DNA of 46,127 nt from Actinomycetes bacterium (lineage in GTDB: Bacteria > Actinomycetota > Actinomycetes > Streptosporangiales > Streptosporangiaceae). The stretch's first letter is position 1. Every line of letters begins with the position of its first letter. Location: NCBI GenBank assembly GCA_021793235.1, contig JAJYTD010000035.1, forward strand, positions 1 to 46,127, given 5' to 3'. Positions 1 to 46,127 of the stretch are shown here, in pieces. A program made the translations under genes and the position numbers. The notes under the pieces are model-generated. The model made no database searches, was not told the DNA's origin, and saw only the letters and a program-made list of their open reading frames with translations.

Positions 1-100
1 CCGGCGGCCGCTCCGGCAGCAGCGGCTCCACGATCTCCCACAGCCCATCGGGCAACACATCACTCACAGCACGTGATGATGGCAGCTCCCAGTCACCCAC
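1..100 (-). CDS. IS5-family transposase, N-terminal fragment (cut by window edge)
   Basis: Reading leftward from a GTG at 100 (or a second GTG at 67) gives a frame that leaves the window and contains SDVLPDGLWEIVEPLLPE. This is the typical start of the DUF4096/IS5-type transposase N-terminal domain, where a 'LW..iepLLP' signature precedes the DDE nuclease. Only about 33 residues are visible, so the catalytic part and element integrity cannot be judged. The bases just upstream of the start (105-180) are clearly AT-richer than the rest of the window, as expected near an element end, but I could not define a terminal repeat. The start choice is uncertain. Confidence 0.7.
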   Translation of the reverse strand, partial: MGDWELPSSRAVSDVLPDGLWEIVEPLLPERPP

Positions 101-365
101 GCAGGCTATTGAGACAAGTTCTAAGCCGCAAAAACATAAACCGATAAATAAGTTTCATCACCCAAAGCATTGCCGAATCCGGTTATATGGGATCAAGGCG
201 GCAGCGCTTCGCGCCGTCGCACCGGCTTGCCGTCCGCGCGCTCGGGCGAAGGCCGTCCGCACCCCATCCGGCCCCACGGGCACGCACCGTCGCGCGAAGC
301 AGCTCCCAGAAGCGCCACAACGGCCACTGAGCTTTCCGCGCTATCGACCCGGCGTCCCTGGGGTC

Positions 366-432
366 CCGAGGCACTCGATCGCGCGACTCTGCCTGTCTCA
401 CGGCCGGACTCCAGCGCGATCGAGTGCCTCGG
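366..432. repeat. 19-base perfect inverted repeat
   Basis: The arms 366-384 and 414-432 are perfect reverse complements around a 29-base spacer, and the pairing continues for four more bases after a one-base bulge (361-364 with 432-435). No T-run follows. It could be a terminator for unseen leftward or rightward transcription, a protein-binding dyad, or an element scar. Confidence 0.75.
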
Positions 433-707
433 ACCGGACCGTGGGTTGCCGCGCAGGGGTGCGGACCAGCCGCCGCGTGCCACACACGTGCCCGATACGC
501 GCCCGATGCCTCTCCCAGCGGGTCCGAATCGGCACCGGATCGTCATCGAATGCGCCATCGCAGCTCTGAAGCGCACCGAATGCTGCTGGGGTGCGGCATT
601 CGATGGACGCCGGTCGCCGGATGGCGGCACGCGGGTGCGCTTCAGCTCGGCACCGGCACCGGCACCCCGAGGACGGGCCGCACCTGCCCGTTCCGCGTGC
701 CCGCCGG

Positions 708-735
708 TTGGAATAGGGGCTACTGCGGATATGTT
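708..735 (+). promoter_or_regulatory. Candidate promoter of the cytidylyltransferase-fold gene
   Basis: TTGGAA (708-713) and TATGTT (730-735) are separated by 16 bases. Each matches the primary sigma-factor consensus at 4 of 6 positions. The predicted transcript would start about 55 bases before the start codon at 799. Found by eye only. Confidence 0.35.
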
Positions 736-798
736 GTCGATGCGGGTAATGCCAACACGGCCACCCGCCGATGAGCATGCGCCGGTAGCGAAGGTTGA

Positions 799-1305
799 AT
801 GATGACGACTCCCGATCCGTTGCAGGATCGTGTGCCCGCGCTGGTGTCGCAGTGGTTCTCGCGACCCAGACCGTCCGCGGCACCCGTCGTGGTCACCGGT
901 GTCTTCGACGTACTGCACGTCGGCCACATCCGCTTCCTCTCCGCCATCCGCGAGCGCGGTCTGCCCCTGGTGGTGGGGGTGGAGAACGACGAGCGCGTGC
1001 GCGCCTGGAAGGGGCCCTACCGGCCGGTGAATCCGGCTGCTGAACGCGCCGAAATGCTGGCGGCTCTACGCCCGGTCGACGGAGTGTTCACCATCGCGGG
1101 ACCGCCGGAGGTCGCCGACTGGGAGACCTACACCGACCTGCTTCGCCCGCTGAATCCCGCCGCCCTGGCGTTCACCTCCGGTGACCCCTACACGGAGGCC
1201 AAGCAGCGCGGAGCCGCGGCTTTGGGAGCCGAAGCATGGGAGCTGCCGCTGACCGAGGGGCGGTCGACCACCGCAGCCCTCGGCCGGCTCTCGGGAACGC
1301 TCTGA
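799..1305 (+). CDS. Cytidylyltransferase-like (nucleotidyltransferase-fold) protein
   Basis: A 168-residue protein of the HIGH-type nucleotidyltransferase superfamily (glycerol-3-phosphate cytidylyltransferase, RfaE domain II, PPAT and related). The N-terminal half shows [17 protein letters not shown] with the nucleotide-binding HVGH at residues 40-43, and the C-terminal GRSTTAAL corresponds to the second phosphate-binding motif. Length suits a single-domain enzyme that transfers a nucleotidyl group to a phosphorylated substrate; the substrate cannot be told from sequence. ATG codons at 799 and 802 both fit; the GAAGG at 790-794 spaces slightly better with 802. It is monocistronic as far as visible, followed by 115 non-coding bases. 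Confidence 0.8.
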
Positions 1306-1420
1306 GGTCTTCCTCTCGAAAGCGCCGGAAGCAGCGTCGGAAGCAATGGCGCATCACCGATGTTGATGCCTCCGATGGGGCTGCGCGGCCCAAGCGGAAA
1401 ACGGAACGGGGTGCGGCGAG

Positions 1421-3307
1421 ATGATGATGGGTGGTGGGCCGCCCATTTACCGGGCGCTCGTCAACGACGGCAGCGCCAAGAACAGCAGCCTGCCACGGGG
1501 GACCGTGCGCCGTATCGTCGGCTATGCGCGTCCGCACTGGCGGTCGATCCTGCTGTTCCTCGCCGCCACCTCGGTCAGTTCGGCGATTGTCATCGCCAAC
1601 CCCCTGCTGCTCAAGGCGATCATCGACCGCGGTGTGGAACGGCAGGACACGTCACTGGTGGCCTGGTTGGCGGCGGGTGTCGCCGGGCTGGCCGTGATCG
1701 AAGCCGCACTGGGATTGACCAGCCGCTGGCTGTCCTCCCGCATCGGCGAGGGTGTCATCTACCGGTTGCGCACCCAGGTCTTCGCCCATGTGCAGAGCAT
1801 GCCGCTGGCCTTCTTCACACGCACCCAGACGGGCTCGCTCATCAGCAGGCTCAACACCGACGTCGTGGGCGCCCAGCGCGCCATCACCTCGGTCCTGCAG
1901 TCGGTGGTGTCCAACCTCATCAGCGTGGTGGCCGTGGTGACCACTATGTTGGTGCTGTCGTGGCAGATCACGCTGATCGCGCTGCTGCTCGTCCCGCTGT
2001 TCATGCTGCCGGCGAAGTTCATCGGGCGCCGGATCGCCGGGATCTCCCGTGAGGGAATGAACCTGAACGCCGAGATGAGCTCATTGATGACCGAGCGGTT
2101 CAATGTCGGCGGCGCGATGCTGGTGAAGTTGTACGGACGCCCCGAGGAGGAGGCCGCAGGCTTCGCCGAGCGCGCGGCCCGGGTGCGCGATATCGGGATC
2201 TCGCAGTCGGTGGTCGGCGGTCTGCTGTTCATCCTGCTCGGTCTGATCACCTCCCTGGCCACCGCCGTCGTCTACGGGGTCGGCGGCAACCTGGTGATCA
2301 GCGGCGCGTTCCAGCTCGGCACCCTGGTGGCGTTGACCACGCTGCTCACCCGGCTCTACGCACCGATCACCGCGCTGTCGAACGTGCACGTCGAGATCAT
2401 GACGGCCCTGGTCAGTTTCGACCGGGTCTTTGAGGTACTCGATCTGAAACCGATGATCGAGGAGCACCCCGACGCCCGCGACCTGCCCGCGGGGCCGCTG
2501 AAGGTGGAGTTCGACGGCGTGTCGTTCCGCTACCCCACCGCGGCCGAGTCGTCCCTGGCCTCGCTGGAGCTCACCCCGGAGATCGAGAGCACCGAGGACA
2601 CCCAGGTGCTCAGCGACGTCTCGTTCTCCGCTGCTCCGGGCCGCCTTGTGGCATTGGTCGGGCCCTCGGGTGCGGGCAAGACGACGTTGACGCACCTGGT
2701 TTCGCGGCTCTACGACCCGGTGGAGGGATCCGTGCGGATCGGCGGTGTGGACCTGCGCGACGTCAAGAGCCGGTCGCTGCGCGAGGCCGTCGGTGTGGTC
2801 ACCCAGGACGCCCAGCTCTTCCACGACACTGTGGGAGCGAACCTGCGCTATGCCCGTCCCGATGCCACCGATGAGGAGCTCGCCGAGGCGATGAACGCCG
2901 CCCAGCTCGGGCACCTCCTGGAGAGCCTGCCCGATGGGCTGGACACCATGGTGGGCGACCGCGGGTACCGGTTGTCGGGCGGGGAGAAGCAGCGGCTGGC
3001 CATCGCCCGGCTGCTGCTGAAGTCCCCCTCGGTCGTGGTCCTGGATGAGGCGACCGCGCACCTGGACTCCGAGTCCGAGGCCGCGGTGCAGGAGGCGCTG
3101 CGGACCGCCCTCGCGGAGCGGACATCGCTGGTGATCGCACACCGTTTGGCGACCGTTCGCGAAGCCGACCTGATCCTGGTTCTGGAGGACGGCCGGATCC
3201 TGGAGCAGGGGACGCATGAGGAGCTGCTGTCCCGCGGCGGCCTGTACACCGCCCTCTACCGCACCCAGTTCGCCGGGCAGGAGCAGCCGCAGAAGTCACG
3301 CACCTGA
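1421..3307 (+). CDS. ABC exporter, fused membrane and ATPase domains
   Basis: A 628-residue MsbA/LmrA-type half transporter that should dimerise in the membrane to export lipids or drugs. Residues about 35-320 form the six-helix membrane domain, starting after ARPHWRSILLFLAAT. The ATPase domain follows with Walker A GPSGAGKTT near 413, signature LSGGEKQR near 517, Walker B VVVLDEATAHLD near 538 and the H-loop IAHRL near 572, so all catalytic motifs are intact. Three ATGs in a row (1421, 1424, 1427) make the exact start unsure. A TetR/MFS pair lies downstream, so this stretch looks dedicated to export. Substrate unknown. Confidence 0.93.
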   Translation: MMMGGGPPIYRALVNDGSAKNSSLPRGTVRRIVGYARPHWRSILLFLAATSVSSAIVIANPLLLKAIIDRGVERQDTSLVAWLAAGVAGLAVIEAALGLTSRWLSSRIGEGVIYRLRTQVFAHVQSMPLAFFTRTQTGSLISRLNTDVVGAQRAITSVLQSVVSNLISVVAVVTTMLVLSWQITLIALLLVPLFMLPAKFIGRRIAGISREGMNLNAEMSSLMTERFNVGGAMLVKLYGRPEEEAAGFAERAARVRDIGISQSVVGGLLFILLGLITSLATAVVYGVGGNLVISGAFQLGTLVALTTLLTRLYAPITALSNVHVEIMTALVSFDRVFEVLDLKPMIEEHPDARDLPAGPLKVEFDGVSFRYPTAAESSLASLELTPEIESTEDTQVLSDVSFSAAPGRLVALVGPSGAGKTTLTHLVSRLYDPVEGSVRIGGVDLRDVKSRSLREAVGVVTQDAQLFHDTVGANLRYARPDATDEELAEAMNAAQLGHLLESLPDGLDTMVGDRGYRLSGGEKQRLAIARLLLKSPSVVVLDEATAHLDSESEAAVQEALRTALAERTSLVIAHRLATVREADLILVLEDGRILEQGTHEELLSRGGLYTALYRTQFAGQEQPQKSRT

Positions 3308-3431
3308 CCTCGGCTGATTCCTGTCCGTTGATTGATTCCCTCTTCACTACGAGATACGTGTCACGGATTTATTCAGATTGCGCATTTTTTCATGGAGTGC
3401 AACTATTTCCCGTGGAAGGTGGGTGACAGCG

Positions 3432-4043
3432 GTGGGACTCCGTGAGCGAAAGAAGCTCGCCACGCGGCGGGCTCTGCAGCACGCGGCGGTCCACCTGGTC
3501 ATCGAGCGGGGGCTGGAGCACGTGACCGTCGACGACATCGCCGCGGCCGCGGACGTGTCCGCACGGACGTTCTTCAACTACTTCACCTCCAAAGAGGAGG
3601 CGCTCATCGGCGATGGGCCGCCCCGCCCGAGTGAGGAGGCCCGACGGATCTTCATCGACGGGGGCCCTACCGGAGAACTGGCGGAGGACCTCAAAACCCT
3701 CCTCCTCTCCTCCTTCATTGAGGGGGATGCCCGGTCGGCCATTGCGGAGATCCGGTTGCGCAAGCAGCTCGCCGAGCAGGAGCCGCAGCTCGCCCGCCCC
3801 CTCATGGCGGCGTTCGCCGCCGTGGAACAGGACATGACCGACATCGTCGCCGCCCGCTTGGGCGACGGCACCGACGACATCCGGCCGCAGGTCATCGCGG
3901 CATTGGGAGCGACCGCGATGCGGTTCTCGATACGCCGTATCAACTGCCCGGGGGATGCGGATCCGGCCGACGTGAGCGAGGTCCACGAAGTGCTGGAGCA
4001 GGTCTTCGAGGTCCTCAAGAAGTCCCTCGGGACCTCGCTCTAG
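3432..4043 (+). CDS. TetR-family transcriptional regulator
   Basis: A 203-residue regulator that begins LRERKKLATRRALQ and has a classical TetR helix-turn-helix at about residues 28-55 (VTVDDIAAAADVSARTFFNYF then TSKEEAL). The C-terminal ligand domain is of unassigned specificity. I chose GTG 3432, 8 bases after AAGGTGGG; GTG 3423 is in frame but sits almost on that site, and an upstream ATG at 3378 lacks one and adds an atypical leader. It precedes a DHA2 MFS exporter by 97 bases on the same strand, the usual layout of a local repressor of a drug-efflux gene. Regulation of that exporter is inference. Confidence 0.9.
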   Translation: MGLRERKKLATRRALQHAAVHLVIERGLEHVTVDDIAAAADVSARTFFNYFTSKEEALIGDGPPRPSEEARRIFIDGGPTGELAEDLKTLLLSSFIEGDARSAIAEIRLRKQLAEQEPQLARPLMAAFAAVEQDMTDIVAARLGDGTDDIRPQVIAALGATAMRFSIRRINCPGDADPADVSEVHEVLEQVFEVLKKSLGTSL

Positions 4044-4140
4044 TCAGCATCCCGATTCCGCCGACGGCCCGTCCCGCGGGCGCGGCCGCAGCCCGGCCTG
4101 CCCGGCCGAAGAACAGACCAGGGGAAGCGAGCACCACCCG

Positions 4141-5709
4141 ATGCCCACGACCCGCGCCCAGGCGCAGTCACCGGAGCCCGAAGCCCGCCGCGAACCGGCC
4201 GGACCGCTCAGCACGAGGCAGATCCGCTGGGTCTTCCTCGGTGTCATGCTGACGATGCTGCTCGGCGCCCTCGACCAGACGATCGTCTCCACCGCCCTGC
4301 CCACCATCGTGGGCGAACTCAACGGTCTTGAGCACCTCTCATGGGTGGTGACCGCCTACATACTGGCCGCCACCGTGGGGATGCCGATCTATGGCAAGGC
4401 CGGGGACCTGTTCGGCCGCAAGGTCGTCTTCCAGTTCGCGATCGTCACCTTTTTGATCGGGTCGGTGCTGTGCGGCATCGCCCAGGACATGACACAGCTC
4501 ATCCTGTTCCGCGCCCTCCAGGGCGTCGGCGGCGGCGGGTTGATGATCGGTGCGCAGGCGATCATCGCCGACATCGTGTCAGCGCGTGAGCGGGGCCGGT
4601 ACATGGGTCTCATCGGCGCCGTGTTCGGCTTGGCCTCAGTCGCCGGGCCGCTGCTCGGCGGCCTGTTCACCGACAAGCTCGACTGGCGCTGGATCTTCTA
4701 CATCAACCTGCCGCTGGGCGCGGTCGCACTGGCGACCGTCGCGCTCGTGTTGAAACTGCCCAAGCCTTCAGGCCCCAAGCCCAAGCTCGACTATGCGGGC
4801 ACGGTGCTGCTCGCCGCGGCAAGTGTCTGCATCGTGCTGTTCACCAGCTGGGGCGGCGGCCAATACGCCTGGGACAGCCCGGTCATCATCGGCCTGGGTA
4901 TCGGCACGGTGGTCGCGGCCGCGGTATTCGTCATCGCGGAGCGGCACGCCAGTGAGCCGATCATCCCATTGCGGCTCTTCCGTGACCGGGAGTTCGTCCT
5001 CACCGCACTCATCGGCATCACCGTCGGCATCGCGATGTTCTCCACCGTCTCCTACCTGCCGACCTTCCTGCAGATGGTCAGCGGCGCCAGCGCGACCGAG
5101 TCCGGCCTGCTCATGTTGCCGATGGTCGCCGGAATGCTGACCGCCACCATCACCACCGGCCGCATCATCAGCGCCACCGGCCGGTACCGGATCTGGCCGA
5201 TCCTGGGGACAGCCGTGATCATGGTGGGCCTCGTGCTGCTCTCCCGGATGAGCGCCGACACGGCCTATGTCTTCAACGCCTCGGGCATGCTGGTCCTCGG
5301 TCTCGGCGTGGGCATGGTCATGCAGAACCTGGTACTGATCGTGCAGAACAGTGCTCCCCGGCAGGATCTGGGCACCGCGACCTCGGCCAACACCTACTTC
5401 CGGCAGATCGGCGCCTCGTTCGGCATCTCGGTGTTCGGATCGATCTTCGTGGGCCGGCTCAACGATGAGATGGCGGCGGCCCCCGCCGGCGCCGCCGATC
5501 GGCTCGGGGATGTCCAAGGCGGGGAGGCCGGTATCAGTTCCCTGACGCCGGAGCTGCTCCGGGACATGCCCGAGCAGGTACGCGAGTTCATCGCGCATGC
5601 GTTCGGGGATGCGCTGCCGCCGATCTTCCTCTACGGCGTACCGATCGTCTTCGTCGGCTTCGTGCTGAGCTTCTTCATCCGCGAGAAGAAGCTGTCGACG
5701 GAGGTCTGA
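4141..5709 (+). CDS. DHA2-family MFS drug exporter (EmrB/QacA type)
   Basis: A 522-residue membrane protein with the DHA2 family's hallmark LDQTIVSTALPTIVGEL in helix 1, motif A-like GKAGDLFGRKVVF after helix 2, and an antiporter motif C-like AVFGLASVAGPLLGGLF in helix 5. Hydrophobicity fits 14 helices. Such proteins exchange protons for amphipathic drugs or antibiotics. It follows the TetR gene and is probably its target. The C-terminus IREKKLSTEV is cytosolic and charged. The start ATG at 4141 is preceded by GGGGAAGCGAG, a spaced purine stretch. Drug specificity cannot be inferred. Confidence 0.92.
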   Translation: MPTTRAQAQSPEPEARREPAGPLSTRQIRWVFLGVMLTMLLGALDQTIVSTALPTIVGELNGLEHLSWVVTAYILAATVGMPIYGKAGDLFGRKVVFQFAIVTFLIGSVLCGIAQDMTQLILFRALQGVGGGGLMIGAQAIIADIVSARERGRYMGLIGAVFGLASVAGPLLGGLFTDKLDWRWIFYINLPLGAVALATVALVLKLPKPSGPKPKLDYAGTVLLAAASVCIVLFTSWGGGQYAWDSPVIIGLGIGTVVAAAVFVIAERHASEPIIPLRLFRDREFVLTALIGITVGIAMFSTVSYLPTFLQMVSGASATESGLLMLPMVAGMLTATITTGRIISATGRYRIWPILGTAVIMVGLVLLSRMSADTAYVFNASGMLVLGLGVGMVMQNLVLIVQNSAPRQDLGTATSANTYFRQIGASFGISVFGSIFVGRLNDEMAAAPAGAADRLGDVQGGEAGISSLTPELLRDMPEQVREFIAHAFGDALPPIFLYGVPIVFVGFVLSFFIREKKLSTEV

Positions 5710-5813
5710 GCCACCGCGGCCGTCGATTGGCCGTGCCCACGCTCCGGTGGGATCGTGGACGGTATCCGCGCTCTCATGGCTCGACACGCCGCATCGGTTA
5801 GAGTGGTCCGTTG

Positions 5814-6605
5814 ATGGACGAACCTGACACCCCTGTCATCGACGCCGACCGGGTGGATGTGGTCCGCTCCGGCAAGCTCCTGCTCGATCAGGTGAGCATG
5901 GTTGTACGCCCCGGCGAGCACTGGGCTCTGATCGGCCCCAACGGCGCGGGCAAGAGCACGCTGCTCAGCCTCCTCGGGGCGGTGCAGCACCCCACGCGCG
6001 GTGCGGTGTCGATCCTCGGGAACCAGCTGGGCCGCACCGATATGCGTGAACTGCGCCGGTACATAGGGCACGTCGATCCGCGCCACGACCTCCGCTCGGC
6101 GCTCTCCGGGCGGGAGATCGTGCTGACGGGTGCCACCGGCAGCATCGAGCTCGTGCCTCGCTGGGCGCCTTCCCCCGCTCAGGAGGTGCGTGCCGACCGC
6201 CTCATGGACATGCTCGGGGTCGCAGCGCTGAAGGATGCCTCTTGGCCGACCCTGTCCCACGGCGAGCGCGGGCGCTTCCTCATCGCGCGGGCGCTGATGC
6301 CCGCACCGGGACTGCTCCTGCTGGACGAACCGGCCACCGGACTGGATGTCGCGGCACGCGAGCAGCTGCTGTCGGCCGTCGACCGCCTTCGCGGCGAGCA
6401 CCCCGGGTTGGCGACCGTCATGGTCACCCACCACTTGGAGGAGCTGCCCGCGACGACCACGCACGCCCTGCTGCTGCGCGCCGGGCAGGTCGTGGCCTCG
6501 GGTCCGGCGGACGATATCCTCACCACGAAGTTCGTCACCGCCTGTTTCGACCACCCGATCGAGATCGATCGCCGCCGCGGCAGGTGGAGCGCCCGCGCGG
6601 CCTAG
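5814..6605 (+). CDS. Stand-alone ABC transporter ATP-binding protein
   Basis: A 263-residue ATPase subunit with Walker A GPNGAGKST near residue 41, Q-loop region, a variant signature LSHGERGR near 147 (LSxGE with His for Gly), Walker B LLLLDEP near 167 and H-loop VTHHLEEL. The layout resembles iron/molybdate-type or PhrA-like single ATPases. No permease or binding protein lies beside it, so its partner is encoded elsewhere or it acts alone. ATG 5814 is preferred over the TTG at 5811; no strong ribosome binding site is visible. Not obviously co-transcribed with the MFS gene 104 bases upstream. Confidence 0.85.
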   Translation: MDEPDTPVIDADRVDVVRSGKLLLDQVSMVVRPGEHWALIGPNGAGKSTLLSLLGAVQHPTRGAVSILGNQLGRTDMRELRRYIGHVDPRHDLRSALSGREIVLTGATGSIELVPRWAPSPAQEVRADRLMDMLGVAALKDASWPTLSHGERGRFLIARALMPAPGLLLLDEPATGLDVAAREQLLSAVDRLRGEHPGLATVMVTHHLEELPATTTHALLLRAGQVVASGPADDILTTKFVTACFDHPIEIDRRRGRWSARAA

Positions 6606-6703
6606 AGCCCTTCCGCAAAGACTGTCCAGCGGCGATCGACCGTGCTCTCATGACCGCTGCATACGCTTGCATCCGGTCAACGGCCGCGATCGATCGCCGC
6701 CGC
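6563..6703. repeat. Direct repeat of 16 bases, 125 bases apart
   Basis: The same 16 bases (a GATCGATC core followed by GCCGCCGC) occur at 6563-6578, inside the end of the ABC ATPase gene, and at 6688-6703 in the following gap. The composition is simple, so chance or a small local duplication are both possible. Confidence 0.5.
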
Positions 6704-6718
6704 CAAGCCGCGCCGCCG

Positions 6719-6934
6719 TCAGGCCCTGCCGCCGCCCTCGCGGCGGTCCTGTTCGGCCTGTTTGCGCAGGTAGTCGCTTGCCGAGTCCTGCGCCTTGTCG
6801 ATGTGCCTGTCGTACTTGCCGCCGGTCTTGTCCTTGGCGGCCTCCGCCGCCTTGTCGATCCCCTTGTCGACCTTGTCACTGTGCCCGGTGGCCGCCTTCT
6901 TGAGCTTGTTGAAGGCGCTCGCGATCTTGGGCAT
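6719..6934 (-). CDS. MT0933-like antitoxin family small protein
   Basis: A 71-residue, highly charged Lys/Ala/Asp-rich protein beginning MPKIASAFNKLKKAATGHSD and containing an amphipathic 'DKGIDKAAEAAKDKTGGKY' stretch. This pattern matches the actinobacterial MT0933/Rv0909-like antitoxin family (PF14013). Family members are named antitoxins from a toxin-antitoxin pair in mycobacteria, but many homologues, like this one, have no toxin gene beside them; both neighbours are transport genes. ATG 6934 is preceded by GGGGAAG. Function as an antitoxin is therefore only a family label here. Confidence 0.8.
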   Translation of the reverse strand: MPKIASAFNKLKKAATGHSDKVDKGIDKAAEAAKDKTGGKYDRHIDKAQDSASDYLRKQAEQDRREGGGRA

Positions 6935-7026
6935 CTTCCCCACCCCCGTATCGGTATGGGCCAGTCGTTGGCGGAGATACCCGGTCATATGCGGCTTAAC
7001 CTGCGGATATTCCGGTCCGTTGCTGT

Positions 7027-8370
7027 TCAGACACCCAAGAGCATGCGCGCGATGGAGAAGTAGATGAGCAGACCGGTGGCGTCGACGAGGGTCGAGACCA
7101 GCGGCGCGGAGACGACCGCCGGGTCGACGCCGACCCGGCGGGCCAGCAGCGGCATCGTGCTTCCGATGATCGCGGCCCAGGTGCAGACGGCGATCACCGC
7201 CACGGCGACCACTCCGGCGACGGAGATCCCCACCAGCAACGCCCCGATGGCCAGGGCTACGGTTGCGAGCATGAAACCGAGCAGGATCCCGACCAGCGCC
7301 TCCTTCCAGGCGACTCGGGGAAGGTCGCGGACGCGTACTTCGCCGACGGCCAGGGCGCGCACGATGGCGGTCGCCGACTGCGACCCCACGTTCCCGCCGG
7401 TGCCCGTCAGCATCGGCACGAACAACGCCAGCGCGGTGACCTGCTCCAGGGTCGCCTCGAACGCCTGCATGACGTTGACCGTGAGCGTGGTCGCCACGAT
7501 GAGCAGCAGCAGCCACACCGAGCGGGCCCGCGCCAGACGCACCACACTGGCCGCGACGTAGTGGCCGGCGACCGGGCTGGCTCCCGATTGGCGCGCGATG
7601 TCCTCGGAGTCCGCCGCCTCGATCAGCTCCAGGGCGTCGTCGAAGGTGAGCAGACCGACGAAGCGCTCCTCGGAGTCCACCACCGGAAGCGCCACCAGGT
7701 TCGCCTCCTGCATCAGGCGGGCCGCGTCCTCGGCGGGCTCCGTAGCCCGCACACGCGCCACGAAGACGTCCACGACATCCTTGAGGAGGTTATCGTCATC
7801 GCTGAGGAGAAGGTCGGTGAGCTCCACCGTGCCGGCCAGCCGACGGCCGTCGTCGACAACGGGAAGCGTGTACACGGTCTCGGCCTCGGCGCCCTTGGCC
7901 CGTACGACCTCCAGGGCGCGTGCGACCGTGAGGTCGCGGTGCAGGATCACGGTCTCCGGGGTCATGTACCGGCCGACCGATTCTTCGGGATAGCCGAGCA
8001 GCGCCGCGGTCATCTTCCGCTCGGCGGGGCTCAGCCCGGCCAGCGCCCGCGTCGCGATCTTGGCCGGCGCCTCCCCGATGAGCCGTGCGCGGTCGTCGGG
8101 GTTCATCTCCTCCAGGAGCTCATGAAACGCGGTGTTGCGCAGCCCGAGCAGAATCTCGTGCTGGTGCACAGGTTCGAGCTCTTCGAAGACCTCCAGCTCG
8201 CGGTCCTTGTCCAGGAGCCGGAAGGGGATGATCGCGCTACGGCTGTCCATCCGTTCGAGCTCGTCTGCGATCTCATAAGGGGGGTGCTCCGCCAGCCAGA
8301 GCCGGATACCGGTGAGGTCGTTGCGTTCGACCAGTTCGGTGAGTTCTTCTTTGGATTCACCATCGGACAT
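7027..8370 (-). CDS. mgtE: Magnesium transporter MgtE
   Basis: A 447-residue MgtE-type channel for Mg2+ uptake. The N-terminal superhelical domain (residues about 5-130) senses cytosolic Mg2+. Two CBS domains follow (YMTPETVILHRDLTV... and VARVRATEPAEDAARLM...), then five membrane helices with the conserved pore signatures TGGNVGSQSAT and LVDATGLLIYF near the C-terminus. Length and order match intact MgtE. ATG 8370 starts MSDGESKEEL. It lies 74 bases after the membrane phosphatase on the same strand, suggesting co-transcription. I saw no M-box-like magnesium riboswitch upstream. Confidence 0.95.
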   Translation of the reverse strand: MSDGESKEELTELVERNDLTGIRLWLAEHPPYEIADELERMDSRSAIIPFRLLDKDRELEVFEELEPVHQHEILLGLRNTAFHELLEEMNPDDRARLIGEAPAKIATRALAGLSPAERKMTAALLGYPEESVGRYMTPETVILHRDLTVARALEVVRAKGAEAETVYTLPVVDDGRRLAGTVELTDLLLSDDDNLLKDVVDVFVARVRATEPAEDAARLMQEANLVALPVVDSEERFVGLLTFDDALELIEAADSEDIARQSGASPVAGHYVAASVVRLARARSVWLLLLIVATTLTVNVMQAFEATLEQVTALALFVPMLTGTGGNVGSQSATAIVRALAVGEVRVRDLPRVAWKEALVGILLGFMLATVALAIGALLVGISVAGVVAVAVIAVCTWAAIIGSTMPLLARRVGVDPAVVSAPLVSTLVDATGLLIYFSIARMLLGV

Positions 8371-8444
8371 GCTGAGCACCCCCCTTGTTCGTCTGCGCAC
8401 CCCAAGAACACGGGAGAGACGGGGAGCACCCTGACTTTACCGGG

Positions 8445-9551
8445 TTAGAAGCGCCAGATGACCACGAGTGCGGTGTCGTCGTTCTTGCCCTTGCTCAACA
8501 CGTCGACCATGTCGGCGGCTCCTTCGCGGAACCCTTTGGTGACGAGCCGCTCGGCGGCGCCGAGAAGGCGGTCGGTACCGGAGTCGAGGTCCTCCCCCGG
8601 TGTCTCGATCAGGCCGTCGGTGTGGAGCATGATCGCGTCGCCGCGGCGCAGCCGCCCCTTGACCGGGGTATAGGTCATCTCGGGGATGACACCGAGCACC
8701 ACGCCCTTGGCGTCGGTGGTAGACCACTCGCCCGCGCCGCTGTCGTAGTGGACGGCGGGCGGGTGGCCCGCGGAGCTGATGATGTAGTCGCCGCTCTCCA
8801 GGTCCAGGCTGAGGTGTACGGCGGTGACGAATCCCTCCCCCACGGCGGTGCGCATCAGGTAGTCGTTGCAGTGGGCGAGGAACTCCCCGCGTGGGACGGC
8901 GCTGATGAGCCCGCCGAATGCCCCGGAGAGCAGCAGTGCCCGCGTTCCGGCGTCCACGCCCTTGCCGGAGACGTCGACCACGGCGAGTTCGAGGCGGCTG
9001 CCGTGCAGCATGGAGACGACGAAGTCCCCGCCGAAGGAGGAACCGCCGGCCTGGCGCAGGATCGCGGTGCCGCCCCAGCCGTCGGGAAATTCGGGCAGCC
9101 GTCCCTGCGCCCGAATCCGGTCACGCAGCTCCAGCAGCATCTTCTCCCCGCTCAAGCCCTGCACGCCGAGCCGTTCGCGTACTCCCGAAAGCAGGTAGGC
9201 CAGGACCGCGGTGACTCCGATGGTGACCAGCAGCCCTGGCCCCACCTGCCCGAAGTCCAGCGCGAACGCGGTGAATAAGAGCACCACGGCGACGACCGCG
9301 AGGAGGAACGCCAGACTCTTGCGCTTGAGCAGTAGGCCGCCGGCCAGCACCGTGAGGATCACCGCGCTCGGCGGGAACCAGCCGGTCGGACCCCAGACAG
9401 CGCCGATCCCGATACCGACGGCGAGCATCACGAGGGTGATCAGCACCAGCCGGTACCGGAACAGCACCTTACGTCTGAGCAGCGCGGCCACACGTTGCCA
9501 CAGTGATCGGACGTGGCGAGCGAACCTGGCGGCCAGCGAGGCGTTCATCAT
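8445..9551 (-). CDS. Membrane-anchored SpoIIE/PP2C-type serine phosphatase
   Basis: A 368-residue protein. The first about 140 residues hold four hydrophobic segments (LVLITLVMLAVGIGIGAVWG, SAVILTVLAGGLLL, LAFLLAVVAVVLLF, LLVTIGVTAVLAYLL). The cytosolic part is a SpoIIE-family phosphatase: GGDFVVSML, VVDVSGKGVDAG, IISSAGHPPAV, MLHTDGLIE and the C-terminal DD of KNDDTALV supply the metal-binding acids. In actinomycetes such enzymes usually dephosphorylate anti-anti-sigma factors, but no sigma regulators lie here. The start is ATG 9551 or GTG 9557; neither has a clear ribosome binding site. mgtE follows 74 bases downstream. Confidence 0.88.
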   Translation of the reverse strand: MMNASLAARFARHVRSLWQRVAALLRRKVLFRYRLVLITLVMLAVGIGIGAVWGPTGWFPPSAVILTVLAGGLLLKRKSLAFLLAVVAVVLLFTAFALDFGQVGPGLLVTIGVTAVLAYLLSGVRERLGVQGLSGEKMLLELRDRIRAQGRLPEFPDGWGGTAILRQAGGSSFGGDFVVSMLHGSRLELAVVDVSGKGVDAGTRALLLSGAFGGLISAVPRGEFLAHCNDYLMRTAVGEGFVTAVHLSLDLESGDYIISSAGHPPAVHYDSGAGEWSTTDAKGVVLGVIPEMTYTPVKGRLRRGDAIMLHTDGLIETPGEDLDSGTDRLLGAAERLVTKGFREGAADMVDVLSKGKNDDTALVVIWRF

Positions 9552-9609
9552 GTTCACGGCGTGGATACCCCGGATTTCAGGCCGGGAAGGAAGCCCCCTC
9601 CCCCCAACT

Positions 9610-9729
9610 TCACTCCAACGTAATATTTCCAATACTCTGCGTTTCTTCGGCGGTACCCGAGCCTCTCGTGGACGTGCCGCCTGACCGGCGGAGGCGGCGG
9701 AAGCGCCTGCGGAGTCGGGGCAAGACCAT
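9610..9729 (-). CDS. Possible 39-residue basic peptide upstream of the phosphatase
   Basis: ATG 9729 has GGAGGG four bases before it and opens a frame beginning MVLPRLRRRFRRLRRSGG and ending at TGA 9610. It sits 52 bases before the phosphatase GTG. The N-terminal half is strongly basic, the C-terminal half polar. I know no family for it. The ribosome binding site is the only positive evidence; it may be a chance frame in the leader. Confidence 0.3.
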   Translation of the reverse strand: MVLPRLRRRFRRLRRSGGTSTRGSGTAEETQSIGNITLE

Positions 9730-10044
9730 GTGGCCCTCCAGGTCGCGGGGCTTGGCGGGGAAACAGGAAACCCAGCGGGTGACCGCTGGAATCTCCCCGC
9801 TCTGGCAGGGAGAGAAGCCGATGTGCCCGCACTGTAGCGCGCGCGACCGGACCGGGCACACGGCCGGGGTAGGGATCGGGCCGATATCCGCCCAGCGTAC
9901 ACACCGAAAATTCCGCAGAACTACACATGATCCAGTATGCGCAGACAACGGCATCGGCGTCAGGCCTCCATTGGACCGGCGGGTACTTTCCCGCGCCGGA
10001 AAATCGGTGGCGGCGGCGGGAATTCCGGTGATAAGGACATGAGC
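9730..10044. other. Divergent gap between phosphatase and acetyltransferase genes
   Basis: These 315 bases (about 480 if the small peptide is not real) should hold divergent promoters. I see short AT-richer patches near 9905-9945 and 9955-10005 but no confident -10/-35 pair, and no riboswitch core I can recognise. An AAGGA at 10033-10037 serves the rightward gene. Confidence 0.4.
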
Positions 10045-11322
10045 ATGCCCTTCTCCCGCACCACCTCCCCACCCGGGGCACAGCCCGGTCCGGAGGCGCC
10101 GTGGCCCATAAGGCCCATCAGCGAGTCCGAGTTCCCCGCATATGCCCATACGTTCGGCGAGGCGCTCCTCGCCCCCGATCCTTTCGGGCTCGACCACTAC
10201 CGCGCCGTCACCGAGTTCGATCGGACCCTGGCGGCCCTCGACGGGGACCAGATCATCGGCGGGACGACGGTCCACTCCTTCACCATGACCCTGCCCGGCG
10301 GCCCCCGCCCGGTCGCCGGTGTCTCCGCCGTCGGTGTCTGGCCCACGCACCGCCGCCGGGGCGTCCTCAGCGCGCTGATGCGCCGACAACTGGCCGACAT
10401 CCGCGAGCGAGGCGAGAACGTGGCCGCCCTTTTCGCCAGTGAAGGAGCGATCTACGGCCGCTTCGGCTACGGACCCGCTTCCACGATGGGCTTTGTGACC
10501 CTGCATCGCAGCGAGGGTGTGCTGCGCCCGGACGCGCCCCGCGACCCTGCTCTGCGGCTGCGGCTGAGCACACCTGGGGAGTCCCGCAGGGAACTCGCCA
10601 TTGTGCACCAAGCCGCCGCGCTGCAGCGCGTGGGCGAATTCCAGCGGAACAAGGACTGGTGGGAGCTCCTGCTTCGCGACGCCCCCGAGCACCGCGGCGG
10701 GTACAGCGCCTACAAGTGCGCGATCGTCGAGGACGATGCCGGTCCTTTGGGGTACGCCCTTTACCGGATCCAGCAGCATGTGGATGACCACGGCGTCCCC
10801 GCCTCCAAGTTGTGGGTGGTGCAGCACTACGCGACCGCCCCGGCCGCGCACACGCTGCTGTGGGAGCACCTGTTCAGCCGCGACCTGATCGGCACCATCA
10901 GCATTGACATGGTCGCGCCGGACGACCCGCTCTACCACTTGCTCGCCGACCGCTACCGTGCACGGACCGTGCAGGGCGACGGCCTATGGATCCGGCTGGT
11001 GGACCTGCCCGGCGCCGTGGAGCAGCGGTCCTACGCGGCTCCCGTAGACGTCGTCGTCGAGGTGGCCGACCGGGACTGCCCGTGGAACGCCGGCCGCTGG
11101 CGGCTCACCGCCGACACCGGTGCCGCGCGCTGCTGTGCCACCGAGGCCGATCCGGACATCCGGCTCGACGTCGCGCATCTCGGCGCAGCCTACCTGGGTG
11201 GTATGACGCTGGGCTCTTACCTGGCGGCCGGCTTGATCACCGAGGAGACCACCGGAGCGGTGCAGCGGCTCGACACCGCGCTCAACCGCTCTGACGAACC
11301 GCACTGCGGGGCGATCTTCTGA
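10045..11322 (+). CDS. Eis-like GNAT N-acetyltransferase
   Basis: A 425-residue protein with the Eis layout: an N-terminal GNAT domain, a second GNAT-like domain, and a C-terminal SCP2-like domain. The acetyl-CoA loop is visible in the VWPTHRRRGVLSALMRRQL stretch, and YGRFGYGPAS is the typical Eis-family signature after it. The chain ends in an aromatic residue (GAIF), as in Eis, where the free C-terminal carboxylate acts as catalytic base. Family members acetylate amines such as aminoglycosides or protein lysines. ATG 10045 spaces 7 bases from AAGGA; ATG 10039 is too close. A short hairpin follows the stop. Confidence 0.88.
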   Translation: MPFSRTTSPPGAQPGPEAPWPIRPISESEFPAYAHTFGEALLAPDPFGLDHYRAVTEFDRTLAALDGDQIIGGTTVHSFTMTLPGGPRPVAGVSAVGVWPTHRRRGVLSALMRRQLADIRERGENVAALFASEGAIYGRFGYGPASTMGFVTLHRSEGVLRPDAPRDPALRLRLSTPGESRRELAIVHQAAALQRVGEFQRNKDWWELLLRDAPEHRGGYSAYKCAIVEDDAGPLGYALYRIQQHVDDHGVPASKLWVVQHYATAPAAHTLLWEHLFSRDLIGTISIDMVAPDDPLYHLLADRYRARTVQGDGLWIRLVDLPGAVEQRSYAAPVDVVVEVADRDCPWNAGRWRLTADTGAARCCATEADPDIRLDVAHLGAAYLGGMTLGSYLAAGLITEETTGAVQRLDTALNRSDEPHCGAIF

Positions 11323-11337
11323 ACTCTCCACGGCATT

Positions 11338-11367
11338 CGCGCCCGTCGATGCCTTCTCATGGGCGCG
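11338..11367 (+). terminator. Weak hairpin after the Eis-like gene
   Basis: CGCGCCC (11338-11344) pairs with GGGCGCG (11361-11367) over a 16-base loop, starting 16 bases after the stop codon. No T-run follows, which is common for actinomycete terminators but lowers certainty. Confidence 0.35.
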
Positions 11368-11429
11368 GAACCGTATTAGCGTCGTGGCTAGCGTGAATGG
11401 GAAGCCGGGACGAGACGGGAAGAACCGCG

Positions 11430-11645
11430 ATGGCACGTACGCACATCACCCTTTCCGCGGCGATGCGTGCGCGCGATGTCTCACGTCCGCGTACGGAGCA
11501 GCGGCCTCTCGCGGCCGAACCTCCTGCGGAGCACGCAGGGTTGGGCGAATCCGCGCACCGGCAGCGCCGCGGATCCGCCGAACCGAATGACGCCCTGGTG
11601 ATCCCGCCCGCTCCGCGGCGGAAACGGCGCAGGCGCCGCCGTTAG
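11430..11645 (+). CDS. Small basic hypothetical protein (71 aa)
   Basis: The frame starts MARTHITLSAAMRARDVSRP after GGGAAGA and ends in a KRRRRRR-type tail directly before TAG. The N-terminal 20 residues look ordered, the middle is low complexity, and the poly-basic tail suggests binding to nucleic acid or a membrane surface. I do not recognise a named family. It runs convergently into rpiB with only 26 bases between the two stop codons. Codon third positions are GC-rich as in neighbouring genes, which supports coding. No function is proposed. Confidence 0.6.
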   Translation: MARTHITLSAAMRARDVSRPRTEQRPLAAEPPAEHAGLGESAHRQRRGSAEPNDALVIPPAPRRKRRRRRR

Positions 11646-11676
11646 GCCCCCTATAGGCCCCTATAGGTCCCCTAAG
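11645..11676. repeat. Three tandem 10-11-base repeats between convergent genes
   Basis: The unit GGCCCCTATA appears as two near-exact copies followed by a third diverged one (GGTCCCCTAA). CCTATAGG inside the first two copies is itself palindromic. The array fills the 26-base gap between the 71-residue gene and rpiB and supplies the TAG stop codons at each end. It could act as a compact bidirectional terminator. Confidence 0.7.
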
Positions 11677-12139
11677 GCAGCGGAGGGAGTTCGCCGGTCT
11701 GCTCGTAGCGGCTGAGCATGCCGATACGGCGCGTGTGCCGGTCCTCGCCGCTGTAGGGCGTGGTGAGGAAGATCTCGACGAAGCGGGTGGCCTCTTCGCG
11801 GGAGTGCATCCGGCCGCCGATGCTGATCACGTTCGCGTCGTTGTGCTCGCGGGCCAGCTTCGCGGTGTCATCGCTCCAGGCCAGAGCCGCGCGGACGCCT
11901 GCGACCTTGTTCGCGGCGATCTGTTCGCCGTTGCCGGAGCCGCCGATGACGATACCCAGCGCACCGGGGTCCGCCGCGACGCCTTCGGCGGCGCGCAGCA
12001 CGAAGGGCGGGTAGTCGTCCACCGCATCGTAGACGGCGGGGCCGGCGTCCACCACCTCATGCCCCTGCTCCTTGAGCCAGGAGACGAGGTGCTCTTTCAG
12101 TTCAAAGCCCGCATGGTCGGATCCAAGGTATACACGCAC
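11672..12139 (-). CDS. rpiB: Ribose-5-phosphate isomerase B
   Basis: A 155-residue RpiB that interconverts ribose-5-phosphate and ribulose-5-phosphate in the pentose phosphate pathway. Family motifs are GSDHAGFELKEHL at the N-terminus, GSGNGEQIAANKVAGVRAAL in the middle and HNDANVISIGGR. The glutamate in GNGEQ, in place of the cysteine of enterobacterial RpiB, marks the actinobacterial type in which Glu acts as the base. Length is normal. The start is GTG 12139. It is read alone; a strong hairpin separates it from the upstream membrane peptide. Confidence 0.95.
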   Translation of the reverse strand: MRVYLGSDHAGFELKEHLVSWLKEQGHEVVDAGPAVYDAVDDYPPFVLRAAEGVAADPGALGIVIGGSGNGEQIAANKVAGVRAALAWSDDTAKLAREHNDANVISIGGRMHSREEATRFVEIFLTTPYSGEDRHTRRIGMLSRYEQTGELPPLP

Positions 12140-12163
12140 GTCACCATTGTCCCATGGCAGCGA

Positions 12164-12211
12164 AGCGCCCCCGACGCGGTGGTTGGGTCCCCTGTCCGCG
12201 GCGGGGGCGCT
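12164..12211 (-). terminator. 15-16-bp hairpin downstream of the DsbA-ALDH operon
   Basis: Arms 12164-12179 and 12196-12211 are complementary with one mismatch around a 16-base loop. The hairpin starts 36 bases after the stop of the 45-residue membrane peptide and ends 25 bases before rpiB, so it should end the operon transcript before rpiB. Confidence 0.65.
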
Positions 12212-12246
12212 GAAAGTCGGCCCGTGTCGGCCTACAGCCTCGGCGC

Positions 12247-12384
12247 TCAGGTCGCCGCGGCCGTGATGCCCATGCCCATTGCGGCGATAATGGCCATCGA
12301 CACGATGAGGCCGAGGTTCACCAGGACGATGACCAGGACCTCCTTGCCCAGCGGAGCAGCCTTCGATGTCTTCGGTTCGCTCAA
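12247..12384 (-). CDS. Small single-pass membrane protein (45 aa)
   Basis: The frame starts at TTG 12384, four bases after GAGGTG, and reads SEPKTSKAAPLGKE followed by one hydrophobic helix (VLVIVLVNLGLIVSMAIIAA) and a short GMGITAAAT tail. No in-frame ATG or GTG closer to the family-like sequence exists, so TTG is the best start. It lies 53 bases downstream of the aldehyde dehydrogenase on the same strand. I do not recognise it; the charged cytosolic N-terminus with a single helix is typical of small accessory membrane peptides. Confidence 0.6.
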   Translation of the reverse strand: MSEPKTSKAAPLGKEVLVIVLVNLGLIVSMAIIAAMGMGITAAAT

Positions 12385-12437
12385 CTCACACCTCGGATTC
12401 GGGTCACCAGACGTTCTACGCAGAACCTGCCATATAC

Positions 12438-13856
12438 CTACAATTGTATGGCCTTGACCTCGCAGAATTCGTCCAGACCGTGGAGACCCCATTCACGGCC
12501 GATGCCGGACTGCTTGTATCCGCCGAACGGAACACGCGGGTTGGGCGGTGCCCCGTTCACCTTGACCTGCCCCGCCCGCAGTCGGCGTGCTACACCCAGC
12601 CCGCGCTCCCGGTCGCCGGCCCAGACCGAGGCGGCGAGGCCGTAGACGGTGTCGTTGGCGATCTCGACCGCCTCCTCTTCGGTGTCGTAGGGGATCAGTA
12701 CGAGGACCGGACCGAAGATCTCCTCTTGGGCGATCCGCATATCGTTGCGGACGTCAGCGAAGACGGTCGGCTGCACGAAGTAGCCGCGTTCGTGGCTCTC
12801 GGGGGCCCCGCCGCCGGTCACCAGGCGCGCGCCCTCCTGCACACCGATGGCGATGTACTCGCGCACCCGGTCCCGCTGCGCCTTGGAGACCAGCGGCCCC
12901 ATCCGGGTGCCCTCCGCGAACGGGTCGCCCGGCACGTATTTGCGTGCCGCCGCGGCGGCCGCCTCCACTGCCTCGCCGTAGCGGGCCCGCGGCACGATCA
13001 TCCGGGTCAGGGCATCGCAGCTCTGCCCGGTGTTGCGCATGGCGTCGGCGACACCGCTCTTGACCGCGGCGGTGAGGTCGGCGTCGGGCAGGATCACGTT
13101 CGGCGACTTGCCGCCGAGTTCCAGCGCGACCTTCTTCACCGTCGCGGCGGCCACCTCGCTGACCCGCCTGCCGGCCCGGTTGGATCCGGTGAAGGAGACC
13201 ATGTCGACGTCGGGGTGGGCGGCGATGGCCTCGCCGACGACCGGACCGGTCCCCGATACGAGGTTGAATACCCCGGCCGGAAGCCCGGAGTCGTGGAAGA
13301 CCTCCGTAAGCGCGTAGGCGGCCAGTGGGGCGATCTCGGTCGGCTTGAGCACGACGGTATCGCCCGCCGCGATCGCCGGAACGACCTTCAGCACGATCTG
13401 GTGCAACGGGTAGTTCCACGGGGTGATGGCGCCGACCACTCCGATCGGCTCCCGGACGACGAGCGACGTACCGACCTCCTCCCCGGTGAAGTAGCGTTCC
13501 CCGACTTCGTCGAGGATCTCCAGGTAGGTCTGGAACATCAGCATCGGAAAGCCGGTCTGCACCCGGGTGGCGAATTTCAGCGGAGCCCCGATGTCGGTGG
13601 CGATGGCGGCCGCCACGTCGTCGGCGCGCTGCTGGAAGAGTTCAAGGGCGCGCGCGAGGTGCGCGCGCCGTTCGGCGACCGGCAGGGCCGACCAGGCCGG
13701 GAAGGCCGCCTTGGCGGCCGCTACGGCCCGGTCGACATCGGTGGCATCGCCGTCCGGGACGGAGTCGATGACCTCCTCGGTGGCGGGGTTGACCACGTCA
13801 ATGGCTCCGGATGCCGCGGACTCGGTCCAGGCACCGTTGATGTAAAGGGATCGCAT
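12438..13856 (-). CDS. NAD(P)-dependent aldehyde dehydrogenase
   Basis: A 472-residue ALDH-superfamily enzyme oxidising an aldehyde to its acid. Visible are the ITPWNYPL substrate/cofactor motif, [11 protein letters not shown]-like cofactor loop, the general base Glu in LELGGKSPN, the catalytic Cys in [12 protein letters not shown], and the C-terminal EEIFGPVL and [13 protein letters not shown]. All catalytic residues are present and length is normal for soluble ALDH. The start ATG 13856 follows GGGAAAG. It is the third gene after the DsbA-like protein and the 47-residue microprotein, so a role in aldehyde or thiol-adduct detoxification is plausible but inferred. The substrate is unknown. Confidence 0.93.
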
Positions 13857-13885
13857 GGAATCCACTTTCCCAGAATCGGATTCCA
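13856..13885. promoter_or_regulatory. 8-base inverted repeat over the ALDH translation start
   Basis: TGGAATCC (13856-13863) is the reverse complement of GGATTCCA (13878-13885), with a 14-base loop. In the mRNA it would sequester the purine-rich ribosome binding site of the aldehyde dehydrogenase, and in DNA it could be an operator half-site pair. Confidence 0.35.
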
Positions 13886-13899
13886 ATATTCCGATCAGG

Positions 13900-14043
13900 T
13901 CATCCCCAGTGCGGCGGACGCTCCTCCAGCAGCCGGGCGGTGCCGTCGTCGCCGTAAAGGTCGTCGGGAGTGTCCGGCAGGACATCCAGCTCATCGTCGA
14001 ACAGGTCGACCAGCCGCTCGTCCTCGGGTGCGGTCATCGTCAT
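13900..14043 (-). CDS. Acidic microprotein (47 aa) coupled to the DsbA-like gene
   Basis: ATG 14043 overlaps the TGA of the DsbA-like gene in an ATGA, the standard sign of translational coupling, and the frame runs 47 codons to TGA at 13900. It begins [18 protein letters not shown] and is strongly acidic (many Asp/Glu), ending [10 protein letters not shown]. Third codon positions are GC-rich as in real genes here. It lies 43 bases before the aldehyde dehydrogenase. No family recognised; an adaptor or regulator of one of its two neighbours is possible. Confidence 0.7.
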
Positions 14044-14660
14044 ACCTCGGCTTCCATGATGGGGTCCCGGGTCCGGCTCCGCTTAAGCTCGAAGAAGCCG
14101 TCGGTGCCCGCGACCAGGAGCACACCGTCCCACAGCTTCCCGGCCTCCTCGCCCTTGGGCGCAGGCGACACGACAGGGCCGAAGAACGACACGCCGCCCA
14201 CCGAGATCACCGGTGTCCCGACTTCGTAGCCGACCCGGTCCATACCGTCGTGGTGCGACGCGCGCAAGGCGTCATCGTAGGCGTCGCTCTCGCCCGCCGC
14301 AGCCAGTTCCTCGGGCAGGTCGGCATCGGCCAGCGCGGCAGCGATCACCTCGGGAGTCCGCGGCTCCTCGCGGACGTGGAAGCGCGTCCCCAACGCGGTG
14401 TAGAGCGGCCCCAGGACCTCGTTGCCGAACCGCTGCTCGGCGGCGATGGCCGTCCGGACCGGTGCCCACGCCTCGTCCAGCAGCTTTCTGTAGCCATCGG
14501 GGAGGTCCTTGTCCTCGTTGAGCACGGACAGGCTCATGACATGCCAGCGCGCCTTGACCGGGCGGACCCGCTCGACCTCCAGAAGCCAGCGCGACGCCAT
14601 CCACGCCCATGGGCAGACCGGGTCGAACCAGAAGTCGACCGCCGTTGTCTCCCTGTTCAT
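14040..14660 (-). CDS. DsbA-family oxidoreductase, mycothiol-dependent nitroreductase type
   Basis: A 206-residue thioredoxin-fold protein of the Rv2466c-like DsbA group. The active-site region is DFWFDPVCPWAWMASRW: the first Cys of the CxxC-type motif is kept and the second is Ala (CPWA), a monothiol form suited to mixed disulphides with mycothiol. GTPVISVGG carries the cis-proline. No signal peptide is visible, so it is cytosolic. The start is ATG 14660 after GGAGAG. It heads an operon with a 47-residue microprotein and an aldehyde dehydrogenase, and is divergent from pepN. Confidence 0.85.
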   Translation of the reverse strand: MNRETTAVDFWFDPVCPWAWMASRWLLEVERVRPVKARWHVMSLSVLNEDKDLPDGYRKLLDEAWAPVRTAIAAEQRFGNEVLGPLYTALGTRFHVREEPRTPEVIAAALADADLPEELAAAGESDAYDDALRASHHDGMDRVGYEVGTPVISVGGVSFFGPVVSPAPKGEEAGKLWDGVLLVAGTDGFFELKRSRTRDPIMEAEV

Positions 14661-14818
14661 ATCTCTCTCCTCATCGGCCGTTCGATCAGTCGCTGTTCCC
14701 TTGCGGCAACCTCCGCGTCCGGTTCCGCATTCCGCCCCCATGCGTGGCAGGATCGGACCCAGGCACCGAACACCAGCGACACCGGCCGACGATAGCGGCG
14801 GCCGTGAGGGGAGAGGAC

Positions 14819-17371
14819 GTGGCGGGCAACCTGACACGGGACGAGGCGCGCGAACGCGCTCGAATACTCGACGTCGCCTCCTACAGTGTGGACCTCGACC
14901 TCACGACCGGTGATCAGACCTTCCGATCCAGCACCGTGGTCCGGTTCACCTGCGCCGAGCCGGGTACCGACACCTTCATCGACCTGACCGCCCCCGCGGT
15001 CCGCTCGGTTGTGCTGAACGGGCGCGAACTCGACCCGGCGGAGGTGTTCGACGGCGAACGGATCGCGCTGCCCGGTCTGGAACCCGACAACGAACTGCGG
15101 GTACTGGCCGATGCCGCCTACATGCGCACCGGCGAGGGCCTGCACCGCTTCGTCGACCCGGTCGACGGCGGGATCTACCTGTACACGCAGTTCGAAACGG
15201 CTGACGCGCACCGCATGTACGCCTGCTTCGACCAGCCCGACCTCAAGGCCACGTTCGAACTGGCGGTGGTCGCGCCGGCCGACTTCGAGGTCGTCTCCAA
15301 CAGCGCGCCCGACGTCTCCGGCGAAGCCGTCGACGGCCGGGCCGGGGAGAAAGTCCGCTGGCACTTCCCCGCCACCGAGCCGATCTCGACCTACATCACG
15401 GCGCTCATCGCCGGCCCCTACCACGTGGTGCGCGATGAGCACGACGGCATCCCCCTTGGGGTCTACTGCCGCGCCTCACTCGCCGAGCACCTCGACGCCG
15501 ACGCCATCCTCGACGTCACCAAACAGGGCTTCGACTTCTACCACGGCCTCTTCGGCATTCGGTACCCGTTCGGCAAGTACGACCAGCTGTTCGTCCCCGA
15601 GTTCAACGCCGGGGCGATGGAGAACGCCGGGGCCGTCACCTTCCTGGAGGACTACGTCTTCCGGTCCCGTGTCACCGATGCCCGCTACGAGCGCCGCGCC
15701 GAGACGCTCCTGCACGAGATGGCGCACATGTGGTTCGGCAACCTGGTCACCATGCGTTGGTGGGACGACCTGTGGCTGAACGAGTCCTTCGCGACCTTCG
15801 CCAGCGTCTACTGCCAGACCGAAGCCACCGAGTGGACGGACGCCTGGACCACGTTCGCCAACGTGGAGAAGGCATGGGCGCTGCGCCAGGACCAGCTGCC
15901 CTCCACCCACCCGATCGCCGCTGACATGCCCGACATGCAGGCGGTCGAGGTCAACTTCGACGGCATCACCTATGCCAAGGGCGCCTCGGTGCTCAAGCAG
16001 CTCGCCGCCTATGTCGGTGTCGACGCGTTCTTCGCCGGCGTGCGCGCGTACTTCAAGCAGCACGCCTGGGGCAACACCGAGCTGGGCGACCTGCTGCGCC
16101 AGTTGGAGAGCGCCTCGGGCCGCGATCTGTCGGCCTGGTCCGCCGAATGGCTGGAGACCGCCGGCGTCAACACCATGCGCCCCAGTTTCGATGTGGACGC
16201 CGACGGCCGGTTCACCTCCTTCGCCGTACTCCAGGAGGCCGGCGAGGAGCACCCGACACTGCGCTCGCACCGGCTGGCGATCGGCCTCTACGACCGCACC
16301 GACAAGGGGATCGTGCGCCGGGAGCGCGTCGAACTCGACGTCTCCGGCGCGCGCACCGAGGTCCCGGACCTGGTCGGCCAGGTCCAACCGGACCTGGTGC
16401 TGGTCAATGACGACGACCTGACGTTCACCAAGATCCGGCTGGACGAGCGCTCGCTGCGCACCGTTGTCGAAGGTGTCGGCGAGATCACCGAGTCGCTGCC
16501 GCGCGCGCTGTGCTTCGCCGCCGCTTGGGACATGACCCGCGACGCCGAGATGGCCGCCCGCGACTACGTCAAGCTCGTCGTTTCGGGCATCGGCGGTGTC
16601 AGCGACGTCTCCGTCACCCAGATGCTGCTCCGCCAGGCGGTGTCCGCACTGTACAACTACACTGACCCGGCCTGGCGCGAAGCGGGCTTCGACCTTCTCG
16701 CCGGACGGCTTCGCGACCTGCTCAGTTCCGCCGAGCCAGGGAGTGACCTGCAGCTCGCCTACGCGCACGGTTTCGCCGACGCGGCCGTGAGCGGCGAGCA
16801 CCTCTCATTGCTGCAGGGACTGCTGGACGGCGCCATCACCGTCGATGGTCTGACCATCGACACCGACCTGCGCTGGACGCTGCTGCGCCGCCTGGTCGTG
16901 CACGGCAGGGCCGGGGAGAAGGAGATCGCCGCCGAGCTGGAAGCCGATCCCACCGCCACCGGGGAGCGCCAGGCCGCCGGGTGCCGCGCCGCGGTCCCGA
17001 CCGCCCAGGCCAAGGCGGAGACCTGGGAGCGGATCCGGTCGGCGACGACGATGGCCAACGCCGAGTTCCGCGCCACCCTGCTGGGCTTTACCGAGCCCGC
17101 GCAGAGTGAGCTGTACCGACCCTACGTGGACGCCTACTTCGACCTGCTGGGCGAGGCGTGGCAGAACTGGACCGGGGAGTTCGCCCAGTCCTTCGCCGAG
17201 ATCGCCTATCCGAGCCACCTCATCGAGGAGGAGACCCTGCGCCGGACCGACTCCTACATCGAGGCGCAGAACCCGGCTCCGGCTCTGCGCCGGCTGCTCA
17301 TCGAGGGTCGTGCGGGAGTTCAGCGTGCTCTGCGCGCTCAGCGCGCGGACGCCGGGGCTGCGGCCGACTGA
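14819..17371 (+). CDS. pepN: Aminopeptidase N (M1 family)
   Basis: An 850-residue zinc aminopeptidase removing N-terminal residues from peptides in the cytosol. The exopeptidase motif GAMEN is at residues 265-269 and the zinc site HEMAH at 299-303 with the third ligand in WLNESFA about 20 residues on. A tyrosine in the GITYAKGASVLKQL region follows, and a long helical C-terminal domain completes the actinobacterial-length enzyme. GTG 14819 lies just after GAGGGGAGAGGA. Its 3' end overlaps the convergent malQ by 74 bases. Confidence 0.95.
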   Translation: MAGNLTRDEARERARILDVASYSVDLDLTTGDQTFRSSTVVRFTCAEPGTDTFIDLTAPAVRSVVLNGRELDPAEVFDGERIALPGLEPDNELRVLADAAYMRTGEGLHRFVDPVDGGIYLYTQFETADAHRMYACFDQPDLKATFELAVVAPADFEVVSNSAPDVSGEAVDGRAGEKVRWHFPATEPISTYITALIAGPYHVVRDEHDGIPLGVYCRASLAEHLDADAILDVTKQGFDFYHGLFGIRYPFGKYDQLFVPEFNAGAMENAGAVTFLEDYVFRSRVTDARYERRAETLLHEMAHMWFGNLVTMRWWDDLWLNESFATFASVYCQTEATEWTDAWTTFANVEKAWALRQDQLPSTHPIAADMPDMQAVEVNFDGITYAKGASVLKQLAAYVGVDAFFAGVRAYFKQHAWGNTELGDLLRQLESASGRDLSAWSAEWLETAGVNTMRPSFDVDADGRFTSFAVLQEAGEEHPTLRSHRLAIGLYDRTDKGIVRRERVELDVSGARTEVPDLVGQVQPDLVLVNDDDLTFTKIRLDERSLRTVVEGVGEITESLPRALCFAAAWDMTRDAEMAARDYVKLVVSGIGGVSDVSVTQMLLRQAVSALYNYTDPAWREAGFDLLAGRLRDLLSSAEPGSDLQLAYAHGFADAAVSGEHLSLLQGLLDGAITVDGLTIDTDLRWTLLRRLVVHGRAGEKEIAAELEADPTATGERQAAGCRAAVPTAQAKAETWERIRSATTMANAEFRATLLGFTEPAQSELYRPYVDAYFDLLGEAWQNWTGEFAQSFAEIAYPSHLIEEETLRRTDSYIEAQNPAPALRRLLIEGRAGVQRALRAQRADAGAAAD

Positions 17372-19400
17372 CCGGCCACAGCGCCCGCCGGGCCGCTTCG
17401 GTCAGGCGGGGGTCGGCCATGAGCTCGTCGAGCAGGACCGGTTCGCCTTCGGCGTTCGTCAGCGGAATACGCCAGTTCGGGTACTCATCGCTGGTTCCGG
17501 GCTGGTTCTGCATCCGGCGGTCGCCGACGACATCGGTCAGCGCGATCCCGATCATCTGGGCCGGGGTCCGGGCGAGGTAGGCGTGCAGCGCCGCCACGAC
17601 CGTGGCCGGCTCGGAGACGGGATCGACCGCAGGATCCAGCAGTCCCAACTCGACGAGCCTGGCGTGCCACGTCGCCACCTGGTCCTCGGCGTCGGCGCGC
17701 TCTTGGGCAACCGGCCGGTTCAGCAGTCCGAGCCGGTCGCGTAGGGCGACATGCTCTGCTGACAGGTAGGAGGCGACGGGCGGCAGGTCATGGGTGGCCA
17801 CCGTCGCCAAGCACCCGCTGCGCCACTCCTCGGGCCGCCGCGGCGCGCCGTCGGCACCCCGCTCGAACCACAGCACCGAGGTGCCGAGGATGCCGCGCTC
17901 GGCAAGGTGGTCGCGCACCCACGGCTCCACCGTCCCCAGGTCCTCGCCGATCACGACGGAGCCGAACTCCTGGGAGGCCAGCATCAGCGCGCCGACCATG
18001 CCCTCGTGGTCATAACGGACATAGGTTCCCTGATCGGCCGACGCCCCGTCGGGAACCCACCACAGCCGGAACAAGCCCATTACGTGGTCGATCCGCGCTC
18101 CGCCCGCATGCCTCATGGTCTGGCGCAGGATCTGCTGGAGCGGGGCATATCCCTGCTCCGCCAACCGCACGGGGTGCCACGGCGGTTGCGCCCAGTTCTG
18201 CCCCTGCTGGTTGAACTCGTCCGGAGGCGCGCCCACACTCACCCCGGACACGATCGCGTCGCGGTACATCCACGCGTCGGCACCGCCGCCCTGCACACCG
18301 ATGGCCAGGTCGTGCACGATGCCCACGGGCATTCCCGCGGCGCGTGCACCGGCCTGGGCCGCCGCCATCTGGTCGTCGAGGATCCATTGCAGCCACCGGT
18401 GGAACTCGATACCGCTCCAGCGGAGCAGCGCTTCCGTCCCCACGGTGTGCGCGGCGACGTCGTGCAGCTCTCTCGGCCAGGCGCGGTAGTCGCAACCGTG
18501 GTCTTCGGCGAACGCGCACCAGGTCGCATACTCCACCAGCGGAGCGCCCTCGCGTTCCAGGTAGGCCTGGAAGGCGGCCTCCCGGGCGGGTGAGCGCGGC
18601 GCCTGGAACAGCATGGCCAGCGCCTGCCGCTTAGCCGCCCATACAGCACCGCGGTCGAGCAGGTCAGCGGTGCGGCCGTGCTCCCGCAGCGGTCGGGCCA
18701 GGCGCTGGATGCCCTCGCGCTGTGCGGGCTCCAGTCGTGCGTACTCCGGGATGTCCTCGATGCGGATGTAGAGCGGACTGGCGTAGCGGCGGCTGACCGG
18801 CAGGTAGGGGGACGGCTCGATGGGTGCGGTGGGCTCGGTCGCGTGCAGCGGGTTGATGACGGTGAACGCCGCGCCGAGGTCACGCGCGCTCCAGTCGGCG
18901 AGCTCGGCGAGGTCGCGCAGGTCGCCCATGCCCCACGATGCCCGGGAACGCAGCGAGTAGAGCTGCGCCATCAGTCCCCATCCGCGTTGCTCTCGCAGCG
19001 CGGCCGGGAGCTCCAGGCGATCCGGGACCACCAGGAGAGGGGCACGCTGGCGGACGGATCCGTGCTCCGCGTACAGCATGTGCGCGCCGAGCGGCAGGTC
19101 GGGCCCCGGCTCGCACCATCGGCCGCCGTCCACCTCCACCCAGGCGCGGGCGCCATCGGGCAGCGGAATCCGTGGGGACCGCTTCGCGCGGGTGACCAGG
19201 CATGGCGGCAGCAGCCGGGTCGCCTGGCGCGCCCGGTGCTCCGCCAGCGCGGCTTCGGGGACGGCCACGTCCGCCCCCAGGGCCGTCAGGACGTGCCGGA
19301 GCGTGTCGACCGGGACACGCACGCGGTGGCCGCGCCAGTCCTCGTAGGTCGTCGCGACACCGTACTCCTCGGCCAGCCGGGCCAGATGCGCGTCACTCAC
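17298..19400 (-). CDS. malQ: 4-alpha-glucanotransferase
   Basis: A 700-residue GH77 amylomaltase that transfers alpha-1,4-glucan segments between maltodextrins in the cytosol. An N-terminal extension of about 170 residues precedes the catalytic barrel, as in other actinobacterial MalQ. The nucleophile Asp is in RIDHVMGLFR (near 435), the acid/base Glu in VIGEDLGTVE (near 484) and the third acid in THDLP (near 535). The GTG start overlaps the stop of the upstream amidase as GTGA, so the two are coupled. The 3' 74 bases are antisense to the end of pepN. Confidence 0.95.
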   Translation of the reverse strand: MSDAHLARLAEEYGVATTYEDWRGHRVRVPVDTLRHVLTALGADVAVPEAALAEHRARQATRLLPPCLVTRAKRSPRIPLPDGARAWVEVDGGRWCEPGPDLPLGAHMLYAEHGSVRQRAPLLVVPDRLELPAALREQRGWGLMAQLYSLRSRASWGMGDLRDLAELADWSARDLGAAFTVINPLHATEPTAPIEPSPYLPVSRRYASPLYIRIEDIPEYARLEPAQREGIQRLARPLREHGRTADLLDRGAVWAAKRQALAMLFQAPRSPAREAAFQAYLEREGAPLVEYATWCAFAEDHGCDYRAWPRELHDVAAHTVGTEALLRWSGIEFHRWLQWILDDQMAAAQAGARAAGMPVGIVHDLAIGVQGGGADAWMYRDAIVSGVSVGAPPDEFNQQGQNWAQPPWHPVRLAEQGYAPLQQILRQTMRHAGGARIDHVMGLFRLWWVPDGASADQGTYVRYDHEGMVGALMLASQEFGSVVIGEDLGTVEPWVRDHLAERGILGTSVLWFERGADGAPRRPEEWRSGCLATVATHDLPPVASYLSAEHVALRDRLGLLNRPVAQERADAEDQVATWHARLVELGLLDPAVDPVSEPATVVAALHAYLARTPAQMIGIALTDVVGDRRMQNQPGTSDEYPNWRIPLTNAEGEPVLLDELMADPRLTEAARRALWPVSRPQPRRPRAERAEHAELPHDPR

Positions 19401-20857
19401 ACTTTGATGATGCCGTACTCGGAGGCCGCAGCGCGGTCACGCCATGCGGCCGGTCTCCGGTCGGCCCACGGACGTGCCGCCTCCATCTGGGCCGACAGTG
19501 ACAGCAGCGTCGGTTCGCCCCCCATTCGGCCGCTCAGCATGACGCCGATCGGCAGCCCCTCATCGCTCCAGTGCAGCGGGACGTTCACCGAAGGCTGCCC
19601 GGTCATGTTGAACATGGACGTGAACGGGGTGAACAGCGACATCCGGTGGAACTCCGCGGCCGGGTCGGCGCCGAAATAGCCGATCGGGACCGGCGGCAGG
19701 GCGAGTGTGGGGCACAGGACCGCGTCGTAGGGCAGCATCGTCGGCAGTGCCGCGCGAACGGCCATCTGCAGCGCCGCGGTGGCCTCCATGTAGTCGGCGA
19801 TGGAGGACTGCCGGGCGCGTTCCCGCAGCCACCGGTTGATGGGCCGCAGTCGGCCCTCCGCCTCCGGCGGCAGGGGATCAGCGGCCGCCATCGCCGCCCA
19901 CACGAGTTCGAACCGGCACAGCACCGAGGCGTCGAAGGGCGTGTCGATCTCCTCGATGTCGTGCCCCAGCTCGGACAGCAGCTTCGTCGCGGCCTCATAG
20001 GCGGCGCTTACCTCCGGGTGCACTTCGGCTCCCGGCAGTGGCGGCTTGCAGAACCGGGCGATCCGCAGCCGCCCGGGGTCGCGCTGCGCGTGGCCGAGGA
20101 AGGTTTCGCCTGGAGGCAGCGGTTGGGCCGTGTAGTAGTCGCCGGGGCGGTTGACCGAGATGGCATCGAGCAGCAGTGCGGCGTCACTGACCGTTCGCGC
20201 CAGGGGGCCGGAGGTGGACAGGCCGATGAAGTCGGGTTTGAGGGGCGCTGATGTGATGCGGCCCCGTGTGGGCTTGAGCCCGAAGATCCCGCAGGCACTC
20301 GCCGGAATGCGGATCGATCCGCCGCCGTCGGTGCCGTGGGCCAGGGGGGACAGCCCTGCGGCCACGGCCGCCGCGGCGCCCCCGCTCGATCCCCCCGCCG
20401 ATCGCGACGGATCCCAGGGGGTGCGCGCGGGCGGGGCGATGTCGTTCTCGGTGTAGCACGGGCTTCCGAACTCGGGCGTGTTGGTCTTACCGATGATGAT
20501 CGCACCTGCGGCGCGCAGTTCGGCGACGACGGCCGAGTCGACGCGGGCGATGCGGTCGGCATGGATGATCGAGCCCGATGTGTAGCGGACGCCGGCGACC
20601 GGTTCGAGGTCCTTGATCGGAACCGGAACGCCGAGCAGGGGCGGCAGTTCCTCCGGCGTGTCGGTCAGAATCCGTTTTTCCGCGTTTCGGGCTTGTTCTC
20701 TGGCCAGTTCCTTTGTGACCGTAATAAAGGCACCGAACCGGTCGCCCAGTCGGTCGATCCGCGCCAGGTAGTGCTCGACGATCTCCACAGGAGAGAGTTC
20801 ACGGCGCCGGACCGCCTCGGCCAGCCGAAGGGCGCTCAGATCGTGGAGCTCGCTCAT
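19397..20857 (-). CDS. Amidase-signature family hydrolase
   Basis: A 486-residue amidase-signature enzyme cleaving an unknown amide. The Ser-cisSer-Lys triad can be placed: Lys in GKTNTPEFG (near 122), the cis-Ser in GGSSGG (near 155) and the nucleophile in GTDGGGSIRIPAS (near 179). FGLKPTRGRI is also typical. Length and motif order are normal. It is not a GatA, since no gatB or gatC is near. I chose ATG 20857; GTG 20863 is equally possible. It is coupled to malQ by a GTGA overlap and is divergent from the NERD-domain gene across a 16-base palindrome. Confidence 0.9.
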   Translation of the reverse strand: MSELHDLSALRLAEAVRRRELSPVEIVEHYLARIDRLGDRFGAFITVTKELAREQARNAEKRILTDTPEELPPLLGVPVPIKDLEPVAGVRYTSGSIIHADRIARVDSAVVAELRAAGAIIIGKTNTPEFGSPCYTENDIAPPARTPWDPSRSAGGSSGGAAAAVAAGLSPLAHGTDGGGSIRIPASACGIFGLKPTRGRITSAPLKPDFIGLSTSGPLARTVSDAALLLDAISVNRPGDYYTAQPLPPGETFLGHAQRDPGRLRIARFCKPPLPGAEVHPEVSAAYEAATKLLSELGHDIEEIDTPFDASVLCRFELVWAAMAAADPLPPEAEGRLRPINRWLRERARQSSIADYMEATAALQMAVRAALPTMLPYDAVLCPTLALPPVPIGYFGADPAAEFHRMSLFTPFTSMFNMTGQPSVNVPLHWSDEGLPIGVMLSGRMGGEPTLLSLSAQMEAARPWADRRPAAWRDRAAASEYGIIKV

Positions 20858-20898
20858 GATCACGAGGCTAGCGCCGCTCCGGCAAAGCCCCGCACACT

Positions 20899-20914
20899 AC
20901 TTCTCTAGAGAAGT
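20899..20914. promoter_or_regulatory. 16-base perfect palindrome, candidate operator
   Basis: ACTTCTCTAGAGAAGT reads the same on both strands. It lies in the 159-base gap between the divergent amidase and NERD-domain genes, 42 bases from the amidase start, where a repressor could control one or both promoters. No regulator gene lies adjacent, so the binder would be encoded elsewhere. Confidence 0.5.
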
Positions 20915-21016
20915 TGGTAGAAAGGTTATCCTTCCCTTTCTTCCACGGCCGGACACGTGACATTCCAGGCGCCAAGGGAAAGAAAAGTGTGAGATTCAAT
21001 GGACTAGGACTCGCAT

Positions 21017-21847
21017 ATGGACCGAACTACCCTCTCAACTGTGGAATCGGCAACCAGGGTCAACGGCGGCGGTAAGAGTCAGCGCACCACCTACACGTCG
21101 CCTTTCATGACCTCCAGCGGCAGGAGTTCCGGTAGTTCCTCGGGATCCAACGGCAAGCCCCGCAAGACCTATGGCGACATGCTGGCCTCAGAGCAAGGGC
21201 GGCGCTGGCTGACCCGCGGCGGTATCGCCGCACTGGTCGGCCTGGCGGTCTGGTTCCTCACCAACGACTGGCGCATCGGGGCCACATTCGCCATCGCCAT
21301 CACCATCGCCATGAGCGTCTACACCGTGCGCCGACAATCCGAAGTGCCGCGGTGGCGCAGACCCTCGGCCGCCCAGCGGCGCACAGAGGCCCAGCTCCGG
21401 GTCATGAAACGCGTGGGCTACCGCGTTCTGCACGCACGCGGAATCCCCGGCGGAAACGGGCAGATCGACCACTTCATCGTCGGTCGGCGCGGCGCGTTCG
21501 CGATCGACTCCGAGGCCTGGGACAAGCGCCTCCCCCTCCGCAACAAGCTGGAGAAGCTCTACCACGGCCGCTTCTCCAAGAACGAACGGATCGACGAGGC
21601 GCTGGAGGAGGCGCGCGCCGCAGCCCGGCTCATCAGCGAGGAGCTGGGGCGGGAGATCCACGTCCGCGCGTCACTGGCCATCTACGGCCCCGGCATGCCC
21701 TGGGACAGCCACAACCTCCGCGGCGTCGACATCATCAGCGGCACCAAGGTCCGCAAGTGGCTGCGCACCGGCAAGGCCCGGCTCAGCGACAAGGAGATCG
21801 AGGAGATCTACCAGGCCGCCCAGAAGGTCCTCCTCCCCCGCTACTGA
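21017..21847 (+). CDS. Membrane protein with a NERD (nuclease-related) domain
   Basis: A 276-residue protein. Residues 1-65 are polar and Ser/Gly-rich; two closely spaced hydrophobic segments follow (GIAALVGLAVWFLTN and IGATFAIAITIAMSVY, about 70-105). From about 118 comes a NERD-like domain: RTEAQLRVMKRVGYRVLH, then GGNGQIDHFIVGRRGAFAIDSEAWD, where Asp and Glu sit at the positions of the restriction-endonuclease-like metal site. The C-terminal helix EIEEIYQAAQKVLL is polar. NERD proteins are thought to act on nucleic acids, but biochemical proof is thin. It is 81 bases before ilvD on the same strand; no functional link is evident. Confidence 0.8.
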   Translation: MDRTTLSTVESATRVNGGGKSQRTTYTSPFMTSSGRSSGSSSGSNGKPRKTYGDMLASEQGRRWLTRGGIAALVGLAVWFLTNDWRIGATFAIAITIAMSVYTVRRQSEVPRWRRPSAAQRRTEAQLRVMKRVGYRVLHARGIPGGNGQIDHFIVGRRGAFAIDSEAWDKRLPLRNKLEKLYHGRFSKNERIDEALEEARAAARLISEELGREIHVRASLAIYGPGMPWDSHNLRGVDIISGTKVRKWLRTGKARLSDKEIEEIYQAAQKVLLPRY

Positions 21848-21928
21848 CCGCGCAGGCCGCGCCCGGGGCTACCATCGATGGCGTACCACACGTCATCTTT
21901 GCCTCACGGCGTCGATGGGAGCAGACCC

Positions 21929-23788
21929 ATGCCCGCGCTACGCTCACGCACGGTCACCCACGGCAGGAACATGGCCGGCGCGCGCGCCCTCATGCGCGCG
22001 TCCGGCGTGGAACGCGAAGACTTCGGCAAGCCGATCGTCGCGGTGGCCAACAGCTTCACCCAGTTCGTCCCCGGCCACGTCCACCTCCGCGAGGTCGCCG
22101 ACGTGGTCGCGGGCGCCGTGCGCGAGGCGGGCGGTGTACCCCGCGAGTTCAACACCATCGCCGTCGACGACGGGATCGCCATGGGCCACGACGGCATGCT
22201 GTACTCGCTGCCCAGCCGCGAGCTGATCGCCGACGCCGTGGAGTACATGGTCAACGCCCACTGCGCCGACGCGCTGGTCTGCGTCTCCAACTGCGACAAG
22301 ATCACCCCGGGCATGCTGCTGGCCGCCATGCGGCTGAACATCCCCACGGTGTTCATCTCCGGCGGCCCGATGGAGGCCGGCAAGGTCACCGTCGTCGACG
22401 GCACCGCCACCAAGGTCCGCAAGCTCGACCTGATCAATCCCATGATCGCCGCGGCCGACGAAAGCGTGTCGCAGGCCGAGCTGGATGAGATGGAGGAGGC
22501 CGCCTGCCCCACCTGCGGCTCCTGCTCAGGCATGTTCACCGCCAACTCGATGAACTGCCTGACCGAGGCCATCGGCCTGGCCCCGCCCGGAAACGGCACC
22601 GTGCTGGCCACCCACGTCGCCCGCAAGCGTCTCTACGAGGACGCCGGGCGCCTGATCGTGGACGTCGCCCGGCGCTACTACCAGGATGACGACGAATCGG
22701 TGCTGCCGCTGTCCATCGCCACCCCCGCGGCGTTCGGCAACGCGATGGCCCTGGACATCGCCATGGGCGGCTCCACCAACACGATCCTGCACCTGCTGGC
22801 CGCCGCCACCGAGGCCGGCGTGGACTTCGGCCTGACCGAGATCGACGCGATGTCCCGCCAGGTGCCCTGCCTGTGCAAGGTCGCACCGAACACCGACAAG
22901 TACCACGTCGAGGACGTGCACCGGGCCGGCGGAATCCCCGCCATCCTCGGCGAACTGGCCCGCGGTGGGCTGCTCGACACCTCGCTGCCCACCGTCCACG
23001 GGACCACCATCGGCGACTACCTCGCCGAGTGGGACATCGCCTCCGGCACCGCATCCGCCGAAGCCGTGGAGCTGTTCCACGCCGCGCCCGGCGGTAAGCG
23101 CACCACCAAGGCCTACTCCCAGGATGTTCGCTGGGAGAGCCTGGACACCGACCGGGAATCCGGCTGCATCCGCTCCGTCGACCACGCCTACACCGCCGAC
23201 GGCGGTCTCGCGGTGCTCTTCGGCAACCTGGCCCCCGACGGCGCCATCGTCAAGACGGCCGGTGTCGAAGAGGACCTGTGGACCTTCTCCGGGCCCGCCA
23301 AGGTGTTCGAAAGCCAGGAGGAGGCCGTCGACGGCATCCTGGGCAAGCAGGTGGAACCGGGCGATGTGGTCGTCATCCGCTACGAGGGCCCCAAGGGCGG
23401 TCCCGGCATGCAGGAGATGCTGTACCCGACCAGCTTCCTCAAGGGCCGCGGCCTGGGCAAGGCCTGTGCGCTGATCACCGACGGCCGGTTCTCCGGCGGC
23501 ACCTCGGGGCTGTCCATCGGGCACGCCTCCCCCGAGGCCGCCTCGGGCGGTGATATCGCCCTGGTCGAGGACGGGGACATCATCAGCATCGACATCCCCA
23601 ATCGCGGCATCACCCTGGAAGTGGATCCCGAGGAGCTGAACGCCCGCCGCGAGCGGCTGCTCAAGGAGCTCGGCGGGTTCCGCCCCAAGGACCGGCAGCG
23701 GCCCGTGACGGCGGCGCTGCGCGCCTACGCCGCCATGGCCACCTCGGCCTCCACCGGCGCCGCCCGCGACGTCTCCCAGGTGGAGTAA
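21929..23788 (+). CDS. ilvD: Dihydroxy-acid dehydratase
   Basis: A 619-residue IlvD that dehydrates 2,3-dihydroxy-isovalerate and -methylvalerate in branched-chain amino-acid synthesis. Cluster-ligand cysteines are in [10 protein letters not shown] (Cys122) and in [18 protein letters not shown] (Cys193, 196, 199), as in the long, E. coli-like form. [20 protein letters not shown] is the conserved C-terminal signature. I start at ATG 21929 because homologues begin [20 protein letters not shown] and GGGAG precedes it; an in-frame ATG at 21878 would add 17 atypical residues. No other ilv genes are in view. Confidence 0.96.
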
Positions 23789-23797
23789 CGGTTTGCC

Positions 23798-23840
23798 CCT
23801 GACACAGGTTTGACCTTGACACCTGTGTCAGGGTCATAGC
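23798..23840 (+). promoter_or_regulatory. MerR-type promoter and operator of the MFS-merR operon
   Basis: TTGACC (23810-23815) and CATAGC (23835-23840) are separated by exactly 19 bases, the long spacer typical of MerR-activated promoters. Inside the spacer lies TGACAC-CT-GTGTCA (23817-23830), a perfect dyad. An additional copy upstream makes a 12-base inverted repeat (23798-23809 with 23821-23832). The GTG start of the MFS gene begins 10 bases after the -10, so the mRNA would be leaderless or nearly so. The MerR protein encoded by the second gene of the operon is the obvious activator. Confidence 0.75.
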
Positions 23841-23849
23841 GTCCCTCGG

Positions 23850-25067
23850 GTGCAAACGACAACGAACCACCCGGCCCAGACGCCTCTGTGGCTGGCCGCG
23901 ACCACCCTCGCGGCGTTCGCCACCGGAACCGATGACATGGTGATCGCCGGCCTGCTGCCGGAGCTCGCCACCGACCTGGGCGTCGGCGAACCGGCAGCGG
24001 GCCAGCTCATCACCGCCTACTCGCTGACCTACGGCCTCGGCGCCCCGGTCTTGGCCGTGCTCACGGCGCACCTGCCCAGACGGCGTTTCCTGGTCGCCGC
24101 GACCTTGGTGTTCGCCCTGGTGAACGTGCTGATGGCCGTCGCACCGAACTATCCGGTCCTGATGGCACTGCGCGTTGCCTCCGCGCTCGCCGCGGCGGCG
24201 ATCGTGCCAACGGCACTGGCCCTGGTGGCCGAGCAGGCGCCGACCGGGCGACGCGGCCGGTGGCTGAGCACGGTGACCGCCGGGGTAACGCTCTCCCTGA
24301 TCGCCGGGGTCCCCATCGGCACCTGGATCGCCGCGTTCTTCGACTGGCGCGCGACCATGCTGTTCGTCGCGGTACTCGCGGCCCTCGCCGCAGCGGGCAT
24401 GTCCCGGGTGCCCGAAAGCACCCCGACCGCCACCGAGACCCTCGGCGGGCGCCTGGCCCCGCTCACCCGGCCGACGATCCTGGCCGTCTCGGTGTCCATG
24501 CTGATCGCCGGATCCGGCGGCATGATGGGCTACATCTATCTGGCACCGGTGTCCCGCCACCTCACCGACAGCGGCCCCGGTGCGCTGGGCCTGCTGATCC
24601 TCGTGTTCGGCACCGCGGGCTTCGCCGGGGTCCTCCTGGGCGGCCGCGGCTCCGACACCATCGGCCCCGGCCCCACTCTGGCCGCCGGGATCGCGGTCGC
24701 GGCGGTGATGATCACACTGATCGCCCTGGCAGCGAACACCGTGCCGACCGGAACGGTGCCGTTCCTCGCCCTCGCGTCGGCCACCGCGGTCTGGGCCGTG
24801 GGGATCTGGTCGGTGAGTCCTCCGGTGCAGTCGTGGCTGCTGCCGCGGGCCCGCGGCATGGAAGGCGCTGTCCTCGCCCTGAACACCAGCGGTATGTACC
24901 TCGGGTTCTCTGTCGGCGGGGCGGTCGGCGGCGCGGTCCTGGCCGCGTGGGGAGCCGCCGCCGTACCGGTGGCCTCGGCCGCCCTGCTGGCTGTTGGCGG
25001 CCTGGCCATGGCAGGCTCGTTTCGGATGGGTGCGCGTGACGGGAGGCCAGAAGATGCGGATCGGTGA
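23850..25067 (+). CDS. DHA1-family MFS exporter under MerR control
   Basis: A 405-residue, 12-helix MFS transporter of the DHA1/arabinose-efflux type. It starts at GTG 23850 (VQTTTNHPAQTPLWLAATTL). Helix 1 carries FATGTDDMVIAGLLPEL, the typical start of this group, and the loop after helix 2 has a degenerate motif A with LPRRRFL. Helix 5 has TAGVTLSLIAGVPIGTWI. Such proteins expel drugs or sugars. It overlaps the merR gene by 14 bases and follows a MerR-type promoter, so its substrate or a related toxicant is probably sensed by the MerR protein. Confidence 0.9.
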   Translation: MQTTTNHPAQTPLWLAATTLAAFATGTDDMVIAGLLPELATDLGVGEPAAGQLITAYSLTYGLGAPVLAVLTAHLPRRRFLVAATLVFALVNVLMAVAPNYPVLMALRVASALAAAAIVPTALALVAEQAPTGRRGRWLSTVTAGVTLSLIAGVPIGTWIAAFFDWRATMLFVAVLAALAAAGMSRVPESTPTATETLGGRLAPLTRPTILAVSVSMLIAGSGGMMGYIYLAPVSRHLTDSGPGALGLLILVFGTAGFAGVLLGGRGSDTIGPGPTLAAGIAVAAVMITLIALAANTVPTGTVPFLALASATAVWAVGIWSVSPPVQSWLLPRARGMEGAVLALNTSGMYLGFSVGGAVGGAVLAAWGAAAVPVASAALLAVGGLAMAGSFRMGARDGRPEDADR

Positions 25068-25419
25068 ACTGTCCCGGCTGACCGGGGCGAGCCCTCGTTC
25101 GCTCCGGTACTACGAACAGCAGGGCCTTATCTCATCGGACCGGCGCGACAACGGGTACCGCGACTACGGTGACGACGCGGTCCTGGTGGTCCGCAACGTG
25201 CGGGCGCTCCTGGCCGCCGGACTTACCATGGCCGAGATCTCCCAGGTCGGCGACTGCCTGTTCCATGAGGACCTGTCCCAGGCCGAGGTGTGCGACCACA
25301 TCATCGCCCTGTACGAGCGCCGGATCTCCTCGGTGGAGTCCCACCTTGCCGCCGTCGTCGACACCAGGGCGCGGCTCTCCGCGGAACTGGAGACGCTGAA
25401 GGAGCAGCGCACCACCTGA
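25054..25419 (+). CDS. MerR-family transcriptional regulator
   Basis: A 121-residue MerR protein: MRIGELSRLTGASPRSLRYYEQQGLI is the winged helix-turn-helix, NGYRDYGDDAV the wing, and the rest a dimerisation coiled coil (ALYERRISSVESHLAAVVDTRARLSAELETL). There is little C-terminal effector domain, as in small multidrug- or redox-sensing members. A single Cys after the HTH (GDCLFH) and another (AEVCDHI) could sense thiol-reactive compounds, but this is speculative. ATG 25054 lies after GGGAGG inside the end of the MFS gene. The operon promoter carries a MerR dyad, implying autoregulation. Confidence 0.93.
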   Translation: MRIGELSRLTGASPRSLRYYEQQGLISSDRRDNGYRDYGDDAVLVVRNVRALLAAGLTMAEISQVGDCLFHEDLSQAEVCDHIIALYERRISSVESHLAAVVDTRARLSAELETLKEQRTT

Positions 25420-25422
25420 GCA

Positions 25423-25461
25423 TGCCCGGGAGCGGCTGGGACCCTTGTCCGCTCCCGGGCA
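25423..25461. terminator. 13-bp hairpin between convergent merR and HNH genes
   Basis: Arms 25423-25435 and 25449-25461 are perfect reverse complements with a 13-base loop. The hairpin begins 3 bases after the merR stop and lies 20 bases from the HNH-gene stop, so it can end transcripts from both sides. Confidence 0.7.
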
Positions 25462-25481
25462 CCGCTTGCGGCGATTTCCGG

Positions 25482-26027
25482 CTAGACCGCGACCCGTGCC
25501 ATGTACGGCGCCCATTGGGGGTCGCCGTGCTGGTCGCCGTTGATGAGCCGCCAGTGCAGCCCTCGGGGGACCGTGGGGGTGACGTTCAGCTCCCACCCGA
25601 GCTCATCCAGCAGGCGAGCGGCCTTGCGGTGGTTGCACGGCTTACAGGAGGCCACGACGTTCTCCCATACGTGCGTTCCGCCGCGGCTGCGCGGGATGAC
25701 GTGATCGATGGTCTCGGCCCGCCTGCCGCAGTAGGCGCAGCGATGGGCGTCCCGCCGCATAAGGGCCGCCCGGGTGAGCGGCACCCGCCGTCGGTACGGA
25801 ACCCTGATGTAGCGACGGAGCCTGATCACCGACGGCACCGACAGCACCGTGGTGGCCGAGTGCAAGACGGCACCGGCAGCGTCTCCGTGCACGACTTCGG
25901 CTTTTTCCCGCAGCACCAGCAGGATCGCTCTGCGCAGCGGGACCGTGGTCAGTGGTTCGTAGCTGGCGTTGAGCAGCAGTACGTGGCGGTGTACTGTACC
26001 GTCCTCCGTGCCGCGCCCGGTGCTCAT
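25482..26027 (-). CDS. HNH endonuclease
   Basis: A 181-residue HNH nuclease. The N-terminal half (VLLLNASYEPLTTVPLRRAI) is typical of the actinobacterial group with an RRYIRVPYRRRVPLTR linker. The HNH module starts with a zinc pair CAYCGRR, then IDHVIPRSRGG with the catalytic His, Asn in WENVV, and the second zinc pair CKPCNHRK. All metal and catalytic residues are present. Start ATG 26027 follows GGGAGA by six bases. No restriction or phage partner is beside it; these stand-alone HNH proteins are common chromosomal genes with unknown role. Confidence 0.9.
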   Translation of the reverse strand: MSTGRGTEDGTVHRHVLLLNASYEPLTTVPLRRAILLVLREKAEVVHGDAAGAVLHSATTVLSVPSVIRLRRYIRVPYRRRVPLTRAALMRRDAHRCAYCGRRAETIDHVIPRSRGGTHVWENVVASCKPCNHRKAARLLDELGWELNVTPTVPRGLHWRLINGDQHGDPQWAPYMARVAV

Positions 26028-26322
26028 GGTGTCTCCCGGGCCGTCGTGGTGACCGGCCGTGTCTCTTCCCCGGCCAGCCGATCGGCCAGCCAGGAAACCT
26101 CCTTGGCAGCCGGTCGGATGACCGGCTGTGTTCGCATTGCCACACGGACCTCCCGTGGGTGGTTCCCGCCGAGTGATGTCCCGCACTCAGTTTGCTTGCT
26201 GGAGCCGCTCCGCCGCCACCCTAATTATCGTGAAGCCGCGAAAACTCCCGGATGTACACGGCCATACGCCGACACATCGCTCCGTTGGGACCCCACCAAA
26301 ACCTACGGATAGAGTTCGTTCC

Positions 26323-28413
26323 ATGCCTGAACGTCGCTACCCCGCTGCCGAGCGGCTGGATCTGGCCGAGACCGTCCATGGTCGCGGTATCGCCGACCCT
26401 TATCGTTGGCTTGAGGCCCCCGACACCGCACAGACCAAGGAGTGGTCCGCCGCGCAGGAGGCCCTCTTCTCCGATTTCGGCGCGGACCCCGTGACCCGCG
26501 ACCAGTTCGGCGAGCAGATCCGCGCCCTGATGGGCGCCGGATTCGTCGGTCCGCCCATCTGGCGGGGCGAACGGCGCTTCTTCACCCGACGCACCGCCGA
26601 CCAGGAGCACGCCGTCCTCTACCTGGCGTCCGATTCCGATGAGCGCACACTGATCGACCCCACCGCGATCGACCCCGATGGCGGCACCACACTCGACGCC
26701 TGGCGCCCCGACCCCGAGGGGCGGCTCCTGGCCTACCAGCTCTCCGAAGGCGGCGACGAGGAAGCACTCCTGCGTGTCATGGACGTCGACACCGGCGAGG
26801 ACATCGACGGCCCCATCGACCGGTGCCGCTCCTCCCCCATCGCGTGGCTGCCCGGGGGTGACGCGTTCTACTACGTGCGCCGGCTGGACCCCGGCCTGGT
26901 CCCCGAAGGCGAGGAACAGTACCACCGGCGGATCTACCTGCACCGTGTCGGCTCCTCGGTCGACGACGACGTGCTGGTCTTCGGCGACGGCCGCGACAAG
27001 ACCGAGTATTTCGGCGTGTCCGTCAGCAGGGACGGCCGCTGGCTGCTGCTCACCTCCGCCAAAGGCACCTCCGCCAGCAACGACGCCTGGATCGCCGACC
27101 TGTCCGCCACCGGCCCCGAAGCTCCGCGGTTCACCGCCATCCAGGAGGGTGTCGACGCCGAGGTCTCCCCTCACGTGGGGCGCGACGGCAGGCTTTACCT
27201 GTTCACCGACCGCGACTCTCCGCGGGGCCGCCTGTGCGTGGCCGACCCGGCGACGCCCGGCTACGAGCACTGGCGCACCCTCGTCCCGACCGACCCTGAC
27301 GCGGTCCTCAGCGACTTCGCCGTCCTCGACGGCGCTGAGCTGCCGAGTCCGCTTCTGCTGGCCTCCTGGCGGCGGCACGCCATCAGCGAGGTCACCGTGC
27401 ACGACCTGACCACCGGCCAGCACCGCGGCTCCCTTCCGCTGCCCGGCCTCGGCTCCATCGGCGGACTGGTCGAACGCCCCGAAGGCGGCCACGAGGCCTG
27501 GTTCGGCTACACCGACAACACCTCGCCCGCCTCGGTGTACCACTACGACGGGCGCACCCAAGACGTGTCCCTCTGGGCGTCCCCACCGGGCTCCCTGGAG
27601 CTCCCCGAGGTCCGCACCGAGCAGGTCGCCTATACTTCCCGCGATGGGACACCGGTCCGCATGCTGGTGATCTCCCCGCCCGGCGGGGACGGCCCGCGGC
27701 CTGCCGTCCTGTACGGCTACGGGGGCTTCTCCATCTCCCTCACCCCCGCCTACTCGGCGACGATCCTGGCCTGGGTGCGCGCCGGCGGCGTCTACGCGAT
27801 CGCCAACCTCCGCGGCGGCCTGGAGGAAGGCGAGGAGTGGCATCGCGCGGGCATGCTCGGCAACAAGCAGAACGTCTTCGACGACTGCGTGAGCGCGGCC
27901 GAGCACCTGATCGCCACCGGCAGGACCACCGCCGACCAGTTGGCCGTCATGGGCGGCAGCAACGGCGGCCTGCTGGTCGGCGCGGCCATCACCCAGCGCC
28001 CCGACCTGTTCGCCGCCGCGGTGTGTTCTGCGCCTCTGCTGGACATGGTCCGCTACGAGAAGTCCGGCCTCGGCCAGTTGTGGAGCGTCGAGTACGGCAG
28101 CGCCGAGGATCCCGAAGCGCTCGGCTGGCTGCTGGCCTATTCCCCCTACCACAACGTCCACCAGGGCACCCGCTACCCGGCCACGCTCTTCACCGTCTTC
28201 GACAACGACACCCGTGTCGACCCCCTGCACGCCCGCAAAATGTGCGCCGCGCTGCAGCACGCGACATCAGCGCCCATCGCCGAACGCCCCGTCCTGCTCC
28301 GCCGCGAGGCCGAGGTGGGGCACAGTTCCCGTTCGGTCAGCCGCAGCATCCGCCTCAGCGCCGACCAGTTGGCGTTTCTGGCCCGCTACACCGGACTGGA
28401 GCCCCGGCCATAG
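26323..28413 (+). CDS. Prolyl oligopeptidase family serine peptidase (S9A)
   Basis: A 696-residue cytosolic oligopeptidase. The N-terminal part is a seven-blade propeller that begins PYRWLEAPDTAQTKEW, the S9A signature. The hydrolase domain carries Ser546 in GGSNGGLL, Asp633 in DNDTRVDP and His667 in EVGHSSRS, a complete triad, together with GYGGFSISLTP and NLRGGLEEGEEWH. It cuts short proline-containing peptides. No signal peptide is seen. The ATG at 26323 gives the family-typical start. A 295-base divergent gap separates it from the HNH gene. The thioesterase follows 58 bases downstream on the same strand. Confidence 0.93.
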   Translation: MPERRYPAAERLDLAETVHGRGIADPYRWLEAPDTAQTKEWSAAQEALFSDFGADPVTRDQFGEQIRALMGAGFVGPPIWRGERRFFTRRTADQEHAVLYLASDSDERTLIDPTAIDPDGGTTLDAWRPDPEGRLLAYQLSEGGDEEALLRVMDVDTGEDIDGPIDRCRSSPIAWLPGGDAFYYVRRLDPGLVPEGEEQYHRRIYLHRVGSSVDDDVLVFGDGRDKTEYFGVSVSRDGRWLLLTSAKGTSASNDAWIADLSATGPEAPRFTAIQEGVDAEVSPHVGRDGRLYLFTDRDSPRGRLCVADPATPGYEHWRTLVPTDPDAVLSDFAVLDGAELPSPLLLASWRRHAISEVTVHDLTTGQHRGSLPLPGLGSIGGLVERPEGGHEAWFGYTDNTSPASVYHYDGRTQDVSLWASPPGSLELPEVRTEQVAYTSRDGTPVRMLVISPPGGDGPRPAVLYGYGGFSISLTPAYSATILAWVRAGGVYAIANLRGGLEEGEEWHRAGMLGNKQNVFDDCVSAAEHLIATGRTTADQLAVMGGSNGGLLVGAAITQRPDLFAAAVCSAPLLDMVRYEKSGLGQLWSVEYGSAEDPEALGWLLAYSPYHNVHQGTRYPATLFTVFDNDTRVDPLHARKMCAALQHATSAPIAERPVLLRREAEVGHSSRSVSRSIRLSADQLAFLARYTGLEPRP

Positions 28414-28471
28414 GGCTGCACCCGCCAGTTGGCAGAATCGTGTGGTCACACGTGCGAAGGGATGGAGAACA

Positions 28472-28933
28472 GTGGGAGAGACCGCGGCCGCGACGGTTAC
28501 GAGGCAGGCGAGTAGGAGTCCGCGGCGGCACGTCTACTTCGCGCATATCCGCTTCGCCGACCTCGACCCGCTCAACCACGTCAACAACGTGCAGATGCTC
28601 ACCTACCTGGAGGACGCCCGGATCTCGCTCTTCGGGGAGGGGACCCGGGCCGGCTTCCCCTTCGGGGGGATAGTCATCGCCCGAAACGAGATCGACTACC
28701 TGCACCCCATCTCCCTGCGCCCCGAACCCGTCCGCGTGGAAACCCGGGTGACCGAGGTGAAGAACGCCAGTTTCCGGCTCGAATACGAAATCCTCGACGA
28801 CGACCGGGTCTATGCCCGCGCTGCCTCAGTTGCCGTCGGCTTCGATACCGAAACCCAGTCCGCGCGCCGCCTCACTGCCGAGGAGCGGGAATTCCTCGGC
28901 GGATACCTGGAAGACGGTCACCGCCGATCTTGA
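28472..28933 (+). CDS. Hotdog-fold acyl-CoA thioesterase (4HBT type)
   Basis: A 153-residue hotdog-fold thioesterase. HIRFADLDPLNHVNNVQMLTYLEDAR holds the catalytic Asp and the NHVNN motif of the 4-hydroxybenzoyl-CoA thioesterase family; YLHPISLRPEPVRVETRV is the second strand region. It hydrolyses an acyl-CoA thioester of unknown chain. GTG 28472 is preceded by AAGGGATGGAGAAC. It probably shares a transcript with the peptidase upstream. A small hairpin lies over its stop codon. Confidence 0.88.
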   Translation: MGETAAATVTRQASRSPRRHVYFAHIRFADLDPLNHVNNVQMLTYLEDARISLFGEGTRAGFPFGGIVIARNEIDYLHPISLRPEPVRVETRVTEVKNASFRLEYEILDDDRVYARAASVAVGFDTETQSARRLTAEEREFLGGYLEDGHRRS

Positions 28934-28985
28934 CGCTGTGCAGGCATACAAGCGTTTTTCCACGTGCACAGAGCCAGCAGCGTCA
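28931..28985 (+). terminator. Nested hairpin at the thioesterase stop
   Basis: TGACGCTG (28931-28938, starting with the stop codon) pairs with CAGCGTCA (28978-28985), and TGTGCA (28937-28942) can pair with TGCACA (28965-28970), giving two competing or nested stems; a TTTTT lies in the loop. Probably terminates the peptidase-thioesterase transcript. Confidence 0.4.
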
Positions 28986-29091
28986 GCAAGAGGTGGGCTC
29001 GGCCCCGTGTGTCGCGTGCCGTATGCGCCTTTTCGTGCTCATGATGGAACGGAGCCCGTCCCCGACCGCCGAGCCACCTTAGGTGCAGCCG

Positions 29092-29769
29092 ATGAGCCAC
29101 CCAGCACCCGGACAACCGCCCAACGATGACGGCTTCCACCATCCCTATGGACAGCCGCGGCAACCGGGCGATCCCTATGGCACACCGCAGCAGCCCTACG
29201 CCGGGCCGCAGCCGCCTTACGGCACACCGGGGCCAGGCGGTGTGCGCCTGGCCGAATGGTGGAAGCGGCTCCTGGCCCGCATCATCGACGTCCTCGTGCT
29301 GCTCATTCCGGCGTTCATTCTGCAGTTCATCATCGCGATCGGCTACCTGGGCATCGTCGGTGTCGGCCCACACCGGTCCCCGAACACCTTTCCCATGGGC
29401 GGGGGAGGCCGCGACGGCATTCTTCTGCTGGATGCGATCAGCAGTCTGCTGATGCTGGCCCTGCTATTCGGCTACGAGGTCTGGATGCTCAGCCGCTGGG
29501 GGCGTACCGTCGGGAAGATGGCGATGGGCCTGCGGGTGGTGCCGCTCAGCGGCACGGCCCACCCTAGGGCCGGAGGCCTCCCGGCAAGTACGGCGGCAAT
29601 CCGTGCCCTGGTCTGGTGGGGGCCCTGGGGCCTCAACTGGATCCCCCTCATCGGCGCCATCATCGGGTTTTTCCCGCTGCTCAACGGCCTGTGGCCGCTG
29701 TGGGACAAGCCGAACCAGCAATCGCTCAATGACAAGGCCGCGGCGACAATCGTGACCGCCGAACGCTGA
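29092..29769 (+). CDS. RDD-family membrane protein
   Basis: A 225-residue protein with a Pro/Gly/Tyr/Gln-rich cytosolic N-terminus of about 45 residues made of YGxPxxP-like repeats, then an RDD domain: WWKRLLARIIDVLVLLIPAFIL with the Arg-Asp pair, a second helix LLDAISSLLMLALLFGYEVW, the motif SRWGRTVGKMAMGLRVV and a final helix NWIPLIGAIIGFFPLL. RDD proteins may exchange ions or small solutes, but function is largely unknown. ATG 29092 follows AGGTG by seven bases. The stretch after its stop is an MFS remnant. Confidence 0.88.
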   Translation: MSHPAPGQPPNDDGFHHPYGQPRQPGDPYGTPQQPYAGPQPPYGTPGPGGVRLAEWWKRLLARIIDVLVLLIPAFILQFIIAIGYLGIVGVGPHRSPNTFPMGGGGRDGILLLDAISSLLMLALLFGYEVWMLSRWGRTVGKMAMGLRVVPLSGTAHPRAGGLPASTAAIRALVWWGPWGLNWIPLIGAIIGFFPLLNGLWPLWDKPNQQSLNDKAAATIVTAER

Positions 29770-29773
29770 ACCG

Positions 29774-30062
29774 GTGGTCTTCGAGCGCCACGGCGCTCCC
29801 GGAGCACCCCGCCCCGTTCCCACCAGCGCGAGCACTGTCCAATGGCCTGCCCTGGTGGCTGCCCGAAAACGCCGGACCGTCCTCGGTACCGCGATCGCCG
29901 CGCAGGTCGCGCGTGTGTCGGCCCTGTTCGGGGCTCCGTTCGTGCTGCCGAAGCTACAAGACGCCTACGGGCTGACGACCGCCCAGGCCGGGACGCTTAC
30001 CGGGCTGCCCGGTTGCCGTGCCTTCGGCACGGCCCTGACCTGGGCCCATGCTCGGCGGGTCC
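29774..30062 (+). pseudogene. Remnant of an MFS transporter N-terminus
   Basis: In one frame RTVLGTAIAAQVARVSALF then GAPFVLPKLQDAYGLTTAQ, AGTLTGLPG looks like the first helix and loop of an MFS transporter, but similarity stops at about 30010, where a GCCGTGCC-TTC-GGCACGGC hairpin lies, and the rest is low-complexity Arg/Pro sequence. The remainder of the transporter is absent; a truncated globin begins on the other strand. I read this as a decayed gene; a short intact membrane peptide is less likely. Confidence 0.5.
30015..30033. terminator. 8-bp hairpin with a CTTCG loop
   Basis: GCCGTGCC (30015-30022) and GGCACGGC (30026-30033) enclose TTC, forming the especially stable C(UUCG)G-type loop. 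It may end transcripts from the RDD gene or the globin gene. Confidence 0.5.
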
Positions 30063-30083
30063 GGCGTTCCGTGCCTTCGCCGA

Positions 30084-30614
30084 CTACTTCAGCGAGACCC
30101 GGATGGGTTCATCGCCGTCGTCGTCCTCTCCGGCACCGCCGCCCTCGCCTTCGGCGGCCGTGCCCGCTCCTCGTACGCTGATCGAGGTGGGGTCGACCAC
30201 CTGAGCGGCCTGCCCGCTCTCCTCGGGAACGTTCACCATGCTGTGCGCGGCATAGACCATGTACTCCCACAGCCGCTGGTCCAGCGATTCGGGAAGGACG
30301 AGGTCATCGATTGCGGCGCGCATGTGCGCCAGCCAGTGGTCGCGTTCGCGGGCGCCGATCCGGAAGGGGGTGTGCCGCATCCGCAGCCGCGGGTGTCCCC
30401 GCCGTTCGGTGTAGGTTCGGGGACCGCCCCAATACTGGATGAGGAACAGCCGCAGCCGTTCCTCCGCCGGGCCGAGGTCCTCTTCCGGATAGAGGGGACG
30501 CAGGACAGGATCGTCGGCGACGCCCTCGTAGAAACGGCGAACGAGGCGGACGAACGCCTCCTCGCCACCGACGGCGTCGTAGAAGGTCACGTGGTCTTCG
30601 CGCGCGGAACTCAT
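30084..30614 (-). CDS. glbO: Group II truncated haemoglobin (trHbO)
   Basis: A 176-residue globin that binds haem and O2. [22 protein letters not shown] supplies the B10 tyrosine, [10 protein letters not shown] the trHbO-type segment with the conserved Trp, and [14 protein letters not shown] the proximal F8 histidine. The core ends near residue 130; a Gly/Asp/Glu-rich tail of about 45 residues follows and lies partly antisense to the MFS remnant region. The ATG is at 30614, 88 bases downstream of ettA on the same strand. Likely roles are O2/NO chemistry. Confidence 0.93.
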
Positions 30615-30667
30615 AATCGCCTGCCAGCTTAGGTTCTGTCATCCTTCGAGGGGCGACCGGCCGGTGT

Positions 30668-30693
30668 GCGCGTCCGTGGGAGCACGGACGCGC
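30668..30693 (-). terminator. 11-bp GC hairpin after ettA
   Basis: GCGCGTCCGTG (30668-30678) and CACGGACGCGC (30683-30693) are perfect complements around a 4-base loop, starting 10 bases beyond the ettA stop codon. A T-run is absent, as usual in actinomycetes. It would reduce read-through into the globin gene. Confidence 0.7.
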
Positions 30694-30702
30694 AGGACGG
30701 CC

Positions 30703-32367
30703 TCAGTCGCGGGTGAGCTTGCGGTGGGTCACCGCATGCGGGCGCGCGGCCTCGGCCCCCAGCCTCTCGATCTTGTTCTTCTCATAGGACTCGAAGTTGC
30801 CCTCGAACCAGAACCAGTCGGCGTCGCCCTCCCATGCGAGGATGTGCGTGGCAACACGGTCCAGGAACCAGCGGTCGTGGCTGGTGATCACGGCGCATCC
30901 GGGAAACTCCAGCAGCGCGTTCTCCAGCGACCCGAGGGTGTCGACATCAAGGTCGTTCGTCGGCTCGTCCAGCAGCAGCAGATTCCCGCCCTGTTTGAGG
31001 GTGAGCGCCAGGTTCACCCGGTTGCGTTCGCCGCCGGAGAGCACACCGGCCGGCTTCTGCTGGTCCGATCCCTTGAACCCGAAGGCCGCGACATAGGCCC
31101 GGCTGGGGATCTCGACGTTGCCGACCCGGATGAAGGCCTCACCGTCGGAGACCACTTCCCAGACGTTCTTCGTGTCGTCGATCCGACCGCGGTACTGGTC
31201 GACATAGGAGATCTTCACGGTGTCGCCGACGGAGATGGTTCCGGCGTCCGGCTTCTCCTGGCCCACGATCATCTTGAACAGCGTGGTCTTACCGACGCCG
31301 TTGGGGCCGATCACACCGACGATGCCGTTCGGCGGCAGCTGAAAGCTCAAGTCTTCGATGAGAACGCGGTCGTCGAACCCCTTCGTCAGGTTCTTGACCT
31401 CGACCACACTCGTGCCCAGGCGCGGGCCCGGAGGGATCTGGATCTCCTCGAAGTCGAGCTTGCGGGTCTTGTCGGCCTCTGCCGCCATCTCCTCGTAGCG
31501 CTGCAGGCGGGCCCTGCTCTTGGTCTGGCGGGCCTTGGCGTTGGAGCGGACCCACTCCAACTCATCCTGCAGCCGCTTCTGGCGTTTGACGTCCTTTTGC
31601 CCCTCGACCTTCAGGCGGGCGGCCTTGGTCTCGAGGTAGGTGGTGTAGTTGCCTTCATAGGGGTAGAGCTTGCCGCGGTCCAGTTCCAGGATCCATGTGG
31701 CGACGTTGTCCAGGAAGTACCTGTCGTGCGTGATCGCGATGATCGTTCCGGGGTAGGACTCCAGGTGCTGCTCCAGCCACTGCACGCTCTCTGCGTCGAG
31801 GTGGTTGGTGGGCTCGTCCAGCAACAGGAGGTCGGGCTGCTCCAGCAGGAGCTTGCACAGCGCCACCCGGCGCTTCTCGCCGCCGGAGAGCACGGCGATG
31901 TCGGCGTCCGGCGGCGGGCACCGCAGCGCGTCCATAGCCTGCGCCAACTGGCTGTCGAGGTCCCACGCGTTGCGGTGGTCGAGCTGCTCCTGCAGTTTGC
32001 CCATCTCTTCGAGCAGGTCGTCGGAGTAGTCGGTCGCCATCTTCTCGGCGATCTCGTTGAAGCGGTTGAGCATCGCCTTGGTCTCGGCGACGCCGTCCTC
32101 GACGTTCTGCAGCACGGTCTTGTCGTGGTCGAGCCGCGGCTCTTGGGCGAGCAGCCCGACGCTGAACTCCGGCATCAGCCGGGCCTCGCCGTTGGACGGT
32201 TGCTCAATTCCGGCCATGAGCTTCAGCAGCGTGGACTTACCCGCGCCGTTCGGCCCCACGACACCGATCTTCGCCCCGTAGAGGAACTGTCCCGAGACGT
32301 CGTCCAGCACGACCTTGTCGCCATGCGCCTTGCGCACGTTTCGCAAGCTGTAGATAAACTCCGGCAT
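30703..32367 (-). CDS. ettA: Energy-dependent translational throttle protein EttA (ABC-F)
   Basis: A 554-residue ABC-F ATPase that binds the ribosomal E site and gates the first elongation steps by ATP level. Two ATPase domains have Walker A GPNGAGKST and GPNGVGKTT, signatures LSGGEKRRVAL and LSGGERNRVNL, and Walker B LLLLDEPTNHLD and LLLLDEPTNDLD; the arm and linker lie between. Length equals that of E. coli EttA (555). ATG 32367 (MPEFIYSLRNVRKAHG) has a strong GGAGG four bases upstream, so independent translation is likely even though the frame is open upstream through the DUF4192 gene. Confidence 0.96.
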   Translation of the reverse strand: MPEFIYSLRNVRKAHGDKVVLDDVSGQFLYGAKIGVVGPNGAGKSTLLKLMAGIEQPSNGEARLMPEFSVGLLAQEPRLDHDKTVLQNVEDGVAETKAMLNRFNEIAEKMATDYSDDLLEEMGKLQEQLDHRNAWDLDSQLAQAMDALRCPPPDADIAVLSGGEKRRVALCKLLLEQPDLLLLDEPTNHLDAESVQWLEQHLESYPGTIIAITHDRYFLDNVATWILELDRGKLYPYEGNYTTYLETKAARLKVEGQKDVKRQKRLQDELEWVRSNAKARQTKSRARLQRYEEMAAEADKTRKLDFEEIQIPPGPRLGTSVVEVKNLTKGFDDRVLIEDLSFQLPPNGIVGVIGPNGVGKTTLFKMIVGQEKPDAGTISVGDTVKISYVDQYRGRIDDTKNVWEVVSDGEAFIRVGNVEIPSRAYVAAFGFKGSDQQKPAGVLSGGERNRVNLALTLKQGGNLLLLDEPTNDLDVDTLGSLENALLEFPGCAVITSHDRWFLDRVATHILAWEGDADWFWFEGNFESYEKNKIERLGAEAARPHAVTHRKLTRD

Positions 32368-33504
32368 GTCCTCCAGCCTAGGGTGTCGGCATCGGTGCCC
32401 CGGCCAGTCAGAGCCGCCGCTGTCCGAGGCGGCGGCTGAGCTCGTGGCACGCGCATCGGAGACCGGCCAGATCTCCTCAAGCCATTCCGGACTGAACGGC
32501 TCCCAGGTGACACCGGCGCGCAGCGCCTGGCGAACCAGCCGCGCCATCGAATAGTCCGGATCGACCTCCTGAACACGGTCCAAAGCGACATCGGCCAGCG
32601 CGGTATCCCCGCGTGTCCAGGCGGCGACCGCCAGCAGCGAAGCGGGAGCGGCCGCGTACTCCGCCTCCACATGCCGTACGACCTGCCGCCACAGGAGCAC
32701 GTGCGCCTCGGCGGTGTCCGTGTCGATGCGCGCCCAGGCCTCGTCGCGGACCCGGATACAGGCGAGCAGCACACCGATCCACGCGATGTGGTCGAGGTCT
32801 TTGGGCGCCCCTCCCAAGCGCGCGGCCTCGATGGCCTCGCGGACTACTCGAACGCCTTCGGCGCGAAATTCCGGACCGAAGGGGTCGTGGTCTTCTGGGG
32901 GCGCCCGGTGCCGCAGCAGATCGGCACGTTGTTCCGCACGCCTGGTCGCCGCCTCCACCCGTGTTCGGTCCGCGCCTTGTACGGGCCGCAGGAACGCGCG
33001 GATCTCATCACGGCCGCGCCACGCGCTGAGCCCATTGGCCACCGCGGCGGCCGATACCCACGAGGAGGCGGAGTCGACGGCGGCGCCTTCGGTCGGGCAG
33101 CACCCGGCAAAGCCGCACAGGTAGGACCAGTAGCGCCCGCCTGTGACCCGGAGTGCCTCCCGCACGACCACACCGGTGTCGTCGCCCGCCTCGCGCAGGG
33201 CGTCCACGCACGGCGTGACCGCCGCTGCACTCCCGTACCCGACGACGAGCGCGGCCTCGCAGCCCTGGGTCTGCAACGTACGGGCGACGTGGTCGGCCAT
33301 GTCCCGTGCGTGTTCCACGAGCTCTGCGGTCAGGTCGCAGCGGAAGGTGGTGTGCAATCGGCCGGTCGGCCCACGCAGGCCCAATACGAGCAGCATGTCC
33401 GATGGGTGGAAGCCGAGGAGGTAGGGGACCGCCGCGATGATGTCGGCGGGTTCGCTGAGGGTGAGGGCGGTCGGAAACAGGGACTGTTCGTCGTTGGTAA
33501 CCAT
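32368..33504 (-). CDS. DUF4192 protein, in frame with ettA and lacking its own stop
   Basis: From ATG 33504 the frame reads MVTNDEQSLFPTALTLSEPA and then ADIIAAVPYLLGFHPSDMLL, the hallmark of actinobacterial DUF4192 proteins, which are about 380 residues and of unknown function. It remains open to the last codon before the ettA ATG and continues into ettA, giving a 933-residue frame. The last 30 residues are low complexity (TSSAAASDSGGSDWPGH). In a shifted frame a TGA and a TAG lie just before the ettA ribosome binding site, so a one- or two-base frameshift may have removed the normal stop. A true fusion protein is the alternative. Confidence 0.8.
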
Positions 33505-33571
33505 GTATCCACGGTCGGCACCAGGCTCCGGTCTCGCCAAACGCGATTGGGAGGCTGTGGACAACCGGTGA

Positions 33572-34906
33572 TCAAAGACGCCGCACGGCAGCCCCCGGTT
33601 CTTCCGCGGGCTCGCACTCCTCCGTCTGCTGCGGGGGGATGATCGGCGCCCGGATGACCGGCAGGCACACACGGTTGCGGCCCGCGTCCTTGGCCCGGTA
33701 AAGAGCCAGGTCAGCGGCTGTCAACAGCTGAACGAGGTCATCACCGTGGAGGCCGAGCACGGCCACTCCGATCGAGACCGTCACTGTCGCGCTCACCTCA
33801 CCGGACCTCGGCACCACCTGTGCGACCCTCACCCGCAGCCGCTCCGCGACACGGCAGGCCTCGGCCGTGTCGGCTCCGGGTATCAGCACCGCGAACTCCT
33901 CACCGCCGAACCGCCCGATCACGTCCGACTGGCGCAGTTGGTGGGTGATGGTGGTGGCGACGTCGAGCAGCACCTTGTCGCCGAACAGGTGCCCGTGCGC
34001 GTCATTCACCCTCTTGAAGTGGTCGACGTCGGCGAGCAGCACCGCCACCGATATCCGCGATCGGCGTGCACGCGCGAGCACGGCCCCGGCCTCCGCCTCC
34101 CATGTCCCGGCGTTGAGCAGTCCGGTCTTGGGGTCCGTGCGCGCCGCCGTCTGGAGCTGCTGGAACAGCAGACTGCGCTGCTGCAGCAGTACCGGGGGCA
34201 GTACGAGGACCAGGAGGGCCGCCGATATCCCCGCCAGGATGGCGACGGTCACGCCGACGCACAGCTCGACGCCGCCGACCATGACGGCCTCACGGTCCCA
34301 CGGCCGGCTCTGCCACGGGGGCTCGACCCCGCCCAGCCGCCCGCCCATCGCCAGCACACTCCTGTCCACGGCGATGAACAGTGCGCAGCAGAGGACGGCG
34401 AGGAACACTCCGCGCCCGGTGGTCAGCACTTCTTGGGCGATCCGCGTCGGTGCGCCGACCGCCGCGGTCATGTCACCGGTGAGTACGGTGTGGAAGACCA
34501 TCGAGGCGGTGAATCCGGAGAGCGCGACCGAGGCCGCGCCCAGCACCCTCTGGTGCGCCGCGGCGCACCGGATGCGCAGGTGCAGCAAGAGGAAGACCGG
34601 GATGGGGATGATCAGCGAGTACACCGGGGGCAGCAGCAGTATCGTGGGAAACCACCACGCCCCGAGCAGACCGCGGGTCAAGCCCGGCGCGGTACCGAGG
34701 CGGCGCATGGTCTCCACGTAGATCGCGGCGCACAGCACCAAAGCGCCGAATATACCGATCTCCTCGGACCTGGCGGGAGTGAGCAGCGGCACTGCTGCGC
34801 CGAACACCAGGACGCAGGCCAGCATGGCACCTATGAAGCATGTCCGCGCCCATCGGTCGGTCCGAGATGGTTGACAACCGACAGCGTCTCGATCTGCCAC
34901 CGTCAC
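33572..34906 (-). CDS. Membrane-anchored diguanylate cyclase (GGDEF)
   Basis: A 444-residue protein synthesising cyclic di-GMP. The N-terminal about 250 residues have six to seven hydrophobic segments and no recognised sensor domain. The GGDEF domain follows: ADVDHFKRVNDAHGHLFGD, then RQSDVIGRFGGEEF with the active-site GGEEF near 331 and an intact RxxD inhibitory site exactly five residues before it, so product feedback is expected. No EAL domain. Start GTG 34906 follows GGAGAGAGAACC. In actinomycetes c-di-GMP controls development. DUF4192 lies 67 bases downstream on the same strand. Confidence 0.93.
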   Translation of the reverse strand: MTVADRDAVGCQPSRTDRWARTCFIGAMLACVLVFGAAVPLLTPARSEEIGIFGALVLCAAIYVETMRRLGTAPGLTRGLLGAWWFPTILLLPPVYSLIIPIPVFLLLHLRIRCAAAHQRVLGAASVALSGFTASMVFHTVLTGDMTAAVGAPTRIAQEVLTTGRGVFLAVLCCALFIAVDRSVLAMGGRLGGVEPPWQSRPWDREAVMVGGVELCVGVTVAILAGISAALLVLVLPPVLLQQRSLLFQQLQTAARTDPKTGLLNAGTWEAEAGAVLARARRSRISVAVLLADVDHFKRVNDAHGHLFGDKVLLDVATTITHQLRQSDVIGRFGGEEFAVLIPGADTAEACRVAERLRVRVAQVVPRSGEVSATVTVSIGVAVLGLHGDDLVQLLTAADLALYRAKDAGRNRVCLPVIRAPIIPPQQTEECEPAEEPGAAVRRL

Positions 34907-35062
34907 GTGGTTCTCTCTCCGCTCGCCTTAGGGCACCCGCTGGACAACAGCGACTGAGACTACGGAATCACAGTCAGTGACACTTTAATCGCCGAATGTT
35001 TACCGGCGGGAGGAAATGGCTACATTGGCGGCACATTCGTGTTCGGCAGCCGGCAGCCGCGG

Positions 35063-35102
35063 CACGAACGGACGTGGGCGGTTCCGCCCACGTCCGTTCG
35101 TG
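35063..35102 (-). terminator. 19-bp perfect hairpin ending the dynamin-like operon
   Basis: Arms 35063-35081 and 35084-35102 are perfect reverse complements with only two unpaired bases between them. It starts 16 bases after the stop codon of the second dynamin-like gene, the place expected for a strong intrinsic terminator without a T-run. Confidence 0.8.
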
Positions 35103-35117
35103 CTCGTCCGGCAGAAG

Positions 35118-37412
35118 TCAGGCGTCGCGCGCCTGGGCCGCAGCGAGCGCCCGGCTGAATTCTCGGTAGCGCTGCAGTTCCTGTTCCACCGGAACGATGA
35201 TCCGTTCCTCGGCCATGGCCCGTACGCGTTCGGTGCTCTTCAGCTCCACCTGCTCGCGGCGCTGCGCGGCAGCGACCGACACCAGGTTCCGACAGCCCAC
35301 GTCGGTCAGCCAGCCAACGGCCGGGGTCGCCACGACGATGGCCGCGGCGAACCCGATGAGCACCGGATCGTCGAACATCCCGATACCCGTCAATCCACCG
35401 CCGAGCCAACTGACCGCCAGCGTCCCCAGCCAGGCCAGCCCCACACCGGTGAAGGCGACAAGTAGGTACTGCACGATACGGACGGTCTGCCACCAGGACG
35501 GCGTGTCCTCGGGGTTGGGCACGGTACCGGCGATCACGTTCCCCAGTTCCCCGGGCAGATCGGGCGTGCTCGTGCGGGCGGCCGCCCGCACCCGCCGGGG
35601 CCACGGAGAGGGAAGGGATCCGGCGGTTCGGTCCGCGACCTCGGCCGCGATTCTCTCGATCTCGGCCTCTTGGGCTTCGATAGGGCCAATGGACGTCTTG
35701 TCACCGCTGTCTCGCAGGAAGTCCATCCGAGCCACGCGAAGCGGATCCCGGCGCAGTTTGCGCACCCAGCGGGCCACCGGCCAGCCCACGCGCCGGCTCC
35801 CCCGCTGTTCGTGCGCCGTCTCGGCGGTGTCGGCGATCGCGGGCGCACCGCCGGCCTCCAACAGATCGTCCACCAGGCGCTGGCGCACGTCATCAGGGAC
35901 TCGGGGCTCGACGTCGTCCGCACCGTGGTAGCGCTCGAACCCATCGACGACACTGTCCAGGTCGGCCACGAGCCGGTCGATCAGCGCACGCCGTTCGCCC
36001 ACCGTCTCGATCAGCAGCTCGCGCAGTCCGCTGACGCCCTGCCCGGTCACGGTCGAGGTGGTGAGGACATGCGTTTGCACGCCGGACTCGGTCTCCAGCA
36101 GCCGCCGCAGGTCGGTGAGCAGCTCCTCGAGTTCCTCGGGCTCCACCCGATCGACCTGGTTGAGCACGGCCACCGTGACCGCCTCATACCCCGGCATCTC
36201 GGCGAGGTAGCGGTGGTGCACCGCCGCGTCGGCGTATTTCTGCGGGTCGAGCACCCACACCAGCAGGTCGACCGAACCGATCAGGCGGTCGGCCTCCGAG
36301 GTGTGGAGGGCCTGCACCGAGTCGTGGTCAGGAAGGTCGAGCAGAATCAGGCCCGACAGTTCAGAACCGTCCTTGTCGAGCTCGCTGGTCCGGGAGTGCC
36401 GGTTGCGCCGCGGGACACCGAGCCACTCGAGCAGGTTGTCGGCACCTTCGTTGCCCCAGACGCAGGCATGCGCTGCGGAAGTGGTCGGACGGGTAATGCC
36501 GACACGGGAGAAGTCCAACCCGCACAACGCGTTGAACAACGACGACTTGCCGCTTCCGGTGCCTCCCGCGAGCGCGACCACGGTGTGCTCGCCAGACAGC
36601 CGCAGTCGGGCGCCGGCGTGGTTGAGCACATGCCGTGCGCGCTCGATGACCTCGGGATCGAAGTCGTCGCGGCCGATGCTGACGATTGTCGCCAGCGAGT
36701 CGAGGCGGGCGATGAGCTCTTCACGCGTCGTTTCCGGCATCGGCTGCCAGAATTCACGCGTGGTGGGGCGGTACTCCTCGTTCTCTCTCGTGGTCGCGGC
36801 AGGGCCGTCCGCGGGCTCGAAGACGGTCCGGCGCGCGGCGATCATGGTGCGGCCGTCGTCCTCAGCCAGGCTTCCCACCCAGTCCGCGAGTCGGTCGGGA
36901 TCGTCCGGATCCGCACCGTCGGCGGCGGTCTGGGCGGGGGCGGCGTGGCGCCTGTGGGAACCCCGTGCGGGCTTTGCCGCCCCATGGGTCTCACCGGCCG
37001 CTTCGGCCTGCTCGGCCGTATCGGCCTCCCGGCCCTTCTGCCGCCCGGTGTTTTCCGTGTCGACCGCGGTCGCCGTGTCCGTCACCACCTCCGGGTCCGG
37101 CCCGGCCGTCTCCGTGGTGGCAGCGGTGGCCGCGGCGTGCCCCTCGCTGGACCGCCGCTCGACAACGCGGCGCAGGGCCGGATGGGAGTCCGCGGGCGGA
37201 CCGACCGGCCGGCTGTGCGGCCAGGCCTCGCCTGCGGAGGAGCCCCGCCCCGTGGCCGGGTGCTCTCCGGACGGCACGACGTACCCGTTCCAGGCCCCCT
37301 GCTCGCTGTGCTCCGTCTCCGGGACAGGCTGCCGGGATCCCGGGGCGGCCGCCTGGGCCTTCGCCGTGTCCGGCTCCTCATCGGTGTGAGCGGGATTCCG
37401 CTGAGTGGTCAT
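35118..37412 (-). CDS. Dynamin-like GTPase with C-terminal membrane segments
   Basis: A 764-residue GTPase. The first about 230 residues are disordered, Pro/Thr/Glu/Ala-rich. The GTPase domain has G1 GGTGSGKSS near 281, G3 LDLPDHDS and G4 NQVD. A helical region follows, and near residues 645-705 two hydrophobic segments (LLVAFTGVGLAWLGTLAVSW and DDPVLIGFAAAIVVATP). This fits the membrane-bound partner of the adjacent dynamin-like pairs known in Streptomyces (DynA/DynB), which stabilise FtsZ rings in sporulation septa; that role here is inference. The ATG overlaps the upstream gene's stop as ATGA. Confidence 0.82.
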   Translation of the reverse strand: MTTQRNPAHTDEEPDTAKAQAAAPGSRQPVPETEHSEQGAWNGYVVPSGEHPATGRGSSAGEAWPHSRPVGPPADSHPALRRVVERRSSEGHAAATAATTETAGPDPEVVTDTATAVDTENTGRQKGREADTAEQAEAAGETHGAAKPARGSHRRHAAPAQTAADGADPDDPDRLADWVGSLAEDDGRTMIAARRTVFEPADGPAATTRENEEYRPTTREFWQPMPETTREELIARLDSLATIVSIGRDDFDPEVIERARHVLNHAGARLRLSGEHTVVALAGGTGSGKSSLFNALCGLDFSRVGITRPTTSAAHACVWGNEGADNLLEWLGVPRRNRHSRTSELDKDGSELSGLILLDLPDHDSVQALHTSEADRLIGSVDLLVWVLDPQKYADAAVHHRYLAEMPGYEAVTVAVLNQVDRVEPEELEELLTDLRRLLETESGVQTHVLTTSTVTGQGVSGLRELLIETVGERRALIDRLVADLDSVVDGFERYHGADDVEPRVPDDVRQRLVDDLLEAGGAPAIADTAETAHEQRGSRRVGWPVARWVRKLRRDPLRVARMDFLRDSGDKTSIGPIEAQEAEIERIAAEVADRTAGSLPSPWPRRVRAAARTSTPDLPGELGNVIAGTVPNPEDTPSWWQTVRIVQYLLVAFTGVGLAWLGTLAVSWLGGGLTGIGMFDDPVLIGFAAAIVVATPAVGWLTDVGCRNLVSVAAAQRREQVELKSTERVRAMAEERIIVPVEQELQRYREFSRALAAAQARDA

Positions 37413-39199
37413 CGCGCTATCTCAAGGTTGTACGTGGCTTGGTAGAGCTGGACGGCATCGGTCTCTCGTGGCAGAGCCACGGCCGCCAGGGTGTCGGTGA
37501 AGCGGGCCCGTTCCTCATCCAGCAGTACATTGATACGTCGGCGCAGGTCGTTCTGTGCCGCTGCGCCAATGTTACGCAGTGAGTCGGCGCTGAACAGTCC
37601 TTTCAGCAGCCGCTGCGGCGGCGGACCGGCGCCGCGTGCCGCCGTGGTCTCCACGGCACCGTATCCGAGCAGGTCGATAATGAGAACGAGGGCGAACGCC
37701 TCTTTGTCGAAGGTGACGGACCGCGCCACCGACCGCTTGGTGGTCCCGTCGGCGGCGATCATCTCCCCCACCTGACGCTGCCATTCGGCCATCGTCTCGC
37801 GGATACGGGCCGCCAGGGCCGCGGACGGCCTACGGCCTCCGGAGCGCTCGACCAGCTCCCCGGCACCGGGGATGGTCTCCCAGTGGTCTACGACCTGCTC
37901 TGCCGCGCGTTCGGCTGTCGCGAGCACCAGCGACTCCAGACTGTCGAGCACGGCCTGTTCGAGGGCCCGCACGCGCGAGGCCGCGTCCTCCTCGACCGTC
38001 CTCGCCTTGCGCTTGCCGCGCATCCGCATGGTGCGTACCAGTTCTCCGCTGGCGGCGATGTCCTGCCATCGGGCGAGCAGGTTGCCGCGGAGCAGCGACC
38101 CGTCCTGGACGGAGGCGCCGATGGAGGCGACCGCGGCATTGTAAGCCTCGCTCACGGCCGTCTCGAGCGTCCTCCCGACCTCGACCTGCACTTCGACCTG
38201 TTTGGCGAGTTCTGGCACGCGGGTGCGGAAGCTGTCGACGACACCGATGAACGTACGGCGGGACACACGGTCGCGCTGTGCGAGGTCGCTGGCGACGTCG
38301 GCCAGGTAATCCCGGATGTGGTCGGCGACGTTGGGCCGAAAGCGCTCTCCGGTGATCTGGTCGGTCTCTGGAATAGCGAACCGTGCCGCGTTGCCGAGTC
38401 CGTTGGCCTGCAGCATCGCGCTGAAGTGGCCGAGCAGTTGGCGGCGCCCCCGTCGGGGCACCCGTGACAGCACGACGGCCAACGAGGTGTCCCGGTCCCG
38501 GGCGACCTGGAGGAACTCCCACACGCGGGCATCGGCATAGCGGCGGCTGGTGGTGACGAACACCCACAGGTCCGCTGCGTCGAGGAATTTCGCGGCGAAC
38601 TCGTGGTGTGCTGAGACAGCGGAGTCCACGTCGGGAGTGTCGAGCAGGGCCACACCTTCGGGCATGGCGTCGCTGGCTGCGAGCACGAGCATGCCGTCCT
38701 TGCCGGGCATGGCAAGGCCCTGTTGGCGTACGCGCGGCAGCGTGGGCAGAAACGAGGCTTCGCTGAACCAGTCGACGTCGGCCGGGTTGCAGGCCAGCAC
38801 GGGGCTGTTGGTGGTGGGCCGACGAACGCCGGTGGTGGTCACCTGCTCTCCGACCAGACTGTTGACCAGGGTGGACTTCCCGGCCCCGGTGGATCCGGCA
38901 ACGGCGATCAGCAGCGGCGTGTCGGGCCGCCGTACGCGCGGCAGGACATAGTCTTCGAGCTGGTGAAGGACATCGGTGCGCGCGCTGATACCTTCGCTCG
39001 CACCGGGCAGTCCTTCCGCGAACGTCAGGTCCCGGATTCGGGTGCGGAGCTCTTCGAGTACCTTTTCGAACCGTGTGTCAGTGGCGGTTCCGCGGTGCTT
39101 GGCACCCTTCCTCTTCCGGGCGGGTTCCTGGGAGGCCTCATCCCGCGGCGCTTGTTCGCCCGTCCCTGTCACTTCCGGCATTGCAGGCGGCCGGGGCAT
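37409..39199 (-). CDS. Dynamin-like GTPase, soluble partner
   Basis: A 596-residue GTPase. G1 AGSTGAGKST is near residue 99, GVRRPTTNSPVLA carries the G2 Thr, LLDTPDVDS is G3, followed by a long helical stalk-like part and no clear transmembrane helix. It heads a two-gene unit joined by an ATGA overlap to the second GTPase, consistent with a heteromeric dynamin pair. I chose ATG 39199 after GGCGGAAG; a GTG at 39235 would add 12 residues but lacks a ribosome binding site. It begins 61 bases after cysG ends. Confidence 0.8.
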   Translation of the reverse strand: MPRPPAMPEVTGTGEQAPRDEASQEPARKRKGAKHRGTATDTRFEKVLEELRTRIRDLTFAEGLPGASEGISARTDVLHQLEDYVLPRVRRPDTPLLIAVAGSTGAGKSTLVNSLVGEQVTTTGVRRPTTNSPVLACNPADVDWFSEASFLPTLPRVRQQGLAMPGKDGMLVLAASDAMPEGVALLDTPDVDSAVSAHHEFAAKFLDAADLWVFVTTSRRYADARVWEFLQVARDRDTSLAVVLSRVPRRGRRQLLGHFSAMLQANGLGNAARFAIPETDQITGERFRPNVADHIRDYLADVASDLAQRDRVSRRTFIGVVDSFRTRVPELAKQVEVQVEVGRTLETAVSEAYNAAVASIGASVQDGSLLRGNLLARWQDIAASGELVRTMRMRGKRKARTVEEDAASRVRALEQAVLDSLESLVLATAERAAEQVVDHWETIPGAGELVERSGGRRPSAALAARIRETMAEWQRQVGEMIAADGTTKRSVARSVTFDKEAFALVLIIDLLGYGAVETTAARGAGPPPQRLLKGLFSADSLRNIGAAAQNDLRRRINVLLDEERARFTDTLAAVALPRETDAVQLYQATYNLEIAR

Positions 39200-39259
39200 T
39201 GCGCTTCCGCCCTTCTCATCAGTCTTCGCAGTCACAGAACCCGGTTCCCATCAAGGGAC

Positions 39260-40543
39260 TCATCGCTGGGGGCTGTCCGGCGTACCGGTCCACGGCGCCG
39301 AACCGTTACGTCCCTCGTGCAGTATGTCAAGATCCCGGGCAACGTTCACCACCTCTCCGATGACGATGACCGCGGGCGACCGCACCCCGGCCTCCTCCGC
39401 TACCCGTGCGATGGTCGCCAGAGTCGCAACGACCGTGCTCTGGGTCGGCAGGGTCGCGTCCTGCACGAGCGCGACCGGGGTCTCCGGTGCGCGCCCGTGC
39501 CCGATGAGCGTATCCGCGATGTCGGCGACGCGTTCGACACCCATCAGCGCCACAACGGTGCCCTCCGACTGGGCGAGCGCCGCCCAGTCGACGGTGGAGC
39601 GGGGGTCTCCAGGGGCCACGTGCGCGGAGACGACGTGCACATCCTGGGACACGCCGCGGTGCGTGACCGGAATACCCGTACTCGCGGGGGCGGCGAAAGC
39701 GCTGGTCACACCGGGCACCACAATTACGGGGACGCCCGCCGCGGCGCAGGCGGCGGCCTCCTCCCCGCCGCGGCCGAACAGGAAGGAGTCGCCGCCCTTG
39801 AGCCGGACGACGAATCTGCCCTCCCTGGCGTGTTCGACCAGGATCCGGTTGATCTCGTCCTGGGCCATGGACCGGCCGTAGGGGATCTTGGCGGCGTCAA
39901 TGATCTCGACGTCACCGGGAAGCTGGTCGAGCAGGGAGGTAGGGGCGAGGCGGTCGACCACGACCACGTCGGCCTGTGCCAGTAGCTGGCGACCGCGCAC
40001 CGTGATCAGCCCGGGGTCTCCCGGACCACCGCCGACCAGCGCCACGCCGCGCAGCCGCTCTCGCCCGCGACGCGCGTCCAGTGTGCCGTCGGCGAGCCCC
40101 TCGGTGATGGCGTCGCGCAGACCTGCCGCCCGGCGCGGATCCCCGTTGGCCACCACGCCGACGGTGGCACCGGCGGCCGTACCACTGGCGGGAGTCCAGG
40201 CGGTGGAGGCGTGCCGGTCGTCGGCACGCACACACCACACGCGGGCGGCCTCGGCCTCCTCAGCGACCGCGGCGTTGACCTCGGGCGCGTCCGTGGCGAC
40301 GTGCACGAGCCAGAAGTCGGCAAGGCGACCGCCGTTCACGTCGCCACTCTCGAAAGCGCGCCGGTGCCAGGTGATACGCCCCGACGCGGCCAAGTCCGCC
40401 AAGGCCGTGGTCACCTCCGGGGAGACCAGGGTGACACGGGCTCCGGCTTCGAGGAGCACGGGGACACGCCGCTGAGCCACACGGCCACCGCCCACGACCA
40501 GCACGTCGCGGCCGTCCATGCGCAAGCCGAGAAGGTAGGTCAC
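39260..40543 (-). CDS. cysG: Sirohaem/precorrin-2 synthase (Met8-CobA fusion)
   Basis: A 427-residue two-domain enzyme. Residues 1-160 are the NAD-dependent precorrin-2 dehydrogenase/ferrochelatase part (DVLVVGGGRVAQRRVPVLL). From about 170 comes uroporphyrinogen-III C-methyltransferase: VGGGPGDPGLITVRG, GGDSFLFGRGGEE and VPGVTSAFA. It makes precorrin-2, the branch point to sirohaem and cobalamin, and fits the neighbouring cobalamin genes. It is close to the E. coli CysG length (457) but slightly shorter in the Met8 part. GTG 40543 follows GGAGGG by nine bases. It has a candidate promoter of its own. Confidence 0.93.
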   Translation of the reverse strand: MTYLLGLRMDGRDVLVVGGGRVAQRRVPVLLEAGARVTLVSPEVTTALADLAASGRITWHRRAFESGDVNGGRLADFWLVHVATDAPEVNAAVAEEAEAARVWCVRADDRHASTAWTPASGTAAGATVGVVANGDPRRAAGLRDAITEGLADGTLDARRGRERLRGVALVGGGPGDPGLITVRGRQLLAQADVVVVDRLAPTSLLDQLPGDVEIIDAAKIPYGRSMAQDEINRILVEHAREGRFVVRLKGGDSFLFGRGGEEAAACAAAGVPVIVVPGVTSAFAAPASTGIPVTHRGVSQDVHVVSAHVAPGDPRSTVDWAALAQSEGTVVALMGVERVADIADTLIGHGRAPETPVALVQDATLPTQSTVVATLATIARVAEEAGVRSPAVIVIGEVVNVARDLDILHEGRNGSAPWTGTPDSPQR

Positions 40544-40581
40544 CGAGGCTGCCCTCCAGATCTGCGTACGTACCCCTCCAC

Positions 40582-40610
40582 GCTATGAGGCGGTATGCGC
40601 CGATGCCCAA
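40582..40610 (-). promoter_or_regulatory. Candidate cysG promoter
   Basis: On the minus strand TTGGGC (40610-40605) and CATAGC (40587-40582) are 17 bases apart, about 40 bases before the cysG start. The -10 equals the one in the MerR-type promoter at 23835. The -35 match is weak. Confidence 0.3.
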
Positions 40611-40697
40611 AAATACCGTGTCAAGCCCGGGGTGCACGCACACGTCACCGCGACCCGGCGCGTCTTGTGCCTTCCTCCACTCTAGACGGCGCCCTGG

Positions 40698-42851
40698 TCA
40701 GCCCTTCTTGGACACACCGGCCGAGTCGAAGGTCGCGACGTCGCGGAGCGCGCGCGCAGCCCCCTGCAGGAGCGGAAGCGCCAGCAGCGCGCCGGAGCCT
40801 TCGCCGAGCCGCATCTCGAGGTCGACGAGCGGGTGCAGCCCCACGTGCCGCAGAACCGCCGCATGCCCCGGCTCGGTGGAGCGGTGGCCGGCGAAGCACG
40901 CGTGTACCGCATCCGGGGCGATGGCGGTCGCGGCCAGCGAGGCCGCACCGGCGATCACGCCGTCGAGCAGGACGGGGACGCGCAGCGCCGCCGCTCCGAG
41001 GATGAAGCCGGCGAGTGCCGCGTGTTCCATTCCGCCGACGGCGGCGAGCACACCGACAGGGTCGGCACGGTCGATCCGGTGGAACGCCAGCGCCTGTCGC
41101 ACGACCTCGATCTTGTGCTCGTGCACGGCATCGTCCACTCCTGTGCCGCGGCCGGTGACCTCGGCCGGGTCGGCACCGGTGAACGCGGAGATCAGCGCCG
41201 CGGAAGGGGTGGTGTTGGCGATCCCCATGTCGCCGGTGACCAGGCACCGGTTCCCGGCCGAGACCAGGTCGCGAGCGACCTCGACACCGGCTTCGATGGC
41301 GGATTCGGCCTCGGCCCGAGACATCGCTGGAGCCTGGGTGATATCCGCCGTGCCCCGCGCGATCTTGCGCGGCAGCAGGCCGGGCACCTTCGGCAGGTCC
41401 CCGATGACACCGACGTCCACGACGGTGACCTCCGCACCGACCTGGTTGGCGAATGCGTTGACGACCGCGCCCCCCTGCAGGAAGTTCTGCACCATCTGGG
41501 TTGTGACCTCCTGGGGCCAGTGGGTCACCCCCTGGGCGTGCACGCCGTGGTCGCCGGCGAAGATCGCGACGGCGGCCGGTTCGGGTATCGGCGGCGGGCA
41601 CTCCCCCGCCAGACCCGACAGGCGCACCGACACCTCCTCCAAGACACCGAGCGACCCCGGGGGTTTGGTCATTCGCCCCTGGCGTTCTCTGGCCTCATTG
41701 ACCGCTCTTTGATTGAGAGGGCCGATAGCGGTGATGGTCTCCTCCAGCAGACTCGTCGGCGCGTCTCCAGGAAGCCCCCGTCGGCCGTAGTGGTCCCGAT
41801 GCACCGCCCAGGACAGTGGTCGGCCCCGCGCCCACCCGCTGAGGGCGAGTTCGGGCTCGGCCGGGAAGTCGTCGACGTAGCCCACGCACAGGTAGGCCAC
41901 GACCTCCAGGTGCGCGGGAAGGTCGAGGCCACGGGCGAGGTCGCGCTCCTGGAAGAAGCTCACCCAGCCCACCCCGAGCCCTTCGGCCCGGGCCGCCAGC
42001 CACAGGTTCTCCACGGCCAAGGCTGCGGAGTAGCCCGCGGTCTGCGGCTGGGCGTGCCGACCGAGAGTGTGCCGACCACCGCGGGTGGGATCGACCGTGA
42101 CCACGATGTTGACCGGTGTGTCCAGGATCGCCTCGACCTTCAGGCCGGAGAACGCGCGGGCGCGGGCACCGGGGAGGGCGCGCGCGTACTCCTCGCGCTG
42201 GCTTTGGACCAGCTCCTGAACACGAGAGCGTACACCCTCGTCGTGGACGACGATGAAGTCCCAGGGCTGGGAGTAGCCGACCGAGGGTGCCCGATGCGCC
42301 GCTTCGAGGACGCGTGTCAGTACCTCATCGGGGATCGGATCGGCGCGAAACCCCATACGCACATCGCGACGCTCACGGATGGCCCGGTAGACGGCCTCGC
42401 GCTCCTCGGTGCCGTAGGCGTGCGTGTCCTGCCGCGGCCGGGACTCCGCATGTTCCTTGCGTTCTGTGCGTCCCGGACTCTCCGGAGCCGCGGTCGCGGT
42501 GTCGGTGGCCGCGGTGCTCGCGGCCGCCCGTCGGCTTCCGCGTTCGGCCGGGGCGGTTTCGACGGAAGCGCCGGCGGTTTCGGCGGACACGGCCAGTTTC
42601 GCGGCTTCGGCTTCGGGGACCGCGAACTGCCCGCCGGAGCGGAAGGGGATGACGTTGGGCTGCAGGGGAGTGGACTGTTCCGAGGGCACGTGGAAGGGGT
42701 TGGTCCGGGGCTGCCCCTGCGAGCGGGCCGGCTCCGCGCCCCGCCCGGCCTCGGGCAGGTCGTCAAGGAGTCCTCCGCCGAACGCGCTTTGGGACCGGTC
42801 CTCGCCCGGCCCCCCGTCGCTCTTGGCCGAACGGTGGTCGTTACCGGTCAT
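40698..42851 (-). CDS. cobT: BluB-CobT fusion for cobalamin lower-ligand synthesis and activation
   Basis: A 717-residue protein. Residues 1-145 are disordered. About 150-370 is BluB, the flavin-destroying 5,6-dimethylbenzimidazole synthase: RRDVRMGF, AHRAPSVGYSQPWDFI and GLGVGWVSFF. About 375-715 is CobT, which attaches the base to nicotinate mononucleotide: PPGSLGVLEE, GDHGVHAQGVT, GDMGIANTTPSAAL, GRGTGVDD and LGEGSGALLALPLL with the catalytic Glu. The fusion puts two consecutive steps on one chain. Start ATG 42851 is preceded by GGAGGAA, which lies inside a 13-codon upstream frame whose stop overlaps this ATG. Confidence 0.93.
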   Translation of the reverse strand: MTGNDHRSAKSDGGPGEDRSQSAFGGGLLDDLPEAGRGAEPARSQGQPRTNPFHVPSEQSTPLQPNVIPFRSGGQFAVPEAEAAKLAVSAETAGASVETAPAERGSRRAAASTAATDTATAAPESPGRTERKEHAESRPRQDTHAYGTEEREAVYRAIRERRDVRMGFRADPIPDEVLTRVLEAAHRAPSVGYSQPWDFIVVHDEGVRSRVQELVQSQREEYARALPGARARAFSGLKVEAILDTPVNIVVTVDPTRGGRHTLGRHAQPQTAGYSAALAVENLWLAARAEGLGVGWVSFFQERDLARGLDLPAHLEVVAYLCVGYVDDFPAEPELALSGWARGRPLSWAVHRDHYGRRGLPGDAPTSLLEETITAIGPLNQRAVNEARERQGRMTKPPGSLGVLEEVSVRLSGLAGECPPPIPEPAAVAIFAGDHGVHAQGVTHWPQEVTTQMVQNFLQGGAVVNAFANQVGAEVTVVDVGVIGDLPKVPGLLPRKIARGTADITQAPAMSRAEAESAIEAGVEVARDLVSAGNRCLVTGDMGIANTTPSAALISAFTGADPAEVTGRGTGVDDAVHEHKIEVVRQALAFHRIDRADPVGVLAAVGGMEHAALAGFILGAAALRVPVLLDGVIAGAASLAATAIAPDAVHACFAGHRSTEPGHAAVLRHVGLHPLVDLEMRLGEGSGALLALPLLQGAARALRDVATFDSAGVSKKG

Positions 42852-42889
42852 AGCGTTCCTCCGGCAGTGTCGAAGACGAATTCGTACAT
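42848..42889 (-). CDS. 13-codon coupled upstream reading frame of bluB-cobT
   Basis: ATG 42889 has AAGGGGGG seven bases before it and encodes MYEFVFDTAGGTL, ending at a TGA that overlaps the bluB-cobT ATG as ATGA. The two Gly codons of the peptide form the GGAGG of the downstream gene, so a ribosome translating this frame would cross and open that site. The peptide has no known family. It could be a regulatory leader or simply ensure coupling. Confidence 0.5.
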   Translation of the reverse strand: MYEFVFDTAGGTL

Positions 42890-42974
42890 GTTCAATCCCC
42901 CCTTGTCGCTGCCGCCGGGAATGTTCTGACAACCCCCGTCAGCCGACGTGCAGCGATCGATTCTCAAATTCGAC

Positions 42975-44036
42975 TCACAGCAACTTTGCCAGAGTCCGCG
43001 CCATCCGGAGAGAGGTCTTCTCATCTCGAACCGCAACGCGCAGCCAATCGGATCCGAGACCGGGGAAGGTGTCGCCGCGCCGGACCGCGATCCCCTCATC
43101 CCGCAGCCGGGCCCGGACCCGGTTTCCGTCCCCCACGTTGACGAGCAGGAAAGATGCGGCGGCAGCGGGCGTCACGCACACGCCGGCCGCACGCAGCGCC
43201 TCGGCGAACGCTTCACGGTCGCGGGCCAGTTGCCGCGCCCATTGCTCGGCCTCGGCGATGGCCGCGGGCGCGCAGCACGCCTCGGTGGCCACGAGCGCGG
43301 GTGTGGAGACCGACCACAGCGGCTGCGCCGCCGCCAGCCGCTCCACCAGGTCCGGTGCGGCCAGCAGGTAGCCCGCGCGTAGCCCGGCCAATCCCCACGT
43401 CTTGGTCAGACTGCGCACCACCACGAGCCCGGGAGTGTCGCGGCGGCCCGCGACGGATTCGGGTTCGCCGGGGACGCAATCGGCGAACGCCTCGTCGACG
43501 ACAAGGGTCCGTCCGGGGCGGGCCAGGCGGGTGACGACGGTCGCCGGATGCAGTACCGATGTGGGATTGGTCGGGTTGCCGAGCATGACCAGATCGGCGT
43601 CCTCGGGAACCGCCTCGGGGTCGAGGAGGAAACCCGGGGGCCGCAGGAGGACCCGCTCCACCCGGTGCCCGGCTGCGCGCAGAGCGGCTTCGGGCTCGGT
43701 GAACTGCGGATGCACGACAACTGCACGGCGTGGCCGCAGTACCCGCGCCAACAGTACGAATGCCTCTGCCGCGCCAGCGGTGAGCAGGACGTCAGCCGGG
43801 TCTCGGCCGTGCCTGGCCGCCACTGCCCGGCGCGCGGACCCCGGATCGGGGTAGGTCGCGAGGTCGGTGATCGACGCGGCGATCCGCTCCGCCAGCCAGG
43901 CCGGCGGGGTCCCGGTGCGTACGTTGACCGCGAAGTCGAGCAGTCCGGGTCCGGTCTCGCTGTCACCGTGGTGGCGCAGGTCGATATCGACCTCGCTGTC
44001 GGCTCCCCTCTCAGCCGGGCGAACCTGGTGGTTCAA
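42975..44036 (-). CDS. cobC: CobC-like pyridoxal-phosphate aminotransferase/decarboxylase
   Basis: A 353-residue fold-type I PLP enzyme of the histidinol-phosphate aminotransferase group, of the Rv2231c/CobC type used in cobalamin synthesis, where it supplies the aminopropanol arm by decarboxylating threonine phosphate. DLRHHGDSETGPGLLDFAVN is the type-specific N-terminus, GNPTNPTSVL and VVDEAFADC bind PLP and SLTKTWGLAGLRAGY contains the Schiff-base Lys. Start TTG 44036 follows GGAGGG by six bases and overlaps an upstream TGA as TTGA. It lies 123 bases before bluB-cobT, and shares its direction. Confidence 0.88.
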   Translation of the reverse strand: MNHQVRPAERGADSEVDIDLRHHGDSETGPGLLDFAVNVRTGTPPAWLAERIAASITDLATYPDPGSARRAVAARHGRDPADVLLTAGAAEAFVLLARVLRPRRAVVVHPQFTEPEAALRAAGHRVERVLLRPPGFLLDPEAVPEDADLVMLGNPTNPTSVLHPATVVTRLARPGRTLVVDEAFADCVPGEPESVAGRRDTPGLVVVRSLTKTWGLAGLRAGYLLAAPDLVERLAAAQPLWSVSTPALVATEACCAPAAIAEAEQWARQLARDREAFAEALRAAGVCVTPAAAASFLLVNVGDGNRVRARLRDEGIAVRRGDTFPGLGSDWLRVAVRDEKTSLRMARTLAKLL

Positions 44037-44290
44037 CTGCGTCCCTCCAGTCCGGTACGGATGATCGCGTCCGCGCGATAGGGCTCCAGGCATCCGGTGC
44101 ACAGCACGGTGGGGTGCCGTGCGGGTCGCCGCGCGGGCGGTCGGCGTGCTCGGGCACGTGCGCAGGCAGCTTTGCCCCCGCCGACGCCGCGGTGGCCCGC
44201 GCCGCTGCGAGCTCGCCCACCCCGCCTCCGGCTCGACGGCGGCGTGGCCCGGCAGCGCCCGGACAGGGTACATGCCGGGGCCGTGCGCCG
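44033..44290 (-). pseudogene. Frameshifted coding-like stretch upstream of cobC
   Basis: Three adjoining pieces look protein-coding but lie in different frames: MYPVRALPGHAAVEPEAG (about 44271-44220), then GELAAARATAASAGAKLPAH (about 44218-44120), then TVLCTGCLEPYRADAIIRTG (about 44113-44040), ending at a TGA that overlaps the cobC start. Each has GC-rich third positions only in its own frame. A gene translationally coupled to cobC, broken by two frameshifts or by sequence errors, would explain this. I do not recognise the product; CTGC could be a metal pair. Confidence 0.4.
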
Positions 44291-44555
44291 GTGGGGCGGG
44301 GCGCACTGTCGGCCACGTGCCGTCGGCCACCGCACAGCGGGACCGAACCCGGCCTGGTCGCACTGCAGGCTGCTGTCGGCGCGTGCGCACGGCTCCTGCT
44401 TCGGCGCCGTGCGCACGCGCGACCGGATATGCCGCGGGAGCGCCGCACCGCAACCGGCAGTGATTGCATAGCCTTGTCCGACATCAGGAACCAGCCGTGG
44501 GAGGAGCGAGGGTGGCGCAGACGACACGGGCGCCCCGGGCCGAGGGGAGCCCCGC
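44291..44555. other. Divergent gap between the cob genes and a GNAT gene
   Basis: No convincing gene. It holds the 15-bp hairpin (44379-44420) and, near 44500-44545, purine-rich bases serving the rightward GNAT gene. I looked for the conserved core of a cobalamin riboswitch on the minus strand and did not find it. Confidence 0.4.
44379..44420. repeat. 15-bp perfect inverted repeat upstream of cobC
   Basis: Arms 44379-44393 and 44406-44420 are perfect reverse complements around a 12-base loop. Very stable as RNA on either strand. It lies within the presumed leader of the leftward cob transcript, where an attenuator or a regulator site would sit. Confidence 0.75.
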
Positions 44556-45137
44556 ATGACCGCGACCGAACCGGTCCAGACGATGCCCGCCGCCGCCTTG
44601 GCGACCGAGCGCCTGACCCTGCGCACCTTCACCGAGGGCGACATCGAAGACGTCTACACCGGCATCACCGACCCCGACACCCAGCGGTGGCTGCCCCTGC
44701 CCCGGCCGGGTGCGCCCTACACGCGCGCCGACGCCCGCGAGTGGTGCCTGGTACTGGCGCCGGAATCGCGGGCATCGGGCGACGGGCAGCACTGGGCCGT
44801 CGTCGAGACCGAAACGGCGATGTTCGTCGGATCGTTCGGCCTGACCCGGACGATGTGGAAAGCCCACTCCACCGAGATCGGGTACTGGGTGGCCCCGTGG
44901 GCGCGCGGCCGGGGCTTTGCTACAGAGGCGGTCATCGCCATCTCGCGCTGGGCCCTGACAAGCCTGGGCTTCCAACGGGTGGAGTTGAAGGCGGCGGCCG
45001 GCAACACCGCTTCCCGCCGCGTCGCCGAGAAGTCCGGCTTCGGCTACGAGGGGACGGAGCGCAACGCGATGCCCCTGCACCGCGGGCGCACCGACCTCGC
45101 GGTCTACAGCCTCATCCCCAGCGACCTGGAACGCTGA
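44556..45137 (+). CDS. GNAT acetyltransferase, RimJ/RimL type
   Basis: A 193-residue N-acetyltransferase. ERLTLRTFTEGDIEDVY is the family start, EIGYWVAPWARGRGFATEAV holds the acetyl-CoA loop (RGRGFA), and NTASRRVAEKSGFGYEGT is the conserved C-terminal signature. Such enzymes acetylate N-termini of proteins, peptides or small amines. The ATG at 44556 follows GAGGGGAG. It is the only rightward gene in a leftward cobalamin region and converges on cobO with two bases between the stop codons. A link to cobalamin is not evident. Confidence 0.92.
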   Translation: MTATEPVQTMPAAALATERLTLRTFTEGDIEDVYTGITDPDTQRWLPLPRPGAPYTRADAREWCLVLAPESRASGDGQHWAVVETETAMFVGSFGLTRTMWKAHSTEIGYWVAPWARGRGFATEAVIAISRWALTSLGFQRVELKAAAGNTASRRVAEKSGFGYEGTERNAMPLHRGRTDLAVYSLIPSDLER

Positions 45138-45139
45138 GC

Positions 45140-45742
45140 TCACCACTCGATACCGCGCTGCCCCTTCTGTCCGGTGTCCATGGGGTGCTTGACCTTCGTC
45201 ATCTCGGTGACCAGGTCGGCGGCGTCGCACAGCCGCGGATCGGCGTCGCGGCCGGTGATGATGACGTGCTGGCTTCCGGGGCGGTCGCGCAGTGTCGCGA
45301 CCACCTCGTCGACGTCCACCCATCCCCACTTCATGGGGTAGGTGAACTCGTCCAGCACGTACAGCCGGTAGGTCTCGGCGGCCAGATCGCGTTTGATCTG
45401 CGCCCACCCCTCGGCCGCGTCGGCGGCGTGGTCGTCCTCGGTTCCCCGGCGCCGGATCCAGGACCAGCCCTCGCCCATCTTGTTCCAGTCGACGCGGCCG
45501 CCCTCGCCGGAGGCGCCCAGGACCCGCAGCGCCTTCTCCTCCCCGATCCGCCACTTGGCGGACTTCACGAACTGGAACACTCCGATATCCCACCCCTGCG
45601 CCCATCCCCGGGTGGCCATCCCGAACGCGGCGGTGGACTTGCCCTTGCCGGGACCGGTGTGCACGACCAGCAGCGGGCGGTTGCGGCGCTGGCGGGTGGT
45701 GAGCCCGTCGTCGGGCACGTAAGCGGGTTTGCCCTGCGGCAT
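45140..45742 (-). CDS. cobO: Cob(I)alamin adenosyltransferase CobO
   Basis: A 200-residue CobA/CobO-type ATP:corrinoid adenosyltransferase forming the Co-adenosyl bond. GLTTRQRRNRPLLVVHTG begins the fold, GPGKGKSTAAFG is the P-loop that binds ATP in reversed orientation, and VLDEFTYPMKWGWVD and VIITGRDADPRL are typical. ATG 45742 (MPQGKPAYVPDDG) matches homologues; ATG 45748 two codons upstream is possible. Neither has a strong ribosome binding site. It would normally be co-transcribed with the Mg-chelatase-like gene upstream, but a MITE-like insertion lies between them. Confidence 0.94.
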   Translation of the reverse strand: MPQGKPAYVPDDGLTTRQRRNRPLLVVHTGPGKGKSTAAFGMATRGWAQGWDIGVFQFVKSAKWRIGEEKALRVLGASGEGGRVDWNKMGEGWSWIRRRGTEDDHAADAAEGWAQIKRDLAAETYRLYVLDEFTYPMKWGWVDVDEVVATLRDRPGSQHVIITGRDADPRLCDAADLVTEMTKVKHPMDTGQKGQRGIEW

Positions 45743-45761
45743 GTTCATCTCATCTCTGTGT

Positions 45762-45785
45762 TGTCCACGGGGTTGTCCACGGGCT
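45762..45785. repeat. Tandem DnaA-box-like repeat
   Basis: TTGTCCACGGG occurs twice in a row, 13 bases apart. TTGTCCACA is the actinomycete DnaA-box consensus, so these two differ only at the last base. Two copies near a gene start are not an origin. Confidence 0.5.
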
Positions 45786-45791
45786 CTTGAG

Positions 45792-45958
45792 CTAGGTCGT
45801 GTTTGCCGAATCATTTCGGGCTCGCGGCCACCAGGCTGCCTCTCGCTGCGCCGATGTCGCTTGCCCAGCCAACCAGGATGATCTGCGCGAATCGTCTTGC
45901 GAGAGATTGCCTGGACGGCCGCTCGCTGGTCCGAAAGCCTTCGTCAAACACTCCCTAG
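45792..45958. mobile_element. MITE-like element, 159 bases, flanked by CTAG
   Basis: Left end CTAGGTCGTGTTTGCCGAA (45792-45810) and right end (45940-45958, reversed) CTAGGGAGTGTTTGACGAA match at 16 of 19 positions, and a shared TTTCGG continues the terminal repeat inward. CTAG on both sides is the expected 4-base target duplication of IS427-group IS5 elements. The inside holds no open frame of note, so it would be a non-autonomous element. The right CTAG supplies the stop codon of the upstream Mg-chelatase-like gene. Confidence 0.7.
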
Positions 45959-46127
45959 GCCGCGGTGCGGGTGTGCCGCACGAGGTCGCTGAGCGCGTCG
46001 GCGCCCACCTCCTCCAGACGCACAGCGGTACCGCCCATCTCGGCGGCCAAGCGCCCGGCGAGCCCCAGGCGCACCGCGCCCGATTCGCAGTCCACGACCA
46101 CGCTCTGCACGCCCTGCGAGCCGATCC
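45955..46127 (-). CDS. Mg-chelatase-like (ChlD/VWA) protein, C-terminal end
   Basis: The visible 56 residues (VQSVVVDCESGAVRLGLAGR, LAAEMGGTAVRLEEVGADAL, then SDLVRHTRTAA) match the end of the von Willebrand A domain of magnesium-chelatase subunit D-like proteins, which lie next to cobO in many actinobacterial cobalamin loci and help cobalt insertion or act as a chelatase partner. The rest lies beyond the window edge. The TAG stop is part of the CTAG that flanks the MITE-like element. Family assignment rests on a short stretch plus context. Confidence 0.75.
   Translation of the reverse strand, partial: IGSQGVQSVVVDCESGAVRLGLAGRLAAEMGGTAVRLEEVGADALSDLVRHTRTAA

Follow-up and report, generated by a model that had tools for sequence, protein, structure and literature searches.

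Several short mobile elements of bacteria offer points of comparison for the one analysed here. In the parts of the respective reports drawn on here, the enterobacterial ERIC, or RU-1, element is a stem-loop of 127 bp with a terminal TA that duplicates TA upon insertion (PMC2759123), RUP of Streptococcus pneumoniae is a TA-target MITE with IS-like ends (PMC2229807), and the ends of GTAG REPs frequently provide the TAG stop of flanking ORFs (PMC3733652). The window, i.e. the whole stretch of 46,127 nucleotides of actinobacterial DNA that we analysed, carries an element that shares the short stem-loop form, TA ends, and TA duplication with ERIC, the TA target with RUP, and the habit of ending flanking genes in TAG with GTAG REPs. 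In two other genomes, its family has ends like those of IS427-type members of the IS5 family, whose CTAG/TA target it also uses; IS-like ends are a further likeness to RUP. We consider it very probable that this is a non-autonomous MITE of about 164 bp, moved by an IS5/IS427-type transposase, which gathers at gene ends because it rebuilds the TAG stop codon, and whose fold may serve as a 3′-end hairpin.

A preliminary description, made from the letters of the window, had placed an inverted-repeat element of 159 bases between two copies of CTAG, and its coordinates and arms are borne out: CTAG occurs at 45792–45795 and 45955–45958 with 159 bases in between, and two 35-nt arms are 74% complementary (Table 1). 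When the duplicated TA is counted as target, the element spans 161 bases, from G45795 to C45955. It is thus short and non-coding with terminal inverted repeats, as expected of a MITE, and the other MITE hallmarks were likewise found, i.e. many dispersed copies (in the host genome and its relatives) and a target-site duplication with empty sites (at the sites of other copies). Rfam returned no match for window positions 45500–46127 at E ≤ 1, and none at the gathering score for eight element loci.

Table 1 Features at the right end of the window (positions in the window).
Feature	Position	Strand	Basis
cobO, cob(I)yrinic acid a,c-diamide adenosyltransferase, downstream, same direction	45140..45745	-	profile match
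Left inverted-repeat arm including flanking CTAG	45792..45826	+	35 nt, 74% complementary
Left TA target duplication, within CTAG 45792–45795	45793..45794	.	single TA in 12/16 empty sites of other copies
MITE body, 161 bp (GG...CCC), between duplicated TAs	45795..45955	+	bounds inferred from other copies' empty sites
Right inverted-repeat arm including flanking CTAG	45924..45958	-	35 nt, 74% complementary
TAG stop of cobaltochelatase-like gene	45955..45957	-	TA from target, third base is the element's terminal base; frame backed by TIGR02442 match
Right TA target duplication, within CTAG 45955–45958	45956..45957	.	sequence; empty sites of other copies
Mg/cobalt-chelatase-like gene, 3′ end, open at contig end	45958..46127	-	TIGR02442 C-terminus

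The right CTAG had also been read as carrying the TAG of an Mg-chelatase-like gene, with the stop kept and the gene parted from cobO, and both the sequence and a profile match agree with this, the TAG and cobO lying as listed in Table 1. The last 56 residues of the chelatase-like fragment match positions 605–641 of 641 in TIGR02442 (putative cobaltochelatase; E = 1.7e-4), a score that falls far short of the model's cut-off, the gene being present only in part; it cannot be read further upstream since the window stops at the contig's end. The fragment had no match in Pfam, a best E of only 0.74 or worse among solved structures, and nothing among plasmid proteins. The window copy has same-direction genes on both sides and could reduce cobO expression. 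The cobO frame is open upstream into the element (45140–45814), with an ATG inside the element at 45814, and a tandem 12-base repeat (GTTGTCCACGGG) occupies 45760–45783, just upstream of cobO.

Further copies, which the preliminary description had proposed to look for, exist in the host genome. A 191-base query against the 4.8-Mb host draft recovered 11 full-length places at ≥97% identity, the window copy included, confirming that the described structure is real and that its occurrence goes much beyond chance. With both ends recognised, 19 host elements were found, comprising 11 of 161 bases, five of 203–254 bases, one of 123 bases, and two of 36 bases; the five longer forms contain one or two additional palindromic modules. 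Modules of this kind, about 42–52 nt long and of the GGGCCCCCGCTG...AGTAGGGGC type, sit at fixed positions in the element in longer or altered host copies (L012, L014, L015, L016, L040, and L045), and related ones occur in copies L030 and L035 of genome G022. The minimal 36-base copies (L049:1527–1562 and L050:1533–1568) consist of the two ends plus a few bases. Eight draft contigs of G000 (C1, C29, C55, C72, C84, C89, C98, and C105) end at or inside copies, and the repeat seems to break the draft assembly.

Beyond the host, a plain DNA search was positive for 8 of 60 genomes, host counted. We also built a covariance model from 17 aligned copies, taken from six genomes of six different genera, and searched it against 200 genomes of the host's family, the six model-building genomes among them. 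At E ≤ 1e-4, 58 of the 200 genomes had matches, representing 26 of the 68 genera and again counting the host, with copy numbers per genome being lower bounds as at most 14 candidates were scored in each. The length between model ends was 162–167 bp in 123 of 144 extracted copies. The interior of an L138-type copy additionally matched five Streptomyces plasmid records; three of these were inspected with the covariance model, which gave about 65 bits for two full-length matches and 28.6 bits for one that covers positions 15–164, and the ends of all three are unlike those of the host element. The window element itself had no match in plasmids or in phages, nor did an L122-type copy in plasmids or an L138-type copy in phages. 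An 18-base end pattern searched against genome contigs, possibly with records of the host and its near kin excluded, matched once in each of 18 stretches; almost all of these belong to unrelated phyla, and we take them for chance matches.

Empty orthologous places identify the target. The joined flanks of 19 copies were searched in congeneric genomes, and 16 places, from 8 of the 19 sites, were chosen and aligned. According to the covariance model, the element is absent from all 16. A single TA stands at the junction in 12 of them, 10 times within CTAG, and from this we conclude that the target is CTAG and that insertion duplicates the TA. Both flanks align in eight of the 12 TA places (six filled sites; CTAG in six of the eight), and only one flank aligns well in the remaining four, among them L323, which has other sequence inserted nearby. 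The four places where TA is absent read CA, GG or, in one case, T followed by a gap; the orthologue there may use TGA. An empty site with a single CTAG, the check envisaged by the preliminary description, is thus available as single-TA orthologues at the sites of other copies, the window's own site not being among them; the 59 other genomes of the plain DNA search include none of the host's genus.

The empty sites rule out a static conserved RNA gene. They also bear on a REP/REPIN-type repeat that a RAYT, a single-strand transposase, would mobilise and whose end supplies TAG by accident. The element has a hairpin form, and GTAG REPs, as far as the sections of the report used here go, often give flanking ORFs their TAG stop (PMC3733652). 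TA is present at both ends of our filled sites and only once in 12 of the 16 empty places, as with DDE transposases, making a RAYT-moved repeat extremely improbable. Insertion without target duplication is a defining feature of REPs and REPINs, and in view of the TA duplication we reject a REPIN.

As for the mobiliser, an IS5-family transposase, of the IS427 subgroup, would move the MITE in trans, cutting at CTAG and duplicating the TA. That the CTAG target points to such an enzyme had been proposed in the preliminary description, along with a comparison to the ends of complete IS elements, and the proposal is supported by ends shared with resident IS copies in two other genomes; a search of the host itself revealed no cognate IS. 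In G085, a 937-bp IS with DUF4096 (PF13340) has one end identical to the MITE end over 19 nt, and in G020, where the transposase belongs to NCBIfam IS5 family NF033580, the end of a resident IS differs from the MITE end by one mismatch in 18. These are two of 27 genomes with IS loci inspected, the loci being a partial sample; in the other 25, no match between IS and MITE ends was seen at the loci sampled per genome, and 20 further loci of seven genomes inspected for IS partners had no matching ends. In the host, a PF13586 search gave nothing, and two DUF4096 matches have no matching ends nearby. DUF4096 was not found in G098 (at least 14 copies of the MITE) at E ≤ 1e-8, nor at E ≤ 0.01 in G007, which has copies and in which DDE_Tnp_4 and DDE_Tnp_1 had no match either. 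From the likeness of sequence ends, we infer an IS5/IS427-type mobiliser that is now missing or unassembled in the host. Only two genomes support the reading that element ends follow those of the resident IS, and we do not claim it as general.

IS630 elements also duplicate TA. The duplication at the empty sites would thus suit an IS630/Tc1-type transposase as mobiliser in place of IS5/IS427, as would G098, the genome without a DUF4096 match at E ≤ 1e-8, where an IS630-family IS at CTAG adjoins four copies. The IS630 end inspected there is unlike the MITE ends, against the alike IS5/IS427 ends in G085 and G020, and we regard an IS630/Tc1-type mobiliser as improbable. At the G098 loci (e.g. L124:382–1500), the IS630-family transposase ORF ends at the CTAG of the IS border, and the four MITE copies lie exactly in such CTAGs.

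The stop codon in the window is one case of a well-supported habit of the whole family. We classified sites by means of a codon model, for which 131 long ORFs served as the training set, and based the main count on the 80 of 144 copies that read TA at both model ends; the 64 copies left out, whose model ends are not both TA, comprise 6 called stop and 58 not. A TAG stop holds 52 of the 80 copies, the remaining 28 have other locations, and no copy was called as gene-internal. The background consists of 51 further CTAG sites, from the window and flanks, with 11 stops, 9 interior sites, and 31 others, so that stops are in excess among copies (52/80 vs. 11/51; Fisher p = 1e-6). Sense-coding flanks towards the element number 58 of 160, and every one of these 58 has the TAG in phase, compared with 12 of 23 sense-coding flanks at background CTAG sites. 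Dropping four rows with shared flanks leaves 54 of 54 in phase and 49 of 76 at stops. A strict script restricted to the host places 6 of 12 copies at stops, and reading the host sequences by eye suggested more.

Among ten scanned proteins that end at host copies, four have a C-terminal domain that is complete or nearly so, namely sigma-70 region 4 (positions 1–50/50, in a sigma factor with regions 1.1 to 4), R3H (1–60/60), enoyl-CoA hydratase (2–249/251), and DctM (to 412/413). Four others have domain matches uninformative on the end, and two have no match.

This bias would follow from target and element combined. CTAG is rare in the G+C-rich genomes concerned, and TAG stops make up about a quarter (11/42) of its occurrences outside gene interiors. 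After insertion, a terminal G of the element adjoins the TA at both of its ends, so that TAG is rebuilt whichever strand is read and the protein stays as it was, which would let copies accumulate at gene ends. Survivorship alone offers another account, in which any CTAG is hit, copies within genes are lost, those at stops remain, and the hairpin serves transposition only. It would explain why none of the 80 copies, vs. 9 of the 51 background sites, is called inside a gene, and would suit the scarcity of CTAG in the window (12 observed vs. 38 expected by a Markov estimate). Stops are, however, also enriched over CTAG sites that are not interior (52:28 vs. 11:31; p = 6e-5), and we consider pure survivorship a serious contender that falls just short of being favoured.

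The fold of the element also bears on this choice. Folded as a single strand, the window element reaches z = −4.25 on the + strand and −6.53 on the − strand, with 0 of 200 shuffles folding as well on either strand. At least 45 foldback pairs form in 102 of 136 near-full-length copies, compared with 16 of 680 shuffles. Pairing is kept well inside the ends, which argues against a hairpin for transposition only: cores with 25 nt trimmed per side form at least 30 pairs in 121 of 136 copies vs. 72 of 680 shuffles. Folded singly, four of five cores have z between −3.6 and −6.6, the fifth (L126; z = −0.85) folding no better than shuffles.

Covariation was measured on 50 loci with 59 model matches, of which 51 were retained at E ≤ 1e-14, a cut that excludes reverse-strand matches of copies already present; median pairwise identity among the 51 sequences is 0.62. 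Paired cells amount to 86.7% vs. 69.9% in shuffled data, both sides change in 31 of 39 pairs, and the covariation score is 0.416 vs. 0.159 shuffled and ≤0.091 with slid partners, all of these figures leaning towards the model, since the alignment was fitted to its structure and includes the model-building genomes; the folds of single copies are independent of it. Taken together, the foldback of the whole element is conserved by paired changes in a wide range of genera, and the outermost ends vary between genomes. G-U cells (88) and A-C cells (71) are about equal, so that neither strand is preferred, as pure survivorship would also have it. The balance suits a DNA foldback or RNA read off either strand, and rules out a strand-specific RNA.

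Besides transposition, the likeliest use of the fold would be as a hairpin at transcript 3′ ends, terminator-like or RNA-stabilising, in both directions. Gene ends at copies are followed 29 times by a convergent gene and 24 times by one in the same direction, with 4 uncalled; for background gene ends, the corresponding numbers are 16, 53, and 4. Convergent neighbours thus make up 29 of 53 oriented cases vs. 16 of 69 in the background (p = 6e-4), an excess inflated by five double-stop sites, each counted twice (ten gene ends), and by the ability of CTAG to stop both strands. The excess suits a two-way transcript end, operon avoidance, or CTAG serving as a stop on both strands.

If the sequence patterns were the product of a host-facing role, gene-end copies would be kept as two-way 3′-end structures, terminator-like or mRNA-stabilising. 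Copies directly at stops, their surplus between convergent genes, the compensatory changes in the fold, and the very stable folds (core L126 excepted) are all in line with this. The U-run expected of a classic terminator was, however, not seen, and the window copy lies between same-direction genes, where termination would possibly be costly; we hold such a role to be possible but doubtful. A still more tentative extension, which we think rather unlikely, is a gene-end specialist: insertion at stops would make the element invisible to the proteome, the core would be selected as a portable two-way transcript end, and the outer ends would be exchanged to suit the resident transposase. We retain the IS5/IS427-moved MITE that rebuilds stop codons as the most probable explanation, within which both the shares of targeting and survival in the stop bias and the transcriptional role of the fold are inferred.

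For a bacterial group that matters for antibiotics, the family supplies a concrete and testable example of a parasite sparing its host, with stop codons as landing sites that repair themselves. Should the hairpins end or protect transcripts, new 3′ ends would come ready-made by transposition. The copies could also point to a safe insertion route in genetic engineering.

Compared with known systems, the element differs from ERIC/RU-1 in sequence and hosts, and by ends that resemble IS5/IS427 in two genomes. RU-1 is reported, in the part of the account used here, as fused to ORFs (PMC2759123), whereas the called sense flanks of our element stop at TAG. RUP has an IS630-type partner, and the sections of its description drawn on here mention no stop-codon habit (PMC2229807); the actinobacterial element combines IS5/IS427-like ends with CTAG. 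GTAG REPs, as presented in the excerpts used, are 20–40 bp long and tied to RAYTs (PMC3733652), in contrast to a foldback that spans the full 164 bp and duplicates TA, and, unlike with GTAG REPs, TA is already at the site in most empty orthologues. From IS427-type members of the IS5 family, the MITE is set apart by carrying no transposase gene and by a structured interior that, by eye, is unlike the G020 IS. In the open-access literature (subscription journals and ISfinder lying outside this search), we recognised no report of actinobacterial stop-codon MITEs or of these end sequences in a bacterial genome. What seems new is the combination of family-wide insertion at stops with the codon rebuilt, a strongly covarying full-length hairpin of near-fixed length over many genera, and differing ends around a persistent core.
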